Of a stretch of 64,000 bases of DNA, positions 1-64,000 are shown piece after piece. A program made the translations under genes and the position numbers. Each line of letters opens with the position of its first letter. Within the stretch, counting starts at the first letter, position 1. The notes beneath the pieces were generated by a model that was not told the DNA's origin, made no database searches, and worked only from the letters and a program-made list of their open reading frames with translations. The stretch comes from Chitinophaga caseinilytica (GTDB lineage Bacteria; Bacteroidota; Bacteroidia; Chitinophagales; Chitinophagaceae): NCBI RefSeq assembly GCF_038396765.1, contig NZ_CP150096.1, positions 2,401,001 to 2,465,000 on the forward strand, given 5' to 3'.

Positions 1-538
1 CCAGGGTGTGCACATTCGCTTCATACACCATCCCTTCCATGTCGTAGAAATATACGCTGTTGGCGGGATCGGTGAGGTGGCGCGCCGTGGCCGTCATGCG
101 GCCGGGCATGGTCGAAAGCGGGACCACGCGCACTTTTCCCTTGTTGTCGATAAAATACGAACCGGTGATCAGTTGGTTGGATTCGCGGTGGATGAGCCGG
201 TTGGCCGGTGTGCCGCCCACGCTTTCCGGATGGGTGGTGAGCCGGAGGTCTTTGCTGATGCTGTACAGCTTGTCCGAACTGCCGTTGGGACAATGCGGGG
301 AATAGGTCACCATCCATAACTGGCCCGCCCAGGGCGTGATGGCGCCTATGCCACCTTCTGCGCCGTCGCCCTTGCAGGGGTAACCGCCGCCTTCGTTGAA
401 GACGGTGAGGTGGGGGTACACGCCGCTGATCTGCAGCGGTTTCCCCCCGCCGTTATCCGATTGGGCCGCCGCTGTGTTGCTGAGCCCCGCGGCGAGGACT
501 GTCATCATACAAACTGTTGATATCTTCATGTGTCTCAT
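1..538 (-). CDS. secreted protein of unknown function (C-terminus off the window)
   Basis: An open frame of about 179 codons enters from the left edge and starts at ATG 538 (a second in-frame ATG lies at 529). The N-terminus has a signal peptide ending in an Ala-Ala-Ala-Gln stretch, so the protein is exported. The visible part holds Gly- and Trp-rich segments and short beta-like strands (for example ITPWAGQLWMVTY and NSVYFYDMEGMVYEANV), which suggest a beta-propeller or similar beta fold; this is a guess from composition. It lies 11 bases downstream of the susD gene on the same strand and is probably the last-transcribed visible member of the same uptake operon, where enzymes or surface glycan-binding proteins are usual. 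I do not recognise a family, and no function is assigned. Confidence 0.6.
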   Translation of the reverse strand, partial: MRHMKISTVCMMTVLAAGLSNTAAAQSDNGGGKPLQISGVYPHLTVFNEGGGYPCKGDGAEGGIGAITPWAGQLWMVTYSPHCPNGSSDKLYSISKDLRLTTHPESVGGTPANRLIHRESNQLITGSYFIDNKGKVRVVPLSTMPGRMTATARHLTDPANSVYFYDMEGMVYEANVHTL

Positions 539-549
539 ATTCACTTTTA

Positions 550-2231
550 TCAGTAATGCTCGTTCTGGGTGATGGCCGGGTTCACGCGTCTTTCTACGGC
601 AGGTATCGGCCAGAGGTATTGCTTCGATTTATCGAATTTCCTTTCCACCAGTATTTTCACGTCTGCCCCAAAAGAAGAATAGTCGGCGATGCCGTCGTTA
701 TCCAGCGGGGTGACGCCGGGGAAGGGCCATTTGGCGCGGTTTTGATTGGCGGGGTCGGGGAGGCCGATCACCGGCCTGGTCAGGACTTTTTCCGCCAGCC
801 GCCAGCGGATGAGGTCCATGTAGCGGAGGCCTTCCTTCGCCAGCTCCACCCTTCTTTCCCTGCGCACGATTTTTTTCAGTTCGGCAAGATCGGCGGTGGT
901 AACGGAAGGATAGTTCGCTATATCGGTAACGGCTACACTGTAAGCCCGTGCCCTCACGCGGTTGAGCGCCTCGCGGACGGATGCATCGCCTTCGCCGAGC
1001 TCGATTTTGGCTTCTGCATAGGTCAGCAGTATTTCGGCGAAACGGATAATGATGGCGTCGTTATCTTCCACCAGCCTGTCTGCCCAGGTCTGATCGATCC
1101 CTTTTTCCAGAGAAAGCCAGTGTAGCTGGCAAAGGGGCGTACGGCGCGGTTGTCGAAATTGGGGACCATGCCGCCGGTTTTGAAATTGCGGGTTGTAAGC
1201 GAATCCGGGTGCGGCTGATAGGAGAACCCGAGCCAGGGCGTCCCGAATTCGACGATGGTCATCGTAAGCCGGGGATCGCGGTTTTGGAAAGGATGTTGCG
1301 GATCGTAGGACGCCGATTCGTCGATGGGTTTGCCGTCCGTACATTCGTAAGCGTCCACGATGTCGCGGGTGGGGAGCCATGCGCCGAAGCCGCCGGCATT
1401 CCGGCAGATATAATCCTGTACGAACCCCGCGCCGTTGAACACTTGCTGCTTTTCGTCGCGGGGAATGCTGAGGATGATCTCCTTGCTGGTTTCCCCGGCT
1501 TTCAGGAAAAGCTGGTCGTATTTCTCTTCCAGCTTGTACACACCGGTATTGGCGAGTTGCATCACCTTGTCTGCCGCGGTTTTCGCTTCCGCCCATTTCC
1601 CTGCGTACAATGCCGTACGGGCTTTGATGGCCAGCGCGGCGCCCTTCGTCAGGCGTTTCACTTCGCCTGCTCCGTATGTGGCGGGCAGATTGTCTGCCGC
1701 CCAATCCAGCTCTGCGAACACGAAATCGAGCACGGTACTTTGCGAAGTGCGCGTAATGCCGCCGGATTCCTCCAACGTCAGCGGCTTCGTGATGAACGGA
1801 ACATCGCCGAACCTGGCGATGAGGCGTGCGTATTGATAAGCCCGGATGAGGCGCATCTCGGCTTCGAGTCGCGTCATTACCGCAGCGGGCGTGGTGGCGG
1901 CGGCGCGCTGCATATTCGCCAGGTAAGAATTGGCCCGGGCGATAGCCTTGTAGGCATTCAGCCAGTACGTTTGCACGCTGGCGTCTTCCGCGTTCATGGT
2001 ACCGCCGATTACGGCATTGGTCAGTTGCGCGCGGTGCCAGTCGTTGTCGGTAAACAGCTCATTGTCGTTCCCCCAGAACGGCAGCCGGTACAGGTCGTTC
2101 ACGGCCAGTTCCAGCTCGGTCTGGTTGGAATAGAACCCGCCGGTAGAGGGTTCCGACGGTGGTGTAAGGTCCAGTTTGGCGCAGGAAGCGAGCCCCGCGG
2201 CCAGGCATATGATGGATAATGTCTTTTTCAC
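550..2231 (-). CDS. SusD/RagB family nutrient-binding outer-membrane lipoprotein, frameshifted
   Basis: The starch-binding-like surface lipoprotein that forms the lid over its SusC partner. The start is a GTG at 2231 (VKKTLSII...), followed by a signal peptide with lipobox LASC. N-terminal TPR-like helices (ARANSYLANMQRA, EAEMRLIRAYQYARLIARFGDVPFI) and the C-terminal region (RFAEILLTYAEAKIELGEGD, LRYMDLIRWRLAEK) are typical of RagB/SusD. The reading frame breaks at a T-run at 1102-1106 (AAAAA on the coding strand): the upstream frame reads FLWKK, the downstream frame KGIDQTWADRLVEDN. Adding one A restores a continuous protein of about 560 residues. It follows susC by 22 bases. The substrate cannot be told from the sequence. 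The frameshift could be a sequencing error (favoured) or a recent mutation. Confidence 0.85.
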
Positions 2232-2253
2232 GTGAAATCGTTTTTGGTTGAAC

Positions 2254-5200
2254 TTAGAATTTGACGATGGCGCCCACCATAAATGTGGCCACAATGGGAT
2301 AGCTGTAACTGCCGGCCTCGGGATCGAGGTATTTGGGCAATTTGCTGAAGGAAAGGAAATCGTTGGCGGACAGGTACACCCGCAGCGACTGCACCCCAAC
2401 CGTCTTCAACAATTGCTCCCGCAAGGTGTAACCCACCGTCGCGTTTTTCAGGCGGAAGTAGGCGCCGCTTTTCAGCCAGTAGTCAGACAGCGTGTAATTA
2501 TTCCCGTTAGACGTTCTCGACAGGCGGGGATAGGTGGCCTGGAGGTTTTGCTCCGCCGTATTGTTTTTGCTCCAGAACTTGCCGACCATTTCCTGCGGCA
2601 CGTTCCCGAAAGCTTCGGCGAACGGTTGCACGATGTCTGTCCCCAAACGGCTCAGTTTTTTCCCGATGCCCTGGAACGTAAGCCCCGCGTCGAATCCCAT
2701 GTAATCCGCCCGCACGTTGCCGCCATAGAGGTAACGGGGCAGCGCGCCGCCGAGGAGGATCTTGTCGTCCGGCGTAATCACCCCGTCTTTGTTCATATCC
2801 ACATAACGGACGTCGCCGGGCTTGGTGTTGGCGCCCATCACGGGGCCGGCCGTTACTTCTTCCGGTGTTTGGAACAGTCCGTTCGACACATATCCGAACC
2901 ATTCGTTATACTCCGAGCCGTTGCGGATGATCTGATCGCCGCGGAACTCGGTGCCTTTCAGGTCGCCGATGCGCGAGCGGGCGTCGGAGAAGTTGGCGCC
3001 GATGGAATAGCGGACTTTTCCGATCTGGTCTCTCCAGTTCACATCCAGTTCCCAGCCTTTCACATGCAGAGTGCCGGCGTTCTGATTGGGTTTGTCGTAG
3101 CCGATATATAAAGGAATATCGAGCGGGAGGAGGATGTCGAAAGTCGATTTTTTGAAGTAGCCGGCGGAAATGTTGAGCCGGCTATCGAGGAACGCCGCGT
3201 CGATACCGATGTCTGACGTGCGGGTGGTTTCCCAGGAAATATTCTCGACGGCATATACCTGCTGGCCCGCGCCGCTCAGCGGCACTACGCCGCCGCTTTG
3301 GTAGAATAGGGCGTTGGTGAAATCGAGCGTGGCCTGGTAGGGGTAATTGCCGATCCTTTCATTGCCGGCTTCGCCCCAGCTGCCGCGCACTTTCAGGAAC
3401 GACAGCCAGCTGGCGCCCTTCAGGAACGATTCTTCGGAAACCGTCCATCCTGCCGAAACGGAAGGGAAAACCGCGCCGCGGTAAGCTTTGCCGAAGCGGG
3501 AAGATTTATCGTACCGGAGGTTCCCCTGCACCAGGTACTTCCCTTTATACGCATATTTCAGCCTGCCGAAAAACGAGCGGAGCGCAGATTCCGATGCCGC
3601 GCCGGAATTCGTGCGCAGCTCGATGGAGCCGGCGTTGAGATAGGGGTACCCCGTCAGCGGAAACCCGCTGCGGCCCGCGCTCAGCGATTCATAGTTATTG
3701 TAATTTTCTTCGTATCCCGCCAGCACATCGATGTCGTGGCCGCCGCGCAAACTGCGGGCGTAATTGGCGAGGAGCTGCCCGTTGATGGAAATGTTCTCGT
3801 TCCGCGATTCGCCGAGCGTGGTGCGCGGCTGGTTAACCACGGTGCTGGGAGATCCGTTCGGGTTCGTGAATTTGATCTGGGTGGAAAAATTCTTGAATTT
3901 ATCCATGTCGAACGTCGGCGCCACCTGTGCCGTGAGCGTCAATCCATCCACCGGCCTGAAATTGAACAAGAGCCGCCCGCCGATCTGGTTGTAGCGGTCG
4001 CGGTTGAAGCCGCCGCCATAGAGTTGTGCCACGGGGTTGCGGCCGTCTTTGGAAATGGCGAAACGCCCGTCGCTGTAATAATCGTCGTAAATACCGGGCA
4101 TGATGCGGCTCAGGTAAATGGGATCGGTGTTGGGGGAATTCTCTTCCGTCCGTTTGTAGAAAATGTCCAGGCCGGCGGAAAGCTTCGAATTGATCTGCAG
4201 GTCGTTGTTGACGCGCAGCAAATACCTTTCGAAATCATAGTTATCGTAAAACGCGCCTGCTTTCGAGTAACTGAGGGAGGCTTTGGTCTTGAGCTTATCC
4301 GTTCCCGAAGTGAAAATGACTTCATGGCGCTGCCGCGGCGCGGTGCGGTGGCGGAGGAGCGATTTCTCCCAATCGGTCACGGGGAATTCGTCGGGGTTGA
4401 CGCGATTGCTGTCGAGATAAGCATCGATGAACGGCTGTGCATAAGCGCCGGAAGCGGCGCCGTCGTTTACGGCCTGTTCGTTGAAGTAGCGCATATAATC
4501 CTGCGGGCCCACGTATTTGGGCATGGCCGTGGCTTTCTGGGCGCCGTATTCGTAGTTGTATTCGAGGCTGGGGCGCCCGTTGCCGGCGCGTTTGGTGGTG
4601 ATGAGGATCACGCCGGCCGCGCCGCGGGAGCCATAGATGGAGGCGGAGGCCGCGTCTTTGAGGACAGACAAGCTTTCCACATCGTTAGGGTTTACGTTGT
4701 CTACGCTGGAAACGGGCACGCCGTCTACGATCACCAGCGGGCCGTTCGTTCCGATGGTGGTGATGCCGCGGATGAGGATGGAGGAGCCTCCGCCCGGGGA
4801 GCCGCTGCTGCGGGTGACGGACACGCCGGCCATGGCGCCCTGCAGGGCATCGGAGACTTTCAGCGTCTGCCGGCCGCCCACGTCTTTGGCGCTGATGGTG
4901 GCCACGGCGCCCGTGAGGTCTTTTTTCTTCTGCCGGCCGTAACCCACCACCACCGTTTCATCCAGCTCGCGGGTGTTGGTGACGAGGGAAACTTCGACCG
5001 CCTGGCCTGGCGTAACGTCCAGCGTTTGGGAGGCATAGTTGAGCATCGAAACGGTGATCTTGCCTGCGCCGGCGGGAAGGCGGAGGGTAAAATGACCGTT
5101 ATTGTCTGTGGTGGTGCCGGCCGGTGTGCCCGGAACGGAGACGGTGGCCCCGGGCAACGGCGTTTTGCCGGCAGCGTCGGTCACCGTGCCTTTGACCTGC

Positions 5201-5268
5201 CGGTCCTGGCCCGCCAGCCTAACGGCCAGCAACATCACGGCGCAAAGGAAGAGTAGTTGCTTTTTCAT
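2254..5268 (-). CDS. SusC/RagA family TonB-linked outer-membrane protein
   Basis: A TonB-dependent outer-membrane transporter of 1004 residues that imports a ligand captured by SusD. ATG 5268 is chosen because a signal peptide (MKKQLLFLCAVMLL) follows at once. Next come a carboxypeptidase-regulatory-like domain (QVKGTVTDAAGKTPLPGATV), a TonB-box-like stretch (ELDETVVVGYG), the plug (VSDALQGAMAGV, NDVESLSVLKDAASASIYG) and a 22-strand-type barrel ending in the aromatic C-terminus IVKF. There is no STN domain, so signalling to a FecR is not expected here. It is first in the operon with the frameshifted susD and the partial secreted gene. A TAnnTTTG -7 box lies 70 bases upstream. Confidence 0.95.
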   Translation of the reverse strand: MKKQLLFLCAVMLLAVRLAGQDRQVKGTVTDAAGKTPLPGATVSVPGTPAGTTTDNNGHFTLRLPAGAGKITVSMLNYASQTLDVTPGQAVEVSLVTNTRELDETVVVGYGRQKKKDLTGAVATISAKDVGGRQTLKVSDALQGAMAGVSVTRSSGSPGGGSSILIRGITTIGTNGPLVIVDGVPVSSVDNVNPNDVESLSVLKDAASASIYGSRGAAGVILITTKRAGNGRPSLEYNYEYGAQKATAMPKYVGPQDYMRYFNEQAVNDGAASGAYAQPFIDAYLDSNRVNPDEFPVTDWEKSLLRHRTAPRQRHEVIFTSGTDKLKTKASLSYSKAGAFYDNYDFERYLLRVNNDLQINSKLSAGLDIFYKRTEENSPNTDPIYLSRIMPGIYDDYYSDGRFAISKDGRNPVAQLYGGGFNRDRYNQIGGRLLFNFRPVDGLTLTAQVAPTFDMDKFKNFSTQIKFTNPNGSPSTVVNQPRTTLGESRNENISINGQLLANYARSLRGGHDIDVLAGYEENYNNYESLSAGRSGFPLTGYPYLNAGSIELRTNSGAASESALRSFFGRLKYAYKGKYLVQGNLRYDKSSRFGKAYRGAVFPSVSAGWTVSEESFLKGASWLSFLKVRGSWGEAGNERIGNYPYQATLDFTNALFYQSGGVVPLSGAGQQVYAVENISWETTRTSDIGIDAAFLDSRLNISAGYFKKSTFDILLPLDIPLYIGYDKPNQNAGTLHVKGWELDVNWRDQIGKVRYSIGANFSDARSRIGDLKGTEFRGDQIIRNGSEYNEWFGYVSNGLFQTPEEVTAGPVMGANTKPGDVRYVDMNKDGVITPDDKILLGGALPRYLYGGNVRADYMGFDAGLTFQGIGKKLSRLGTDIVQPFAEAFGNVPQEMVGKFWSKNNTAEQNLQATYPRLSRTSNGNNYTLSDYWLKSGAYFRLKNATVGYTLREQLLKTVGVQSLRVYLSANDFLSFSKLPKYLDPEAGSYSYPIVATFMVGAIVKF

Positions 5269-5337
5269 AATCCTGGAATAAATGATTTTGGTGATTTCCG
5301 CATCGGGCGGAAAAAAGTCGTGGTTGAGCGATCGAAA

Positions 5338-5345
5338 CAAATGTA
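5338..5345 (-). promoter_or_regulatory. -7 promoter box upstream of the first susC
   Basis: On the minus strand this reads TACATTTG, an exact match to the Bacteroidota -7 consensus TAnnTTTG, about 70 bases before the susC start codon. The -33 element is weak (TTGG about 20 bases further upstream). It would give a leader of roughly 60 bases. Confidence 0.5.
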
Positions 5346-5577
5346 AAAGTAACGGCACCCCGTCGCCAAGTTTAGGGCTGATCAATCACCGACCAAAAGT
5401 TTGAACAGGTTAATAGTTTGATAGTCAATGTGTAATGAACGCCCATCCACCTGAGATGAACAACTGTTTTTCCTGTTCCACATATATATTATTATGTATC
5501 GCCGGCAATGCAGTCACATGCTTGCCGATTACAATCGATTTAAGTTTGGGGTACGTTCCATTTTTGGAAAAGTGGAT

Positions 5578-5585
5578 TATCTTTG
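5578..5585 (+). promoter_or_regulatory. -7 promoter box and adjacent palindrome for the PKD-like gene
   Basis: TATCTTTG matches TAnnTTTG exactly and lies 70 bases before the chosen ATG at 5656. No TTTG -33 element sits at the expected 19-21 base spacing. The palindrome TTCCA-N4-TGGAA at 5556-5569 ends nine bases before the box, in the place where a bound regulator would touch RNA polymerase. Confidence 0.4.
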
Positions 5586-5655
5586 GCCGCAACGGGCGCG
5601 CCACGGCCCATCAACCAACTGTAACCAGCAAGCCTTTCGGAGGCTACCTATCGGG

Positions 5656-6975
5656 ATGGAACAACACGAAAACAAAGAATCATTTTATCATTTGGACCTG
5701 GTATGCCGGTATATTGCCGGCAACTTCGGCAATCCGGAAATCGCTTCGTGGACGAATGGCGATTACCTCCGGCTGAGCGGGATATTGAGCCGCGCGTCCG
5801 AAATCCAGTTGAGCCCGAGCACGCTCAAGCGGATTTTCGGCAAACTGAAAACGACCGAACGCTATTATCCCCAGAAAGCGACCCGCGACGGCCTCGCCCG
5901 GTATGCGGGGTTCGCGGATTGGGACGATTTCGTGGACAAGCACCCCCGCCCTGCGAAACCAGGAGACGCGGCGGCCACCGAAGCGCCCGGCCCGCTCACC
6001 AAAATCCCCCAGCCCAAAGCGCCGCACATCAGCTGGTGGCCCGCATTGATTTTAATGGCCGGCGCCTGCGCCATCTTCGCCTGGCAATGGCTGAAGCATT
6101 TCGACCACCCGCCGGAACGCCCCGCCGGCGCAAAGCTCGTCTGCTCCAATCCCGTGGGCGATAACCCGCATTCCGCCGTGTTCCGCGTGCAGCTGCCAGA
6201 TCGCTTCCGGGGCGACAGCAGTAAGTTCGTCATCGTTTTCGGCGACGGAGAACGCGATTTATCCATATCTCCCGGCGCGGTGCTCACGCATTATTATGAA
6301 AAGCCCGGCCGATTTTACGCCAAACTATTATACGATTCGCAGCCCGTCGATACTATTCCCATTTACCTGAAAACCAACGGGTGGACGGCCACCGCCAACT
6401 CCCAACTGGACACCACGCGCGTTTATCCCCTGGAAACGCCGGGGTTCGGTGCTGCAGGCATGTCGGTAACGCCGAAAGAAGTCTACGCAACGGGCGTAGA
6501 CACCCTGCATACGTTTTACGTGGATTTCGTGAATACGCAGGAGTGGGACGCTACGGGCGACGATATCGAGCTGACGGCCCGGCTGACCACGTCGCGCCTG
6601 CGGCCGGGGATCCGCTGTTCGCAGGTGATGATCACGCTCTACGGCGAAAAATCGCAGCATGAAATGTTGCTGCTGAAGCCGGGCTGTGTGTCCTGGGCTT
6701 ATCTTGTTTTCTCTGAAAAGGGGATCCATGGCAGCAGAACGGACCTCAGTCCTGTGGGTACCGACCTCACATCCGGCGGTACCGTTCACCTGCGCGTAAA
6801 AGACAAACATGCCTGGCTTACCGTCAACGGCAAGCCCCTTTACGATATCGCGTACAATCAGCCCGTGGGCAAGTTGTACGGCATCCGCATTAACTTCGCC
6901 GGCATCGGCTCCATCCAGCAAGTATCCCTGAAGAAGCCGGATGGGAGCATGGTATTTGAGGATGGAAGTAAATAA
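5656..6975 (+). CDS. single-pass membrane protein with N-terminal helical domain and PKD-like exterior
   Basis: A 439-residue protein with three parts. Residues 1-95 form a helical domain (SPSTLKRIFGKLKTTERYY, ATRDGLARYAGFADWDDFV) of a type seen at the N-terminus of many Bacteroidota membrane proteins; it resembles a helix-turn-helix but DNA binding is unproven. A Pro-rich linker leads to one membrane segment near residue 125 (WWPALILMAGACAIFAW). The outer part has a PKD-like strand set (FVIVFGDGERDLS, YEKPGRFYAKLLYD) and a C-terminal lectin-like beta region. The start at ATG 5656 is preferred over more upstream in-frame starts because the domain begins there. It is followed 15 bases later by the TPR lipoprotein, so the two are probably co-transcribed. 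A role in sensing at the membrane is inferred only. Confidence 0.7.
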   Translation: MEQHENKESFYHLDLVCRYIAGNFGNPEIASWTNGDYLRLSGILSRASEIQLSPSTLKRIFGKLKTTERYYPQKATRDGLARYAGFADWDDFVDKHPRPAKPGDAAATEAPGPLTKIPQPKAPHISWWPALILMAGACAIFAWQWLKHFDHPPERPAGAKLVCSNPVGDNPHSAVFRVQLPDRFRGDSSKFVIVFGDGERDLSISPGAVLTHYYEKPGRFYAKLLYDSQPVDTIPIYLKTNGWTATANSQLDTTRVYPLETPGFGAAGMSVTPKEVYATGVDTLHTFYVDFVNTQEWDATGDDIELTARLTTSRLRPGIRCSQVMITLYGEKSQHEMLLLKPGCVSWAYLVFSEKGIHGSRTDLSPVGTDLTSGGTVHLRVKDKHAWLTVNGKPLYDIAYNQPVGKLYGIRINFAGIGSIQQVSLKKPDGSMVFEDGSK

Positions 6976-6990
6976 TTAAACCCTGATACA

Positions 6991-7827
6991 ATGAAATACC
7001 TCTTTTTCAAGTGTGGTCTTCTTCTCGCGCTGATCGGTTGTTCCCATCATTCCGAACAACAATTAACGCCCGAAGCGATCATTGAAGAATTGACCAAAAC
7101 TGGTTTCGAACAATCCTGGCCTGCCGCCAGCACCCGGATGCAACAAGATCATCCTACACCGGCGGATTGCTTTAAGGCTATTTTTCTTGCCGGGCGCTTG
7201 CATAAGAAAGAAGAAAGTAAACGCTTTTTGCTGAAAGGGTTTGCAGTAACGGAAAAATCCGACCCGATGTATGCCGAGTTGCTTATTTATCGCTCTCAGC
7301 AACATGTGGACAATCAAGACTACGTGCGGGCTGCAAAAGATCTGGATTCCGCACTGGCCATCAACCCGAAAAGTATCGTCGCTTTACAGAATTTGGGATA
7401 TATCGCCGCCATTTCGAATGAAAATGAATTGGCGGTCAGTTATTCTCTTCGCCTGTTGGAAGTTGCGCCAGGGGATAGCGGGGCGTTGGTGAATCTATCT
7501 TATAGTTGTGGTGAATTGGGGATGTACAGTGATGCAATTAAATATGCAAAGCAAGGCCTGGCAAAAGTAAAAGAGGAGCAGATGAGGGCGTCATTATTGA
7601 ATAATATGGGCTATTCCATGGGGATGTCGGGAGATATGGAAAAAGGAATGCAGCATATCGATTCCAGTCTGCGGTTGCGTCCCGAGAACCCTTACGCATG
7701 GTGCAATAAAGGTATTTTGTTGTTGAAACAGGATAAGAAAGGCCTTGCCTGTGAGGCTTTTCGTATGGCTAAGGATAAAGGAGGGCTGAATATGACGGAG
7801 CACTACATCCGTCAATACTGCCAATAA
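6991..7827 (+). CDS. TPR-repeat lipoprotein
   Basis: A 278-residue lipoprotein: signal peptide MKYLFFKCGLLLALIGC with lipobox LIGC, then at least four tetratricopeptide-like repeats (for example DLDSALAINPKSIVALQNLGYIA, LLEVAPGDSGALVNLSYSC, HIDSSLRLRPENPYAWCNKG). TPRs act as protein-binding scaffolds. Base composition is noticeably lower in GC than the upstream gene. It lies 15 bases after the PKD-like membrane gene and ends in a bidirectional terminator. No enzymatic motif is visible; partnership with the upstream membrane protein is inferred from spacing. Confidence 0.8.
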   Translation: MKYLFFKCGLLLALIGCSHHSEQQLTPEAIIEELTKTGFEQSWPAASTRMQQDHPTPADCFKAIFLAGRLHKKEESKRFLLKGFAVTEKSDPMYAELLIYRSQQHVDNQDYVRAAKDLDSALAINPKSIVALQNLGYIAAISNENELAVSYSLRLLEVAPGDSGALVNLSYSCGELGMYSDAIKYAKQGLAKVKEEQMRASLLNNMGYSMGMSGDMEKGMQHIDSSLRLRPENPYAWCNKGILLLKQDKKGLACEAFRMAKDKGGLNMTEHYIRQYCQ

Positions 7828-7831
7828 AAAA

Positions 7832-7849
7832 AGCCGGCTTTCGCCGGCT
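7832..7849. terminator. bidirectional terminator between convergent genes
   Basis: A perfect 7-bp GC-rich stem (AGCCGGC / GCCGGCT) with a 4-base loop. Read on the minus strand it is followed by a run of seven T, a clear intrinsic terminator for the susD operon; on the plus strand the T tail is weaker (GGGTTTTC). It sits right after the TPR gene stop codon. Confidence 0.85.
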
Positions 7850-7877
7850 CCTTCGGGTTTTCACAAGCATGATCATA

Positions 7878-9470
7878 TTATGGGCGTTGCCACCACAGTT
7901 TGGTACCGGGGTTATCCAGTCCACCCAGGAGGGCCGCGGCTTTGGTGGTTTCGTCTTTGTTGTTTTTATATTCATCCGGCGGGAATGGCAGGCGGTTGAT
8001 GAAGCCCGTCACCGTGCCGCCGCTGAGGTTCACCACCACGGGCCATAGTTTGGGATACCCCGTGCGCCGGAACTCCGTCCAGGCTTCCTGTCCGTCGGGG
8101 AACAGGCTGATCCATTTCTGGGTCAGGATCCTTTCCAGTTTCTTTTCGAAACCGTCTCCTTCGTTCCACGCGATGGTCATGGTGCTGAGGTAGCTGTCTG
8201 CCGCCGTAACGTTGTTGTCTGCGTTCACGGGATCGGTGTAGGTGGCGGGTTTGGCAGTGCCGTTGGCGATATAGGCGGATGCGTCTCCGGCGTCGAACTG
8301 CGCGAACGAGGTGCGGATGCCTTCTTCATATAATGTTTTCGCTGTCCCTTTCATGTCCCACCCGCGAATGGCGCCTTCCGCCCGAAGGAAGAACATTTCC
8401 GAAGCAGACATCACGCGGATGGGCGTGCTGCGCTCGATGTTGAGGGGCGAGAATGTTTCGTAATCGGTTTTCACTTTTATATCGATCCCGTTGCGGACGC
8501 CTTTGAACCCGCCGCCGGCGAGCGCCGATGCGCGGAAATATTTCGGCAGCCGCGGATCGTTGTACCCTTTGAGGAACGATTCCATGGTGGCGCCCATCCG
8601 GATGTCGTTGTATTCCTGGCTGATCACGTACAGGGAATTGCTCACGGTAATACCATTGCCGGAATGGACGGTCGCGTTTTGGGCGTTGCTCGTGAAAACG
8701 CCGTATTCGTTGGCAACGGCTTCTTCCGCCTTTTGCTTCGCCAGTGTGGGCTTGATGTAAGCGAGCCGCATGGCCAGGCGCAGTTTCAGGGAATTGGCGA
8801 GCCGGATCCAGTTGGCGTATTCACCTCCGTACACGAGGTCGAAAGGTTTGAGCTGGGCCTTGCCGCCGGGGTTCGTTTTGTCGAACGTGGTGAGCGAAGC
8901 GATGGCCTGGTCGAGCTCGGTGAAGAACGCGTTGTACACGCTTTCCTGGCTGTCGTACGGCGTGGAAAACCCGCCAGCACCGAATTTGCTGTAAGGAATG
9001 GGGCCAAACACGTCCGTAACGCGGTGCATGGCCGTCACCTTCACGATCGTGGCCACGGCAAAGAGATCGGGCCGCGTTTTGGCGCCGCGTTCCTGCACGA
9101 GCTTCCATCCGCTCATGATATTATCGTACGGCACTTTGAACACCCAGTTGTTCCAGTCCATCATGAAATAGTTGGAATTGTTTTTCCCGCTGTTGAACGG
9201 TGTGGGGATGCCCATGAAACCGGAGTAGATATCGGCGTTGAGGTTTTGCTGGAGCTGGTATTGCCAGTCTACGGTGCTGTAAATGCTGGTGAGCATGCCG
9301 GGGATGAAGGCGCCTACGTACTTGTAATCGTATTTCAGCAGCGAGTCCGTCAGTTCGTTGGGATTGGTGTTGAACGACTCGAAGTTCTTCGTGCAGGCGG
9401 TTTGCCCGGCGATGGCCAGTGTGAGCGCGGCTGCGGGGATGAGTTTATATATGGAAGTGATTTTTTTCAT
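7878..9470 (-). CDS. SusD-like outer-membrane lipoprotein (SusD-like_2 type)
   Basis: A 530-residue surface lipoprotein partner of the upstream susC. Signal peptide MKKITSIYKLIPAAALTLAIAG with lipobox-like QTAC, followed by the motif FESFNTNPNELTD typical of the SusD/RagB subfamily whose partner SusC often carries an STN domain. The TPR-type core is present (WIRLANSLKLRLAMRLAYI), as is the C-terminal helix pair (LTQKWISLFPDGQEAWTEFRRTGYPKL). It ends the sigma-FecR-susC-susD unit, 24 bases after susC, and is closed by the terminator at 7832-7849. The ligand is unknown; no glycoside hydrolase or peptidase follows in the operon. Confidence 0.93.
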   Translation of the reverse strand: MKKITSIYKLIPAAALTLAIAGQTACTKNFESFNTNPNELTDSLLKYDYKYVGAFIPGMLTSIYSTVDWQYQLQQNLNADIYSGFMGIPTPFNSGKNNSNYFMMDWNNWVFKVPYDNIMSGWKLVQERGAKTRPDLFAVATIVKVTAMHRVTDVFGPIPYSKFGAGGFSTPYDSQESVYNAFFTELDQAIASLTTFDKTNPGGKAQLKPFDLVYGGEYANWIRLANSLKLRLAMRLAYIKPTLAKQKAEEAVANEYGVFTSNAQNATVHSGNGITVSNSLYVISQEYNDIRMGATMESFLKGYNDPRLPKYFRASALAGGGFKGVRNGIDIKVKTDYETFSPLNIERSTPIRVMSASEMFFLRAEGAIRGWDMKGTAKTLYEEGIRTSFAQFDAGDASAYIANGTAKPATYTDPVNADNNVTAADSYLSTMTIAWNEGDGFEKKLERILTQKWISLFPDGQEAWTEFRRTGYPKLWPVVVNLSGGTVTGFINRLPFPPDEYKNNKDETTKAAALLGGLDNPGTKLWWQRP

Positions 9471-9494
9471 GTTGATGTCCGTTTTTGGTGAGCA

Positions 9495-12400
9495 TTAGAA
9501 GGTGACTTTCACGTTTACGCCGAGGTTGCGTTGGCTGGGGAGGCCGAAATAATCGTACCCCTGGAACTGGTTCGTCGTAAACGCCGTGATTTCCGGATCG
9601 TACGGCGCTTTTTTGTGGATCAGCCAGAGATTGCGCCCCACCAGCGAAACCTGCAGCTGCCGCACCTTGTTGCCCAGTGCCTTCGCGGGAATGCTGTACC
9701 CGAGGGAAAGCTCGCGCAGGCGAACGTTCGTGGCGCTGTAGGTGTACAGTGCCAGCGCGGAAGAAGTGGCGCCGGTAATGCTCTGGTAGTAATCCTTCGC
9801 CGGAACGGTTTTGTCGCCCACTTTCACGCCGCCGTTATCGCGGGCTTCGGCGGTACGTTGCGACACCCCGAAATTATCCATGATCGCTTCCGTCGTAGAC
9901 ACCACTTCGCCACCGATGCGCGCGTCTACCAGGAACGACAATTGGAACTGTTTCCAGTTGAAGCTGTTGTTCCAGCCCATAAGGTAGCGCGGATTGGCAT
10001 TCCCCACTTTCTTGTAATCACCGATCTCGGGCACGCCCTTGTTGTTCAGCGCAACACTGCCGTCTGCCGTGCGTTTCACGTCTTTGGCGTAAATATCGCC
10101 GTAGCTGCCGCCCTTGCGGACGATGAGCCGGTACCCTGCGAAGTCGGACACCACAAATTCTTCCTGCGTTCTCCTCGTGCCGGTAAACGGATCGGAATAA
10201 TCCATCATTTCCACCACTTTATTCCTATTCAATCCGTAGTTGAGGGTAGACGTCCACTGCACCTGGCCGATCTTCCCGTTATATCCCAAACTCGCTTCGA
10301 TACCGCGGTTTTCGATGTTGCCGGCATTCACGTAATAGGCGTTATATCCCACCGACGGCGAAACTTCCACTTTGAAATACTGATGCAGCGTGGAGGATTT
10401 GTAATAAGTAAGGTTGAAGGAAAGTTTATCGTTCAGGAACCGCGAATCCAGGCCCACTTCGAAAGAGCGGGTGCGCTCTGGCTGCATTTCAGAGAAAGGT
10501 TTGGCGTGGATGGCCTGGATGGAGCCGCCATTGGTCAGCGTAATGGTAGGCATGGAAATGTAGATGGGGATGGAGTTGGCCACTTCACTGTAAGACGCCC
10601 GCAGCTTCGCGAAGGATATGGCTTCTGGGAATTTCACCATTTCGCTCAGCACGGCCGACAGGCCCACGGAGGGATAGAAGTACGAAGGGTTTTTCGTGAA
10701 CGCCAGGGCCGATGACCATTCGTTCCTCGCCGTCACGTCTACATACAGCATATCGCGGAAACCGAGTTGTGCGGTACCGAACACCGCCTGCGTTTGCAGC
10801 CGGTCGTTTTTCTCGAACGGCGCGAAACGTGTAAAATCGATATTGGCGAAGGAAAAGAAGTTGGCGAATTGCAGGAGATATCCGTTCCCCCAACCCGTGG
10901 TGTTATCCACAACATCCTGGATACTGCTGCCCACGTTGGCTTGCAGCGAGAACTGCCCGAACCGCTGTTGCGCCGTGAACATGATGTCTGCATAGGTCTG
11001 CCGGATGGAAGTGCGCGTTTTGTCGTACCGGCCATTGTCGCCGGCGAGGAACTTGGGGGTAGACGCATAGCTGCGCGCTTCATACACATCGTTGGTCCTG
11101 TCCTGCTTCGCGCGGCCGGTCACGCTGAGCCAGGGCGTGATCGTGTATTTGGCGGCCACGGAGCCGATGAAGCGGTTGCGCTGCAGCGAGTTGGTGTTGC
11201 GGTTCACCACCCAGAAAGGGTTTTGGAGCATCATGCCAGGGTCGGAATACGGCCAGCGTTGGGTGCTGAAGTTGCGGTTGACGTCGTACTGTTCGAACTG
11301 GCGGAAACTGTTGAAGTCGTGCGCCCGGGGGAACAGGTAAACGCCTACCAGCGGATTGTAATATTGTCCCTGAACAGGCACATTGTCCTGCTCCATGTTC
11401 ACATATTGCGCGTTTACGTCGATGCTCAGGCGATCGTTGAGGAGGCTGGTGGTGTTGCGGGCGTTGAAGTTGTAGCGCGCGTAGCTGTTTTTGGGAACGA
11501 TGCCGTTGGCGTTCACCGCGGCGGCGGAGAAATAGTTCTGGCTGTGGTCGTTACCGGCGGAAACGTTGACGGCGTGCGTATAGGCGTCCCCGGTTTGGAA
11601 GAAGCTTTTGTTATCCGCGTTGGCGGCCTGTTTGTCGCCCCAGCTGTAAAACGATCCCGTGGTGGGCGTGGCGCCGTAGCTGCTCTGGAAGTCCGGGAGC
11701 AGGAGGGGTTTGCTGTAATTGGCGTTGAAGGAATAGTTGACGGAGGGTTTGCCCGACCGTCCTTTTTTGGTGGTGAGCAAGATCACGCCGTTGGCGGCCT
11801 GGCTGCCGTAAAGCGCGGCAGACGATGCGCCGGTGAGGGCGGTAACGCTTTCTATATCGTCAGGGTTGATGTTGGCGATGCCATCGCTGCCGCCGGGAAC
11901 GGAGAATCCGTCGGTTTTTTGTTGGGTAAAGAGGTCAGGTAAGGGGATGCCGTCTACCACGAACAGCGCGTTGTTGTTGCCATAAATCGATTTGTTGCCG
12001 CGCATCACCACTTTGGTGGCGCCTCCCGGGCCGGAGGAGCTATTGCTCACGGCCATGCCGGCCACTTTGCCGGCGAGGGTGTTGACGAGGCTGGGATCTT
12101 TGACGTTGTTGAGCTCGGCGCCGGAAACGGTCTGAACGTTGTAGGTAACGCTGCGGGCCTGTTTCCTGATCCCCAGGGCCGTAACCACCACCAGCTCTTT
12201 CAGTTTGTTCACGGCGGGTTTGAGGACGATGGCGATGTTGAAGGCGTCGTTGCCGGTTTGCACGGCGGTGTCGAGGGTTTCGTAGCCGATGAAGCTCACG
12301 CGCAGGGTGTGCTGGCCGGCGGGAACGTCGGCGAAGCGGAAGCGGCCCTGTGCATCGGTGACGGTCCCTTTGCGGAGGTCGCGCAGTTCTACGGAAGCGC

Positions 12401-12836
12401 CCGGGATGGGGGCGCCGGCGTCGTCGGTCACGGAACCGGTCATGATAGCGGCCACGGGAGCGGCTGCTGCGGCAGACTTCTCACGGATGACGATGATGTT
12501 GTTATTGATCACGAAGGTGAGGTTATGGCCCTGGAGGCATTTTTCCAGGACTTCGGCCACGGAGGCGTTCTGCACGTCGATAGACACGGGGGCCGCGCTG
12601 CGGATGAGTTTCATATCGTACAGCAGGGAATAGCCGCTCTGCTTCTGTATCTCACTGAATATCCGTCCCAGCGGCGCGTTCTTGCGGCTGAGGGTGATGG
12701 TCTGGGAGAAGCCGGCGGCGCTTACATGCAAGGCTGCGGCAAGCATCAAAATGGCCGTTAATTTCATAACGAGTAATAATTTAGCGGGCAATAGCCGAAA
12801 ACGTGGCATGGCTTTGCCGGACACAAGTAGTTTCAT
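9495..12836 (-). CDS. STN-domain SusC family TonB-linked outer-membrane receptor
   Basis: A 1113-residue TonB-dependent transducer/transporter. ATG 12836 is chosen; further upstream codons would add a short non-signal stretch. After the signal peptide (KLTAILMLAAALHVSAAGFSQ) comes an STN domain (residues about 55-115, IFSEIQKQSGYSLLYD ... IIVIREK), which in this family contacts a FecR anti-sigma factor in the periplasm. A carboxypeptidase-regulatory-like domain follows (SVTDDAGAPIPGASVELRD), then the plug (NINPDDIESVTALTGASSAALYG) and barrel, ending VKVTF. FecR and an ECF sigma factor lie directly upstream, so ligand binding probably triggers transcription of this same locus. Confidence 0.95.
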   Translation of the reverse strand: MKLLVSGKAMPRFRLLPAKLLLVMKLTAILMLAAALHVSAAGFSQTITLSRKNAPLGRIFSEIQKQSGYSLLYDMKLIRSAAPVSIDVQNASVAEVLEKCLQGHNLTFVINNNIIVIREKSAAAAAPVAAIMTGSVTDDAGAPIPGASVELRDLRKGTVTDAQGRFRFADVPAGQHTLRVSFIGYETLDTAVQTGNDAFNIAIVLKPAVNKLKELVVVTALGIRKQARSVTYNVQTVSGAELNNVKDPSLVNTLAGKVAGMAVSNSSSGPGGATKVVMRGNKSIYGNNNALFVVDGIPLPDLFTQQKTDGFSVPGGSDGIANINPDDIESVTALTGASSAALYGSQAANGVILLTTKKGRSGKPSVNYSFNANYSKPLLLPDFQSSYGATPTTGSFYSWGDKQAANADNKSFFQTGDAYTHAVNVSAGNDHSQNYFSAAAVNANGIVPKNSYARYNFNARNTTSLLNDRLSIDVNAQYVNMEQDNVPVQGQYYNPLVGVYLFPRAHDFNSFRQFEQYDVNRNFSTQRWPYSDPGMMLQNPFWVVNRNTNSLQRNRFIGSVAAKYTITPWLSVTGRAKQDRTNDVYEARSYASTPKFLAGDNGRYDKTRTSIRQTYADIMFTAQQRFGQFSLQANVGSSIQDVVDNTTGWGNGYLLQFANFFSFANIDFTRFAPFEKNDRLQTQAVFGTAQLGFRDMLYVDVTARNEWSSALAFTKNPSYFYPSVGLSAVLSEMVKFPEAISFAKLRASYSEVANSIPIYISMPTITLTNGGSIQAIHAKPFSEMQPERTRSFEVGLDSRFLNDKLSFNLTYYKSSTLHQYFKVEVSPSVGYNAYYVNAGNIENRGIEASLGYNGKIGQVQWTSTLNYGLNRNKVVEMMDYSDPFTGTRRTQEEFVVSDFAGYRLIVRKGGSYGDIYAKDVKRTADGSVALNNKGVPEIGDYKKVGNANPRYLMGWNNSFNWKQFQLSFLVDARIGGEVVSTTEAIMDNFGVSQRTAEARDNGGVKVGDKTVPAKDYYQSITGATSSALALYTYSATNVRLRELSLGYSIPAKALGNKVRQLQVSLVGRNLWLIHKKAPYDPEITAFTTNQFQGYDYFGLPSQRNLGVNVKVTF

Positions 12837-13075
12837 ACTTTTGTACAGTTTGGGTTTGGTGATGTAAATAGTGTTTAAGCGCGCTTTTCCGGCCAACCCG
12901 AACAATCCCGCCGGGAGTGTTGACGCACTCCTGGCTTTGTTTACGGGCTAACCGAACTGATTAGCTGGTCGTTTTCATGTTTCGATTTTGGTTTGATGTT
13001 CGTTCTGAATGTCTGGATACCTCAAGTTATGTTGACTTTGTTATATTGATTTGATAGTCAGGTTGTAAGCATGAA

Positions 13076-14305
13076 TTACGGCGCCACTTCGAGCGTCCGT
13101 CCCGTTATTTTGCAGTTGACGCCGCTGCTGCGGAGGGCTTCCACCATGGCCTCGAGCGAAACGTTCCGCGAGATCCGTCCGGCAAATTCCTTCTCCGGCA
13201 CTTCTCCTTTCCATACCACTTCCACATCGTACCACCGCCCGATCTGGCGCAGCAGCACGGGCAGCGTGGCGCCTTCGAACTGGAAATACCCGTTCTTCCA
13301 GGCGAGTACCTGCTCCAGGTCTGCCGGCGAAACGGCGATTTTCCCTTCCTGACCGATGCGCGCTTCCTGCCCCGGCGCCAATTTCACCGCATCGTCTTTC
13401 CTCCGCACGCGTACCGACCCTTCCAACAAGGCCGCCCGGGCCTGGGATTCTTCGGGATAGGCATTAATATTGAATTTCGTGCCCAACACCTCCACCCGTA
13501 CGTCTTTCACCGCTACCTTGAACGGCTTCTCCACATCGGCGGCCACTTCAAAATACCCTTCCCCTGTAAGCTCCACCAGGCGCTCGTTCCCTGTAAAAGC
13601 TGAAGGGAACCGCAGCGATGATGCGGCATTCATCCATACCACCGTTCCATCCGGCAGCTGCACCTGGTATTGCCCGCCCTTGGGCGTGGAAATAGTGTTG
13701 AATACAGGCGCTCCGCCATCTGCCTGCGGGTCGTACACGATCCGCCCGCCCTGCAGCTTCACGATCTTCGTATTGCCTTGCTGGGAAAGGGCGCCGGCAT
13801 CGGCGTCGTCGAGGGTGATGATGGAACCGTCGCCCAAGGTGAGCGTGGCTTTGTTGCCCCCCGGCTGCGGGCCGGAATGCAGGACAACGTGGTTTTTGCC
13901 GGGTTGGGGTGTGGCCTGGAACAACCAGTAACTTCCGCCGGCCAGCAGCAACACGGCTGCGGCTGCGGCGATCTTCCGCCAGGTGGGGCGCAGGCGGTGC
14001 GCAGGTACAGGTTCGGTGGGTTCAAACGGGCGATGAAAGGCCGCTCTTCCGGTCAGTTTTTGCCAGAATGTACGCTCGGGCACCGGCTCCCGCAGTTCCA
14101 GCTTCCGCCGGAAATCCGCCACGGAGGCGGATGTTGGCATAGGGTACGATTTGAGGGCGTCCGGAACGCCGGCTGCGTCGAGCAGGGCGTGGAACTCGTG
14201 GGGTGGGGCCGTTTCCAGCCAGGCGAACAATGATCGTTCCTCCTCCGGCGTCAGCGTGCCGGCGGCATATTTTTCCAGGCTGGAGATGATAGCTTCCCTT
14301 GTCAT
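13076..14305 (-). CDS. FecR family anti-sigma factor
   Basis: A 409-residue inner-membrane regulator. A cytoplasmic N-terminal domain (EKYAAGTLTPEEERSLFAWL) is followed by one membrane segment near residue 110 (KIAAAAAVLLLAGGSYWLF), a periplasmic FecR domain (TISTPKGGQYQVQLPDGTVVWMNAASSLRFP, ELTGEGYFEVA, VLGTKFNINAYPEESQARAALLEGSV) and a C-terminal secretin/STN-binding-like domain (DUF4974 type; RQIGRWYDVEVVWKG). It would hold the ECF sigma factor encoded 54 bases upstream until the STN-SusC signals. Gene order sigma-FecR-SusC-SusD is the standard one. A 239-base gap separates it from susC, in which I find no clear promoter box. Confidence 0.93.
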   Translation of the reverse strand: MTREAIISSLEKYAAGTLTPEEERSLFAWLETAPPHEFHALLDAAGVPDALKSYPMPTSASVADFRRKLELREPVPERTFWQKLTGRAAFHRPFEPTEPVPAHRLRPTWRKIAAAAAVLLLAGGSYWLFQATPQPGKNHVVLHSGPQPGGNKATLTLGDGSIITLDDADAGALSQQGNTKIVKLQGGRIVYDPQADGGAPVFNTISTPKGGQYQVQLPDGTVVWMNAASSLRFPSAFTGNERLVELTGEGYFEVAADVEKPFKVAVKDVRVEVLGTKFNINAYPEESQARAALLEGSVRVRRKDDAVKLAPGQEARIGQEGKIAVSPADLEQVLAWKNGYFQFEGATLPVLLRQIGRWYDVEVVWKGEVPEKEFAGRISRNVSLEAMVEALRSSGVNCKITGRTLEVAP

Positions 14306-14358
14306 GCGCTAAAGACGAACGACCGGAAAAAAAGGACACCCCGTTCACCAAAAATTTT

Positions 14359-14975
14359 TTATCGGGAAAGAAAAATCAGCGCCAGCATCCCTGCCGTCCA
14401 CTCCGCATGTTGCCGCAGGTATGCTTTCACCTGTGTGGTGGCCAGGCCCAGGTGCTTTTTGACGGCCGACCGGGAAATGCCCAGCGTGGCGGCGATCTCG
14501 TCCAGCGAAAGGCCGCCGTCGGTGCTCAGGAGAAACACTTCGCGCCGGCGCTCCGGCAGCTGTGTGATGGCCTCGCGGGCCAGGCGGTGATATTCGCGGT
14601 AGGCAACGGCAGACTCGGTAGGGCTATCCAGCGGAAGGTCTTTCTGCTGAAGGTTGTGGATCACCTTCATGCCGGTTTTGTTCCTGCGGAGGAGGTCGGT
14701 CATTCGGTTTTTCGCCATCCGGAAAAGGTAATCTTCCAGCGAGCGCACGGTGCCGAGGCTTTCGCGGCGGTCCCAGACTTTGAGGAACACGTCCTGCACG
14801 ATCTCTTCGGTGTCTTCGTGTTGGCGGGTGATGAAAAAAGGAAGCGGTAAAGGCGTGGGTAAAAATGAACGTACAGTTGGGTAAACGCATCCATATCCCC
14901 GGCAGTGGCCAGTTGCAGCAAAGTGCGCTCATCGCCGGGAGAAAGGTGTTCACTGTCGGTACGTCCGGATAACAT
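14359..14975 (-). CDS. ECF-type RNA polymerase sigma-70 factor, frameshifted
   Basis: The N-terminal frame, from ATG 14975, reads the sigma region 2 start (DERTLLQLATAGDMDAFTQLYVHFYPRLYRFLF); the downstream frame carries the rest of region 2 (DVFLKVWDRRESL, SLEDYLFRMAKNRMTDLLRR) and region 4 (LPERRREVFLLSTDGGLSLDEIAATLGISRSAVKKHL). The two join at an A-run at 14834-14839 (six T on the coding strand); one more T gives FLFFITRQHEDTEEIVQDVF and a normal protein of about 206 residues. This is the FecI-like sigma expected with the adjacent FecR. As written the product would lack region 4 and could not direct promoter recognition; a single-base sequencing error is the simplest explanation. Confidence 0.88.
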
Positions 14976-15019
14976 GGAAAGTAGTCTGATGATGCCGAAA
15001 GGTAGTAATAATTTGGAAA

Positions 15020-15838
15020 CTACTCATACCCGCCCCGCATGCCCAGCAGCCGGTCGAAAATGGCTTTGGCGACGGGGCCGGGCCGGCCGCTTCCGATGGG
15101 GAGGCCGTCGATATGGGTGACCGGCGTCACGATTTTGGTGGTGCTGGTGATGAAGGCTTCGCGGGCGGTGGAAAGGGCGGAAAGGGGGAGATGGGCGGCC
15201 TGTGGACGGAGGTCTTCCATCCCCAGGATCATTTTCCGGGTTACGCCTTTGAGGATACGGTCTGCCGGGGTGACGAGCGTCCCGTTTTCGGTAACGGCCC
15301 AGAAATTGGCGCGGGGGCATTCGCGGACGGCGCCGTTTTGATGGTACAGCACATCGTCGGCTTCGTGCTCGCGGATGAAGGGTTGCAGGTATATCGCCTG
15401 GAGGTAATCGATGGTTTTGACTTCGGGGAGCTGGCGCTGGAAGTCGTGCGTCACGAGCTTGATGCCTTTGTCGAAACTGGCGGGGTCGTAGTGATAGGGG
15501 GCCAGCGTAATGAGCAGGTTCGGAGCAGCCAGCGTGTACCCGTTTTCAGAATAGCCGCCCGTCAATGTGATGCGTATCCCTGCATTCGGCGCGCCGTTGA
15601 TCTCGATCAGCTCTGCCAGCAAGTGTTTCAGCCGTTCACGGTCCACTTCCGGCGAAAGCCGCATCACCGACGCGGAATGATAGAACCGGTCGAGATGGTC
15701 TTCGAGGAACACCGGTTGCCCGGCCCTTGTGCGGAAGTAATCGAAAATGCCGTACCCGCGCTGGATGGAGAGGTCGGAAATCAGGACTTTCGCTTCGCTT
15801 TCCGGCACAATGGCGCCGTTAATGATGGCATAGCTCAT
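15020..15838 (-). CDS. class IV PLP-dependent aminotransferase (BCAT / D-amino acid transaminase / ADC lyase fold)
   Basis: A 272-residue fold type IV PLP enzyme. Family signs are the N-terminal RGYGIFDYFRT, the PLP lysine in VKTIDYL (K141), the region following GAVRECPRANFWAV and ILKGVTRKMIL, and the C-terminal FITSTTKIVTPVTHIDG phosphate-binding stretch. Members include branched-chain aminotransferase, D-amino acid transaminase and aminodeoxychorismate lyase; the sequence alone does not decide between them, and the length of about 272 fits the last two better than BCAT. Its start codon overlaps the stop of the upstream peptidase gene (ATGA), so they are translationally coupled; processing of D-amino acids released by that peptidase is a possible, unproven link. 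Confidence 0.85.
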   Translation of the reverse strand: MSYAIINGAIVPESEAKVLISDLSIQRGYGIFDYFRTRAGQPVFLEDHLDRFYHSASVMRLSPEVDRERLKHLLAELIEINGAPNAGIRITLTGGYSENGYTLAAPNLLITLAPYHYDPASFDKGIKLVTHDFQRQLPEVKTIDYLQAIYLQPFIREHEADDVLYHQNGAVRECPRANFWAVTENGTLVTPADRILKGVTRKMILGMEDLRPQAAHLPLSALSTAREAFITSTTKIVTPVTHIDGLPIGSGRPGPVAKAIFDRLLGMRGGYE

Positions 15839-16968
15839 GGCTGCAGGCGGTTAAATTTTTGGAGAATGGGTAAAACCTGGGTCAAAGGTAATGCTTCCAC
15901 CGAATTGCCGTTCCGGCCTTTCATGCCGCCGGCCATGAACAGCGAATTGATGATCGCTTCTTCGGTGGCTTCAATCGCGGCCATGAACAGGGGCGACATG
16001 CTATCGTTTTGCAGCAACGTCACCGTTTGCGTGGCGGAATTGCCGCTGTGGGGGATGCGGAGCCCTTCGGCCGTGGAGAATGCGATCACATAATCGCCGC
16101 TCCCGTTCGAGGCGATGCCGCCCGTTTTGCCCAGGCCCAGCATGGCCCTTTGCGCCAGCCGCATGAGGTTCCGGTGATCGATGGGCGCATCCGTAGCCAC
16201 TACGATCATGCACGACCCGTCTACGTTATTCAATAACCGGTCGCTGAAATCGAACTTCCCGAGCACTTTGCCAACCGGCGCCCCGTCGATTTCCAGTACG
16301 CCGCCGAAATTGGACTGTACGATCACGCCCACTGTATATCCGCCCAAACTGGCCGGCAGCTTGCGCGAGGCGGTGCCGATGCCGCCCTTGAACCCGAAGC
16401 AGATCGTTCCCGTTCCCGCACCCACATTGCCTTCTTTCACCTTTCCGGAAGCAGCGGTTTTTACGGCCGCTTCCACATCGGTTACCGACACATGCCGGCC
16501 GCGGATATCGTTGAGGTAACCATCGTTCGTTTCGCCTACCACGGCATTGACGGAGCGGAGGTTTTCATTCCCTTTCTCTGCCATGGCCAAACCCGCAACG
16601 GCCTGCATGGCGATCGGCACGCTGAGGGTGTTGGTGAGCACGATGGGCGTTTCGATATTGCCGAGCTCGTTTACCTGCGTGATGCCGGCCAGTTTCCCGA
16701 AACCATTGCCCACAAAGATCGCAGCGGGGATTTTCTGCTGGAAGAGGTTCCCTTCCGCCGGAACGATGGCCGTTACGCCGGTGCGGATAGAATCGCCTTT
16801 GATCAAAGTGGTGTGCCCCACTTTCACGCCGCGAACGTCGGTGATGGCGTTGAGCGCGCCGGGCTGCATGACGCCGATACGGATACCGAATTCCCGCGCG
16901 CGTTTGCGCTCCTGCGCCGCCAGCGCACCGGGCAGCAATAAGGCGATAATGAACCAACTTTTGAACAT
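15835..16968 (-). CDS. P1/DmpA family self-processing aminopeptidase
   Basis: A 377-residue secreted peptidase (signal peptide MFKSWFIIALLLPGALAAQ, start ATG 16968). The family is an Ntn-type hydrolase that cuts itself before a serine to expose the nucleophile; here the site is Gly251-Ser252 in NNVDGSCMIVVATDAPI, with the conserved TDAP after it. Other conserved stretches are ITDVRGVKVGH near the N-terminus, VGAGTGTICFGFKGGIGTASR and GGVLEIDGAPVG. Known members release N-terminal L- or D-residues or beta-alanyl groups from short peptides. It forms a two-gene operon with the aminotransferase through an ATGA overlap and lies 99 bases after the hexosaminidase gene, probably as a separate unit. 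Confidence 0.9.
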   Translation of the reverse strand: MFKSWFIIALLLPGALAAQERKRAREFGIRIGVMQPGALNAITDVRGVKVGHTTLIKGDSIRTGVTAIVPAEGNLFQQKIPAAIFVGNGFGKLAGITQVNELGNIETPIVLTNTLSVPIAMQAVAGLAMAEKGNENLRSVNAVVGETNDGYLNDIRGRHVSVTDVEAAVKTAASGKVKEGNVGAGTGTICFGFKGGIGTASRKLPASLGGYTVGVIVQSNFGGVLEIDGAPVGKVLGKFDFSDRLLNNVDGSCMIVVATDAPIDHRNLMRLAQRAMLGLGKTGGIASNGSGDYVIAFSTAEGLRIPHSGNSATQTVTLLQNDSMSPLFMAAIEATEEAIINSLFMAGGMKGRNGNSVEALPLTQVLPILQKFNRLQP

Positions 16969-17067
16969 GCTGCAATGATAATGATTTCGCAGGAAAGGCC
17001 ACCGCTTTAAACGGCAGCGCCCCCGTTTCCGGAGGCGCACTCATTTATCGATCGAAATCGGAAAGCG

Positions 17068-19038
17068 TTAATTGCGGCAGGGAACGAATGTGAACATCCA
17101 TTTTACCGGGTTTTGCCAGTCGCGCCCTTTGAACGTGGTGACGGGCGCTTTCACTTCCACGATGTTCCAACCCTTCTTCAGCCGCACTTTCGTGGGCGTG
17201 CGGTAAGCGTACCCTTCGTTTGTATAGGGTGTTTCCAGGGTGATGGTTTTGCCGGCACTTTCCCATACGGGTGGCGGGATGAGCTCACCGTTTACACGGA
17301 TGCTGCTGCCCCGGTTGTCCCACTTACCGGCCGTGGGCGGTAAAGACGCGTGGGAGCGGGAGAAGTCGTGGAACCCGATCCAGCAGTCGGTTTCGCCGTT
17401 ACGATCGCTCCAGATGCGGGTGGAGGCGTAGTATGTGGTATTTTCAGCGGGGGAAGACAGGACGCCCTGCAGCTCGGGCCACCACCAATGGCGGAGGATG
17501 ATCGTGCCGCCGGTCGCCGTTTGCGATGGCCTGACGCCGGTGGTGTCGAACTCCCGGCCGGGGTCGCCGTTGTTGGGGAACGGCCCGTACAACTGCCACT
17601 GCTGGGCGCTTTGCGGGAAATACCCGAACGGCATTCCTTTGAAGTATTTCTGCTTATGGTCCATGAGCCGGATTTCGAACGTCGCGAAATCCGCGGCGAT
17701 TTCCGGGCCTATGGCGACTTTGATGCCCGGCGTGCCGCCGCCCCTCCAGGTGCGCTCGGCGAAGGTCAGGAGCGCAGGATAGGCGGGGTTCATGATCATG
17801 ACGTCTTCTTCTTTGGCCACGTTCCTGTCGTGCCAGAGGCACAGCGTGGCGCCCAGTTCGGAGGCATTTCCCACGGCGGAATTGCAGAGCTGCCGCTGGA
17901 AGATGCTGGTCACGCTTTCCAGCGGGTCCATGTGATTGATGTACAGCTGGCGGGAATCGATGTATTTTACAGACCCGTCGCCCGATTCGATTTTCCCTTC
18001 CGACCACAATTGCCGGATCACGCTTTCCGGGAAATTGCCGCCAGGCATCCAGCCGATCACTTTCGTGCCGTAACTTTCCACCAGCTTCGTCATGTCCGGC
18101 AAAAAGTTTTTGTTCGTGATCTTCACTTCATCCGCCCCGATGTGCAGGTACGGCAATTTGTATGCTTCACAGAAATCCCGGACGATCTGTTGAATGATCG
18201 CCATTCCCGAATCGCTTTGCATATCGTGCCCCATCGCGCGCCGGAAAGCGGCGCTGTGGCCCGGCATATCGATTTCGGGTACCAGTTCGATGTGGCGCAG
18301 TTTGCAGTATTCGATCAGTTCGTGTAAATCTTTTTCGGAATAAAATTTCCCCTTTTGCCGGATCATATTTTTCGCGTCGGTGAGTTGCGGGTACCGTTTG
18401 AAGTGCAACCGCCAGGCCACGTCTTCCGTGAAATGGAAATGGAACACGTTCATTTTGTACCGGCTCATGACGTCGATCTGTTGCTTGAGCAGCGCCATGG
18501 GTTGATAGTTGCGGCCTACGTCCACCATGTACGACCGCCAGGAAAAGGCCGGCCAGTCGCGGATCGAGCAACCCTGAACGGATTTTCCGGTCATCAGCTG
18601 TTGGAGCGTCTGAATAGCGTAGTACATGCCTTTTTCGGTGCCGGCGGTCAGCGTGATCTTTTTTTCGCTCACCTCCACCGAATAGGCTTCGTCTTCATGG
18701 ACAGGCGCTTTCACGGCGGATTTTACCAGCTCGATGTACGGCCCGTTTTTGGGTTGCTCCAATCTGACCCTCACCGTGCCTGCACCCGCGTTGAAGATCG
18801 TTGTCTGCAATAGGTTGGCATACCGGAGCATCGTGCGGTCGGTGTAAAGTATCGCGCGGCATTTCCGCAGATCGAAACTTTCGTTGCGCCACTGCAGTTC
18901 CGCGGGTTCCGGCAGGAGCGAGGGTTTCGCGTTTTCGTTGTTCGTGATATGCGGCGGGACGGCCAGCGCCACCGCGCCCGGGCCCAAAAGGCAAGCCAGG
19001 AGCCACACGGAGAGGAAACGGTTCAATCGGGTTTTCAT
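17068..19038 (-). CDS. GH20 beta-N-acetylhexosaminidase
   Basis: A 656-residue exported glycosidase that removes terminal GlcNAc or GalNAc from glycans. After the signal peptide there is an N-terminal GH20b domain (LLPEPAELQWRNESFDLR ... GTEKGMYYAIQTLQQLM) and the catalytic TIM barrel from about residue 160: DVGRNYQPMALLKQQID, MNVFHFHFTEDVAWRL, ELVPEIDMPGHSAAFRRA and HIGADEV, with the substrate-assisted pair Asp303-Glu304. A C-terminal beta domain (residues about 500-656) looks like a carbohydrate-binding or jelly-roll module. It starts three bases after the sialidase stop codon and is the last gene of the sialic-acid operon, fitting a role in removing the sugar exposed once sialic acid and galactose are gone. 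Confidence 0.93.
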   Translation of the reverse strand: MKTRLNRFLSVWLLACLLGPGAVALAVPPHITNNENAKPSLLPEPAELQWRNESFDLRKCRAILYTDRTMLRYANLLQTTIFNAGAGTVRVRLEQPKNGPYIELVKSAVKAPVHEDEAYSVEVSEKKITLTAGTEKGMYYAIQTLQQLMTGKSVQGCSIRDWPAFSWRSYMVDVGRNYQPMALLKQQIDVMSRYKMNVFHFHFTEDVAWRLHFKRYPQLTDAKNMIRQKGKFYSEKDLHELIEYCKLRHIELVPEIDMPGHSAAFRRAMGHDMQSDSGMAIIQQIVRDFCEAYKLPYLHIGADEVKITNKNFLPDMTKLVESYGTKVIGWMPGGNFPESVIRQLWSEGKIESGDGSVKYIDSRQLYINHMDPLESVTSIFQRQLCNSAVGNASELGATLCLWHDRNVAKEEDVMIMNPAYPALLTFAERTWRGGGTPGIKVAIGPEIAADFATFEIRLMDHKQKYFKGMPFGYFPQSAQQWQLYGPFPNNGDPGREFDTTGVRPSQTATGGTIILRHWWWPELQGVLSSPAENTTYYASTRIWSDRNGETDCWIGFHDFSRSHASLPPTAGKWDNRGSSIRVNGELIPPPVWESAGKTITLETPYTNEGYAYRTPTKVRLKKGWNIVEVKAPVTTFKGRDWQNPVKWMFTFVPCRN

Positions 19039-19041
19039 GGA

Positions 19042-20201
19042 TCAATAGGCAATTGTGGTAAATACGATTTGCTTGTAGTCGTCATATTCGAATAGCACGC
19101 CTACTTTCCGGCGCCCGTTTTCCACGAGGTCGGAATAAGCGGTATGGGAGTTGCGGCGCGGATTGTTGGGCCGGTTGGCGATCGGGATGTTTTTGTAGTA
19201 CGACTTCCCGTCGTTGCGGCTCACGCGCAGCACGAGGTTGTTCCGCTGTGCGGTGTCGGCATTGTTGCAAACGATCAGCCGGCGGTTGCGGGCATTCCCG
19301 ACGCTCAGCACGGAGCCCTGGCACACGGGGTCGGGCAGTTGCCGGTCGAAATAGGTACTGTCCCACGACTGGCCGCCATCGCTGCTTTCGGCGATGATGC
19401 GATACCGTTCGTTGCCCTGCTGGTTGCGGATGTTCATGACCATCCGGTTGCCTTTCAGTTGCGCGGCCATGGCTTCGTTGCCGCCGGGGAAAGTCACCGT
19501 TTCGCTGAGGTGGAAGGTTTTGCCATGGTCGTCTGAATAGTAGCCGTGGGCTTTGTAATCCCCGAAATCGGGTTGCGGTTTACCGGCAGAATGGTTCGCG
19601 GAAACGTAAATACGGCCCTTGAATGTACCGTCGGCGAACTGGAGGGCATGGCCAGGCGTGTTGGCATAACTGCGCCAGTCTTCCGGGAAGTTGTACGCCG
19701 GGTTTTTGCCGGGCATGTTGGGGCGGTGGGCCTGCGTGGTGATGTTCACCGCATCCGACCAGGTGGCGCCGCCATCGATGGAGGTTTTATACCAGACCTC
19801 GCGGAGCCCTTTGCCTTTGCGCACTTCTCCTTCGTGGTTATCCCCGGTATTGTAAAAAGAAAAATCCGGCCCTTCGGGTACGCGGGATCGGTAAGATCCA
19901 CCACCGGCGCGGGATTGCCGGCTTGCAGGTTGTTGTAGTCGACTACCGTGCGCAGCGGCCCCCAGGTTTTTCCGCCGTCTTTACTTTCCTTCAATACGAT
20001 ATTGATATCGCCGAAATCGCCGGCATGGTCTACCCGTCCTTCGCAAAAGGCCAGCAACTTACCGCCGGTGGATATGATGGCGGGGATGCGGTAACTTTTG
20101 TGCCCTTCCTGCCCGCCGGTAAAAACGGGCGTGAAAGATTGCGCCTGCGTTTTCCAGCCAGCGAGCGCCAATACGATACATAGAAAATATGCTTTGATCA
20201 T
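19042..20201 (-). CDS. exo-sialidase (GH33-like BNR-repeat neuraminidase), frameshifted
   Basis: A secreted six-bladed propeller enzyme that frees terminal sialic acid. The N-terminal frame has a signal peptide (ACA-type end at AGWKTQAQ), the Arg-Ile-Pro motif in SYRIPAI, the catalytic-acid region GRVDHAGDFGDINIV and the first Asp box (SKDGGKTWG). The downstream frame carries further Asp boxes (SIDGGATW, SDDHGKTF, SSDGGQSW) and the C-terminal Arg/Tyr region (NSHTAYSDLVENGRRKVGVLFEYDD). The break is at an A-run at 19854-19858 (T5 on the coding strand); one more T gives GRIFLFYNTGDNHEGEVRKG, the expected family sequence, and about 386 residues. It lies between the esterase and the hexosaminidase in the operon. 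Loss of function would be odd in so complete an operon, so an indel error is favoured. Confidence 0.9.
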
Positions 20202-20210
20202 GATCTGTTT

Positions 20211-21695
20211 TTAAGGTTCGATACGGATGCGGAACGTGGATGCCGGTAATCCGGCGGCGTTCACGAGGTTTGCGTCTGTAAAGGGCTGCCATCCGTAATA
20301 TACGAAAGCAGGCTTTGCGGAAGAGGGGATTTCCACGGTATTTCCATGAACGGAAGCCGGCGCGGAATGCGTCCCGTCCAGCGAAAACCCCTTCAGCAAG
20401 GCGCCCCCGGCGGCTGCCAGTCCCTCCGCCCATTTGAAATGAAGAATGATTTTTCCCTGCCGGTACACCGCCTTTTCCACGAGCGGGCCCGACGGCACCA
20501 CGTTCCCGAATTTATAAAAATCATGGAGCGCCCAGGCGGCGAGGCGGTAGCCTACGGTCCGTTTGTCGGTCGGGTGCACATCGTTGCGGGCGCCCACGTC
20601 GCTGGAAACGGCCATGCCGGTGTTGGGCGTCATTTGCAGTATCCGGCGCTGTTCGTCGCGGAATTGCGGCCATAGTTGGGAGCGGTAACCGGAACTGTCT
20701 ATCGAGGAAAGCTGCACGAAGTAGCAGGGCACGCCGGGCCAGAAAGCCCTGTACGCCTGCATCATCACATCGAATAGCCTGCCGTATTCCGCCACCCGTG
20801 CGGTTTCCTGCGCGTTGGTTTCGCCCTGGTAGAAAAGGATCCCTGCCACAGGGTTGCCCGTCAGTTCCCGCAATCCCTTTTCGAACGCGAACCCGGGTTT
20901 ATATCCATGCGCAGGGCCTCCGGCACTTGTGTCGTGCCCACGGTTCTGCCGCCCGCGCTCCCTCGACCAATCCGGCAATGCGGGATTGCGAAGCCAGTTG
21001 CCCCACACCTTTTGCGAAAATGCACTGTCGGCCAGCAGGGCTTCTTTCGGCACGAACGTTTCCAGCGGAGCACCGCCGATGGCGAGGTGCACCAGGCCCA
21101 CCGGCACGCCGGCCGATGCCGTCACTTTCTCCGCGAAATAATACGCCACCGCGCTCATATCCGCCAGGGAGGCGGAATCGCAGCGTTGCCAGGCACCGGT
21201 GTAAAACACGCCGTTGTCGATAAGCTGCATCAGGCTGTCGGAGAAAAGTTGGTTGTAAATCCCTTTTCCCACGTACGTCGGATTATACCAGCGCACCGGC
21301 CCACGCGTGATGTTCTGGCGCGCTTCGGCATAATGCGCTTCGTTGCGCATCGGGAATTCCATGTTCGACTGCCCCAGGCAAAGCCAGACGTCGCCGACGA
21401 GGAGGTCTTTCAGGACCAGGGTGTCCTTTCCCGCCGTGATGCGCATATCCGCCGGCTGTGCGTTCGCCCTCAACGGCCCGATGCGGATTTGCCAGCTGCT
21501 GTCTTTCCCGGTGCGCACGGAGGCGGATTTTCCGGAGAAGGAAAGCTGCACGGTTGCGCCGGGCGTGGCTTTTCCGCTGATAGAAACGGGTTTTCCGCGC
21601 TGCAACACCATATGGTCCATCCATTGCGGACTGATTCTGATCTGTCCGAAAGCCGTTACCGGAAAAATTATCAGCCATGCGATGCTCCTGACCAT
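20211..21695 (-). CDS. sialate O-acetylesterase-like SGNH esterase
   Basis: A 494-residue exported esterase of the SASA family that removes O-acetyl groups blocking sialidase or lyase. The signal peptide (MVRSIAWLIIFPVTAFGQ) fixes the start at 21695; longer in-frame starts have no signal and lie inside the epimerase gene. SGNH blocks are visible: LGQSNMEFPM (nucleophile Ser), GGAPLETFV, FYQGETNA (Asn/Gln oxyanion region) and the C-terminal Asp/His in DVHPTDKRTVGYRLA. It overlaps the 3' end of the epimerase gene by 25 bases, so translation is likely coupled. A 9-O- or 4-O-acetyl preference cannot be read from sequence. Confidence 0.9.
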   Translation of the reverse strand: MVRSIAWLIIFPVTAFGQIRISPQWMDHMVLQRGKPVSISGKATPGATVQLSFSGKSASVRTGKDSSWQIRIGPLRANAQPADMRITAGKDTLVLKDLLVGDVWLCLGQSNMEFPMRNEAHYAEARQNITRGPVRWYNPTYVGKGIYNQLFSDSLMQLIDNGVFYTGAWQRCDSASLADMSAVAYYFAEKVTASAGVPVGLVHLAIGGAPLETFVPKEALLADSAFSQKVWGNWLRNPALPDWSRERGRQNRGHDTSAGGPAHGYKPGFAFEKGLRELTGNPVAGILFYQGETNAQETARVAEYGRLFDVMMQAYRAFWPGVPCYFVQLSSIDSSGYRSQLWPQFRDEQRRILQMTPNTGMAVSSDVGARNDVHPTDKRTVGYRLAAWALHDFYKFGNVVPSGPLVEKAVYRQGKIILHFKWAEGLAAAGGALLKGFSLDGTHSAPASVHGNTVEIPSSAKPAFVYYGWQPFTDANLVNAAGLPASTFRIRIEP

Positions 21696-22885
21696 ACGGC
21701 GTTCTTTTGCAGGTGATTGTTCAGGATTTGCATGCAATACCATTCCTGCCGCGGCAAATGGAACGGGCCTTTGAACAGGTTGCCCTTGGCCGTTTGCGCG
21801 ATGCTGCCGTCGCGGTGGAGGTAGCCGTACCATTCGCCGTTTTCCTTGTCGTGGAAGCGGGAGTAGGAATAGTCGTGTACCATCCGGTGCCATTCGGCAT
21901 ATTTGGGATTGCCCGTCACCAGGTAGGCGAGGAGCGTGGCGATGATGGCTTCGTTGTGCGGCCACCAGAACTTCATGTCCTGCCAGTATTCCTGTACGGG
22001 TTTGTTGTAGACGTCGCGGAAATAGAGGATGCCGCCGTGCTGGTGGTCCCATCCGCGTTCCCACATATAATCGAGCATGCGGCAGCCGAGGTCGATGAGC
22101 CGGGGATCGTTGCCGCGATGCACCGCTTCGTGCAGGATGAACCACGCGCCTTCGATGGCGTGCCCGGGGTTGAGGGTGCGGCCGTCGATATGATCGATGA
22201 TGCTCCCGTCGGGCGCCACCTGTTCCATCACGCAGCGGATATCATCTTTCACGAAGTATTTTTCTATCTCGTCGATCCATTGGCTGATCAGCGCATCGCA
22301 CCGGGGATCGCCGATGGTGTCGCGGAGTTGCTGGGCGGTGTTGAGCATGATCATGGGAACGCCGATCCCTTTGGCCGGGCGCGTAGGTTCGAATTTCGGA
22401 TCGAGCAGGCCCGGTGTGGTGGCGTATTCCACGCATTTGCCGAACAGCGCCCGTGCACGGGTGGCTGCTTCTTCGCTTCCCGTAGCCCTCGCATAGGCCG
22501 CCATGGCGATCACGGCAAAGGTTTCGGAGAAGAAATACCGGCGCTTGCGGATGGGAGCGCCGTTGCGCGCCACATGGAAAAACATCCGCCCGTCGGTATC
22601 GAAGCAATGCCGGTTGAGGAAATCATATCCCAGCTTCGCACCTTCCAGCCACTCCGGGCTCTGCACCACGGAATTGTACAGAGTAGACAGCAGCCAGGTA
22701 GCCCGCCCCTGAATCCAGACGGCCTTGTCGTCGTCTATGAGCTGGCCGTTGGCGTCGCGCATGAGGAGGAAACCGCCGTGCTCGTGGTCGTACGACCGCG
22801 GGAACCAGAACGGAACGGTATCGTTCAGTAGTTGGCCGGTGTAAAAGTCGCGCAGCGCTTCGAGTTCGGGAAAAGAATATTGCAT
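21671..22885 (-). CDS. N-acylglucosamine 2-epimerase (NanE-II type)
   Basis: A 404-residue (alpha/alpha)6-barrel epimerase of the AGE/RnBP family. In sialic-acid pathways of Bacteroidota it turns the N-acetylmannosamine released by NanA into N-acetylglucosamine without phosphorylation. Conserved parts seen: WIQGRATWLLSTLYN, RRYFFSETFAVIAMAAY, LNPGHAIEGAWFILHEA (catalytic His region), WERGWDHQHGGILYFRD and KFWWPHNEAIIATLLAY (second His). No signal peptide, so cytoplasmic. It sits between the symporter and the esterase. The following step needs a GlcNAc kinase, which is not in this window. Confidence 0.93.
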   Translation of the reverse strand: MQYSFPELEALRDFYTGQLLNDTVPFWFPRSYDHEHGGFLLMRDANGQLIDDDKAVWIQGRATWLLSTLYNSVVQSPEWLEGAKLGYDFLNRHCFDTDGRMFFHVARNGAPIRKRRYFFSETFAVIAMAAYARATGSEEAATRARALFGKCVEYATTPGLLDPKFEPTRPAKGIGVPMIMLNTAQQLRDTIGDPRCDALISQWIDEIEKYFVKDDIRCVMEQVAPDGSIIDHIDGRTLNPGHAIEGAWFILHEAVHRGNDPRLIDLGCRMLDYMWERGWDHQHGGILYFRDVYNKPVQEYWQDMKFWWPHNEAIIATLLAYLVTGNPKYAEWHRMVHDYSYSRFHDKENGEWYGYLHRDGSIAQTAKGNLFKGPFHLPRQEWYCMQILNNHLQKNAVWSGASHG

Positions 22886-22899
22886 AAGTCGTTATTTTT

Positions 22900-25517
22900 T
22901 TATCGATAGATGGTTAAACCGGAAATGTTTTGTGTTTTCGGGAAAAGCACGCTCCAGCCGTATCCGGCTATCACGCAGGATGCGAGCCCTGTGAAGGCGT
23001 ACATCAGCAGGTGCATGTCGGTGAATTGCAGCAGTACGACCTGTATCGCCGCGCTGGCCACGAACCCCGCAACCGCGCCGGCGTCCGTGGCGCGGCGGGT
23101 AAAGATCCCCAGCACGAAGAGCCCGCCAACCCCGCCGGTAAACAGGCCGAGGATGAGGTTGAACTGGTCCCACAGCGAGGTGGCGCCATGTTCCGCCATC
23201 GACCAGGCGATCCCCGTTCCCGCGAGCCCCACGATCAGCGTGGTGAGCTTCGCGGAACGGAGATAGAATTTGTCGCCCTTTCCGGGTTGCAGGCGCCGGA
23301 GGAAATCATTCACGAAAACCGTGGAAACCCCGTTCAGACTGCCGTTCAGGCTGCCCATGGCCGCGGCGAAAATGGCGGTGATCACCAATCCTGCCACGCC
23401 GGCGGGCAATTGCGTCACGATGTACCAGGGGAAAATGGTGTCCTGTGCATCCAGCGCCATGTTGACCTGCCCGGGATGATCGCGGTAAAACAAAAAGAGT
23501 AGCGTGCCGATGGCGAAAAAAATGATGGTAGACGGAAGGGTGAGCCAGGCGCCGAGTTTGAGACTGCGAACGGCCGTTTTCTCGTCGGGCGTGGTCAGGT
23601 AGCGTTGCACCACGGTCTGATCGCAGCCGTACTGGATGAGATTGAGCGTGAACCCGCCGATGATCACCACCCAGAAGGTGGCAGACGAAAAATCGAAACG
23701 GAAGTCGAACAGCTTCAGTTTGTCGTATTGCGCGAGCGTCCGCGAAACCGCCGCCCCGTCGCTGGTGAGCGACATCGGGATGAGGACCAGCGCCAGCAGC
23801 GCGCCCGCCAGCAAAATGATCACCTGTACCACTTCCGTCCAGATCACCGCCTCGATGCCGCCGAGCACGGTGTAAAACAGGCTCACGGCGCCCATGAGGA
23901 GAATGCTCAGTTTAACGTCGATGCCGGTTACGACAGACAGGGCGATGGCCGGCAGCAGGATCACGATGCCCATCCGCCCGAGCTGCAATAAAATGTACAT
24001 GCCCGCGGAAACGGAGCGCACGGCGTAGCTGAACCGTTTTTCCAGGTATTCGTAAGATGATGTAACCCCCAGCCTGCGGTAATACGGTATGAAAAAGCGC
24101 ACCACGAACGGCATGCAGCAAATGATGGTCATGAGGAGGAAGAAGTACGTCCAGTCGGTGGCATAGGTTTTTGCCGGAATGCCGATGAACGTGATGGCGC
24201 TCAGTTTGGCGCCGAAGATGCTGAGGCCCGTCGCCCACCCGGGGATTTTTTCGCCGCCTTTGAAATAGTCGGCGGTGGAATGCTGGTGCCGCGACGTCCA
24301 CAACCCGATGATCACCATCCCGATGAAATACAGCGCCAATACGATGTAGTCGGTGGTGGAGAAGAAAGACGGTTTGCTGATGGAGCCCCGCAGCACGTCA
24401 ATGGTCCGCGTGCCGGGGCGCACCTCCCCGCTGGGGATGTAAATGTCGCCGTTCCATTTCACAGCCGTAGCGGTGACCGGCGCGAGGTAAGGGAGCTGGC
24501 CTGCAACGGTCCAGGTGTCGGTAATGGTATTGTATAAAAGAATGTCGGTATTAAAACCGGGATGGTTGTTGAGGATGCGCAGTTTTTCTTCCGTCAGTTC
24601 CGCTTTGGCTTCGCCGGTTGCCCGGGCGATTTGCGCGTTGAGGTTTTCGATCCGGTGGAAGATGTTGCCCTTGTCGCCGCCGGCCACCAGGATATAACTG
24701 GCGCCGGTGGCCACTGCGGTGGCAGCGGAAAGATGGGTAATGCCTTTTTCGTCGTGGATGGGCGCGATGGCCGACCAGCGGTCGCTGCCGGGGTCGTACC
24801 GCCAGGCGGCGGAGCTCAGTTCGCTGATGCCGGAATCGGTGCGCGCGCGGCCGCCGATGAGAAATAGTTGTGTTTTGGAACCGTTGGACTGTGCCACCAG
24901 CACGCTGTGGGAAAGCGGTTTGGGGATGGGCGAAAGCCGCTTCCATGCGGGAGCGGCGGAGGAAAGGTCGATGGAAAGGAAAGCGTCGGAAACGCGTTCG
25001 CTGTTTTCGCCGCCGGCCACGAATACGGTGGAGCCGATGGCGGTGGCCGAAGCATTGGTGAGCGGGAAAGGCAGGGATGGCAGGTCTTTCACGACTACGC
25101 GCCCCTGCCATTGGAGGAGGAACGCCTGCGCGAGGGGGCCGCCGGCATTTTCGCCGCCTATGCACACTACGCCAGCTGGCACGGTGGCACTGGCACCATA
25201 GGCGACAGACCGGCCGAGCGGGAACGTGGAAACCGTATCGCCGCGGAGCACATAAACTTCGTTGCGGTAGGTTTTGGTACCGCCGGCCCAGGGCTTGGCG
25301 TCGGGGAAATTGGCGCCGCCGGCCAGGAGCAGCACATTGTTGTGTACGCCCGTGAAGGCACCCGCAACACCAGGTTGCGGGGCGCCATCGGGCAGTTCAG
25401 GCAGTTTGGCGGCAACATCCCATCGGATATGGTTCGGTTGTTGCGCGCTGCCTTTATTGATCCAGGAAAAAACAGGCTTGCTGTCAGCATGAATCTGATG
25501 TCTCGGATGAATCGCAT
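22900..25517 (-). CDS. kelch mutarotase-like domain fused to a sodium/solute symporter, frameshifted
   Basis: Two activities in one chain of about 872 residues. The N-terminal half is an exported kelch propeller (repeats such as SVLVAQSNGSKTQLFLIGGRA and SYILVAGGDKGNIF) like the sialic-acid mutarotase NanM. From about residue 388 (TTDYIVLALYFIGMVIIGLW) it becomes a sodium:solute symporter with some 13 membrane segments, including GAKLSAITFIGIPAKTYATDW and GGIEAVIWTEVVQVIILLAG. The start at ATG 25517 gives a signal peptide (MRFIRDIRFMLTASLFF); the frame breaks at an A-run at 25467-25472 (T6 coding), and one more T joins it to SWINKGSAQQPNHIRWD. The gene starts five bases after the nanA stop. 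Fusion would place the mutarotase on the periplasmic face beside the Na+-driven importer. Substrate Neu5Ac is inferred from context. Confidence 0.88.
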
Positions 25518-25522
25518 GTTAT

Positions 25523-26458
25523 TCAGGAATGGGTCTTGGCCGCGGGCCGGGATTTAAATTGATCGAACCCCAACGCGGCAACGTCTTCTTTAAACAGCTC
25601 GAACTGTGCGCCGCTCATGTTGGAGACCGGAAGCCGGAATTCCCCGCAATCCAGCCCGATCAGTTTCATATACGCTTTTCCGGTAGCGATGCCGCCGTAT
25701 TTGCCGAGCAGGCGGATCATGTCGATCGACTGCTGTTGCAACTGCGCGGCCTTTTCCAGCTTACCGTTTTCGAAAGCGGCCGTCAACCGGTGATATAGCG
25801 GCGCTGCGTAGTTGAACGTACTGCCCACGGCCCCTTTGGCGCCGATGGCGAGTGCCGGCAGCATGTTTTCGTCGCGGCCCCAGAGCATGTCGTACTTACC
25901 GGCTTTGAAATTCCTGCAGGAAAGGAAGTCCATGAAATCCTCGTGCGTGTATTTCACCCCGGCGAAGTTGGGGATCTTCCCGTCTACGGCCTGGAGCAGG
26001 TCGTACATCGCGAAGCTCACACCGTTCAGCACGGGGATGTGATAGTAGTAAAACGGCATGTCGGGCACAACGGCGGCCAGTTCTGCGCAGCACCGGGCGA
26101 GGGCTTCCACGCTGGCGGGCTTGAAGTAGAACGGCGCGGTGAACGATACGGCGTAAATACCTGCGTCTCTCGCATGCAGCGCCAGCTCTTTACAGTCGGC
26201 GAGGCAGGTGCCGCCGAGCAGGAGCATTACTTTGAAATCGTCGTCGCCCCGGGTACATTCGGCCCAGGCCGTGGTCACGGTTTTCTTTTCGGCGACGGTC
26301 ATGGAAACGCCCTCGCCGGTGGAGCCGCAGATGAAAGCGCCTTTAACGCCGTTGGCTCTCAACAGGCGGTAATACTCCGGGATCAGTTTCGTGTTCAGTG
26401 CTCCGGCCTCGTTCATGGGCGTGAAGGGAGCGGCAATCAGTCCTTGCAAATGTTTCAT
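25523..26458 (-). CDS. nanA: N-acetylneuraminate lyase
   Basis: A 311-residue class I aldolase of the DHDPS/NAL family that cleaves sialic acid into N-acetylmannosamine and pyruvate. Visible residues: the carboxylate-binding GSTGEG (45-50), the catalytic tyrosine in FYYYHIPVL (about Tyr138/139) and the Schiff-base lysine in FAGVKYTHEDF (Lys169). The extended substrate pattern TAPFYFKP and the context with sialidase, acetylesterase and epimerase favour NAL over dihydrodipicolinate synthase. It lies 32 bases after susD and five bases before the symporter gene. Confidence 0.94.
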   Translation of the reverse strand: MKHLQGLIAAPFTPMNEAGALNTKLIPEYYRLLRANGVKGAFICGSTGEGVSMTVAEKKTVTTAWAECTRGDDDFKVMLLLGGTCLADCKELALHARDAGIYAVSFTAPFYFKPASVEALARCCAELAAVVPDMPFYYYHIPVLNGVSFAMYDLLQAVDGKIPNFAGVKYTHEDFMDFLSCRNFKAGKYDMLWGRDENMLPALAIGAKGAVGSTFNYAAPLYHRLTAAFENGKLEKAAQLQQQSIDMIRLLGKYGGIATGKAYMKLIGLDCGEFRLPVSNMSGAQFELFKEDVAALGFDQFKSRPAAKTHS

Positions 26459-26490
26459 GCGCTTCAGAATCGTTGATGATGGATATGTAG

Positions 26491-28062
26491 TTATTGTGGT
26501 TTGGCGGTCATGTATCCGGGCGTCTGGTTTACGAGCGGATCGTTCGTCCAGATGGCGGGCTCCACGGGCCAGAGGACCTTGTATCCCTGGGTGGCTTTAT
26601 CGAGCACGCCGAAAGGATGCGCGGCGGATTTGAAGACCATGGGCTGGCCTGCCACCTGCATGCGGCGCAGATCGTACCAGCGTTTGCCTTCGAACACGAA
26701 CTCCTTGCTCCGCTCCCGGAAAATCGCCAGTTCATTGGCGTCTTTGCCGCCGTTCACGAAAGGCGTGGGGTCGTTGCCCGGCCCGTAAGCCCTGTCGCGG
26801 ATGGCTTTGATGTAAACCGTGGGGTCCTGGCCCTGGGCGTTGGCGATCTCGGCGAGCATGAGCTGCCGGTCGGCCTCGCGGTATACCGGCCAGTCGTCGG
26901 CGAAATAGCGCTTGTTGGCATCGATGGTGCCGAGGAACTTCACCAGGGCGGTGTTGCGGACGGTCACCACGTAGGGCGTGGTGCTGGTGGTCACTTTGTA
27001 ATAATCATAGAAGGTGGCATTGCGGCGCGTATCCGCCACATCGTACGACTGGAAAAGCTCGAACGTATACCGGTACCGCTGGATCACCTGGAGGGAATTC
27101 ACATCCGCGATCTTCAGCGGGTCAACGAGGAAATTGCCCACGCCTTCGCTCACGAGCGAATCTTTATAATGCAGCCCGTTGAAGTTGAACGTCGAATACA
27201 GGTGGGAGGCTACGTTCATTTCCGATTCGGCCACCCGGTAACGGATGGCGAAGATAATTTCCGCATTTCCCTTGTTGTTGTAGGCGAACACGTTGGCGAA
27301 CGAAGGCAGCAACTGATAGCCGCCGATGGCCGTGAGCGCGGTTTTCGCTTCGTTCAGATCGGCGGTGTTGCCGTATACTTTGGCAGACCATAGAAAAACT
27401 TCGCCTTTCAGCATCCTCGCCGCATCGGGCGTGAACTGCGTTTTATCTGCGGAAGCCGAAGTGCCGAAGAATTGCATCGCCTGGTTGATGTCGCTTTTCA
27501 CGAGGGTGAGCACGTCCGCTTCGGAGGCTCTTGCCTTGCGCAGCTGCACAACGTCGGTGGTGCCGTTGAGGACTTCCGGTTCGGTGCGGATGGGCACGCC
27601 GCCGTAAGTGCGCAGCAGCTGGAAGTAATACCACGCCCGCATGGCATAGGCCTGTCCGAGGAGGTAATTTTTCTTTTCGGTGGAAAGGAAACCAGACTCG
27701 TTGGCTTTCTGGATGAAGAGGTTGAGCTGGAGGATCGGTGCGTAAAATCCGGCCCATCCCGTAACACCGGCAGAATTCTCCTCGATCCGCTGTTCGATGA
27801 CCTGGAGCTCGTTGAGGGAAGTATTCTGCACGTCCACGTTGCTCATGCCGCCGCCGCGCATTTCGCCCAAACGGTAAAACATGAACTGGTTATCGCGGAA
27901 CTGTTTGTGCAGCCCCACCATGAAATTGACGACCTGTGTCTCGTTCTTCCAGAAGTTGCCGTCACCGAAATAATCTTCGGGCGACAGTTCCAGCGTTTTC
28001 TGACAGGAGGCGAACAGTACCGTGACGAGCAGCGCCTTCGCGAAATATGTAAGTTTTTTCAT
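26491..28062 (-). CDS. SusD/RagB family lipoprotein of the sialic-acid operon
   Basis: A 523-residue surface lipoprotein with lipobox FASC (MKKLTYFAKALLVTVLFASC). SusD features: LELSPEDYFGDGNFWKNE, the helical repeat region (KKNYLLGQAYAMRAWYYFQLLRTYGGVPIRTEP) and the C-terminal block (YREADRQLMLAEIANAQG, KEFVFEGKRWYDLRRM). It sits 21 bases downstream of susC. In similar loci of Tannerella and Bacteroides the pair brings sialic acid or sialoglycan fragments through the outer membrane; that ligand is inferred here from the genes that follow. Confidence 0.94.
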   Translation of the reverse strand: MKKLTYFAKALLVTVLFASCQKTLELSPEDYFGDGNFWKNETQVVNFMVGLHKQFRDNQFMFYRLGEMRGGGMSNVDVQNTSLNELQVIEQRIEENSAGVTGWAGFYAPILQLNLFIQKANESGFLSTEKKNYLLGQAYAMRAWYYFQLLRTYGGVPIRTEPEVLNGTTDVVQLRKARASEADVLTLVKSDINQAMQFFGTSASADKTQFTPDAARMLKGEVFLWSAKVYGNTADLNEAKTALTAIGGYQLLPSFANVFAYNNKGNAEIIFAIRYRVAESEMNVASHLYSTFNFNGLHYKDSLVSEGVGNFLVDPLKIADVNSLQVIQRYRYTFELFQSYDVADTRRNATFYDYYKVTTSTTPYVVTVRNTALVKFLGTIDANKRYFADDWPVYREADRQLMLAEIANAQGQDPTVYIKAIRDRAYGPGNDPTPFVNGGKDANELAIFRERSKEFVFEGKRWYDLRRMQVAGQPMVFKSAAHPFGVLDKATQGYKVLWPVEPAIWTNDPLVNQTPGYMTAKPQ

Positions 28063-28083
28063 TTCGGAAATTTTTTGGATGGA

Positions 28084-31000
28084 TTAGAAAGTAAGGTTGG
28101 CGCCGAATACGAGTTGCGTTGGGATGGTGTAGGCACTGTTCTGCGAACCGGTGCGCTCGGGCAGTTTCAGCTGGCTGTTGGTGATGTAGCCGAGGTTCTG
28201 GCCGGTTACCGTGAGGGTGAGCCCCGTGATCCGCGCGGGTTTCAGCAGGCTGGCAGGCAGGCTGTAGCTGAGGGATACGTCGCGGAAGCAGAGGTAGCTG
28301 GAATTCACCCAGAACATGCTGCTGGGCCGGTCGTAGTTCTTGGTGTTCAGTTGGTCGGCCCAGGTGTAGCGGGGATATTTAGCGTTAGGGTTCTCCGGCG
28401 TCCAGGTGTCTTTCACCGCCGTGGTGGCGTTAAATTCTCCCTGGAAGCTCCCGAGCGACCACATCTGCATAAAATCCTGCTGGATATGCCCCAGTGCAAA
28501 GTCTACACGGGCAAACAGGCGGAAGTTCTTCCAGTTCACGGTGGTATTTACACCGCCGGTCCAGCGGGGAACGGAGCGCCCGAGCCTGCGCATATCGCGG
28601 TAATCGATCGTATCGTTCTTATCGAAATCGTGCCACATCATATCGCCCAGTTTGGTGCTGATGTGGTTGGTGAGCCCTTTTTCGGTGATGAGTTGCTGAC
28701 TGGCCACGCGTTTCCCGGCGGCGGCGCCGTATTGCGTTTCGCCTGCCGCGATGTCGATCTTGTTGTAGGAGGCGAGGTCTTTGTCGTTCCGGATGATCCC
28801 ATCGCTCACGAACCCATACACATCGCCCCATTCCATTCCTTCCTGCAAACCGCCCACCCAGATGAGCCCGCCGGTAGCAGGGTCGTACACTTGCTGGCCA
28901 CCCTGGCGGTTTTTGTCGTTGCCGTTGTAAGGAAGTTTCACGATGGTATTCTTGTTCCAGCTGGCGTTGGCGGCTACGGTCCAGCTCAGGTCTTTTTTCT
29001 GGATCACCTTTCCGCTCACTTCCATCTCGAACCCGCGGTTGCGCATGCTGCCGTTGTTGGTGCGGATGGAGGAAATGCCGGAGGAAGTGGGCAGCAGGAT
29101 GTTGGCGATCTTATCGGTCGTCAGCCTGTTGTAATACGCGAAAGACGCTGTGATGCGGTTGTTGAGGAACCCGAGCTCCGTTCCCACTTCCACCGTTTTC
29201 GATTTTTCCCATTTCAGCTTCGGATTGGCGATGCCGGTCTGCAGGTAGCCGGTAACGCCGTTGTAGGGCGTTTGTGTGCCGTACGAGCCCTGGAGCTCAT
29301 AAATCCCGATGGCGTTGGCCGTGCCGATGCCGATGTTGCCGTTCATGCCCCAGCTGGCGCGGAGTTTCAGGAAAGAGAGCCAATCTTTCACGCTGCTCAT
29401 AAAATCCTCTTCATGTGCGAGCCAGCCCACGGAAAACGCGGGGAAGGTACCGTACTGGTTGTCGCCGATGAGGCGGGAATATCCGTCGCGGCGCACGGTG
29501 AACGTGGCGAGATATTTCCCGTCGTAGTCGTACATCAGGTTGCCGATGCCCGACATGATCCTTTCGCGGTTGTGCCAGGAATCGGTGCCGCGGGTTTGGG
29601 TCAGGTTATTGTTGAGGGTGAGGCCCAGGTCCATGAAATCGTCTGTGGGCGCAAGTCTTCCGCTGGCGGACACGCCTTTGTTATACGCATCGTAATATTC
29701 GAAACCGGCCATTGCGTCGAGGTTATGCTTGCCGAGGGATCCTTTGTAATTGAGCGTGGCATTGTACGTCTGGCGGATGGTGCGGTCGAAGCCGGCTGAG
29801 CTGGAGCGGTCGCGGTTCCAGCCGGTGTTCGGATTGGTGAGGCTCAGAAGTCCGGTGCGGAAATCCTTGTTGAAGGACTCGTCGAAGCCCTCGTCGTACA
29901 TGAGGATGGCGCGCACGCGGCCGTAGAGTTGTTTCGTGAAATCGATTTTCAGCGCCTGGCTGAGGGTGAATTTATCGGTTTGGAACTTGCGGATGTATTT
30001 GTCGGCATTGACGATGGGGTTGCCGTCGCTGGCGTCCCTTCCGAGGATGAGTTCGCCTTTGGCGTTGGTGCCGCGCATGGTGGGCGGGGCGGAGAGCATG
30101 CGGCCCCAGTAGTTGGATTCGCCGTTGTTCAGGCTCTGATCGCGCCAGTTGGCCATGGTGTACTGGAGGCCCGTTTCGGAGGTCAGCCAGTCGCGGATTT
30201 TATAATCGCCGTTGCCCGTAAAGGAAATGCGTTTGTAGAAAACGTTGATGGGCAGGCCTTCTTCGTCGTAGTAGCCGATGTTGGCGTAGTATTTCCCACG
30301 GTCGTTGCCGCCGCTCATGCCCACGTTGTAATCCTGTGTTTTGGCGGGCGATTTGAAGGCGTAGTCGCCGTAATTGAAGTTCTTATAGAGCAGTTGCGCG
30401 TTGGTGCCGTTGGGATCGTATTCGCCGGCGGCGTTGGTTTTCACGGCGTCGGTCATCACTTTCCAGCCGTCGTTGGTATTGAGCAGTTCGCGGTTGGCGT
30501 CGGTGAGGCGCATGGTAGACCATATGGCGCGGGAGTCGTAATTACCGTCGAGGATGTTCCCCTGGGCGTCTTTATAGAGGTTCCCGGTGCCGCGGGGGCC
30601 AACGGCCGCGAGGGCGGAGGGGGCGAGGGTGCCGTTTTTGATGGCTTCCACTACGCCGAGGCGCGTCCAGCGGATATAATCTTCCGCGTTGAGGAATTCG
30701 TAAGGGGAGTTGAGATAGCTGTATCCGCGTTTGGCGTTGAGGCTGATGGAGGAGCTACCGGCTTTGCCGCGTTTGGAGGTGATGAGCACTACGCCATTGG
30801 AGGCGCGCGCGCCGTAAATAGCGGTGGCGGAAGCGTCTTTGAGGACTTCGACGGAAGCGATGTCGTCCGGGTTGATGTCGCTCATGGAGCCGCGGACTTG
30901 TCCGTCGATAATAATTAAAGGACTGCCGGACCCGTCGAAGTTGGTGCCGCCGCGGAGCACGATGCTGGGCAGGGCGCCGGGCCTTCCGGAGCCGGTGGCC

Positions 31001-31458
31001 ACGCGAACGCCGGGGATGGTGCCGGCGAGGGCCTGGGCGGGGTTGGAGCGGAGGCCGGTCTCGAGGATTTTGTTGTCGAGTTTAGCGATGCTGGAGGTGA
31101 GTTTGGACCGTTTGGCGCTGCCGTAGCCGGTTACGACTACTTCATCCATTTTGGAGGCGGCGGAGGCGAGGACGATGTTGATGTGGCGGTTCTGGCCGAC
31201 GGGGATATCCTGCGGGGAGAACCCGATGTAGGAAACGGAGAGTACGTCTCCGGGTTGCGCATCGATGGAGAATTCGCCTTTTGTGTCGGATTGAACGGCT
31301 TTCTTTTTGGCTTTGATGACGATGGTAACCTCGATGAGGGGGGTGTTATCGTCTCCGGAGATGACCTTCCCGGTGAGGGGCCCGGATTGCGACCGGGCGG
31401 AGATGGAGAGGAGGAGGCTGGTCAGGAAGACGAGGCCCCGTAAGCACGCGAATTTCAT
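28084..31458 (-). CDS. SusC/RagA family TonB-linked receptor of the sialic-acid operon
   Basis: A 1124-residue TonB-dependent transporter, first gene of the operon. ATG 31458 precedes a clear signal peptide (MKFACLRGLVFLTSLLLSISARSQ). Then a carboxypeptidase-like domain (GPLTGKVISGDDNTPLIEV), TonB-box region (KMDEVVVTGYGSAKRSK), plug (NPAQALAGTIPGVRVATG, NPDDIASVEVLKDASATAIYGARA) and barrel ending GANLTF. No STN domain, so control most likely lies with the divergent GntR-type regulator. A -7 box TACTTTTG lies 39-46 bases upstream of the start. Confidence 0.95.
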   Translation of the reverse strand: MKFACLRGLVFLTSLLLSISARSQSGPLTGKVISGDDNTPLIEVTIVIKAKKKAVQSDTKGEFSIDAQPGDVLSVSYIGFSPQDIPVGQNRHINIVLASAASKMDEVVVTGYGSAKRSKLTSSIAKLDNKILETGLRSNPAQALAGTIPGVRVATGSGRPGALPSIVLRGGTNFDGSGSPLIIIDGQVRGSMSDINPDDIASVEVLKDASATAIYGARASNGVVLITSKRGKAGSSSISLNAKRGYSYLNSPYEFLNAEDYIRWTRLGVVEAIKNGTLAPSALAAVGPRGTGNLYKDAQGNILDGNYDSRAIWSTMRLTDANRELLNTNDGWKVMTDAVKTNAAGEYDPNGTNAQLLYKNFNYGDYAFKSPAKTQDYNVGMSGGNDRGKYYANIGYYDEEGLPINVFYKRISFTGNGDYKIRDWLTSETGLQYTMANWRDQSLNNGESNYWGRMLSAPPTMRGTNAKGELILGRDASDGNPIVNADKYIRKFQTDKFTLSQALKIDFTKQLYGRVRAILMYDEGFDESFNKDFRTGLLSLTNPNTGWNRDRSSSAGFDRTIRQTYNATLNYKGSLGKHNLDAMAGFEYYDAYNKGVSASGRLAPTDDFMDLGLTLNNNLTQTRGTDSWHNRERIMSGIGNLMYDYDGKYLATFTVRRDGYSRLIGDNQYGTFPAFSVGWLAHEEDFMSSVKDWLSFLKLRASWGMNGNIGIGTANAIGIYELQGSYGTQTPYNGVTGYLQTGIANPKLKWEKSKTVEVGTELGFLNNRITASFAYYNRLTTDKIANILLPTSSGISSIRTNNGSMRNRGFEMEVSGKVIQKKDLSWTVAANASWNKNTIVKLPYNGNDKNRQGGQQVYDPATGGLIWVGGLQEGMEWGDVYGFVSDGIIRNDKDLASYNKIDIAAGETQYGAAAGKRVASQQLITEKGLTNHISTKLGDMMWHDFDKNDTIDYRDMRRLGRSVPRWTGGVNTTVNWKNFRLFARVDFALGHIQQDFMQMWSLGSFQGEFNATTAVKDTWTPENPNAKYPRYTWADQLNTKNYDRPSSMFWVNSSYLCFRDVSLSYSLPASLLKPARITGLTLTVTGQNLGYITNSQLKLPERTGSQNSAYTIPTQLVFGANLTF

Positions 31459-31496
31459 AATGGAAAGGAATTTTGGTTGTATTATGTATAACATAA

Positions 31497-31504
31497 CAAA
31501 AGTA
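31497..31504 (-). promoter_or_regulatory. -7 promoter box of the sialic-acid operon
   Basis: On the minus strand this reads TACTTTTG, an exact TAnnTTTG match, 39 bases from the susC start codon. A TTGG lies 17 bases upstream as a weak -33 element. The 226-base divergent region to the regulator gene is AT-rich and would hold the regulator's operator, but no long palindrome stands out. Confidence 0.5.
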
Positions 31505-31655
31505 AACAAATCCGGGAAGAAGCCAATTTTAAATCGGGATTTTGGGTTGCGTTAACAAAAAATCAAGAAGTTTACATGATAAGATATTGATATACAGCTA
31601 GATTAGTTAAAATTTTGGAATCGATTGTTTAGCGAAGATTTACAATGACAATTCC

Positions 31656-31663
31656 TATATTTG
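31656..31663 (+). promoter_or_regulatory. -7 promoter box of the GntR-type regulator gene
   Basis: TATATTTG matches TAnnTTTG exactly and lies 22 bases before the ATG at 31685, giving a short leader. No TTTG is found at standard -33 spacing; a TTG at 31625-31627 is too far. Confidence 0.5.
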
Positions 31664-31684
31664 CCTTATAAGTAATACATATTT

Positions 31685-32395
31685 ATGAACCTGGTCGATC
31701 TAAAAGACAGTTTAAAGACGGTGGATACCAGTTCGCTGGTAGACAAGGTGGAGGCCAACCTGGTGGCGTTGTTGCAGGACCGGAAGCTGAAAGTGGGGGA
31801 TTCGATTCCCAAGGAGCTGGAATTGGCCGAGGCATTGGGTGTGAGCCGCACAGTGGTGCGCGAGGCCCTGTTGCGCCTGCGGATGATGGGGCTGATCGAG
31901 TCCAAAAAGAAGAAGGGCGCGGTGATCACGAGCCCTGATATCCTGGACATCATGGGCAAAAGCATGAATCCCTACATCCTGAGCGAAGAAACGCTTAAGG
32001 ATATTTTCGAGATACGTTTGGTGCTGGAGATCGGAATGGCGGATTTGCTGTTTCAGAACCTTCGTCCACAGGATATCGAAGACCTCAACAACATCGTCAA
32101 CAACGAGCCCGCGAACGTGGGGGAGAACCATATTTTCAACATCAGCCACGAGATCGCTTTCCACGGAAAGTTGTATGAGATCACGGGGAACGCCACGCTG
32201 AAGAAGTTCCAGAAAATGCTGTTGCCTGTGTTCGACTACGTGCATCACAGCGGATTGCTCGGTAAGCAGTCTACCGTTCGGAATTTCGTCAGCCACAAGG
32301 GTTTGGTGGATATCCTGCAAAACGGTTCCCCGGAGCTTTTCCGCAATGCGATGCGCAATCACCTGGAGAATCATTTCGCCCGGCTTTTCGATTGA
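31685..32395 (+). CDS. FadR/GntR family transcriptional regulator, probable sialic-acid operon regulator
   Basis: A 236-residue regulator with an N-terminal winged helix (LVDKVEANLVALLQDRKLKVGDSIPKE..., recognition helix LAEALGVSRTVVREALLRL) and a helical FCD-type effector domain (LEIGMADLLFQNLRPQDIEDLNNIV; HEIAFHGKLYEITGN; HKGLVDILQNGSPELFRNAMRNHLENHF), in which the histidines could bind a metal beside the ligand. It is divergent from the sialic-acid operon with 226 bases between, the usual place for its repressor; E. coli NanR belongs to the same superfamily. That Neu5Ac or ManNAc is the inducer is inferred. Confidence 0.88.
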   Translation: MNLVDLKDSLKTVDTSSLVDKVEANLVALLQDRKLKVGDSIPKELELAEALGVSRTVVREALLRLRMMGLIESKKKKGAVITSPDILDIMGKSMNPYILSEETLKDIFEIRLVLEIGMADLLFQNLRPQDIEDLNNIVNNEPANVGENHIFNISHEIAFHGKLYEITGNATLKKFQKMLLPVFDYVHHSGLLGKQSTVRNFVSHKGLVDILQNGSPELFRNAMRNHLENHFARLFD

Positions 32396-32466
32396 TCACA
32401 ATTTTCCGGAAAAAAATTGGTCAATTAAAAATTAAATCTTTTCTTTGCTGCCCCGAAAGGGGAAAT

Positions 32467-32540
32467 GGATCGGTAGTTCAGTCGGTTAGAATGCCGCCCT
32501 GTCACGGCGGAGGTCGCGGGTTCGAGTCCCGTCCGGTCCG
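32467..32540 (+). tRNA. tRNA-Asp (GTC anticodon)
   Basis: A 74-nt cloverleaf. The acceptor stem GGATCGG pairs with CCGGTCC (one T-G pair), the anticodon stem CCGCC/GGCGG frames loop CTGTCAC with anticodon GTC, and the T-arm is GCGGGTTCGAGTCCCGT. The discriminator base is G; CCA is not encoded (CAC follows). It has its own terminator at once downstream, and its 3' end is the source of the repeated fragments found over the next 2 kb. Confidence 0.97.
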
Positions 32541-32593
32541 CACGATTTTTCAGAGACCCGCGCTAGGCGCGGGTTTTCTTTTTTTAATCGAGT
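32539..32593 (+). repeat. tRNA-Asp 3'-end/terminator repeat, copy A
   Basis: Runs from the last two tRNA bases through the terminator to ATCGAGT. It aligns without gaps over 55 bases with 33106-33160 (7 mismatches counted by eye), and its first part aligns with copies C and D downstream. Confidence 0.8.
32556..32588 (+). terminator. intrinsic terminator of tRNA-Asp
   Basis: A perfect 8-bp stem ACCCGCGC / GCGCGGGT with loop TAG, followed by TTTC and seven T. A close copy of this terminator recurs at 33122-33153 with one stem change. Confidence 0.9.
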
Positions 32594-32627
32594 GAGTTAA
32601 GGTATAGTTATACCCCAAAATTGAATG

Positions 32628-33029
32628 TCATATCCCTTTCTCTACGACTATATGATTGTTGCGAATCCAGACATGGAACCCATGTGACCTGTCAAGCAAA
32701 TCGTATGAATTTTCTTCTAGTTTGTTCAGCCATTCTTTAAATTCATTGGCTATTGTCGAAACCAGAGCGTCTTTGATTTTCCTATACTCACTTAATGGAA
32801 CTGCATGAATATCAATATTTATAGTCCCTGGAGATGCAAAAAACCTATCCTTTTTCCCTTTGTAATGTGCTCCGAACAAATGCTCATGTCCTTTAAGGGG
32901 GAAGTAATCAACATGCTCGATATTGGCGATATCAAATTTTGATTCCAGAATTACTTGTTCGAGAAAAGATGATTTCAGTGAATACGCCATTGTTTTTGGA
33001 AGCTTAACTTTCTTAACTCTCAAATTCAT
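32628..33029 (-). CDS. hypothetical protein, first unit of the tRNA-linked array
   Basis: A 133-residue, AT-rich gene for a cytoplasmic protein with no signal peptide or membrane segment. ATG 33029 (MNLRVKKVKLPKTMAYSLK) is preferred; an earlier in-frame start at 33110 would read through the repeated tRNA remnant. It has a mixed alpha/beta look: KFDIANIEHVDYFPLKG, RFFASPGTINIDIHAVPL, then charged helices (EYRKIKDALVSTIANEFKEWLNKLEE). No family recognised. It is the only gene between tRNA-3'-end copies A and B. Its base composition, unlike the neighbouring core genes, points to transfer. Confidence 0.6.
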   Translation of the reverse strand: MNLRVKKVKLPKTMAYSLKSSFLEQVILESKFDIANIEHVDYFPLKGHEHLFGAHYKGKKDRFFASPGTINIDIHAVPLSEYRKIKDALVSTIANEFKEWLNKLEENSYDLLDRSHGFHVWIRNNHIVVEKGI

Positions 33030-33080
33030 AGATAAAATCGCTGATGGGATATAACTTAAAGATAGACAAATTGGGGATTG

Positions 33081-33160
33081 AGTTCGATAATCGTCCCTCC
33101 CAGCCCGCACGATATAGAAGAGACCCGCGCTAGGCGCTGGTTTTCTATTTTTAGTCGAGT
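33081..33160 (+). repeat. degenerate tRNA-Asp 3'-end/terminator repeat, copy B
   Basis: The segment 33081-33113 resembles a tRNA-Asp T-arm and acceptor end (AGTTCGATAATCG then CCCTCCC and CCCGCACGAT) and differs from copy C (33890-33922) at two of 33 bases. 33106-33160 matches copy A, terminator included, at 48 of 55 bases. It is not a functional tRNA because the 5' half is absent. Confidence 0.75.
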
Positions 33161-33219
33161 ATGTTTTCCTGTCAACGTTCTATCCGAAGGAAGCGTTAAC
33201 ATTTGTACAATTATCCTCT

Positions 33220-33786
33220 TTACCAGATTTTCCACCAAGGTTTTTTGACCTCTCTGCCGATAAGGTAACTCCCTCCGTTGATTTCAAAATTACTGATATC
33301 CAGCGTAAAAGGCTTCCAATCATCAGCATCTTGAATAGGGTCATAAGCTAATCCTCTTACTAGGCCATCCTTCAGACTTACTTCTTTAATACCATCCCAG
33401 GAAATTCTCTCGGAATGCTTAAATTGGCAATTCAATTCGACAAGCGTAATTTCTGTCAGATCGTATAAAATCAGCCGACCATCGGATAATGTTAGGCTAC
33501 CTTCATAGTAAATCCCAAAGATAGCAACCGGCTCCGTTGATTCGGGATTCATGACATAACATCGCCCGCCTGCAACTACAAGCAAATTTGGGTAACCGGG
33601 AAACTCATGGACCAGGTTGAACCTAGTCCACCCCTTTTCAAAGTTTGCCACCCAATCTGTACCGTCCACGCGGTGAAAACGAACGACAAAACCCTCAGAA
33701 GAGAACCCGTTTTTGCTTTCAGTTACGGGAATGTACATGGGGCCATATACTGGTAACGATGCTAATATTTCAAATCTTGATTTCAT
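33220..33786 (-). CDS. hypothetical protein, second unit of the tRNA-linked array
   Basis: A 188-residue cytoplasmic protein rich in beta strands (GRCYVMNPESTEPVAIFGIY, SLTLSDGRLILYDLTEITLVEL, FTLDISNFEINGGSYLIGRE) with a Trp-rich tail KKPWWKIW. No signal peptide. I recognise no family; the look is that of the many small beta-rich proteins that travel with polymorphic-toxin loci, but that is only an impression. It lies alone between copies B and C and is lower in GC than the chromosome around it. Confidence 0.6.
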   Translation of the reverse strand: MKSRFEILASLPVYGPMYIPVTESKNGFSSEGFVVRFHRVDGTDWVANFEKGWTRFNLVHEFPGYPNLLVVAGGRCYVMNPESTEPVAIFGIYYEGSLTLSDGRLILYDLTEITLVELNCQFKHSERISWDGIKEVSLKDGLVRGLAYDPIQDADDWKPFTLDISNFEINGGSYLIGREVKKPWWKIW

Positions 33787-33889
33787 CTAAATCTTAATCG
33801 GAATCTAAAATATGGAAACAAATGGAATGATATATGAGTTTATCATTTGGCGTTGCTACATCGCATTTATTTGGTGATTTGATCCAGAC

Positions 33890-33938
33890 AGTTCGATAAT
33901 CGCCCCTCCCTGCCCGCACGATCCTTCAGTGATCCGCG
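33890..33938 (+). repeat. degenerate tRNA-Asp 3'-end repeat, copy C
   Basis: 33890-33922 differs from copy B at two of 33 bases. From 33915 it also follows copy A through CGCACGATYYTTCAGWGA and CCGCG, then diverges before the terminator loop. No hairpin remains. Confidence 0.7.
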
Positions 33939-34056
33939 TATTTCCATTTGTTTTCCATTATCTTTCTAAATCAACTTAAATTGCTAAAGTCTGATTACAT
34001 CCCCGCTGTCCATGGCGTATTGGATGTACTCAGAACTTCATTAAACCGATCGAGTT

Positions 34057-34524
34057 ATGCCTTATGACTTCACATTCAAAAGAACGATTGAACTGGACAA
34101 CCAGACTGCATTGGTGAGAAACATTTCTCTAGCCAAAGCATTGACGGAATCCTTCAGCGAAATAACCGACTTGAATCTGCCCAACCCCGATTTTCACTTT
34201 TCCAAAACCGTAATTGACTCAGAAAAAGAGTTTCCCGAACAACATTTTTACCTTGAGGCAGATATTGATGGCTGCTACTACATCTTTTCATTTTGGAAAG
34301 ACAATTTATATGTTGAGCTGGGAGCTGGAGGAAATATGGATAGGCGGTTTAACCATTTACGGGATTGTTCCGAAATCATACTGGACCATGATTTTCAGAT
34401 TCAATCGCCAACAGAAGGCAAACTATTAACCACAGACATCGGTTTTGAACAACATATCGAAGCGTATAAAGAGTGGGTCAGTTTTATTGACAAGGTCAGG
34501 AAAATCCGCAATTCATCGGAATAA
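34057..34524 (+). CDS. hypothetical protein, third unit of the tRNA-linked array
   Basis: A 155-residue cytoplasmic acidic protein without a signal peptide. It has strand-like stretches (QHFYLEADIDGCYYIFSFWKDNLYVEL) and helices at both ends (SLAKALTESFSEI; EQHIEAYKEWVSFIDKVRKI). No family recognised. It is the only gene between repeat copies C and D, and the only one of the three on the plus strand. It has the size and charge of an immunity-type protein; that is speculation. Confidence 0.6.
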   Translation: MPYDFTFKRTIELDNQTALVRNISLAKALTESFSEITDLNLPNPDFHFSKTVIDSEKEFPEQHFYLEADIDGCYYIFSFWKDNLYVELGAGGNMDRRFNHLRDCSEIILDHDFQIQSPTEGKLLTTDIGFEQHIEAYKEWVSFIDKVRKIRNSSE

Positions 34525-34551
34525 TTGCTTCCGGTTTAGATAAATTGCCTT

Positions 34552-34575
34552 CACGATTTTTCAGTGGATCGCATG
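34552..34575 (+). repeat. short tRNA-Asp downstream repeat, copy D
   Basis: CACGATTTTTCAG (34552-34564) is identical to the bases just after tRNA-Asp (32541-32553), and the following TGGATCGCAT resembles copy C (TGATCCGCGT). It is the shortest copy and closes the array. Confidence 0.5.
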
Positions 34576-34860
34576 TTACGCACCTTTTTTCTTCACGCAA
34601 AACATACATGCATTACATGAAATGAACGTTGTTAAAGCAAAAATATATTTTGCCATATTGTCCCGTATCTTTACTTTCACACAAGTCACTGAACCAATCA
34701 TTGGCGTGACTATTTTACGCAAGTTGTTATCCCTTTTTTTGTAAGCAGCGCTGTCTTGAACAGCATGTTAGCATTACTTCCTTAACGAACTGGCACACAT
34801 CCTCAAAGTTCAAGCTCTCCCCCAATTAAACAGCACAATACGTAAAAAGTATTATTGTCA
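34576..34860. other. AT-rich leader region before the YD-repeat protein
   Basis: About 285 bases (336 from the preceding stop codon) with low GC and many short A/T runs. I see no tRNA, no strong hairpin and no exact TAnnTTTG box; TATCTTTA near 34669-34676 is one base off. It probably contains the promoter of the downstream secreted protein. Confidence 0.4.
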
Positions 34861-37800
34861 ATGTTTAGAGCTATGTTAAGAAAAGTACTTACTTGTTTGG
34901 TAATCACATGGGCGAAGCTTTCGTTGGCCCAGGAAAAGGCAATTATTCCTCCCGCGCCAAATGCAGCCAACCTGGTATTTAATACCGAAACGCAGATGGG
35001 GCTGTATACAGGTACGCCGCAGATATCAATACCTGTCTGGACGGTGAATGCAGGTGTTTTGCAGCTTCCAATTACACTGAGTTATACCTCCGGTGGGGTC
35101 AAAGTGGCCGACATGGCCTCCTGGTGCGGGCTGGGTTGGAATCTCAACGCAGGCGGAGTTATCACGAGGTCGGTAATGGGGCTGCCGGATGAAACACCGA
35201 CCTTTGGCTATATTGACTACACCGTGCCGCCGCAAACGCCTTATAATTCAGCCTTTCTGGGCATGGCGGAAGGCACGATCGATTCGCAGCAGGATTTATT
35301 TTTCTATAGCCTTCCCGGTGGTTCGGGCAGATTCGTCTTTGATACCACCGGAACGCCCCGGTTAATTCCCAAAAGTAATTGTAAGATTACTAAGGGGAAT
35401 GTTTCCATTTTCCAGTTTTCAGATGGTACCGCTACATGCATTTCGGAGTGGCAGATTATTGACGATAAAGGAATTATTTACCGCTTTAAGGACTTTGAAA
35501 AAACACTTTCGGCTTCCAGGAATAATGAGCTACCCGGAAGCGGGTTCGCTACTACCGGACGATGCGTTAACAGCTGGTACTTAACGGAAATGGAGGCGCC
35601 CTCTGGAGAAAAGATAAAGTTTAATTACGTAACCATTAATTTGGCGTATGACCTTGCGCCCACAAAAACAAGTCATGTGAAATTAAATGGCCAATGCGAA
35701 AATTATCCGTCGGCCACCTCCATACCCAGGCAGTATGTGAATTCCAAAAGATTGTCTTCAATTGAATTCCCGGGCGGGAAAATCAGGTTCATTCCTGCAA
35801 CACTGGGACGGGCGGATCTTGTGGGCGACCATGCGCTTAATAGAATTATTGTCGAAGACAAACCGGGCCATGTAGTAAAACAATTTAAGCTGGATTATAA
35901 ATATTTGATCGGGAACAGCCTGGTAGATTACGCAAGCATCAATCCTGCAGGCAGCAGCAATTTCTTCGTTTCTTCGACTATTACGCCTCCCGCGTCTTTT
36001 AGCCGGCGATTAATGCTAATGAAATGGACAGAACAGGATGCAAACGGGGTTCCGCTGAATAATGGCCAGCGCTTTGAATACCATACGGAGTACGGACTGC
36101 CGCATAGGGCTTCTCCATTGACCGATCACTGGGGGTACGCGAATAAAGCAGATAATCCATCAGCGGAGATCCCTTATGTATTGATAGATCCTCTTCAGAC
36201 CGGCAGCCCCAACCCAATGGTTTATATTGGAGGTAAAAGCCCCGATGCTCAGTATGCCAAACAAGGAAGCTTGTACAAAATAAACCATGCCGCAGGAGGC
36301 TTTACGGAGTACGAATTTGAATCAAATGATGCAGGCCCAAGTCCTTACATACCTCCAAAAGTTACCAAAAGAACCGAAATCTATTCCATCTCCCTAAGCC
36401 ACTATAAGTATAACGTGAATGGGTGGTATGAAGGTTTGAATTACGAAATGCGGCCAGACGGGAATGGCAATATGGTTAGGAACTATTATGTTGAGTTTAA
36501 TGTATTAAATGGGAGTACGGGTAGTGCACAGGTACTGCTAACTGATGTTCCTTACTATCCCGCCGGTGGTTTGAGGTTCTACATTATGCATGTCGCAACC
36601 GGCCGTGTCATCTGGAGTGGGAATCACGATGGAAATTTCAATGTTAACCTTCAACCAGGAGCTTACCGCCTTTACCATTGTCCTTCTTATGCATTGTTAA
36701 ACAATCCGCAAAATCCTGACCATCAAAAGTTACATAGCGCCGTGATATCCGGATTGTATACGATAACGAGCGAGCAGGGCTCGCAAGGGCAGCCGCCAAA
36801 AGTAGGAGGGATACGGGTAAGAAAGTGTAGGCAGTATGATTCGGTGACCCGGCAATCGTTATGTAAGGAATATAAGTACGAACAGGACGGAAGTTCGGGT
36901 CAATTGCTGGCTACACCGCTATATCAGTTTTTATTTGATGTATATGATAAAAATGGCGGCCCTTGCAGATACCTGGGCATTTCCTACAATTCCGTAAATC
37001 CTTTAAGCACCACGCATAATTCCTTTGTAGGATACCGGTATGTTGAAGAGAAAGCCGTGTCTGAAACCGGTGTGCCGCTGGGGAAAACAGGGTACTCGTT
37101 TATGGGGCCTTTGGAATCGCCGGACTTGTTATATAGAGGTAGTGCCAGCGCCGCAGGGTTTTCCTACTACGATGCCCCCAATCCTCCTGCAGATCGCCGG
37201 GACTGGTTGCGCGGCTTTTTGACGCAGCAGGTGGATTACAAATATGATACTGTAACGCGGTCTTATAGCCCTGTCCGTAAAATTGAAAATACGTATAGGA
37301 AGACGCTCGAACCGGTCAGCAAAGGTTTACAAGTGAATATAAACAGCCGGGATCTTGTGAATGGCCGGCATTCTGTTTTGTTTACATATTATGGTCATCA
37401 TTCCGGAACCATATTACTTGAAAAAACAACAGAAACACTTTATCAGGAAAACGGAGCATTTACAACAACGACTATGATAGAAAATAGCGGCAAGAGTTTT
37501 CTGCCTGTTTGTAAATCCATCGCCCAAAGCGATGGCTCCCTGTCAAAGGAATATTACACCTATCCAAAGGAATATGCACCTGGGAATGCTGCCATTGATA
37601 ATTTGATCAGGAAGAATATAGTATCGGTGCCAATAGAGACGGTGAAGCTAAAAGAACAGCCATTGGGTACCCTTTCGGTTACCGGAGGTAGCCTTACGAA
37701 TTATTATCCCACGGGATGGGGGAAAGTTCAATCCGTTAACATATTGGAAACCAACCAGGCTATTCCGGGGGCCTCATTTAAGTTCTCCAACGCACCCGTC

Positions 37801-38280
37801 GGGCAATTGCCTGCTTCCCGGAATGCTACCCAATTTGCTGCAGATGCCCGCTACAAAGCACGCGTATTGTTCAGTAACTATGACGCTTATGGGAATCCGA
37901 CGGAAAAGCAAAAGGCAAACGATGTGAAGGAAGTATACCTGTGGGGATACAACGGTTCCTATCCCGTCGCAAAAGTCGTAGGAAGTGATTATGCGACGGT
38001 ATCGAGCCTTATCAATCAGAGTATGCTCGATAATGCGAGTGCATATACGGATGCGCAGATCAGGGCTGAACTGAATAAAATCCGTGCCTGGTTTGCCAAT
38101 AACGGCCAGGTAAGTGTATCGACTTATACTTATGCGCCATTGATAGGCATGACCAGCCAGACGGATGCCAATAATTTTACCACTTTCTACGAATATGATT
38201 CCTTCGGGAGATTGGTATTGGTGCGCGACCATAACAAGAAAATCCTTAAAAAAGTGGAATACGGCTATGCCGGACAGTAG
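34861..38280 (+). CDS. large secreted YD/RHS-like repeat protein
   Basis: A 1139-residue protein starting at ATG 34861 (a TTG six bases upstream is possible), with a signal peptide ending in LSLAQEKA. The N-terminal third resembles the entry region of Bacteroidota RHS proteins (PQISIPVWTVNAGVLQLPITLSYTSGG, ADMASWCGLGWNLNAGG). The C-terminus has YD-type repeats, ending FTTFYEYDSFGRLVLVRDHNKKILKKVEYGYAGQ. There is no toxin domain and no RHS core after the last repeat; it stops where related systems continue into a second gene, and the next gene here is on the other strand. It could be a complete surface protein of this class or the front part of a split polymorphic toxin. GC is below that of the flanking core genes. 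Confidence 0.8.
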   Translation: MFRAMLRKVLTCLVITWAKLSLAQEKAIIPPAPNAANLVFNTETQMGLYTGTPQISIPVWTVNAGVLQLPITLSYTSGGVKVADMASWCGLGWNLNAGGVITRSVMGLPDETPTFGYIDYTVPPQTPYNSAFLGMAEGTIDSQQDLFFYSLPGGSGRFVFDTTGTPRLIPKSNCKITKGNVSIFQFSDGTATCISEWQIIDDKGIIYRFKDFEKTLSASRNNELPGSGFATTGRCVNSWYLTEMEAPSGEKIKFNYVTINLAYDLAPTKTSHVKLNGQCENYPSATSIPRQYVNSKRLSSIEFPGGKIRFIPATLGRADLVGDHALNRIIVEDKPGHVVKQFKLDYKYLIGNSLVDYASINPAGSSNFFVSSTITPPASFSRRLMLMKWTEQDANGVPLNNGQRFEYHTEYGLPHRASPLTDHWGYANKADNPSAEIPYVLIDPLQTGSPNPMVYIGGKSPDAQYAKQGSLYKINHAAGGFTEYEFESNDAGPSPYIPPKVTKRTEIYSISLSHYKYNVNGWYEGLNYEMRPDGNGNMVRNYYVEFNVLNGSTGSAQVLLTDVPYYPAGGLRFYIMHVATGRVIWSGNHDGNFNVNLQPGAYRLYHCPSYALLNNPQNPDHQKLHSAVISGLYTITSEQGSQGQPPKVGGIRVRKCRQYDSVTRQSLCKEYKYEQDGSSGQLLATPLYQFLFDVYDKNGGPCRYLGISYNSVNPLSTTHNSFVGYRYVEEKAVSETGVPLGKTGYSFMGPLESPDLLYRGSASAAGFSYYDAPNPPADRRDWLRGFLTQQVDYKYDTVTRSYSPVRKIENTYRKTLEPVSKGLQVNINSRDLVNGRHSVLFTYYGHHSGTILLEKTTETLYQENGAFTTTTMIENSGKSFLPVCKSIAQSDGSLSKEYYTYPKEYAPGNAAIDNLIRKNIVSVPIETVKLKEQPLGTLSVTGGSLTNYYPTGWGKVQSVNILETNQAIPGASFKFSNAPVGQLPASRNATQFAADARYKARVLFSNYDAYGNPTEKQKANDVKEVYLWGYNGSYPVAKVVGSDYATVSSLINQSMLDNASAYTDAQIRAELNKIRAWFANNGQVSVSTYTYAPLIGMTSQTDANNFTTFYEYDSFGRLVLVRDHNKKILKKVEYGYAGQ

Positions 38281-38293
38281 GAAGGGGCCTCCC

Positions 38294-39091
38294 TTACTCC
38301 ATCACCCTCGGCATCCACATCCCCATCGTTGCCGCGAACGACCCAACCGCCATCCCAAGCGAAACCAGCGTCAGGAAAGTGGCGAAAACCGTTCGCTGGT
38401 AAGCGGGGCCGGAACCCCTCACGCCGAAGTACCACGCTGCTATCGCCTGGGGCATAATATATACGGACACCGCCAGCACCGTCAGAAAGGGCCCCGTGAA
38501 AGTTTTGGGATCAAAGCCCACGGGCGCGCGGTGGATCAGCAGCCAAAGCATGAGGAAAACACGGAACATCCAAACCCCGCTCATCCCCAGGAAAAGATGC
38601 ACCGCCCATTGCTGATGCACCTTGAACCTCCGTTCCATGGCGCTCCTGATCGCGAAATAAGCACAAATAAGAATGATCGCGGCATTGGCGCTAATCATCA
38701 CCTGCATCACCGGGCCTCCCACCGCCCCCCGCACCCAGGTAAGGTAAATCCCCGCCACACTCACCAGGAACGCGGATGCGATGTAAACCCGCCCGCTGAT
38801 CCGGTGGAACCGCGGCACCCGCGCCCGCAGCGATGGCACCAGCTGCAAAGGCCCTAAAATGGTGATCACCGCCGCCAGCGCCACATGCAGCCCGAAAATA
38901 ATGTTGCCGGTAAGATCGCTTTTGTCGTAAAAATGAGGATTGACGTTGTTCCACTTTTCCAGGTCCCCCAACGCCGTATTCCGGTAATACTGCATCAGGA
39001 TGTAATAGGCAAAGATGGATTGGCCCAGGCAGATGACGATAAACCATAGCCGGACCGCATAATGTAAGGGATGAGCCGCTTTTTTGTTCAT
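38294..39091 (-). CDS. DUF2306 family membrane protein
   Basis: A 265-residue integral membrane protein with about seven helices, for example WFIVICLGQSIFAYYILM, IIFGLHVALAAVITILGPLQLVP, RVYIASAFLVSVAGIYLTW and VWMFRVFLMLWLLIH. The pattern HRISGRVYIASAFLVS and HQQWAVHLFLGMSGVWMFRV, with histidines at helix ends, is that of DUF2306. Function is unknown; a haem or quinone link has been suggested from the histidines but is not shown here. The Crp-type regulator gene lies 44 bases upstream on the same strand. Confidence 0.8.
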   Translation of the reverse strand: MNKKAAHPLHYAVRLWFIVICLGQSIFAYYILMQYYRNTALGDLEKWNNVNPHFYDKSDLTGNIIFGLHVALAAVITILGPLQLVPSLRARVPRFHRISGRVYIASAFLVSVAGIYLTWVRGAVGGPVMQVMISANAAIILICAYFAIRSAMERRFKVHQQWAVHLFLGMSGVWMFRVFLMLWLLIHRAPVGFDPKTFTGPFLTVLAVSVYIMPQAIAAWYFGVRGSGPAYQRTVFATFLTLVSLGMAVGSFAATMGMWMPRVME

Positions 39092-39135
39092 AATATGAAA
39101 ATAACGGCTATATCATGAGCGGCACTTAACAATTG

Positions 39136-39720
39136 TTAGGAAATGATCTCCCGCCTGATCCGGCTTAAACTTTCCGGCTTGATCCCCAAATAGGAAGCGA
39201 TAAATTTCAATGGTACATTCTTGATAATTTCGGGACTGCTCTTCATGAATTTCAAATATCGCTGTTCGGCGGTCAGCGTAGCCAGGTCGTTCATCCTTTG
39301 CTTGTCTTCATCCATCACCTGGTTAAACAACTTTATCGTGAAATCCTTCTGCGTGATACTGGTTTTCACCGTCCGGTCCGCATCCTGTTTCGATATCCGC
39401 AACAATTCGCAGTCGGTAATGCAATGCAGGTTTTCGCCGGATGGCGTTTGATTGGCGAAATGAAACCAGGAAGTGAAGAAACGCGGTCCGTTGTTCAGGT
39501 CAACCGTCACTTCTTCGCCGTTGTCGTTCACGTAAAACTTACGCATGAACCCCGAAACGATGAAATTGTGATGCTGGGGGATTTTTCCCGCGGTTTCCAG
39601 CATTGTATCTTTTTTCACCTGCAAAACCTTGAATGTGTTCCGGCAACTATCCTTATCCGATTCGGGCATTTCAATGAATTGTTGAATATACCGGAAAAGC
39701 GTTTCGTAATAGGGGTCCAT
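39136..39720 (-). CDS. Crp/Fnr family transcriptional regulator
   Basis: A 194-residue regulator with an N-terminal cyclic-nucleotide-binding-like beta roll (FKVLQVKKDTMLETAGKIPQHHNFIVSGFMRKFYVND) and a C-terminal winged helix (LKFIASYLGIKPESLSRIRREI). No cluster of cysteines, so not an oxygen-sensing Fnr. It probably forms a unit with the DUF2306 gene. Proteins of this shape are very common in Chitinophagaceae next to the transporters or small enzymes they control. Confidence 0.88.
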   Translation of the reverse strand: MDPYYETLFRYIQQFIEMPESDKDSCRNTFKVLQVKKDTMLETAGKIPQHHNFIVSGFMRKFYVNDNGEEVTVDLNNGPRFFTSWFHFANQTPSGENLHCITDCELLRISKQDADRTVKTSITQKDFTIKLFNQVMDEDKQRMNDLATLTAEQRYLKFMKSSPEIIKNVPLKFIASYLGIKPESLSRIRREIIS

Positions 39721-39800
39721 ATCGGCTCATTTTCACAAAGATAGCCCCGCCGGGCGATAGTGCCATCGCAGATTCCAAAATGCAGGCCGGCTGCAAACGG

Positions 39801-42377
39801 TTAATTTGCAGGCCGCGGGGCTGCGGTGCCCGCTACTACCCGGCGCCGGTGGAAGTATTGCTGGCCGGCCCATTCATAATCCAGGTAGCAATAGCCGCCC
39901 TCGAGCGAGAGGTCGCGGAAGGGGAGGGGGCGCGCCATATCGTCGGTAAACACGGTGAGCAATAGTTTCGCGGGATTATAGGGATTGGGCGATACGGTTA
40001 TCTCCAGCGTATTCTTGCGATCGGGGTTTTCGGGCCGGGGGATTTTCTTCAATCCGCTGTGCCCGCTATAGGTACCGGGAACGATGAGATGGTGGGTTTT
40101 GAGCATCTCCGGACTGAGATCCCTTTCGTGAATATGCCGGCAGTTCGTCCACGACCGGTTCTGCCAGTGCCGCACAAGGGAATCGGCCAGCGCCCCGTTC
40201 TCGTCGTTCCCCACGATGATAAACGCGTCGCTGTACACCTCGCTGATCGTATGTGCGTTATGGGCGCTGGCAACACCGGCGTCCAGCAGTACGACGGCCG
40301 TATCTTTCGAATGTACGATCCGGGCCGGTTGATGATTGAGCAGGATGGGGAACCGGCGCGCTGCGGATGGAAGATCGCTCAGGCGGATGGCCACCTGCCA
40401 AACATTCCGGGTTTCGATGAAAATACTGTCGCGGGCAATGTGCGCGTCAACGCTCGCGGCAGCCCCGCAGGTCGCCGGCTGAATGCGCAGCCACGCACTG
40501 CCGGTATACAGGTGGCTGAATGTGGTAAACCGAATGGTATCGGGGGAGGTAACTCTTTTCTTATCCGCGAAAAAACGGAAAACGTCATGCGCGCGCTCCG
40601 TAGTCGACACGTAGTGGCTTCCTTCCGGCGTCATGACCAACGCAGAAGTCCGGAACCTGCTGAAATGAAGGTCGTAAAACTGGCGGACCTGCGCCGCTGG
40701 AGCCTTTTCGTCCTTTTCACTGCTTTGAACAAAAACATGTGCATTATGCAGGTTGGGCGAAACCACCAGGGGATGCATCCGCTGTTCCAGGCTGGTAAGT
40801 CCGCCGGTGTCAGCCGACATTGTTGGCCCGAACAGCGCGCATCCCGCAAAAATATCCGGTCGCCGGGCGGCATGCATCAGGGCTGTAGCGCAACCGGCAC
40901 TGCTGCCCACAACAAAAACACGGTCCGGATCAATGGAAAACCGCCGGGATGCGGCAGAAAACGTTTCGGCAAGGTCGGCTGAGGAAATGGCATGTGTGCC
41001 CGTGGCGCCGCGGAGATCGACCCACATCACGGCGAACCCGTACAGGTCGGCCAGCCACTTCGTTTTGTTGAGCTCGTCCAGGTTGGAAATCCACCAGCTG
41101 AATTCCAGCGGCGTGTTTTCGTTAGGGAAAGGCAGCATGATCAGTAAAGGCACCTTTTCCCCCACCGGCATGTGCAGGTAATAATATTGAATAGTGGAAT
41201 CGAGGGAAGAAGGGAAACTGTTCAATCCGAACCGGAACTTCGTGTCTGCTCTGCCTCCCGGCCGGAGGGATTGACAGAAATCTGCGAGCTCCCCGCCTAC
41301 GGAAATGCGGCTTTTGTCCCAGAAACTTACATAAGGATTTTCTCCGGCCAACCCATAGCCGACAAGGCGTTGCAGGCGTTCATGGGTTGCGGCGAAATCC
41401 CTTTCCAGCTGCACATCGCCGAATTTCGCAAGGCCGTCTGACCGGAGGTTCTGCAATTGCTGCATAAAGTTTGCGAACCGGCCGTAGAATAAGTCCTGGC
41501 GCAGCGTGTCCTTCCCGGTCACCACTTCCAGCACGAGAAATTGCTCCAGGGCCGTTTCCGGGAAAATGAACCGCCTGTAGCCGTTCAGCGAATCCGGTTG
41601 CATGCGCGACAGGTTGCCCGTCTGCAACATGCGCCCCTTGCGGTCTTTCAGCTGATAGGGGACGGAAGCGTCCTGGGAATAGGGGCCCAGGTAAATCCGG
41701 GCAAATCGGCCACTGTCGATGATAGACCGCTGCACGAAATCGGAATGGTATTCAATGGAGAAATTCTTCCGCGCATACGCCTCCGTGGCCATGGCGGCAC
41801 TGAACTCCCAATGCGTCAGCGACGAATGCAGGTCTTTCACCCCGATCTTCACCTGCAGCCGGTTACTGCCTTTCCGGAGTTGAACTGGTATATATTCCTC
41901 ATACAATTTGCGCTGGCGCTGCCTTTCGATGCCGGTGTAGATATGTTGCCCGTTCATCCATACTTTCAGATACTGCGCAGCATACATGAGCAAATACACT
42001 GTGGTGTCCCTGGGCGCTTCGATAGTGGCAAACAGGTATTTGACGGCCATTTTCTTATCCTTCTGGTTGGAAATGAAGTTGAAGTAAGGGACGCGGCTCG
42101 TGTCCCGCGTCAGCGGTAGCAAACTTTCCAGGTCGTCGAATTGTTGCGGTGTGATGCCGTTTTCTTCCAACCCGGCCTGTTCCAGGAAATTGTGATGCAT
42201 GAAAGCATTGCCGGATGCCTGCGCGGAATCGAAAGGAAAATCGCCGGAAATTACCCAGTTCCGGATCGGGGATACGTCGCCGTTTTGATCCGCCATCCGG
42301 TTAAGGGCCAGGTGCTGTCTGCAGCTTTGCAGCATCCCGCAACAAAAAAGCGTCAATAATAAAGTAAGTCTTCTCAT
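39801..42377 (-). CDS. large lipoprotein with a prolyl-oligopeptidase-like serine hydrolase domain
   Basis: An 858-residue lipoprotein (lipobox LQSC in MRRLTLLLTLFCCGMLQSC). The first half is beta-rich and may hold a carbohydrate-binding-like module (VYLLMYAAQYLKVWMNGQHIYTG; LRKGSNRLQVKIGVKDL). Residues about 395-620 form an alpha/beta hydrolase: strand VPLLIMLPFP, nucleophile elbow VGSSAGCATALMHAARRP (Gly-x-Ser-x-Gly) and His in TPEGSHYVS. A further C-terminal domain (IIVGNDENGALADSLVRHW) follows. Large esterase/peptidase-like lipoproteins of this layout act at the cell surface or in the periplasm; the substrate is unknown. Single gene, divergent from the antiporter across a long AT-rich gap. 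Confidence 0.8.
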   Translation of the reverse strand: MRRLTLLLTLFCCGMLQSCRQHLALNRMADQNGDVSPIRNWVISGDFPFDSAQASGNAFMHHNFLEQAGLEENGITPQQFDDLESLLPLTRDTSRVPYFNFISNQKDKKMAVKYLFATIEAPRDTTVYLLMYAAQYLKVWMNGQHIYTGIERQRQRKLYEEYIPVQLRKGSNRLQVKIGVKDLHSSLTHWEFSAAMATEAYARKNFSIEYHSDFVQRSIIDSGRFARIYLGPYSQDASVPYQLKDRKGRMLQTGNLSRMQPDSLNGYRRFIFPETALEQFLVLEVVTGKDTLRQDLFYGRFANFMQQLQNLRSDGLAKFGDVQLERDFAATHERLQRLVGYGLAGENPYVSFWDKSRISVGGELADFCQSLRPGGRADTKFRFGLNSFPSSLDSTIQYYYLHMPVGEKVPLLIMLPFPNENTPLEFSWWISNLDELNKTKWLADLYGFAVMWVDLRGATGTHAISSADLAETFSAASRRFSIDPDRVFVVGSSAGCATALMHAARRPDIFAGCALFGPTMSADTGGLTSLEQRMHPLVVSPNLHNAHVFVQSSEKDEKAPAAQVRQFYDLHFSRFRTSALVMTPEGSHYVSTTERAHDVFRFFADKKRVTSPDTIRFTTFSHLYTGSAWLRIQPATCGAAASVDAHIARDSIFIETRNVWQVAIRLSDLPSAARRFPILLNHQPARIVHSKDTAVVLLDAGVASAHNAHTISEVYSDAFIIVGNDENGALADSLVRHWQNRSWTNCRHIHERDLSPEMLKTHHLIVPGTYSGHSGLKKIPRPENPDRKNTLEITVSPNPYNPAKLLLTVFTDDMARPLPFRDLSLEGGYCYLDYEWAGQQYFHRRRVVAGTAAPRPAN

Positions 42378-42873
42378 AACATGAATGGGTAGGTATAATG
42401 AGGGTTTGATATGCAGTTTCCTGCATACACGCGGTATGTTTTTGCAGTGGCGTTTATGCGGGGATGTTAGTTGCGCAAAGCCGGTATGGGAAAGGGATCA
42501 GGTAGTGGAATCGTTTTATCACGTGGCGGAATTTAAAAATTGAATCGGGTTATCGGTGTTGAAAGTAGGGAAAATTAATTATTATATCATTATTAATTAG
42601 GTAAATAATTTAAAATGTGATTCGGTTGATAGGCGATTGTTCTTTCAGTTCCGCGATATAACGCACCTGGTGGAGTTTTACTTTGAAGAATTTGGTGGAG
42701 CAGTAAGCAGCTCTCCGTGTGAGCAATGCCGTGAGGGCCGCTCCTCGCGGCTTGCTTTTCTGCTTTCATCGGGCGTCCTTACGAAAACGATATCAGCCGC
42801 TCCAGCAGCAGTTTTAATTGAATTTTAAGTCGTTCGTCCAAATCCAATCTTTCTAAAAAAACTATATTGCGGG
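42378..42873. other. divergent AT-rich intergenic region
   Basis: 496 bases between the lipoprotein gene and the antiporter gene. Visible are TGCAG-TTTC-CTGCA at about 42413-42426, an A/T-only stretch (about 42572-42620) and a GC-rich part with a weak inverted repeat around 42735-42750 (GAGGGCCGCTCCTCGCGG). A 63-codon frame at 42637-42828 has no protein-like features. No RNA family recognised. Confidence 0.4.
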
Positions 42874-44112
42874 ATGGAGTTATACTATTCGTTTTCGATC
42901 CTTATCTGTTTGGCGTCGTTGTTCGCGTACATCAATCACCGGTTCATGAAACTGCCTTCCACCATCGGGATTATGCTGATGGCGATCTTGGTTTCGATCG
43001 GGATCCGCTTCGCGGGAAACTCGATTTTCCCGGGTATGACGGGGAAACTGATGAAATTGTTGACCGAGTTCGACTTCACGGAAGTATTGATGGGCGCCAT
43101 GTTGAACTTCCTGCTGTTCGCAGGTGCCATCCATGTGAATTTCGCCGATCTGAAAAAGCAGCGCCTCCCGGTGCTGACGTTTTCCACGCTCAGTGTGATC
43201 CTTTCCACCTTCGTTATCGGCTTCGTGCTGCATTTCATTGTTCCCTGGTTCGGGATCGATCTGCCTTTTATTTACTGCCTGCTGTTTGGTGCGCTCATCT
43301 CGCCGACAGACCCCATCGCCGTACTGGGCATCCTCAAGAAAGCGGACGTTCCCAAATCCCTCGAAACCAAGATCGCCGGAGAATCGCTGTTCAACGATGG
43401 CGTGGCCGTTGTACTCTTCGCTGTGATCCTCCAACTCGCGGAATCCGCTACCATGGACGTTTCCCTCGCGCATGTCAGCTGGCTGCTGGCGAAGGAAGCC
43501 CTCGGTGGACTGGCACTCGGCGCCATCCTCGGTTTCTCCGCATCCAAAGCCATCAAATCCATCGACGATTACATCATTTCAGCGCTCATCACCATGTCTG
43601 TCGTAATGGGCGGCTACATGATCGCGCATACCATGCATATTTCCGGTCCGCTCACCATGGTGGCCGCCGGTTTGATTATCGGGAACTTCGGCCGAAGGGT
43701 TGCTATGTCGAACCAAACGCGCGATTATCTGGCCAAGTTCTGGGAACTGATCGACGAGATCCTGAACGCGATTCTGTTCCTTTTCATCGGGTTCGAACTG
43801 CTCATGATCAAAGACCTCGAAAGTTACTGGTTAATTTCCACATTCACCATCCTCGTGGTGCTGTTTGCCCGGTTCCTGTCGATCTATCTGCCATCGCTCG
43901 TGGTGCCGTTCAATCCGCCACTGTCGCGGGGCTCGCTGACCATTTTGGTATGGGGCGGCCTTCGGGGCGGTGTTTCCATTGCGCTGGTACTTTCGCTGGC
44001 CAGCGGGCCTTACAAGGAAATCCTGCTGGAGATGACTTACTTCGTGGTAGTGTTTTCTATCATGGTGCAGGGTTTGAGCGTGGGGAAAGTGGCCGGGAAA
44101 GTGCTGAACTAA
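42874..44112 (+). CDS. Na+/H+ antiporter (CPA1/NhaP type)
   Basis: A 412-residue membrane exchanger with about 12 helices that swaps Na+ (or K+) for H+. Diagnostic parts: LLFGALISPTDPIAVLGILK with the ion-binding Asp, then KIAGESLFNDGVAVVLF (family motif ExLFNDG), HTMHISGPLTMVAAGLIIGNFGRR and the late WGGLRGGVSIALVLSL. The start at ATG 42874 gives an immediate membrane segment (YYSFSILICLASLFAY). It ends in a strong terminator. An unusually long open frame runs through it in another phase but carries no protein features. Confidence 0.92.
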   Translation: MELYYSFSILICLASLFAYINHRFMKLPSTIGIMLMAILVSIGIRFAGNSIFPGMTGKLMKLLTEFDFTEVLMGAMLNFLLFAGAIHVNFADLKKQRLPVLTFSTLSVILSTFVIGFVLHFIVPWFGIDLPFIYCLLFGALISPTDPIAVLGILKKADVPKSLETKIAGESLFNDGVAVVLFAVILQLAESATMDVSLAHVSWLLAKEALGGLALGAILGFSASKAIKSIDDYIISALITMSVVMGGYMIAHTMHISGPLTMVAAGLIIGNFGRRVAMSNQTRDYLAKFWELIDEILNAILFLFIGFELLMIKDLESYWLISTFTILVVLFARFLSIYLPSLVVPFNPPLSRGSLTILVWGGLRGGVSIALVLSLASGPYKEILLEMTYFVVVFSIMVQGLSVGKVAGKVLN

Positions 44113-44136
44113 TTGAAAGAACATATTATTCATCCG

Positions 44137-44164
44137 ACGGGCCGCCGATGTGCGGCCCGTTTTT
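44137..44164 (+). terminator. intrinsic terminator after the antiporter gene
   Basis: A perfect 9-bp stem ACGGGCCGC / GCGGCCCGT with loop CGATGT and a T5 tail, 25 bases after the antiporter stop codon. Confidence 0.92.
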
Positions 44165-44210
44165 GTTATCTTTAAAGACCGCCGCTTTTTCCCTTCAAAT
44201 CCAATTCACG

Positions 44211-45569
44211 ATGAAGACTATCCGAAAATATGCCTGGATCGCCGGCGTGGCGATGTTGACCGCCTGCAAGGAAACCACCTCCGCTCAGTCGCAACCGCTG
44301 CTGCTCCGGGATGTTACGTTAATAGATGGAAACGGTGGCGCACCACAGGAACATATCGATATTTTGATGCAGGATGGAAGTATCGCCCGGATCGGCACTG
44401 GCCTGGATACGAACGGGGTTTCCGTGTTGCGCCTATCGGGGAAAACGGTGATGCCGGCCCTTATCAGCGCGCATGTGCACGTGGGCACGCTGAAGGATTC
44501 GGCGAACGACGGCCGTTTTTATACCCGCGAAAATGTGCTCCGGCATCTCGAAAAGTACCAGGATTTCGGGGTGCTGCAGGTGCTCGTGATGGGGACAGAC
44601 AGGCCGCTGCTTTTCGAAAGCGGATTGGCGGATTCCTCGCTGAAAGGGCTCGCCCCCGGCGCAAGGCTGCACTCCGCCGGATATGGTTTCGGTGTTTCGG
44701 GCGGCGCGCCGCCCGCAGCTTTCGGGATGGACCTCGTACAGCGCCCCGCCACACCGGAGGAAGCAGCAGCGCAGGTGGCAGCTCTCGCACGGCTTCCGGT
44801 AAAAACGATCAAGATGTGGGTGGATAATGCCGGGCCGGGGAAACCGAAAATGGATCCTTCCGTATATCATGCATTGATCGGCGCGGCACATGAAAACGGG
44901 ATGAAAGCCGCCGCCCATCTGTATTATATCGCAGACGCGAAGCAACTCGTCAAAGATGGGATCGATATCATCGCGCACAGCATCCGCGACCGCGAAGTGG
45001 ACGATACATTGGTGGCGGAAATGAAGGAAAAGGGAGTGGTGTACATCCCGACGCTCGCGCTGGATAAATTTGCGGTTGCATACGGAGATACGCCCGCCTG
45101 GGTGAACGATCCGTTTTTCCGGAAATCCCTCGAGCCAGGTGCCCTCGCATTCATCACGTCTCCCCAATACAAAAACAATATCCGCAACAACTCCAATTAC
45201 CCCGATAAAATACGCGCGCTGGAAACAGCCTTGAAAAATGCGTATAAACTCCACAAAGCGGGCGTGCTCGTGGCATTGGGGACCGATTCGGGTGCCAGCC
45301 CCGCGCGGGCGCAGGGTTTTTCGGAACACCTGGAGCTGGTATTGCTGGTGGAGGCCGGTTTTACACCGCTGGAAGCGATCACGGTTGGCACTAAAAATGC
45401 AGCAAAAGCCATGCGGGTAGACGCGGATTACGGTACCGTCGAAGTGGGAAAAAAAGCGGATCTGCTGGTATTGAACGAAAATCCGGCGCTCCATATCGAA
45501 GGCACGCAAAGTATTTACCGGGTCTTCAAAGCAGGACGGGAAGTGAGCAAAGGCCCGCTGGAACCATAA
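44211..45569 (+). CDS. amidohydrolase family lipoprotein
   Basis: A 452-residue metal-dependent hydrolase. The start at ATG 44211 gives a signal peptide with lipobox LTAC (MKTIRKYAWIAGVAMLTAC). The amidohydrolase barrel shows VMPALISAHVHVGT (metal His-x-His), VKTIKMWVD (bridging Lys region), MKAAAHLYYIADAKQLVKDGIDIIAHSI (metal His residues) and VLVALGTDSGASP (metal Asp), then the C-terminal composite-sheet part ITVGTKNAAKAMR and VEVGKKADLLVLNENP. Imidazolonepropionase/prolidase-like members act on cyclic amides or peptides; the substrate is unknown. The following hydrolase gene begins 11 bases later. Confidence 0.9.
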   Translation: MKTIRKYAWIAGVAMLTACKETTSAQSQPLLLRDVTLIDGNGGAPQEHIDILMQDGSIARIGTGLDTNGVSVLRLSGKTVMPALISAHVHVGTLKDSANDGRFYTRENVLRHLEKYQDFGVLQVLVMGTDRPLLFESGLADSSLKGLAPGARLHSAGYGFGVSGGAPPAAFGMDLVQRPATPEEAAAQVAALARLPVKTIKMWVDNAGPGKPKMDPSVYHALIGAAHENGMKAAAHLYYIADAKQLVKDGIDIIAHSIRDREVDDTLVAEMKEKGVVYIPTLALDKFAVAYGDTPAWVNDPFFRKSLEPGALAFITSPQYKNNIRNNSNYPDKIRALETALKNAYKLHKAGVLVALGTDSGASPARAQGFSEHLELVLLVEAGFTPLEAITVGTKNAAKAMRVDADYGTVEVGKKADLLVLNENPALHIEGTQSIYRVFKAGREVSKGPLEP

Positions 45570-45580
45570 AACCCGAAAAC

Positions 45581-46438
45581 ATGGCGCAGCTCTTCAACAG
45601 GAAAATAAATGTAAACGGGGTGGAGATTTTCTACCGCGAAGCGGGCGACCGGCGCAAGCCTGCCATACTGTTGTTGCATGGTTTCCCCACGTCGTCGGTC
45701 ATGTTCAAAACGCTCATGACCGCCCTGTCAGACGATTTTTACCTGGTGGCGCCCGACTATCCGGGGTTCGGCTTCAGCGCATTCCCTTCCATCGACGAAT
45801 TCGAATACTCGTTCCGGAACATCGCGGCGTGCATGCATGCTTTCACCGAAGCGATCGGCCTGGAGCGGTTCACGATTTTTCTGAATGATTACGGTTGCCC
45901 CATCGGATTGCGGATTTGCGTCGAACATCCTGAAAAGATCGAGCGCCTGATCGTCATGAACGGCAATGCGTACGAAGAAGGGGCCGGGCCGCAGTGGGAC
46001 GAAATGCTCGATTACTGGAAACACCCCACGCCGGAAAAGAAGGCGAAGGTATATGCTTTTTTGAGCGAAGAAGGCACAAAAGCGCAATATGCCGCCGGCT
46101 TGCCAGACGAGCTCCTGCCGCGGGTTGCGCCCGAAACCTGGATGCTCGATTGGCAGCTGATGCAGCGCCCAGGCAACCTGGACATGCAATACATCCTCAA
46201 TTGCGATTATCTGGACAATATGCTGCTGTTCCCCATCTTTCAGCTGTATTTCCGTACGTTCCAGCCACCGGCGCTGATTATCTGGGGCCGGTACGATCCG
46301 TATTTCAACGTGGAAGAAGCTCACTGTTACCGGCGCGATATACCGGACGCGGAAGTGCATATCCTCGACGGCAGCCACATGCTGCTCGAAACACATTTCG
46401 ATGAAGTGCTGCCGCTGATGCGGGAGTTTTTGAAATGA
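45581..46438 (+). CDS. alpha/beta hydrolase with Asp nucleophile (haloalkane dehalogenase/epoxide hydrolase-like)
   Basis: A 285-residue cytoplasmic hydrolase. The oxyanion motif HGFPTSS (33-39) is followed by a nucleophile elbow LNDYGCPIG whose central residue is Asp103 rather than Ser, the mark of haloalkane dehalogenases and epoxide hydrolases. The acid lies in GRYDPYF and the base in GSHMLLE. A cap domain with DEMLDYWKHPTPEKKAKVYAFL and ETWMLDWQLMQRPG lies between. Natural substrate unknown. It is 11 bases downstream of the amidohydrolase, so the two are co-transcribed. Confidence 0.87.
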   Translation: MAQLFNRKINVNGVEIFYREAGDRRKPAILLLHGFPTSSVMFKTLMTALSDDFYLVAPDYPGFGFSAFPSIDEFEYSFRNIAACMHAFTEAIGLERFTIFLNDYGCPIGLRICVEHPEKIERLIVMNGNAYEEGAGPQWDEMLDYWKHPTPEKKAKVYAFLSEEGTKAQYAAGLPDELLPRVAPETWMLDWQLMQRPGNLDMQYILNCDYLDNMLLFPIFQLYFRTFQPPALIIWGRYDPYFNVEEAHCYRRDIPDAEVHILDGSHMLLETHFDEVLPLMREFLK

Positions 46439-46443
46439 GGGCG

Positions 46444-46451
46444 TATCTTTG
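46444..46451 (+). promoter_or_regulatory. -7 promoter box of the macro-domain gene
   Basis: TATCTTTG, an exact TAnnTTTG match, begins five bases after the hydrolase stop codon and 33 bases before the ATG at 46477. No clear -33 TTTG at 19-21 bases. Confidence 0.5.
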
Positions 46452-46476
46452 TATCATCTCTATACATTTTTAACCC

Positions 46477-47076
46477 ATGCAATACATATTATCTGCAATC
46501 GACCCCGCATTGATCGAAGCCTGGAAGGCCTTCTTCTCCGATATTCCCAATGTAGTTATACATGAAGGCGATATCACCAAACTGAAAGTAGATGCGGTCG
46601 TTAGCCCGGCAAATTCTTTCGGGTTTATGGACGGTGGCCTCGATCTCGCCCTCTCGGAACGCCTGGGATGGGACCTGGAAAGAAAGCTGATGGACCGCAT
46701 CAAGGCGCTGCCGGAAGGGGAGCTGCTGGTAGGTCAGGCTATGACGCTGGAAACGGGAGATCCGGAGATTCCGTACCTCATTTCGGCGCCCACTATGCGC
46801 ATCCCGACAAATTTCAACATCGATACTTCGGTGAATGCCTATCTGGCGATGAAAGCCATATTGATAGCGGCGAACAAGGAACCTGAAATTCAATCTGTCG
46901 CCATTCCGGGATTGTGCACCGGCACAGGCCGGATGGACCCGAAGATCGCTGCAAAACAGATGTTTTATGCGTTTGAGGAAATCGTAAATGGAAAACGGAT
47001 GGATTTCGAAGCCTTCGGCGATGCGCAGAAATACCAGCGCACCCTCAATCCAACAGGTATGATCTGGACGCATTGA
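46477..47076 (+). CDS. macro-domain protein
   Basis: A 199-residue single-domain protein. The ADP-ribose pocket is visible as VDAVVSPANSFGFMDGGLDLALSERLG (the Asn-Ser and Gly-rich loop), then LISAPTMRIPTN and the second phosphate loop SVAIPGLCTGTGRMDPKIAAKQM. Macro domains bind or hydrolyse ADP-ribose groups on proteins, nucleic acids or metabolites. It has its own promoter box and terminator and no ADP-ribosyltransferase partner in the window, so a housekeeping ADP-ribose role fits as well as a toxin-linked one. Confidence 0.9.
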   Translation: MQYILSAIDPALIEAWKAFFSDIPNVVIHEGDITKLKVDAVVSPANSFGFMDGGLDLALSERLGWDLERKLMDRIKALPEGELLVGQAMTLETGDPEIPYLISAPTMRIPTNFNIDTSVNAYLAMKAILIAANKEPEIQSVAIPGLCTGTGRMDPKIAAKQMFYAFEEIVNGKRMDFEAFGDAQKYQRTLNPTGMIWTH

Positions 47077-47083
47077 TATTACA

Positions 47084-47116
47084 CCACAAAGCCCGCGCAA
47101 CGCGCAGGCTTTGTGG
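47084..47116. terminator. bidirectional terminator hairpin
   Basis: A 10-bp stem CCACAAAGCC / GGCTTTGTGG, with an inner GCGC-AAC-GCGC helix, lies between the convergent macro-domain gene and the small lipoprotein gene. Neither side has a long T run, so it may end transcription inefficiently or stabilise 3' ends. Confidence 0.7.
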
Positions 47117-47141
47117 GATCTATTCTTATCCTTACAAATTG

Positions 47142-47525
47142 CTATCGTCCGCAATCTGCGGTCCAGGCGCGGCCGGCACGGGTAAAACCTATGCTCAGCT
47201 TGTCTTTGGTGATGGTAATAATACCGGTACCGTCGCTGCCGATGCTGACCATCGTATTGGCGTCTTTCTTTTCGAACTGGACGCCGGTGAGGTCGGGTAT
47301 ACCGTCGGAGAACCGGAAATCATACCTGGAGCCGACTTTCGTAACGAAAACGCTACCATTGGCTTGTGTGATATCTTTTTCACTGTCTTTGTACGAAATA
47401 TTTCCTCTAAAGGTGCCGGCAAATACGTCAACGTCTGCGGGGTCGGTGTCTTTGCTGCAGGAAGTAAATGCAAATGCAGCCAACAGCAATACAGCAATGC
47501 TCTTCAACATGAATTTCATAAACAT
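47142..47525 (-). CDS. small lipoprotein of unknown function
   Basis: A 127-residue protein with signal peptide and lipobox FTSC (MKSIAVLLLAAFAFTSC-like; ATG 47525 or 47519). The mature part is beta-rich (FAGTFRGNISY, GSRYDFRFSDGIPDLTGVQF, GTGIITITKDKLSIGFTRAG), a pattern of small lipocalin- or Ig-like lipoproteins common in Bacteroidota. No family recognised. It is monocistronic. Confidence 0.75.
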   Translation of the reverse strand: MFMKFMLKSIAVLLLAAFAFTSCSKDTDPADVDVFAGTFRGNISYKDSEKDITQANGSVFVTKVGSRYDFRFSDGIPDLTGVQFEKKDANTMVSIGSDGTGIITITKDKLSIGFTRAGRAWTADCGR

Positions 47526-47696
47526 CGGTTTTAGTCAATAAAGATTGTTCTGATACTCTATTTGCAATTCCTGTACCAACAATATAAACAGCTGTAAAGC
47601 ACGACGTTGGCGGATTAACTCCACAATTTCCTGCCCCGGCATGTGGCATGCCCGCCGCGATGCGGTGGTTTCGCGGTGGACGCGCCTTTTAAATCA

Positions 47697-47729
47697 AAGA
47701 CCTTGCGGCAGATGCGGCAAGGTCTTTTT
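47697..47729. terminator. intrinsic terminator downstream of the frameshifted conserved gene
   Basis: A 10-bp stem AAGACCTTGC / GCAAGGTCTT; on the plus strand it is followed by T5, on the minus strand by TTTGATTT. It lies 30 bases past the stop of the minus-strand gene at 47759 and would serve as that gene's terminator. Confidence 0.75.
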
Positions 47730-47758
47730 GCTTTGGGTATGGGATCATAGGACAATAG

Positions 47759-49542
47759 TCATAGGGTAGTAACGCAGGCTGTATGTCTGATCGCTTCGAT
47801 TTGTGTTTCGGCTTCGTTCAGCATTTGCCCGAATCCTTCGCCGGCGATCACTTCCGAATGATGGAGCTGGCGGTAATAGGTGATCCCTTTCAGCAGGTTC
47901 TCCCGGAAAACATCGAGCTGCTTCGCCATTTTGTCGCCGGTACATTGCTGCATTTGCTCCTGCAGGTAAGCGATGTAAAGCCGTAGCTCGTTGATGAACA
48001 TATGCGGCCGGTCCACGCCTTCGAGAATATCCGCGCGACCGTAAATATGATCGCACATTTCCTGCAGTGACGCTTCGCGGTTGAAAAATGCGATGTTAGG
48101 CCCCGGGCAGATGGTAATGCTTTCCTGGTTCTTTACGAGCGTGGTGTTGTACGTCACCGCGGCGGAGTTGCTCAGTCCGGTGCAGAGGCATTCCTTGCCG
48201 AGGACTTCCGCCAGTTGCGCCTGGTATTCCTTTTCGGGGAGTTGCGCTTTTTGCAGCTGGTCGATCTTCAGGCGTTGATATTGGATGGATGCGGTGCAGA
48301 TGGGCCTTTCGGTGAATTCGGTGTTGAACGACAGGTGTTTTTCCGTGCAGGGGCTTCCGGGTTTTCCGTCACGGATGCGGCGGAGGCGCTCGGCTTCCCC
48401 GCTCAGGCCTTTGAGGTAATGGAAGCGCACGCCCATGGGGGAGTGGTGGCTTAAGACCACGTCTTCCGCTTTGGCCTTGCCGAGTTGGAGGCGGGTATGG
48501 GCGTCTACGGTAGTGGCTTCGGGCACGAGGAGGAACGGGGTTCCCCAGCCGGTGGTGCCCAGTTGGTAATATTCGCGGAGCATGTTGTGCTCAGCGTGGC
48601 TCCCGATGCCGCCCTGCGCCGTGATGACCATGGGCGGCGGGCCGGGGGAATGTGCGCGTCGCGCTTGCGGAGCGCGTCGGTGTATAGCTGGAAAAGGGCG
48701 TTGCAAAGCTCGGTTTTGCCGGTGCGGAATTCTTCGAGGATGGGGCCCATGAGCATGCCGTCTGTCGCGAAGGCGTGGCCGCCGCAGTTCAGGCCTGATT
48801 CGATGCGGAACTCGCTCACCCAAATGCCTTTCTTCGCCAGGAATTTCCCCTGGATGAGGGCCGAACGGTAATCGCTCACCTTTACCACCACTTTTTTCTG
48901 CATGACGCCGCCCGCGTCGGCATCGAACTGCCGGCATTTTTCGAGGTAACCGTAAAGCCTGGGGTTCATGCCGGCGGAAAACACGATGGAGGAACCGCAG
49001 AGATCGCTGTTGGCGTATCCGCGGAGCGCCGCCACGGCGTCCGACCCGTCTTCGATCGGCTGCCCGTCTTTCCCGTAGTTGTTCTTGTCGGTTTTGGTCA
49101 TGATGTTGACGTCGATGGCGCCGGGAGCGATGAGGGCGCGCAGCTTCGCTTCCATGGCTGCTCTCGATTCTGCGCTGGTGGCTGATCTGAACTGGAGGTA
49201 CAGTTGTTTGACAGCGCTCTTATCCGGCAGCATCTCGAAATATTTGACGATATCCGAGCCGGTCTCGAACGCGGCCGTCCGCAGTTTTTCGACCTGCTCC
49301 TGGACCATCCGGTTCACGAGATTGAGGTAATCGGTGATGCGCCGGGCGCGGTAATCTTCTTCTTTGGAGGAGATCGGGATGTAAGGCTCGTGGCGCTCCG
49401 TATAGTAATGTTTGCGCATCATCTCGATCAGGCGGTCTTCAATGATGGAAATAACGGAACTGATGCCGAAGCGGGCCACTTTAACCGGACTGTCGATCGT
49501 GTAAGCCAGCCCCATGACGGGGATGTGAAATTCATGCACCAT
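47759..49542 (-). CDS. conserved protein with possible nitronate monooxygenase-like features, frameshifted
   Basis: About 594 residues once repaired. The N-terminal frame (start ATG 49542, MVHEFHIPVMGLAYTIDSPVKVARFGISSVISIIED) reaches SGLNCGGHAFATDGMLMGPILEEF; the downstream frame goes on with MVITAQGGIGSHAEHNMLREYYQLGTTGWGTPFLLVPEATTVD. These Gly-rich loops look like the FMN-binding barrel of nitronate monooxygenase-type enzymes, but much of the protein is unfamiliar, including a C-terminal helical part with several Cys (LGKECLCTGLSNSAAV). The frames meet at a G-run at 48644-48648 (C5 coding); one more C gives HIPPGPPPMVITAQGG. It is divergent from queD. Family assignment is tentative. Confidence 0.7.
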
Positions 49543-49665
49543 AAATTCGGATTGATGTAGGTTGAACAGCGGGCGCCGTGATAGGGCGGATGCTGCTGCG
49601 AAATGATTGCCTTCGGTTGGCAGTGTAAAGGTATTTAAAATAAGGATAAAAGTATCTTTTATTAG

Positions 49666-49673
49666 TATCTTTG
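49666..49673 (+). promoter_or_regulatory. -7 promoter box of queD
   Basis: TATCTTTG, an exact TAnnTTTG match, 17 bases before the ATG at 49690. The upstream 40 bases are A/T-only in large part. Confidence 0.55.
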
Positions 49674-49689
49674 CGGGAAATAAAAATGG

Positions 49690-50112
49690 ATGATCCAGGT
49701 AACTAAAATTTTCCGCTTCGAGACGGCGCACGCATTGCATGGTTACAACGGCGCCTGCCGGCATGTGCACGGCCATTCGTACCAACTGCACGTTACGGTG
49801 AGGGCCGAAGAGCCGGAGGGATTCTTCCCCGCGCCGGGGATCCTCATCGATTTCAAGGACCTCAAGCGCACGGTCAACGAAAAAGCCGTAGACCGCTTAG
49901 ACCATGCGCTGGTAGTTTCTACCACCTACCTCCGCGCCAATCCCGACATTTCCGCGGAAGAAAACCTGCTGGTAATAGACGCCGAGCCCTCGGCCGAAAA
50001 CCTCCTCCTTTTCATCCGCAATTCCATCCGCCCGTATCTCCCGAAAAGCGTCACCCTGTCTTCCCTTCGCCTCTACGAAACAGCGGATTCGTTTGCGGAA
50101 TGGGTTTTATGA
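49690..50112 (+). CDS. queD: 6-carboxytetrahydropterin synthase / 6-pyruvoyl-tetrahydropterin synthase-like
   Basis: A 140-residue T-fold enzyme. Zn ligands are His14 (FETAHALHGYN), His27 and His29 (CRHVHGHSYQL), with catalytic Cys23 two residues before the first His of the second group. The later EPSAENLLLFI matches the PT/SAEN pterin-binding motif, and LRLYETADSFAEW the C-terminal Glu. In bacteria such proteins mostly serve queuosine synthesis from GTP-derived dihydroneopterin triphosphate; no other que genes are in the window. A second ATG four bases upstream is out of frame. Confidence 0.9.
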   Translation: MIQVTKIFRFETAHALHGYNGACRHVHGHSYQLHVTVRAEEPEGFFPAPGILIDFKDLKRTVNEKAVDRLDHALVVSTTYLRANPDISAEENLLVIDAEPSAENLLLFIRNSIRPYLPKSVTLSSLRLYETADSFAEWVL

Positions 50113-50140
50113 TTATTTTGCAGGCAAATCGAACGCCATT

Positions 50141-50596
50141 ATGCTGTCCAAATCTGCGGAATATGCGCTCCGGGCCACTATCTACATCGCGTTGAAAGGC
50201 TCGGAAGACAATAAGCTCGGAATAGACGAAATCGCCACGGCGATCGATTCTCCGCAATATTTCACCGCCAAGATCCTCCAACTGCTGACCAAAAACAACC
50301 GCGTGGTCAGCTCCGTCCGCGGGCCAAACGGTGGCTTCTACCTCTCCGATGCCGCCCGTAAACTCCCCGTGCGCGCCGTGCTCGAAGCTGTAGGGGAAGA
50401 CGGTATCATCACCAAATGCGTGCTCGGCCTCAAGGAATGCTCCGAATCCCGCCCTTGCCCCATGCACGACCAATACCGCGCCATCAAGGCGCAACTCCGC
50501 CAGATGTTCGAGAAAACCACCATTCAGGCGCTGGCCGAAGAATCCGCCAAAGGCAAAATCGTCATCAACAACCGCCCGCCCAAAAAGAAAGCCTGA
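50141..50596 (+). CDS. Rrf2 family regulator with three cysteines (NsrR/IscR-like)
   Basis: A 151-residue winged-helix regulator. ATG 50141 is chosen because MLSKSAEYALRATIYIAL is the canonical Rrf2 N-terminus; an in-frame start at 50093 lies inside queD. Recognition part: YFTAKILQLLTKNNRVVSSVRGPNGGFYLS. Cys93, Cys100 and Cys106 (C-x6-C-x5-C) can hold an Fe-S cluster, as in NO-sensing NsrR or IscR. Its stop codon abuts the stop of the convergent nosY gene with no gap. The nearby nos genes and the RIC repair protein make NO or Fe-S sensing the likely signal. A Lys-rich tail RPPKKKA ends the protein. Confidence 0.88.
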   Translation: MLSKSAEYALRATIYIALKGSEDNKLGIDEIATAIDSPQYFTAKILQLLTKNNRVVSSVRGPNGGFYLSDAARKLPVRAVLEAVGEDGIITKCVLGLKECSESRPCPMHDQYRAIKAQLRQMFEKTTIQALAEESAKGKIVINNRPPKKKA

Positions 50597-51364
50597 TCAA
50601 AGATCTTTTTTCCGGAATATCCGCAACGCCAGCCACAACGGCACCACCGTCCACAATCCCAGGCAGCCCACCGCGTACAAGCTGCCGGTGGATGAACCGA
50701 GGAACTCCTTGAACAGGGCACCCGAATAGCCCATCAGCACCGCCACGTCCAGCTGCAACAACATGAGGATCCGCGCCAGGTCTACCGGGTTCAGCCCCAC
50801 CATCGCCACCACGGCCCGGTCTATCGGGTAATCGCTGAAGGTGAAGATGAAAGCCATCATCAACCCGTCGAACAGCAACGTAAAAAACAGCGACACGATA
50901 ATGGCCGCCCCGATGCCGCGGGTCTTGTCGCGCGAGAGCACGAAAATCAACAGCCCCAGCGAGGTAAAAATGAACGTGAGCAAAACCCCCGTCATGATCA
51001 GCACGAAAGATGCGGTAACCGGCAGCAGCACCGTCAGCGGGAAACCCACGCCCACCACGAACGCCGCGGAGAGCGACAGCGCCATCCCGCCGTATTCGGA
51101 CAATAGGATCCTCGTCCGCTTCACGGGTTGGGATAGCAACAACTCGATGAATTCCAGTGAATTGAAAAAGTAGATCGCGGAAAAGAGGGTGGTGATCACC
51201 GGCACAAAAAGCAAGGTGATGTTCAGCAGGCTCAGCAACCCTTTGGCGCTGCCGCCGTCCAGCCCCAGCAAGGTGAAGCTCAGAACGGCCAGCACGGCGG
51301 TATATACGAGGATCGACCGGTTCTTCAACAGGTCAAGAAATACATATTTGCTTACGGTCCGCAT
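50597..51364 (-). CDS. nosY: NosY-type ABC transporter permease
   Basis: A 255-residue permease with six membrane helices (for example SILVYTAVLAVLSFTLLGLD, MALSLSAAFVVGVGFPLTVLL and AAIIVSLFFTLLFDGLMMAFIF). It pairs with NosF and NosD to supply sulfur or copper for the CuZ centre of N2O reductase. The start overlaps the end of nosF by 32 bases. It is the last gene of the nos operon; no terminator is seen before the convergent Rrf2 gene. Confidence 0.88.
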   Translation of the reverse strand: MRTVSKYVFLDLLKNRSILVYTAVLAVLSFTLLGLDGGSAKGLLSLLNITLLFVPVITTLFSAIYFFNSLEFIELLLSQPVKRTRILLSEYGGMALSLSAAFVVGVGFPLTVLLPVTASFVLIMTGVLLTFIFTSLGLLIFVLSRDKTRGIGAAIIVSLFFTLLFDGLMMAFIFTFSDYPIDRAVVAMVGLNPVDLARILMLLQLDVAVLMGYSGALFKEFLGSSTGSLYAVGCLGLWTVVPLWLALRIFRKKDL

Positions 51365-52070
51365 GCGTGAGGATTTTTGCGATGATGGTATTGAGTTTCG
51401 TTTCGCCGGTTTGTTCCTGCAGTTGTTCGATGGACTGGTGGAACATCAGCTTCCCGTCTTGCAGGTAAATGATGTGGCTCGTGAGGCCGTCGAGGTCGCT
51501 GAGCACGTGCGACGTGATGAGCACGAGCTTGCCCCGCGCGCATTCGGCGGCGATCTTGTCTTTCAGGATCTCGTTGGCCACGGGGTCGAGCCCGGCGGTA
51601 GGCTCGTCGAGGATGTAAACGTCGGGCGAGAAGAGGAAGGCGATGCAGGCACTCACTTTCTGGCGCGTTCCGCCGGAAAGCGTCCGCATCTTTTTATGTT
51701 TGATCTTGTCCAGCCCGAAACTTTCGTACAGTTCTTCGTCGAGCGCCGATTGCCCTTTCCGGATATCCTTGATCATATGCAGCACCTGTTCGATGGTCAT
51801 ATTGTCCGGATATCGCCCGATTTGCGGCATATAGCCGATGTGGGCGCGGTAGGCGGGATTGTTGCGGATGGGCTGGCCGTTGATGATGATGTCCCCTTTT
51901 TCGGGGATAACGAGGCCCAGGATGGATTTGATGAGGGTCGTTTTGCCGGAACCGTTGGGCCCGAGCAGGGAAACGGCCTGTCCTTTTTCCAGGGAAAGGT
52001 CGATCCCGTCGAGGGCTTTGAATTTGCCGAAAGACTTCGTCAGTTTTTCTATCCGGATCATAGCTTCCAT
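51333..52070 (-). CDS. nosF: NosF ABC transporter ATP-binding protein
   Basis: A 245-residue ATPase with Walker A LLGPNGSGKTTL, Q-loop region IGYMPQIGRYPDNMT, signature LSGGTRQK, Walker B VYILDEPTAGLD and H-loop ITSHVLSD. With NosY it forms the transporter working with NosD in maturation of the nitrous oxide reductase copper centre. It overlaps nosD upstream by 13 bases and nosY downstream by 32, so the three are translationally coupled. Confidence 0.93.
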   Translation of the reverse strand: MEAMIRIEKLTKSFGKFKALDGIDLSLEKGQAVSLLGPNGSGKTTLIKSILGLVIPEKGDIIINGQPIRNNPAYRAHIGYMPQIGRYPDNMTIEQVLHMIKDIRKGQSALDEELYESFGLDKIKHKKMRTLSGGTRQKVSACIAFLFSPDVYILDEPTAGLDPVANEILKDKIAAECARGKLVLITSHVLSDLDGLTSHIIYLQDGKLMFHQSIEQLQEQTGETKLNTIIAKILTHADRKQICIS

Positions 52071-53284
52071 TTTTTCGTTTGAGGTGAATCGTCCCGCAGC
52101 TGGTCGGGGATGATGGACGGCATGATTTTTTCCGCCTGGTCCACGATGTTGGTGAGAAAACTCCTGTAGAGGATCATGGTGGAAGGGATCCTTTCCGAAA
52201 GGATGGAATAGACGCTCACGGGATGGTAGGGCACATCGCCGGTGCCATCTCGGTTGAGGTCGTATCCTTCGTATTTGTCCCAGTAATTGTTCCGCCAGGC
52301 GTTGAGCATGAGCGTGCCGTTGGTGGCCACGTCGAAGGAGTTGTCGAGGAAATTGTTCGTTTCGATGGTGTTCCCTTCGCAGCTGGCCTGCACGCGCATG
52401 GCCCAGCCGTTGGCGGAAAAGGTGTTCCGCGCGATGTGGATGCGGCTGCTCCCTTCCATATACACGCCCATCGTGTTCCGGGCGAAGGTGTTATGCTCGA
52501 TCCTGCTGTCGGAAATATCTTTCAGGAGAATGCCGTACGAAGCGTCTCCCCAATGTTCGCTGAAGGTATTGCCCGTCATGATCACTTTTTTCGAATACAT
52601 GACCGCAACGCCCGCGCCGTTGTGGCGGAAAGTATTGCGGCTGTAACCGTCGTTGTGCGAAAACATGAAGTGCAGGCCGTAGCGGACATTGTTGGTGGAA
52701 ACGTTGCCGATGATGGCGGAGCCGGTGACGAATTCGAAGTAAATACCGTCGCGGTGCCCCGAGATGTTGTTGTCCCGGATGAGGAGGGAGTCCGACTTCC
52801 AGGCGTGCACGCCGTTGCCGGCCTGCAGCTCGTCGGTTGCGGAAGAGCGGATCTCGTTGTTTTCGATCACGCAGTATTTACTGTTCTGGAGGTAGATGCC
52901 GTAGGTGGTGTTAAGGACTTTGCAATTACTGACCCTCACGCGCGCCGCGTTCTGGAGGCGGATGCCGGCCATGTCTACCATACTGCTGCGGCCGGTGTTC
53001 TGCACGGTGATGCCCTGTACACAAACACCGCTGGCGGTAATTACGAAAAGCTGGTATTTGTTTTCACCGTCGAACACAGGGAAGTTTTCCCCGATGAGGG
53101 TGATGGGAGTGCGGATAACGATCTCGTGCTGCAGGTAATGCCCCGGCGCCACGATCACCGTGTCGCCCGGCCGGGCCCTGTCGAGCGCGTGCTGGAGGAG
53201 GCTGTCTGGCCCGGTGCGGATCACCGTGGCGGAAAGCCCCATCGGCAGGAGGAGAAAAATTAATATGGTACGTAAAATGGTCAT
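52058..53284 (-). CDS. nosD: NosD periplasmic copper/sulfur maturation protein
   Basis: A 408-residue exported protein (signal peptide ILIFLLLPMGLSAT) made of right-handed beta-helix repeats: many Asn-rich turns such as RVSNCKVLNTTYGIYLQNSK, NGVHAWKSDSLLIRDNNISG and DSRIEHNTFARNTMGVYMEG. NosD partners NosFY in building the CuZ cluster of NosZ. Its ATG overlaps the nosL stop (ATGA). Confidence 0.93.
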   Translation of the reverse strand: MTILRTILIFLLLPMGLSATVIRTGPDSLLQHALDRARPGDTVIVAPGHYLQHEIVIRTPITLIGENFPVFDGENKYQLFVITASGVCVQGITVQNTGRSSMVDMAGIRLQNAARVRVSNCKVLNTTYGIYLQNSKYCVIENNEIRSSATDELQAGNGVHAWKSDSLLIRDNNISGHRDGIYFEFVTGSAIIGNVSTNNVRYGLHFMFSHNDGYSRNTFRHNGAGVAVMYSKKVIMTGNTFSEHWGDASYGILLKDISDSRIEHNTFARNTMGVYMEGSSRIHIARNTFSANGWAMRVQASCEGNTIETNNFLDNSFDVATNGTLMLNAWRNNYWDKYEGYDLNRDGTGDVPYHPVSVYSILSERIPSTMILYRSFLTNIVDQAEKIMPSIIPDQLRDDSPQTKKWKL

Positions 53285-53691
53285 GGCAATTTTTCCCAGG
53301 TGAGGAAATCGAGCCCGAGGCTGTCTTTCAGCGCAGTGGCGGCGGCTTCGTCCGCAAAAGCGGGGAAGTTGCCAGCCATGGGGCTTTTGAACGATTCGTG
53401 GTGAAGGAAAACAGCTTTTTCGGCCAGCAGCGGTCCCGCCGCTTTGCCCGAATAATCATTGACGAAGAGGAGGCTTCCCGGTTCGATGTCGAACCCGCGG
53501 AGGCAGGCGATGTCGTCGAATTTGAACACGCGGCCTTTCGGGTTCACGATCTCTGCGGAAAACCGCTTGTCCATAATGGTCATTTTGCAATGTGCGCAGG
53601 CGTCTTTCCCGTATGCGATCGGTTCGTATTTCCTGCCGCAGGCGCTGGCGAGGAAAAGGAGGAGCGTCAGCGCGGGTAGATACAGCTTCAT
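53281..53691 (-). CDS. nosL: NosL copper chaperone lipoprotein
   Basis: A 136-residue lipoprotein (lipobox ASAC in MKLYLPALTLLLFLASAC). The NosL copper-binding motif CAHCKMTIMDKRFSAEI is present (Cys-x2-Cys-x-Met), followed by FKFDDIACLRGF. It carries Cu(I) to apo-NosZ. ATG 53691 is used because it starts the signal peptide and overlaps the stop of the preceding membrane gene (ATGA). Confidence 0.93.
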   Translation of the reverse strand: MKLYLPALTLLLFLASACGRKYEPIAYGKDACAHCKMTIMDKRFSAEIVNPKGRVFKFDDIACLRGFDIEPGSLLFVNDYSGKAAGPLLAEKAVFLHHESFKSPMAGNFPAFADEAAATALKDSLGLDFLTWEKLP

Positions 53692-54275
53692 AACCTTTGT
53701 TTTTTTGCGCGGCGCCATTCGTAAAAGGCTGCGCTGGTAAGCAATAAAGCGGCCGCGATGAAGAACCATCCGCCGATATCAGGCTGGGAAAGGGCTTCGA
53801 AGTTCAGCATCTTCTTGTACCCGATGAGCGGCGGCTGGTACGCCATTCCCGGTACTTTGATGGGAGCCGTGGGGTCGAGGTTATGCCCGTAATCATATTC
53901 CCATTTCCAGAAATCGTACATGGATACGGCGGCGATGAGGAGCAAAAGGCCCGTCCAGGCGTAAAACCAGGCCCTGCGGTTCAGGACCAGCACGAGCAGC
54001 CCCAGGAGGCAGAACGCGCCAAGGGCAACGGGCATGTACACGAATTCCTTGAAATCGTTTTTGTGGATGGTTTTCATGCCGATGTAGTGGTTCAGGCCGT
54101 TGATGATCTCTACGTCGCCCTTTACGTCGTTGATCCAGATCTGCATGGAAATCCCTTCCGGGTATTGCGGCGCAGCGAGATCGATCCGCCACATGGGCAC
54201 TATCCAGAGCATCACGATGCAGCCGATGGCCAGTATGATGCTGACTTTCCCGAACGCGCTTAATTTTCTGTTCAT
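53688..54275 (-). CDS. membrane protein between nosZ and nosL (NosB-position)
   Basis: A 195-residue protein with four membrane helices (VSIILAIGCIVMLWIVPMW, VYMPVALGAFCLLGLLVLVL, WFYAWTGLLLLIAAVSMYDFW and GGWFFIAAALLLTSAAFYEW) and a periplasmic loop with MQIWINDVKGDVEIINGLNHYIGM. It occupies the place of NosB, the membrane protein next to nosZ in clade II operons of Wolinella and others; sequence kinship is not shown. Conserved His and acidic residues in the loops (HYIGMKTIH, WEYDYGHNLDP) could bind metal. A role in electron or copper delivery is inferred. Confidence 0.75.
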   Translation of the reverse strand: MNRKLSAFGKVSIILAIGCIVMLWIVPMWRIDLAAPQYPEGISMQIWINDVKGDVEIINGLNHYIGMKTIHKNDFKEFVYMPVALGAFCLLGLLVLVLNRRAWFYAWTGLLLLIAAVSMYDFWKWEYDYGHNLDPTAPIKVPGMAYQPPLIGYKKMLNFEALSQPDIGGWFFIAAALLLTSAAFYEWRRAKKQRL

Positions 54276-54333
54276 AACTGGTAGTAAGGATGGCAGTACG
54301 TTTCCGGGGAAACGTACTGCCGGGGTTTTGTAA

Positions 54334-56313
54334 TTATTTGGCTGCCACGGCGGCGGTGGAATCCGTTCCACCGGTGTGCCATTTCAGCGGTACGTTGCTT
54401 CCTTTCGGAGAAACGCGCATGTAACCTTGCATTTCCTGGTGCAGCGCCGAGCAGAAGTCGGTGCAGTAGAAGGGATAAACGCCCGGTTGGGTGGGGATGA
54501 ACTTCAGCGTGGAAGTTTCGCCGGGCATCACCAGCAGTTCCGCGGTAGCGGCGTGCTTGATGGCGAAGCCGTGGGGAATGTCCCAATCCTGCTCCAGGTT
54601 AGTGATGTGGAAGTACACCTCGTCGCCCACCTGGACGCCTTCGATGTTGTCCGGGGTAAGGTGGGAGCGGATGGCCGTCATGTACACATGTACCTGGTTG
54701 CCTTTACGTTCCACTTTCGTCGCTTTTTCGCCGGCAGCCACATAAGGGTGCTTGTTTTTGGCGATATCGAAGAACTTCACGCTCTGGTCTTTGATCTTCT
54801 CCGCCGGGATGGCCTGTGCGTAGTGCGGCTCGCCGATGGTGGGGAAGTCGAGCAGCAGCTGCATCTTGTCGCCCTCGATGGAGTACAGTTGCGCGCTCTG
54901 TGCCAGCTCCGGACCGGTAGGCAGGTAGCGGTCTTTGGTGATCTTGTTATAAGCCACCACGTATTTGCCGTAAGGTTTTTTGGTGTCGCCGCCGGGTACC
55001 ATGAGGTGACCGATGGAGTAGTACGTCGGCACACGGTCGAGCACTTTCAGGTCTTTGATGCTCCATTTCACGATCTCGGAAGACACGAAGAAGGAGGTGT
55101 ACGCGTTGCCCTTGCCGTCGAATTCGGTGTGCAGGGGGCCCAGGCCGGGTTTCTGCACTTCGCCGTGGAGCGCCGCTTCGTATTTGATAACGGGGATGCC
55201 GTTGTATTCGCCTTCAAACGCTTTGTCTTCGATCGCTTTCACGAATTTCTGGAAGGCGAAAACCGGGATCAGCGCGGCCAGTTTGCCCGAGCCCACGATG
55301 TATTCGCCGGAAGGGTCCACATCGCAGCCGTGCGGCGATTTGGGGCAGGGGATGAGGTACACGAGGTCTTTGAGCTCTTCCGGGTCCAGCGTCAGCACTT
55401 CCTTGATGATCTCGGAAGTAGCGGTGTGGTTTTCTTCGTTGAACGTGTTGTGGTAGTATTCGGTGGCCATTTTTTTGGCTTTACCGGCTTTCACGTATTC
55501 TTCCGCCTTTTTCCAGTTTACCGCCACGATAAAGTCTTTGTCTTTCTGCGAAGCATTCACTTCCAGCAGGGTGCTGGCCTGTTCGGTGTTGTAGGTGGAG
55601 AAGAAGAACCATCCGTGGCTGGGGCCTTTGCCGGCACGGCTCAGGTCGAGGTCCATACCGGGGAGGATGATCTGGAAGGCCACGTTCATGTGACCGGAAT
55701 TTTTGTCGATACCGATGAAGGACGCGGTGCTTTTGAAGTTCTTTTTGTAGGATGCGTTGTCCAGCGGCGATTCTGCGTTGCCTACGGGCACGGAGAAGCG
55801 CGTACCTGCGATCACGTATTCGGTGTTTTCGGTGAGGAAGGGGGAAGAGTGGTTACCACCGCTGTTGGGCAGCTCGATGATTTCCATGGTCTTGAACGCC
55901 TTCAGGTCGATGCGGGCCACGCGGGGTGAGTTGTTGGCGTTGGCGAAGAGCCAGCGGCCGTCGTGCTCGCCATTGGTCTGCGAAAGCGCCAGGTGGTGCT
56001 GATCGTCCCAGGGAACGAAGCCGTGGGAAGTGTTCAGCATGGGTTTGGTTTCTTCGCTGTAGCCGTAACCGTTTTCGGGGTTCACCGAGAAAACGGGCAG
56101 CACTTTCAGGAGGCGGCCGGAGGGCAGGCCGTACACGGCAACCTGGCCGGAGAAGCCGCCTGAAACGAAATTGTATAGCTCATCGTATTTGCCGGGAGCC
56201 ACGTACGTACGTGCAGCGGCGTCGCCGCCCACGGCCGATTCGGTGCTCTTCATCTTGCAGCTCTGGACGGTCAGCGCAGCGGCTGCGGCCAGGAGTAAGG
56301 GAGAAAGTTTCAT
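54334..56313 (-). CDS. nosZ: nitrous-oxide reductase, clade II (Sec/lipoprotein type)
   Basis: A 659-residue periplasmic enzyme that reduces N2O to N2. The N-terminus lacks a twin-arginine signal and instead has a Sec signal ending in lipobox VQSC (MKLSPLLLAAAAALTVQSC), the mark of clade II. The beta-propeller with CuZ histidines follows (NTSHGFVPWDDQHHLALSQTN, GNHSSPF, KSPHGCDVDPSG, GPLHTEFDGKGNAYTS, GEPHYAQAI). The C-terminal cupredoxin domain has the CuA site Cys617-x3-Cys621-x3-His625-x2-Met628 (CTDFCSALHQEMQGYM), with His in DIPHGFAI. It lies 30 bases after the nosC-type cytochrome gene. Confidence 0.97.
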   Translation of the reverse strand: MKLSPLLLAAAAALTVQSCKMKSTESAVGGDAAARTYVAPGKYDELYNFVSGGFSGQVAVYGLPSGRLLKVLPVFSVNPENGYGYSEETKPMLNTSHGFVPWDDQHHLALSQTNGEHDGRWLFANANNSPRVARIDLKAFKTMEIIELPNSGGNHSSPFLTENTEYVIAGTRFSVPVGNAESPLDNASYKKNFKSTASFIGIDKNSGHMNVAFQIILPGMDLDLSRAGKGPSHGWFFFSTYNTEQASTLLEVNASQKDKDFIVAVNWKKAEEYVKAGKAKKMATEYYHNTFNEENHTATSEIIKEVLTLDPEELKDLVYLIPCPKSPHGCDVDPSGEYIVGSGKLAALIPVFAFQKFVKAIEDKAFEGEYNGIPVIKYEAALHGEVQKPGLGPLHTEFDGKGNAYTSFFVSSEIVKWSIKDLKVLDRVPTYYSIGHLMVPGGDTKKPYGKYVVAYNKITKDRYLPTGPELAQSAQLYSIEGDKMQLLLDFPTIGEPHYAQAIPAEKIKDQSVKFFDIAKNKHPYVAAGEKATKVERKGNQVHVYMTAIRSHLTPDNIEGVQVGDEVYFHITNLEQDWDIPHGFAIKHAATAELLVMPGETSTLKFIPTQPGVYPFYCTDFCSALHQEMQGYMRVSPKGSNVPLKWHTGGTDSTAAVAAK

Positions 56314-56343
56314 AATAAAGTATATTAACGGGAATGAAAATTA

Positions 56344-56838
56344 TCAGTTCTTGCCGTCGAGCTTGCGCATGTATTCCAGTACAGCGCGGGCATCGTCGTC
56401 GGAGAGGTTCTGGTTGGGCATTCTGACCATACAGATTTCCAGCATGGCCTGAGCTTCCGGATCTTTGTCGAGCATTTCATCCACGTTGGTGACGAAGTTC
56501 ATGATCCATTCGGGGGTCCTGCGGTCGGTAACGCCTTTCCAGCCGGGCCCTACGAGTTTTTCTTCGGTGGTTTTGTGGCAGGAAGTACATTTTACTTCGG
56601 CGATTTCCAGTCCTTTTTTGGCCATGGCTTCATCCAGCGGGTGGGTGAGCTGCACGTCCTTGAATTTGCCGATGCCTTTGGGGTCTACGGCGTTGCTGGC
56701 CGCGGCGTTGTTGTCTGCGGCGGGCGTTTCGGAGGCTGGGGCTTTTTCTTCGCCGGCCTTTTCCTGTCCGCCCCCGCACCCGGCTGCCGCAATTGCGATG
56801 GCCACGGTGCAGATGAAGAGGTACCTGAGCTGTTTCAT
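56344..56838 (-). CDS. monohaem cytochrome c lipoprotein of the nos operon
   Basis: A 164-residue lipoprotein (lipobox AAGC in MKQLRYLFICTVAIAIAAAGC) with a low-complexity Ala/Glu linker and one class I cytochrome c domain: haem site VKCTSCHK, then GPGWKGVTDRRTPEW and the sixth-ligand Met in MVRMPNQNLSDDDARAVLEYM. As first gene of the nos operon it is the likely electron donor to NosZ. A TGAC-N4-GTCA palindrome and a -7-like box lie just upstream. Confidence 0.9.
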   Translation of the reverse strand: MKQLRYLFICTVAIAIAAAGCGGGQEKAGEEKAPASETPAADNNAAASNAVDPKGIGKFKDVQLTHPLDEAMAKKGLEIAEVKCTSCHKTTEEKLVGPGWKGVTDRRTPEWIMNFVTNVDEMLDKDPEAQAMLEICMVRMPNQNLSDDDARAVLEYMRKLDGKN

Positions 56839-56856
56839 GATGTTGTTTGTTTGGTT

Positions 56857-56899
56857 CAAAGGTCTGAATCGGTGCATGCATCCTTCATGACGGCCGTCA
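56857..56899 (-). promoter_or_regulatory. nos operon promoter with FNR/DNR-type palindrome
   Basis: The palindrome TGACGGCCGTCA (56888-56899) has the form TGAC-N4-GTCA of Fnr/Dnr-family sites. On the minus strand GACCTTTG (56857-56864) resembles the -7 box TAnnTTTG with one change. The palindrome centre is 36.5 bases from the downstream edge of the box, near -40 from a start site about 16 bases before the nosC-type ATG. This is the class II activator position. Confidence 0.55.
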
Positions 56900-57074
56900 A
56901 CGATTTTGATGACACTCGGCAACGGAGCCCCCCGTTTTCCATGATATAGATCGTAACCGGCGGCGCAGTGGTCATGGGTGAAAAATGGCAAGGAGCGGCC
57001 TGCCCGCCGCACGGGTAAGTGCTGCCGGCAGGTAAGTCAGAAGGATGGATTCTATGGTCTGTTTGGTTGTGGAA

Positions 57075-57809
57075 CTATTTCCCGGCAGGCCGGAACCCAA
57101 TTTCCAGGTCGGCCGCTTTCGGGAAAAGGATGTTGTTCTCGAGATGGATGTGAAGGTGCAGGTCGTCCTGGAATTCTTTCAGGAGCGCATAGGTCACGCG
57201 GTAGGTATTGCACCCGTCCGGCGGAACGGTGTAGTCGCCGCTCAGTTGCTGGATCTGGCGGAAGCGTTCGCCTTCCTGGTCGTGCTCGTGCATCATCATG
57301 GAAATGGGCCCGGCCACGGTGCCGAAATGCGCCGGAGCGGCCGATGTGCCGTTTTCCCGGGCTACCACCATCTGACGGATGTAGGGGAAAAGGACGAGCT
57401 CCTCTTTCTTCATGTGCATGGTTAGTTCCGCGGCGCTTTCATTAAAAAGCTGCGCGATGCGGACGAGCTCGGGATGCGCGCCGCCGTGTACGTTCGACAG
57501 TTTATGGAGATAAGCCTGTAAAACTGGGATCTGGTTGGCAACGTATGCATGGTGCCGGTCCACGATGTGAATGGCCAGTACGTCTGGTTCCCAGGTGTTG
57601 TAGTCCGTGCCGGTCTCGGGCTGAACGCCGAGCACTTCCGCCAGGTCTGCGGTGACGGCCGAAATGTCGATTTTCTTTTGGGCGCAGGCTTCTTCCACGG
57701 TGCGGTTTCCGTTGCAGCAGAAGTCGATCCGGTATTTGCTGAAAACGGCGGCTGTGCGGTAATTGTCGGATACGAGCTGGCCGATAACGGCTTGTTCCAG
57801 GTGTGTCAT
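57075..57809 (-). CDS. iron-sulfur cluster repair di-iron protein (RIC/ScdA/YtfE family)
   Basis: A 244-residue cytoplasmic protein. The N-terminal ScdA domain has the paired Cys (RIDFCCNGNRTVEEAC); the hemerythrin-like part supplies the di-iron ligands (HIVDRHHAYV, GAHPELVRIAQLF, HMKKEELVLFPYI, MMMHEHDQEG, LHLHIHLENNILFPKA). RIC proteins repair Fe-S clusters hit by NO or oxidants. ATG 57809 is used, as the preceding residues do not match the family. It faces the nos operon on the same strand, 236 bases upstream of nosC, and has two related sequence blocks in its own promoter region. Confidence 0.93.
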   Translation of the reverse strand: MTHLEQAVIGQLVSDNYRTAAVFSKYRIDFCCNGNRTVEEACAQKKIDISAVTADLAEVLGVQPETGTDYNTWEPDVLAIHIVDRHHAYVANQIPVLQAYLHKLSNVHGGAHPELVRIAQLFNESAAELTMHMKKEELVLFPYIRQMVVARENGTSAAPAHFGTVAGPISMMMHEHDQEGERFRQIQQLSGDYTVPPDGCNTYRVTYALLKEFQDDLHLHIHLENNILFPKAADLEIGFRPAGK

Positions 57810-57826
57810 GGTAATTTGTTTATCGA

Positions 57827-57920
57827 TTTTAAATAAATACATAATTGTCCTTTATAGGAGCCGGAAAAACAGCACAAAGCTACGGGGAAATGCTTTAATA
57901 AAAGACAAAATAGTCCTTAA
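57827..57920 (-). promoter_or_regulatory. two imperfect direct repeats upstream of the RIC gene
   Basis: Blocks 57827-57854 and 57893-57920 (28 bases each, 66 apart) agree at 21 of 28 positions. On the minus strand they share the core AAGGAC-N-ATT-N-TGT-N-TTT. They are A/T-rich inside otherwise GC-rich DNA and may be operators for the nearby Rrf2 or another NO-responsive regulator. No exact TAnnTTTG box is seen with them. Confidence 0.45.
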
Positions 57921-58013
57921 TTATAAAATGGGTTTTCCGCTGTAATGCAGCATGGGCGGGAGGTATGATAAAAATCAGTTTTCGGGGGATGGGAGACGCC
58001 GGTGCCGGAAGCG

Positions 58014-58044
58014 AAAAAAGGGCCCGCGCAGCTGGCGGACCCTT
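58014..58044 (-). terminator. intrinsic terminator of the small membrane-protein gene
   Basis: On the minus strand a 10-bp stem with one mismatch (AAGGGTCCGC / GCGGGCCCTT) and loop CAGCTGC is followed by T6, 36 bases after the stop of the gene at 58080. Confidence 0.85.
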
Positions 58045-58079
58045 ATACTTGTCTCCCCCGGAAACAATGCATCGTAATT

Positions 58080-58280
58080 TTAGCGGCGCGCCCGGTTATC
58101 GGGCACCCGGCAATTGCCGGCAGCGCAGGGGCTGGCGTTGAGTACCGCCATCAGCGCGAACAGGCCGCCGAAAATGGCCAGTGGCCATTCCTTCATAAGC
58201 ATACTGTAAATAAAAATGGTCGCTCCGGCACCCAGCCTGATCCATCGTCCGGCAGACCATTGCGAAAAAATTCGTTTCAT
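58080..58280 (-). CDS. small two-helix membrane protein (DUF2892-like)
   Basis: A 66-residue protein: MKRIFSQWSAGRWIRLGAG, then helices TIFIYSMLMKEWPLAIFG and LFALMAVLNASPC, ending in a basic tail. The shape fits the DUF2892/YgaP-type membrane module, often found near sulfur or nitrogen respiration genes. A start at 58328 would read through the palindrome and promoter; ATG 58280 is preferred, though it nearly coincides with the predicted transcription start, so a leaderless message or a start at an inner Met is possible. It has its own promoter and terminator. Confidence 0.7.
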   Translation of the reverse strand: MKRIFSQWSAGRWIRLGAGATIFIYSMLMKEWPLAIFGGLFALMAVLNASPCAAGNCRVPDNRARR

Positions 58281-58282
58281 GC

Positions 58283-58326
58283 TGCAAATATGGGCCAATT
58301 CGCACCCCGTGAAGGTGACTTGAGTC
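58283..58326 (-). promoter_or_regulatory. promoter with FNR/DNR-type palindrome before the small membrane-protein gene
   Basis: The palindrome GTGACTTGAGTCAC (58313-58326) is TGAC-N4-GTCA with one further base pair each side. On the minus strand CATATTTG (58283-58290) is one base from TAnnTTTG. The palindrome centre is 36.5 bases from the downstream edge of the box, exactly the geometry seen at the nos promoter. Confidence 0.55.
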
Positions 58327-58623
58327 ACATAAACCGGGAATATGGGCAGGAATAATATTTTTCCACATCAGTGCTTTATCATAAATATTTATATATTTTC
58401 GTGATACGTGATGATACACGGATGTTAATCGACATGAGGAATTGTTAACCAAATTATCCCGACCCGGTTTTCATTAATTTATTGTAGCAGAAGAATTGAT
58501 TGCGTTGCACTACGTTGCTGCCGGTCTGTTACTTCATGTGTTTTCACCCGTAAGGCGTGTTCGCTACCTCCATATGGTAGTATCATGATCCCTATTTCAT
58601 TAGTTAACCAAAAATCAATATCT
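58327..58623. other. intergenic region before the lipoprotein gene
   Basis: About 297 bases, AT-rich. GTTAACCAAA occurs twice (58444-58453 and 58604-58613, 160 apart), and CTACC-N7-GGTAG lies at about 58565-58582. No RNA gene and no exact -7 box were found for the downstream gene. Confidence 0.35.
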
Positions 58624-59571
58624 ATGAAGTTCAGAATTTTAGCAATGGCAGGATTGGTTTTCCTGTTCAGCTGCACTAAGAACGACAATGCAGTGCAGGA
58701 AACGCCGACGAAAGACACTAAACGTTATCCGGTGCACCTAAGCCTGAAAGAATTCATCCACAAATTGGAGCCGCTGCCCGGGAACGGTGCAAGAAAACTT
58801 CAGGGAGGAAGCGCAGCAAAAGATTCCTTACTGGCCTCGAAACTTTGGGGATTACGTATCGTCATCCATGCGAGTTCCAACCCGGTCGCCGTTGTGTCTA
58901 CCCAACTGCAATATGCCACCGATCCGGATTTTGGAGAATTGACGGATTCATTGCCGGTTGGCAACTATCTGGTTAAAATTGCAGCTATCGCAGACTCAGG
59001 AATGTTGACTACCCACGAAGTGGTTCCGCCGACGGTTTATGACGGGGAAGGATATGCACGTGAAATCTTGAAATGGCCGGAACTGTTTTTTAATAGCCAG
59101 GAATTTACAGTTAGTGCCACCGGAACAAATGAGGTGAACATGTCGCTTAACCGCGCTTCATCTGCCCTGGAAGTAAATATACTCGACGCACCGGCTGTTC
59201 ATCCGGATTCGATCGTTACCGTTAGTACACATGTATTAGCGACATATTTCAGTTTCGTAACAGGGAAAGGAGAAGAAATGGCAGCCACGCCGTCGCTGGT
59301 TTTTCCAAGGGGAACGGGAGGTGCGTTCTCGGGGCTGTTGGTGAAAATACCGAATGGCAACGAAACCGTCGTGTTCATCAAATACCGGGATAGGGTCACA
59401 GGAAACTGGATGACAAAAACGATCTATAACGTACCGGTACAACCGAATGTGAAAACGATTTTGACCGGGAGATTATACCCGCTTCCAGAAGTACCTCCAT
59501 CCAAGTATAACAATGGCTTTCATATTGAATTGAACGAAGCCTGGGGCACGCCTGTGCAGTCGGAATTCTAG
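58624..59571 (+). CDS. lipoprotein of unknown function (possibly FimB/Mfa2-like)
   Basis: A 315-residue lipoprotein with lipobox LFSC (MKFRILAMAGLVFLFSC), ATG 58624. The mature part is beta-rich: DSLPVGNYLVKIAAIADSG and the later RASSALEVNILDAPAVHPD and ETVVFIKYRDRVTGNW suggest two sandwich domains, a layout shared with fimbrillin-anchor lipoproteins of Bacteroidota. No fimbrial genes lie nearby, so the family call is weak. It is monocistronic and ends in a strong terminator. Confidence 0.7.
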   Translation: MKFRILAMAGLVFLFSCTKNDNAVQETPTKDTKRYPVHLSLKEFIHKLEPLPGNGARKLQGGSAAKDSLLASKLWGLRIVIHASSNPVAVVSTQLQYATDPDFGELTDSLPVGNYLVKIAAIADSGMLTTHEVVPPTVYDGEGYAREILKWPELFFNSQEFTVSATGTNEVNMSLNRASSALEVNILDAPAVHPDSIVTVSTHVLATYFSFVTGKGEEMAATPSLVFPRGTGGAFSGLLVKIPNGNETVVFIKYRDRVTGNWMTKTIYNVPVQPNVKTILTGRLYPLPEVPPSKYNNGFHIELNEAWGTPVQSEF

Positions 59572-59595
59572 TTTATGAACGGGAAATATTAACCG

Positions 59596-59632
59596 AGGGC
59601 CGGCGAATAATGCCGGCCCTTGTTGTTTTTTT
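59596..59632 (+). terminator. intrinsic terminator after the lipoprotein gene
   Basis: A 9-bp perfect stem AGGGCCGGC / GCCGGCCCT with loop GAATAAT, then TTGTTG and seven T. Confidence 0.92.
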
Positions 59633-59722
59633 ATGAAAAGTACCGGGAATCAGGGATGCCTCGGGCTGAATAAAACCCGAAATTCGCAGGGAACGTTTAT
59701 TTTAGACGCTCCTGAACCCGAT

Positions 59723-61021
59723 ATGCACCTGTTCTCATTCAAATTCCAACATCCCAGCGCCCTGCGGTACGTATGGCTGGTAGTGCTGGCGCCCATCGTC
59801 TGCGTGGTCCCGGCCATTCTGCTGGTGGAAGACAATGTGGCGCTGATCATTGCCTCCGTCTTCGCCCCCATCGTCATCGGCTTTTACCTATTGTTCACGA
59901 AAGGAAAGGCACAAGACGAAATTTCGCTGGACAATTCCGGTTTCACGTCCGCGTTTTTCGGACGCGTGCAATTCAATGAAATCAAAGCCGTGAAAGGAAG
60001 CTCCCTGTTCATGGACCCTCCATCCATACGCATCGAGCTGAACAACGGCCGTAAACTGACCTGGCGCATCACCAGCAAGGGCAGCATTTACAATTCCGTG
60101 GAAGACGCGGAAACGTTCCTACGGTTCACTGCCGAACTTTCCCTGAAAATGGACGCCTGGGCACCGAGGGCACAAGTTCGCCAGTCCACCTTGTCGTACG
60201 AAAAAGCCCCGCCCTCGGAGCAACTCCGGAAAGTCGTGAAGCGCAACCGAAAACCGGCCCTGGTCATCCCCATCGGCGCCGCTTTCGCGCTGCTGGCGCT
60301 CGTCAGGACCTGCGGGAAAGACTGGTTCAAACGCGACGATATCAACTTCGCCCAAATCGCGGCGCAGCAGGAAGAAAAGTACCAAAGCAATATCGGGGAA
60401 GCCAAAGCCGTGATGAGCGAATACCTCAAGCGCCAGGGCGCCCATTTCCTCTATACGAACGATACGGCCGCCCGCGCCGAGCTGCTGCCGGATATCAACG
60501 TGTCTGACCCCACCGGCATCGCGGCTTTCCGGCATACGGAAGCCAACCGGGAACTGGAAGCCTTCATCGAAAACCCGGATTCCTTCCGCATTCAAACGGT
60601 CATCATCGCCGGCGACGGGTCCGTCAAACCCATGCGCGGCAGCATCCTCAACATGAACGACAGCGCAGACGTCCAGCTTTTCATCCGTTTCTACGACCCC
60701 CAGCAACGCATCGCGCCGCCCCGGATGCGCGGCGCCGCGCCGGTAGATTCGTCGGAGTTTCCGGTGTTCGACGTAATGACCGGCATTCCCCTGTACGACA
60801 CCCTGAAGATCGGCGGCGCCATTTCCGAATCCTTTCCCGCCATGCACATGATGCTGGCGCAAGTCCGCCACCGGTCTTCGTTCCGCGTATACCTGACCGG
60901 CCGCGAAAAGGACGGTATTTCGGAAACCCTCTTCCGCAACGCGGTCCGGGAGCTCAACAAACAGCTGGCGGCGGTGAAGGCGGATACGAGCGGCTTTGTG
61001 GTGAAGATGTACAACCGTTAG
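59723..61021 (+). CDS. membrane protein of unknown function
   Basis: A 432-residue protein from ATG 59723 (an in-frame ATG at 59633 overlaps the terminator tail and is less likely). Two helices near the N-terminus (YVWLVVLAPIVCVVPAILLV, VALIIASVFAPIVIGFYLLF) are followed by a PH-like beta domain (EISLDNSGFTSAFFGRVQFNEIKAVKG), a third helix (PALVIPIGAAFALLALV) and a C-terminal domain of 230 residues with FRIQTVIIAGDGSVKPM and MHMMLAQVRHRSSFRVYLTG. No family recognised. It reads toward kynureninase on the same strand with a 47-base gap. Confidence 0.7.
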   Translation: MHLFSFKFQHPSALRYVWLVVLAPIVCVVPAILLVEDNVALIIASVFAPIVIGFYLLFTKGKAQDEISLDNSGFTSAFFGRVQFNEIKAVKGSSLFMDPPSIRIELNNGRKLTWRITSKGSIYNSVEDAETFLRFTAELSLKMDAWAPRAQVRQSTLSYEKAPPSEQLRKVVKRNRKPALVIPIGAAFALLALVRTCGKDWFKRDDINFAQIAAQQEEKYQSNIGEAKAVMSEYLKRQGAHFLYTNDTAARAELLPDINVSDPTGIAAFRHTEANRELEAFIENPDSFRIQTVIIAGDGSVKPMRGSILNMNDSADVQLFIRFYDPQQRIAPPRMRGAAPVDSSEFPVFDVMTGIPLYDTLKIGGAISESFPAMHMMLAQVRHRSSFRVYLTGREKDGISETLFRNAVRELNKQLAAVKADTSGFVVKMYNR

Positions 61022-61068
61022 TCCTTTCCGGCAATCGGCGGAGCAGCCTTTTTCGTTATATTGCCTTC

Positions 61069-62331
61069 ATGAATACCGCATTTGAACCAACCGTTACTTT
61101 CGCCGCGGCATTAGATCAGCAAGACGTGCTCGCCGGCTTCAAATCCCGATTCCACTTCCCGCAACACGCAGGGAAAGACGCTATTTATTTCTGCGGAAAC
61201 TCCCTCGGCCTGCAAGCCAGGTCTGTCGCCGGCGCCATTGAACAGGAACTGGAAGATTGGCGGAACCTGGCGGTGGAAGGGTATTTCCGCGCCAAAAATC
61301 CCTGGCTTTTCTATCATGCCAATTTCAGCGAAACTTTATCCGGCATGATGGGCTGCTCGCCCGAAGAAGTGACGGTCATGAACACGCTCACCGTCAACCT
61401 GCACCTCATCCTCCAGAGCTTCTACCGCCCAACGAAAGAGCGGTACCGCATCGTGATGGAAGCCGGGGCGTTCCCGTCCGACCAATACGCCCTCGAAACG
61501 CTGGTCCGCCTCCATGGCCTGGACCCCGACGATGCCCTTGTGGAAATTTCGCCGCGGGAAGGGGAGAAGCTCCTCCGCACGGAAGACATCCTCGACGTGA
61601 TCGCCCGCCAGGGCAATAGCCTGGCGCTCGTGCTCATGGGCGGCATCAATTATTACACTGGCCAGTTTTACGATATGCCCGCCATTACCGCCGCCGCGCA
61701 ACGGCAGGGCGCCTTTGCCGGGTGGGACCTGGCCCATGTGGCCGGCAATATTCCCCTCCGGCTCCACGATTGGAACGTGGATTTTGCGGTATGGTGCTCC
61801 TATAAATACCTGAACGGCGGCCCCGGCGCGGCCGGCGGGCTTTTCGTGCATGAAAGGCACGGCAGCGATCCCGCTTTTCCACGTCTCGGCGGCTGGTGGG
61901 GGAACGATGAAAAAACGAGGTTTAAGATGGAAAAGGGCTTCGTCCCGAAACCCGGTGCGGCCGGCTGGCAGATCAGTACCGCACAGGTTTTCAACATGGT
62001 GGCGCTGAAAGCTTCGCTGGAACTGTTCAGGGAAGCGGGGATCGAAGCGTTGCGGGCCAAAAGCCTCCGGCTCACGGCCTACCTGGAGTTCCTGCTGGGC
62101 CAGGCTTCACTGCCCTGCGAGATCATCACCCCGGCCGATCCGCTGCAAAGAGGCGCGCAGTTGTCGCTGTATTTCCCGAAAGACGGGAAGGCGATCCACG
62201 CGCGCATGATGGAAAACGGGATCATCTGCGATTACCGCGAGCCCGGCGTGATCCGCCTGGCGCCCGCGCCGCTGTATTGCTCCTATTCAGATGTGCTCCG
62301 GTTCCACGACGTTTTAAAATCATTCGCATGA
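61069..62331 (+). CDS. kynU: kynureninase
   Basis: A 420-residue fold type I PLP enzyme that splits kynurenine or 3-hydroxykynurenine into (3-hydroxy)anthranilate and alanine. Visible: FCGNSLGLQ near the N-terminus, MNTLTVNLHLILQSFYRP, EAGAFPSDQYALETLVR, GWDLAHVAGNIPLRLHDW and the PLP-lysine motif VDFAVWCSYKYLNGGPGA (Lys246), then GWWGNDEKTRFKME. Length and motifs fit bacterial KynU. Its stop overlaps the start of the SGNH gene (ATGA). No other tryptophan or NAD synthesis gene is in view. Confidence 0.96.
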   Translation: MNTAFEPTVTFAAALDQQDVLAGFKSRFHFPQHAGKDAIYFCGNSLGLQARSVAGAIEQELEDWRNLAVEGYFRAKNPWLFYHANFSETLSGMMGCSPEEVTVMNTLTVNLHLILQSFYRPTKERYRIVMEAGAFPSDQYALETLVRLHGLDPDDALVEISPREGEKLLRTEDILDVIARQGNSLALVLMGGINYYTGQFYDMPAITAAAQRQGAFAGWDLAHVAGNIPLRLHDWNVDFAVWCSYKYLNGGPGAAGGLFVHERHGSDPAFPRLGGWWGNDEKTRFKMEKGFVPKPGAAGWQISTAQVFNMVALKASLELFREAGIEALRAKSLRLTAYLEFLLGQASLPCEIITPADPLQRGAQLSLYFPKDGKAIHARMMENGIICDYREPGVIRLAPAPLYCSYSDVLRFHDVLKSFA

Positions 62332-62930
62332 GTACTTCCATCAAAAACTGGCTCGCCCTTGGCGATTCGTACACTATCGGCGAAGGCGTTCCGCTGTTCG
62401 AGAGCTTTCCGTACCAGGCGCTCCAGCTCCTGCGCGCGGCCGGCATGCAGGTACAGGCGCCGGAGATCGTCGCGAAAACGGGGTGGACCACCGGTGAGTT
62501 GATCCATCACCTGCAACACAACACCCGGCTGCTGCCGGCGTACGATTTCGTGTCGCTGCTGATCGGGGTGAACAACCAGTACCGCGGGCTGCCGGAAACG
62601 GAATATGCGCAGGAATTCGAATGGCTGGCAAACCGGGCGCTGGAGCTTGCAGGCGGTGGAAAAATAGTGGTGGTGAGCATCCCGGATTGGGGCGTGACGC
62701 CCTTCGCCGCGGGGCGCGATACGGATACCATTTGCAACCAGATCGACGAGTTCAACGGCATCAGCCGCGAAATCAGCGGAAAACTGGGCATACCTTATAT
62801 TAATATCACGGAAAGTTACCGGCTTACCGGCGGCCGGCCGGAAAGCGTGGTGGAAGACAAACTGCACCCTTCCGGGGCCGTGTACGCAGGGTGGGCGGAA
62901 AAAGTGGCCGCCGCCTTCGGGAATGGATAA
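62328..62930 (+). CDS. SGNH/GDSL hydrolase
   Basis: A 200-residue cytoplasmic esterase. Blocks: GDSYTIGEG (nucleophile Ser), SLLIGVNNQYRG (Asn/Gly), and DKLHPSGAVYAGWAE (catalytic Asp-x2-His). ATG 62328 overlaps the kynU stop, so the two are translationally coupled. The substrate is unknown; pairing with kynU raises the possibility of N-formylkynurenine deformylation, but that is speculation from context. Confidence 0.88.
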   Translation: MSTSIKNWLALGDSYTIGEGVPLFESFPYQALQLLRAAGMQVQAPEIVAKTGWTTGELIHHLQHNTRLLPAYDFVSLLIGVNNQYRGLPETEYAQEFEWLANRALELAGGGKIVVVSIPDWGVTPFAAGRDTDTICNQIDEFNGISREISGKLGIPYINITESYRLTGGRPESVVEDKLHPSGAVYAGWAEKVAAAFGNG

Positions 62931-62961
62931 TCCGCAGCAACACAATACTTTTTATATGATG

Positions 62962-62987
62962 AATCCCTGCCCTCCGCGGCAGGGATT
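62962..62987 (+). terminator. hairpin terminator after the kynU operon
   Basis: A 10-bp perfect stem AATCCCTGCC / GGCAGGGATT with loop CTCCGC, followed by TTGATTC. The T tail is short, and the -33 box of accA begins in it. Confidence 0.7.
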
Positions 62988-63016
62988 TTGATTCAATGAG
63001 AATTATCCTACATTTG
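62987..63016 (+). promoter_or_regulatory. accA promoter (-33 and -7 boxes)
   Basis: TTTG (62987-62990), an 18-base spacer and TACATTTG (63009-63016) make the best full match to the Bacteroidota promoter in the window. It lies 126 bases before the accA start, giving a long leader of over 110 bases. Confidence 0.65.
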
Positions 63017-63142
63017 CACCCCTGACCCGCCGGCAACATCCGGGAAGGTCACTTTTTGCGGATCCCTGTACGAAACAGCCATTGGGCGCAATACAGGGTT
63101 TACTATCTTTATGAAGTACTTTAACCTTTATTAAAACTGTTT

Positions 63143-64000
63143 ATGCAATTTCTGGATTTTGAAAAGCCGATTGCGGATCTGTACGAACAACTGGAAAAAC
63201 TGAGGGAAAACGGGGAGAAGTCCGGCGTGGACGTTTCCGCTACCGTGAAAGAGTACGAGCAGAAAATCATCGACACCAAGCAACAGGTCTATAACAATCT
63301 CTCCAGCTGGCAGAAAGTGCAGCTGAGCCGCCATCCCGAAAGGCCGTACACATTGGAGTACATCGAAAGAATGACGGAAAACTTCGTGGAGCTGCATGGC
63401 GACCGCAATGTGAAAGACGACAAGGCGATGGTTGGCGGATTTGCGGAAATCGGCGGTGAAACTGCGATGTTCATCGGCCAGCAGAAAGGCGTGAATACTA
63501 AGATGCGGCAGATCCGCAACTTCGGTATGGCCAACCCTGAAGGTTACCGCAAAGCCCTCCGGCTCATGAAGCTGGCGGAGCGTTTCAACAAGCCCATCAT
63601 CACCCTCATCGATACCCCGGGCGCATATCCCGGCCTGGAAGCGGAAGAGCGCGGACAAGGCGAAGCGATCGCCCGTAACCTGTTCGAAATGGTGAAGCTC
63701 CGCGTTCCCGTGATCTGCGTGATCATCGGCGAAGGCGCATCCGGCGGCGCGCTGGGCATCGGCATCGGCGACCGTATCTTCATGCTCGAAAACAGCTGGT
63801 ACACCGTAATCTCCCCCGAAAACTGCTCCACCATCCTCTGGAGAAGCTGGAATTTCAAGGAAAAAGCGGCGGAAGAGCTCAAGCTCACTTCCGGGTACAT
63901 GAGCCAGTTCGGACTGGTAGACGGGGTGATCCCCGAACCCGTGGGCGGCGCACATTCCAACCACGAAGAAATGGCCGAGATCCTGAAGAAACGCCTCATC
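63143..64000 (+). CDS. accA: acetyl-CoA carboxylase carboxyltransferase alpha subunit (3' end off the window)
   Basis: 286 codons of the carboxyltransferase alpha subunit that moves the carboxyl group from biotin to acetyl-CoA to make malonyl-CoA, the first step of fatty-acid synthesis. Family parts: N-terminal helical hairpin ([15 protein letters not shown]), [84 protein letters not shown] and [17 protein letters not shown], with the Gly-rich oxyanion loops. The usual length is about 317, so some 30 residues lie beyond the edge. Confidence 0.97.

What the first reader, a model, noticed from the sequence alone, without database searches (positions are those of the whole stretch)
32467..34575. 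Array of single-gene units separated by decaying copies of the tRNA-Asp 3' end and terminator
Sequence shows four related fragments in a row: A (32539-32593, true tRNA end plus terminator), B (33081-33160), C (33890-33938) and D (34552-34575). A and B align without gaps over 55 bases with 7 mismatches, terminator hairpin included; B and C share 33 bases with 2 mismatches. Each interval (567, 809 and about 640 bases) holds exactly one small AT-rich gene of unknown function and nothing else. Known biology: tRNA 3' ends are integration targets and leave direct repeats, but islands normally have an integrase and one repeat pair. Here no integrase is visible and the unit is one gene per repeat. Inference: either remnants of serial integration trimmed to one gene each, or a gene-cassette system that uses a tRNA 3' end as its recombination site. 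B and C look like a different tRNA-Asp version (acceptor end CCCTCCC) than A, as if brought by the incoming DNA.
Basis: partly seen in the sequence, partly recalled or inferred. Interest (0 to 1): 0.72.

Follow-up and report, generated by a model that had tools for sequence, protein, structure and literature searches.

The report
Island scars stacked behind tRNA-Asp gene
Behind an aspartate tRNA gene in a Chitinophaga genome sit two or three stubs of mobile DNA that inserted there one after another, each now holding one gene; relatives suggest that an unusual class of DNA-inserting enzyme, a serine integrase, uses tRNA ends as its landing site in this genus.

Summary
The repeats are real (A/B 55 bp, 7 mismatches; B/C 33 bp, 2), except D, which is marginal. 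They are not decaying tRNA ends. B and C carry a 27-bp element that in the stretches read lies downstream of and collinear with tRNA-Asp. It reads as the element-side half of an attachment site left by islands inserting at the tRNA end; the A/B similarity is the flank (a terminator) that once adjoined the tRNA. Relatives carry the same sites with a large serine integrase whose gene ends against a tRNA: 40 of 51 integrase loci within 50 bp (Asp, Ser, Phe, Lys and others), the element supplying a new terminator hairpin. Orthologous loci keep flanks but differ in content; whole units recur at other loci and species at 96-98% identity. The window's genome has no serine integrase and its units have truncated ends: serial accretion of elements worn down to single genes. 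Closest precedent: Dehalococcoides ssrA tandem islands and CIME accretion. Unusual: a serine-integrase clade at tRNA 3' ends. The origin of the single-gene units' left ends is unresolved; a trans-mobilised cassette system is not excluded.

The parts
32467..32541 (+). tRNA-Asp(GTC), integration target; exchange inferred in its terminal CCGC
   Evidence: ARAGORN; Rfam RF00005 68.1 bits
32540..32593 (+). left end of unit 1 (A, type T1): terminator hairpin; 52 bp alignable to the about 100-bp T1 end of mobilizable elements in relatives
32628..33029 (-). gene 1, 133 aa, unknown function; 73% identical paralog at tRNA-Asp locus I of the same genome
   Evidence: dN 0.15, dS not computable (saturated); no NCBIfam or PADLOC family, one Pfam match far below its cut-off
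33082..33109 (+). attachment-site scar B (core1, 0 mismatches): element half-site joined to the older flank
33107..33160 (+). left end of unit 2 (T1, 54 bp alignable), inferred to have once adjoined the tRNA
33220..33786 (-). gene 2, 188 aa, all-beta protein; 203 database matches including its own; the named ones shown are hypothetical proteins, largely of Bacteroidota
   Evidence: model pLDDT 90.8; weak Foldseek matches to propellers
33891..33917 (+). attachment-site scar C (core1, 2 mismatches)
33916..33945 (+). decayed left end of unit 3 (hairpin broken)
   Evidence: alignment; no alignment to intact T1 from its boundary
34057..34524 (+). gene 3, 155 aa, unknown function, 6 database matches including its own
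   Evidence: alignment
34552..34575 (+). D: possible left-end remnant without half-site; marginal
34855..38280 (+). YD/RHS-repeat gene (1141 aa), older cargo; an 80% homologue in C. rhizosphaerae ends about 30 bp before a core1 site
38294..39720 (-). DUF2306 and cNMP-binding genes, right flank shared with C. rhizosphaerae (91%)

Best explanation
The stretch is the worn-down end product of tandem accretion at a tRNA gene. Integrative elements carrying a large serine integrase insert at the 3' end of tRNA-Asp. Exchange lies in the shared CCGC at the end of the acceptor stem, so the tRNA itself is not altered but its terminator is pushed away; the element brings a new one, whose hairpin stem includes its own half-site. 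At the far end the other element half-site (core1, GTTCGATAATYGTCCCTCCCAGCCCGC) is joined to whatever followed the tRNA before, namely the older terminator and older units. Repetition gives tRNA | unit | core | unit | core ..., youngest next to the tRNA. The site is shared with mobilizable elements using a tyrosine integrase (type T1 left end). Deletions then removed integrases and most cargo; in the window two clear units and a probable third are left with one gene each and truncated left ends. Shown: sites, orientation, differences between orthologous loci, unit sharing between loci and species, integrase position in relatives, absence of the integrase in this genome. Inferred: enzyme activity, exact crossover, polarity of growth, deletion as the trimming step, and how T1 left ends came to be paired with core1 right ends.
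For: (1) Core1 with up to 3 mismatches: 20 sites in 11 of 79 genus genomes, reversed-pattern control 0 in 79; wider motif with up to 1 mismatch: 95 sites in 35 of 79, control 0 in 79. Exact pattern in the 84,980-species collection: 9 stretches, all Chitinophaga. (2) In 34 fetched tRNA-Asp regions (915 kb, chosen for tRNA, core or integrase hits): 33 sites at up to 7 mismatches, all downstream of and collinear with tRNA-Asp, 0 reverse, 0 upstream. (3) The core1 sites with up to 8 mismatches are followed by a terminator-type end of a kind that elsewhere directly follows tRNA-Asp (C broken; G006 14296 decayed). At locus I (upstream genes checked) six genomes have tRNA|T1 while G055 has tRNA|T2-integrase ... 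core|T1: empty and filled states. (4) Integrase with Resolvase and Recombinase domains. All 52 rows were examined as 51 loci: the integrase similarity ends within 50 bp of a facing tRNA 3' end in 40 (Asp 17, Ser 11, Phe 4, Lys 3, Met 2, Pro, Ala, Glu 1 each), within 160 bp in 3 more, and not in 8. A hairpin end follows the tRNA in the 13 distant loci printed. (5) Unit sharing: locus I unit of this genome vs C. rhizosphaerae locus III unit, 96.3% over 6.1 kb; same cargo 98.0% in G035 although the locus III upstream flank is 82%; locus II unit vs sp. E66, 96.4% over 6.4 kb. (6) Integrase C-terminal remnant (39 aa, 92%) beside a core1 in this genome. (7) Trimming: locus II unit 3 has integrase-element type ends on both sides, one cupin gene, 1,011 bp; locus I unit 1 is a chimera of two elements.
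Against: The units in the window have T1 left ends, not the integrase-type T2 end, so they are not simply trimmed serine-integrase elements; fusion with tyrosine-integrase elements or replacement of the terminator must be assumed. P/P' dyad symmetry, expected of a serine integrase attP, is not significant over the whole consensus (487 of 5000 shuffles as good); only the heptamer TTGTCCC/GGGACAA stands out by eye. Integrase loci not at a detected tRNA: L130, L136, L138, L139, L153, L157, L147 (cut by the contig end) and L160 (361 bp away). At a looser cut-off (9 of 28 mismatches) one search also lists 2 reverse-strand and 2 forward sites that look like chance. No excision or circle was observed. 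Single-gene units are frequent (9 of 33 units with one ORF of 60 aa or more), more regular than random deletion might give. The fourth boundary D is marginal.
Confidence: 0.74

Rival explanations
1. Gene-cassette system: single-gene units with T1/T3 left end and core1 right end are themselves mobile, excised and inserted next to the tRNA by an integrase supplied in trans, as integron cassettes are.
For: 8 of 33 units are at most 1.6 kb and 9 have one ORF. G055 locus I has three single-gene units in a row. The barstar gene of this genome's locus II exists as a native copy and as a unit copy (95% identical) whose similarity ends inside the core at TCGATAATC, as if a chromosomal gene had been made into a unit and inserted beside the tRNA.
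Against: No whole single-gene unit was found at two loci or in two genomes in the comparisons made (one search covered gene 1 in 60 of 79 genomes). T1 ends of the window's units are truncated to 52, 54 and about 0 alignable bp against about 100 bp in mobilizable elements. No serine integrase in this genome.
Confidence: 0.12
2. Homologous recombination between repeated terminators (T1, about 100 bp) and tRNA-Asp copies moves units between loci; site-specific recombination plays little part.
For: T1 copies align at about 77-100% identity between many loci; three tRNA-Asp genes in this genome with the same sequence.
Against: Sites are followed by different ends (T1, T2, T3), so there is often no homology across the junction, yet it is precise. 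An integrase gene abuts the tRNA in many relatives.
Confidence: 0.09
3. Classical tRNA islands of tyrosine integrases only; core1 is a diverged displaced tRNA fragment.
For: An element with a tyrosine integrase is inserted at tRNA-Asp in G035 and G006 with an 18-bp displaced tRNA end.
Against: Core1 is not an ungapped match to the tRNA end and is conserved as its own sequence; core1-bounded units in G055 and G058 carry the serine integrase at the left end.
Confidence: 0.05

Closest known systems
Dehalococcoides ssrA genomic islands (PMC3146451; passages and one section read)
   Same: Tandem islands behind an RNA gene 3' end, all repeats downstream, serine recombinase gene on the reverse strand next to attL, a conserved motif at the repeats that does not match the RNA gene, some islands without integration genes (suggested there to be cis-mobilizable).
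   Different: Target there is tmRNA at the T-loop with a 20-bp RNA-gene repeat and a CcrB-like plus a small recombinase; here tRNA genes, exchange inferred at the end of the acceptor stem, half-site within a replacement terminator, several tRNA-Asp loci per genome.
CIME accretion in streptococci (review PMC5704250, passages read; Pavlovic 2004 seen only as a reference)
   Same: Decayed elements that keep att sites and lost integrase and transfer genes, stacked by later integrations.
   Different: Units here go down to one gene in about 0.5 kb; the relatives that keep an integrase have a serine integrase at tRNA genes.
Tyrosine-integrase tRNA islands (Islander, PMC4383910, passages read)
   Same: tRNA 3' end as target; the tyrosine-integrase element in G035 and G006 fits this model.
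   Different: [quoted passage not shown] the family found here ends within 160 bp of a tRNA 3' end in 43 of 51 loci.
Integron cassette arrays (recalled)
   Same: One gene per unit, repeats between units, insertion next to a fixed site.
   Different: No tyrosine integrase near the array, gene orientation mixed, units up to 18 kb, repeat tied to a tRNA gene.

Membership tests
Tandem integrative elements / CIME accretion at an RNA gene | att-like boundaries all downstream of and collinear with the target gene | tested here: met
   33 of 33 sites in 34 fetched regions, 0 reverse; those regions were chosen for tRNA, core or integrase hits
Tandem integrative elements / CIME accretion at an RNA gene | content differs between orthologous loci with conserved flanks | tested here: met
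   locus identity checked
Tandem integrative elements / CIME accretion at an RNA gene | relatives carry an integrase at the target | tested here: met
   (relatives; not in the window's genome)
Tandem integrative elements / CIME accretion at an RNA gene | excision and integration activity | not testable with these tools
   no experimental data
Large serine integrase attP | imperfect inverted repeat of two half-sites around the crossover | tested here: inconclusive
   heptamer symmetry only; 487 of 5000 shuffles as good overall
Classical displaced tRNA fragment island | distal repeat is a fragment of the tRNA gene | tested here: not met
   core1 shares ungapped only the terminal CCGC(A); met only for the tyrosine-integrase elements of G035 and G006
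Integron cassette array | integron-type integrase beside the array | tested here: not met
   no PF00589 match within 500 kb of the tRNA-Asp genes
Integron cassette array | attC sites folding as single strands | not tested
   no fold of the sites was run
Tycheposons | tRNA-targeted cargo elements with tyrosine recombinase of the Prochlorococcus type (recalled) | not tested
   only a search listing was seen

The most novel reading that the evidence does not exclude
A serine-integrase-based cassette system at tRNA-Asp: single genes, including host genes captured next to the tRNA (barstar case), are packaged between a terminator-type left end and a core1 right end and moved by an integrase acting in trans, so that arrays behind tRNA-Asp act as a gene store analogous to integrons.
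Probability: 0.12. Interest if true: 0.85.

Novelty: new variant of a known kind. Interest (0 to 1): 0.62.

Why it matters
A family of large serine integrases specialised on tRNA 3' ends (Asp, Ser, Phe, Lys, Met, Pro, Ala, Glu, perhaps Leu), each with an element end that supplies a replacement terminator, would add a targeting mode that the Islander paper (2014) stated as unknown. The arrays record past insertions, one relative's element carries an anti-phage system (Shango-type genes), and conserved tRNA ends are predictable landing sites for genome engineering.

Tried and rejected
Different tRNA-Asp version as source of B/C: rejected, the three full-length tRNA-Asp matches in this genome end GGTCCGC. 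Cargo function: genes 1-3 have no Pfam family above cut-off, no NCBIfam or PADLOC family; gene 3 model is weak (pLDDT 69) with no Foldseek match at E<=0.001; gene 2 is a confident all-beta model with weak propeller matches. attP symmetry test: inconclusive. Literature: the listings of searches showed no paper on this array or on serine integrases at Chitinophaga tRNA genes; this covers only the open-licence PMC library, and most listed papers were not opened. Papers seen beyond the listing: PMC5704250, PMC4383910, PMC12884075 by passages, PMC3146451 by passages and one section.
Full report
OBSERVATION. D is marginal (7 of 24 mismatches, reached in 15 of 500 shuffles). Each interval carries one plausible ORF.

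WHAT THE REPEAT IS. The B/C 27-mer is not a copy of the tRNA-Asp end; ungapped it shares only the terminal CCGC(A). It occurs in this genome three times (B, C and 6.3 kb behind tRNA-Asp of locus I), and with up to 3 mismatches 20 times in 11 of 79 genus genomes with a reversed-pattern control of 0. For 16 of these 20 a tRNA-Asp upstream on the same strand was read in the fetched DNA; for G063, G064 (2 sites) and G051 none was in the stretch fetched. A wider motif with at most 1 mismatch gives 95 sites in 35 of 79 genomes, control 0. In the 84,980-species collection the exact pattern is found in 9 stretches, all Chitinophaga; records near the window's own may be left out there.

ARCHITECTURE. 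In 34 fetched regions with tRNA-Asp there are 33 sites at up to 7 mismatches, all downstream of and collinear with the tRNA (the regions were chosen for tRNA, core or integrase hits). At a looser cut-off one search lists 2 reverse-strand and 2 forward sites that look like chance. The sites with up to 8 mismatches are followed by an end of a few types (T1, T2, T3) that also occur directly after a tRNA-Asp; C is broken and one in G006 decayed. In other species the sites are followed by further hairpins. So each junction reads: element half-site joined to the flank that once adjoined the tRNA. This explains why B resembles A including the terminator.

INTEGRASE. In G055 and G058 the unit next to the tRNA has the T2 end and a large serine integrase gene (Resolvase, Recombinase) reading toward the tRNA. 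The family (E <= 1e-60) is in 31 of 79 genomes, not in the window's (no PF07508 match at all). The 52 rows make 51 loci. The integrase similarity ends within 50 bp of a facing tRNA 3' end in 40 of 51 (tRNA-Asp 17, Ser 11, Phe 4, Lys 3, Met 2, Pro 1, Ala 1, Glu 1), within 160 bp in 3 more (L135 Ser, L137 Asp, L159 Leu), and not in 8: L130, L136, L138, L139, L153, L157, L147 (cut by the contig end) and L160 (tRNA-Asp 361 bp away) (G055 and G058). In the Asp/Ser loci the sequence right after ...CCGC is typically like AAGAGGGACTGATTATC or AAAAGGGACAAATCATC and continues into a hairpin; a different hairpin follows the tRNA in the 13 distant loci printed. Half-site and replacement terminator thus appear to coincide (inference). 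A second element type with a tyrosine integrase and relaxase-like genes uses the same tRNA-Asp with an 18-bp displaced end in G035 and G006; that integrase family is in 20 of 79 genomes, not here. The relaxase label is my reading of the sequence and comes from no family search.

MOVEMENT AND TRIMMING. Locus III (the window) has flanks 94% and 91% identical in C. rhizosphaerae but a different interior; genes 1-3 are absent from that stretch (tblastn on fetched regions; by whole-genome DNA for genes 2 and 3). The three loci were told apart by their upstream genes. Among 79 genomes, gene 2 DNA has relatives only in G066 and G063 (70-75%), without a core within the 3-kb loci, and for gene 3 no DNA match longer than 32 bases was listed; one search scored only 4 candidates per genome, so its sensitivity is limited. 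Whole units are shared between loci and species: 6.1 kb at 96.3% between this genome's locus I and C. rhizosphaerae locus III, 98.0% with G035, 6.4 kb at 96.4% with sp. E66 at locus II, compared with 82% (G035) and 79% (sp. E66) for the upstream flank of locus III. Locus I unit 1 joins the left 6.1 kb of one element to the last 0.2 kb of another, which is what deletion between neighbours would give. Locus II unit 3 has both ends of the integrase type, one cupin gene and 1,011 bp. An integrase C-terminal remnant lies beside the locus I site. In the window the alignable left ends are 52, 54 and about 0 bp, against about 100 bp in the mobilizable elements, and the hairpin and half-site are worse with distance from the tRNA, as expected if older units lie farther out (inference).

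WHAT REMAINS OPEN. The window's units combine a T1 left end with a core1 right end. Two routes are possible: an element with tyrosine integrase inserted between tRNA and a serine-integrase element, followed by deletion of both integrases (G035 locus III shows that tandem order, with only an integrase remnant left in the second element), or replacement of the terminator by recombination with another tRNA-Asp locus. T1 also follows tRNA-Asp at all three loci of sp. E66, so it may be an old resident terminator. A cassette system acting in trans is not excluded; the duplicated barstar gene at locus II, ending inside the core at TCGATAATC, is its best support.

CARGO. Database matches, own copies included: gene 1 has 4, gene 3 has 6, gene 2 has 203. 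Gene 1 against its 73% identical paralog has dN 0.15 with dS saturated, which suggests purifying selection. Units of relatives and of this genome's other loci carry RHS/DUF6443, Fic, nuclease-like, barstar, antiporter and Shango-type defence genes.

VERDICT. Real and informative; mechanism known in kind: tandem accretion with decay, as in Dehalococcoides ssrA islands (PMC3146451). New in detail: a serine-integrase family at the 3' ends of several tRNA genes, against the 2014 statement of PMC4383910 that none was known, and erosion down to single genes. Whether such integrases have been described since could not be settled from the listings seen.

Noticed in passing
L028:538-14289 (G058, C. deserti): The serine-integrase element at tRNA-Asp carries Shango-type SngA/B/C genes and a putative AbiC gene: such elements bring anti-phage cargo.
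   Followed up: partly
L117, L121-L125, L127-L129, L131, L134 (Ser); L146, L148-L152, L154-L156, L158, L159, L161, L162 (Pro, Ala, Glu, Phe, Lys, Leu, Met): The same integrase family sits at the 3' ends of other tRNA genes in other Chitinophaga species.
   Followed up: partly
L020:8674-9160 and 16713-17172: Barstar gene present twice at locus II, 95% identical; similarity stops inside the core sequence at TCGATAATC.
   Followed up: partly
L027 and L028, integrase ORF: The integrase reading frame runs on through the antisense strand of tRNA-Asp, so automatic annotation may give it a false C-terminus.
   Followed up: no
window 38294-39720: DUF2306 plus cNMP-binding gene pair lies behind tRNA-Asp locus III here and in C. 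rhizosphaerae but at locus I in G035 and G006.
   Followed up: no
G035 locus II (composite of L095 and L024, 5959-7230): A distant serine integrase relative (24% identity over 435 aa) lies about 0.6 kb behind tRNA-Asp.
   Followed up: no
L021:8312-8344: A T1-type hairpin about 28 kb behind tRNA-Asp locus II without a core sequence before it.
   Followed up: no
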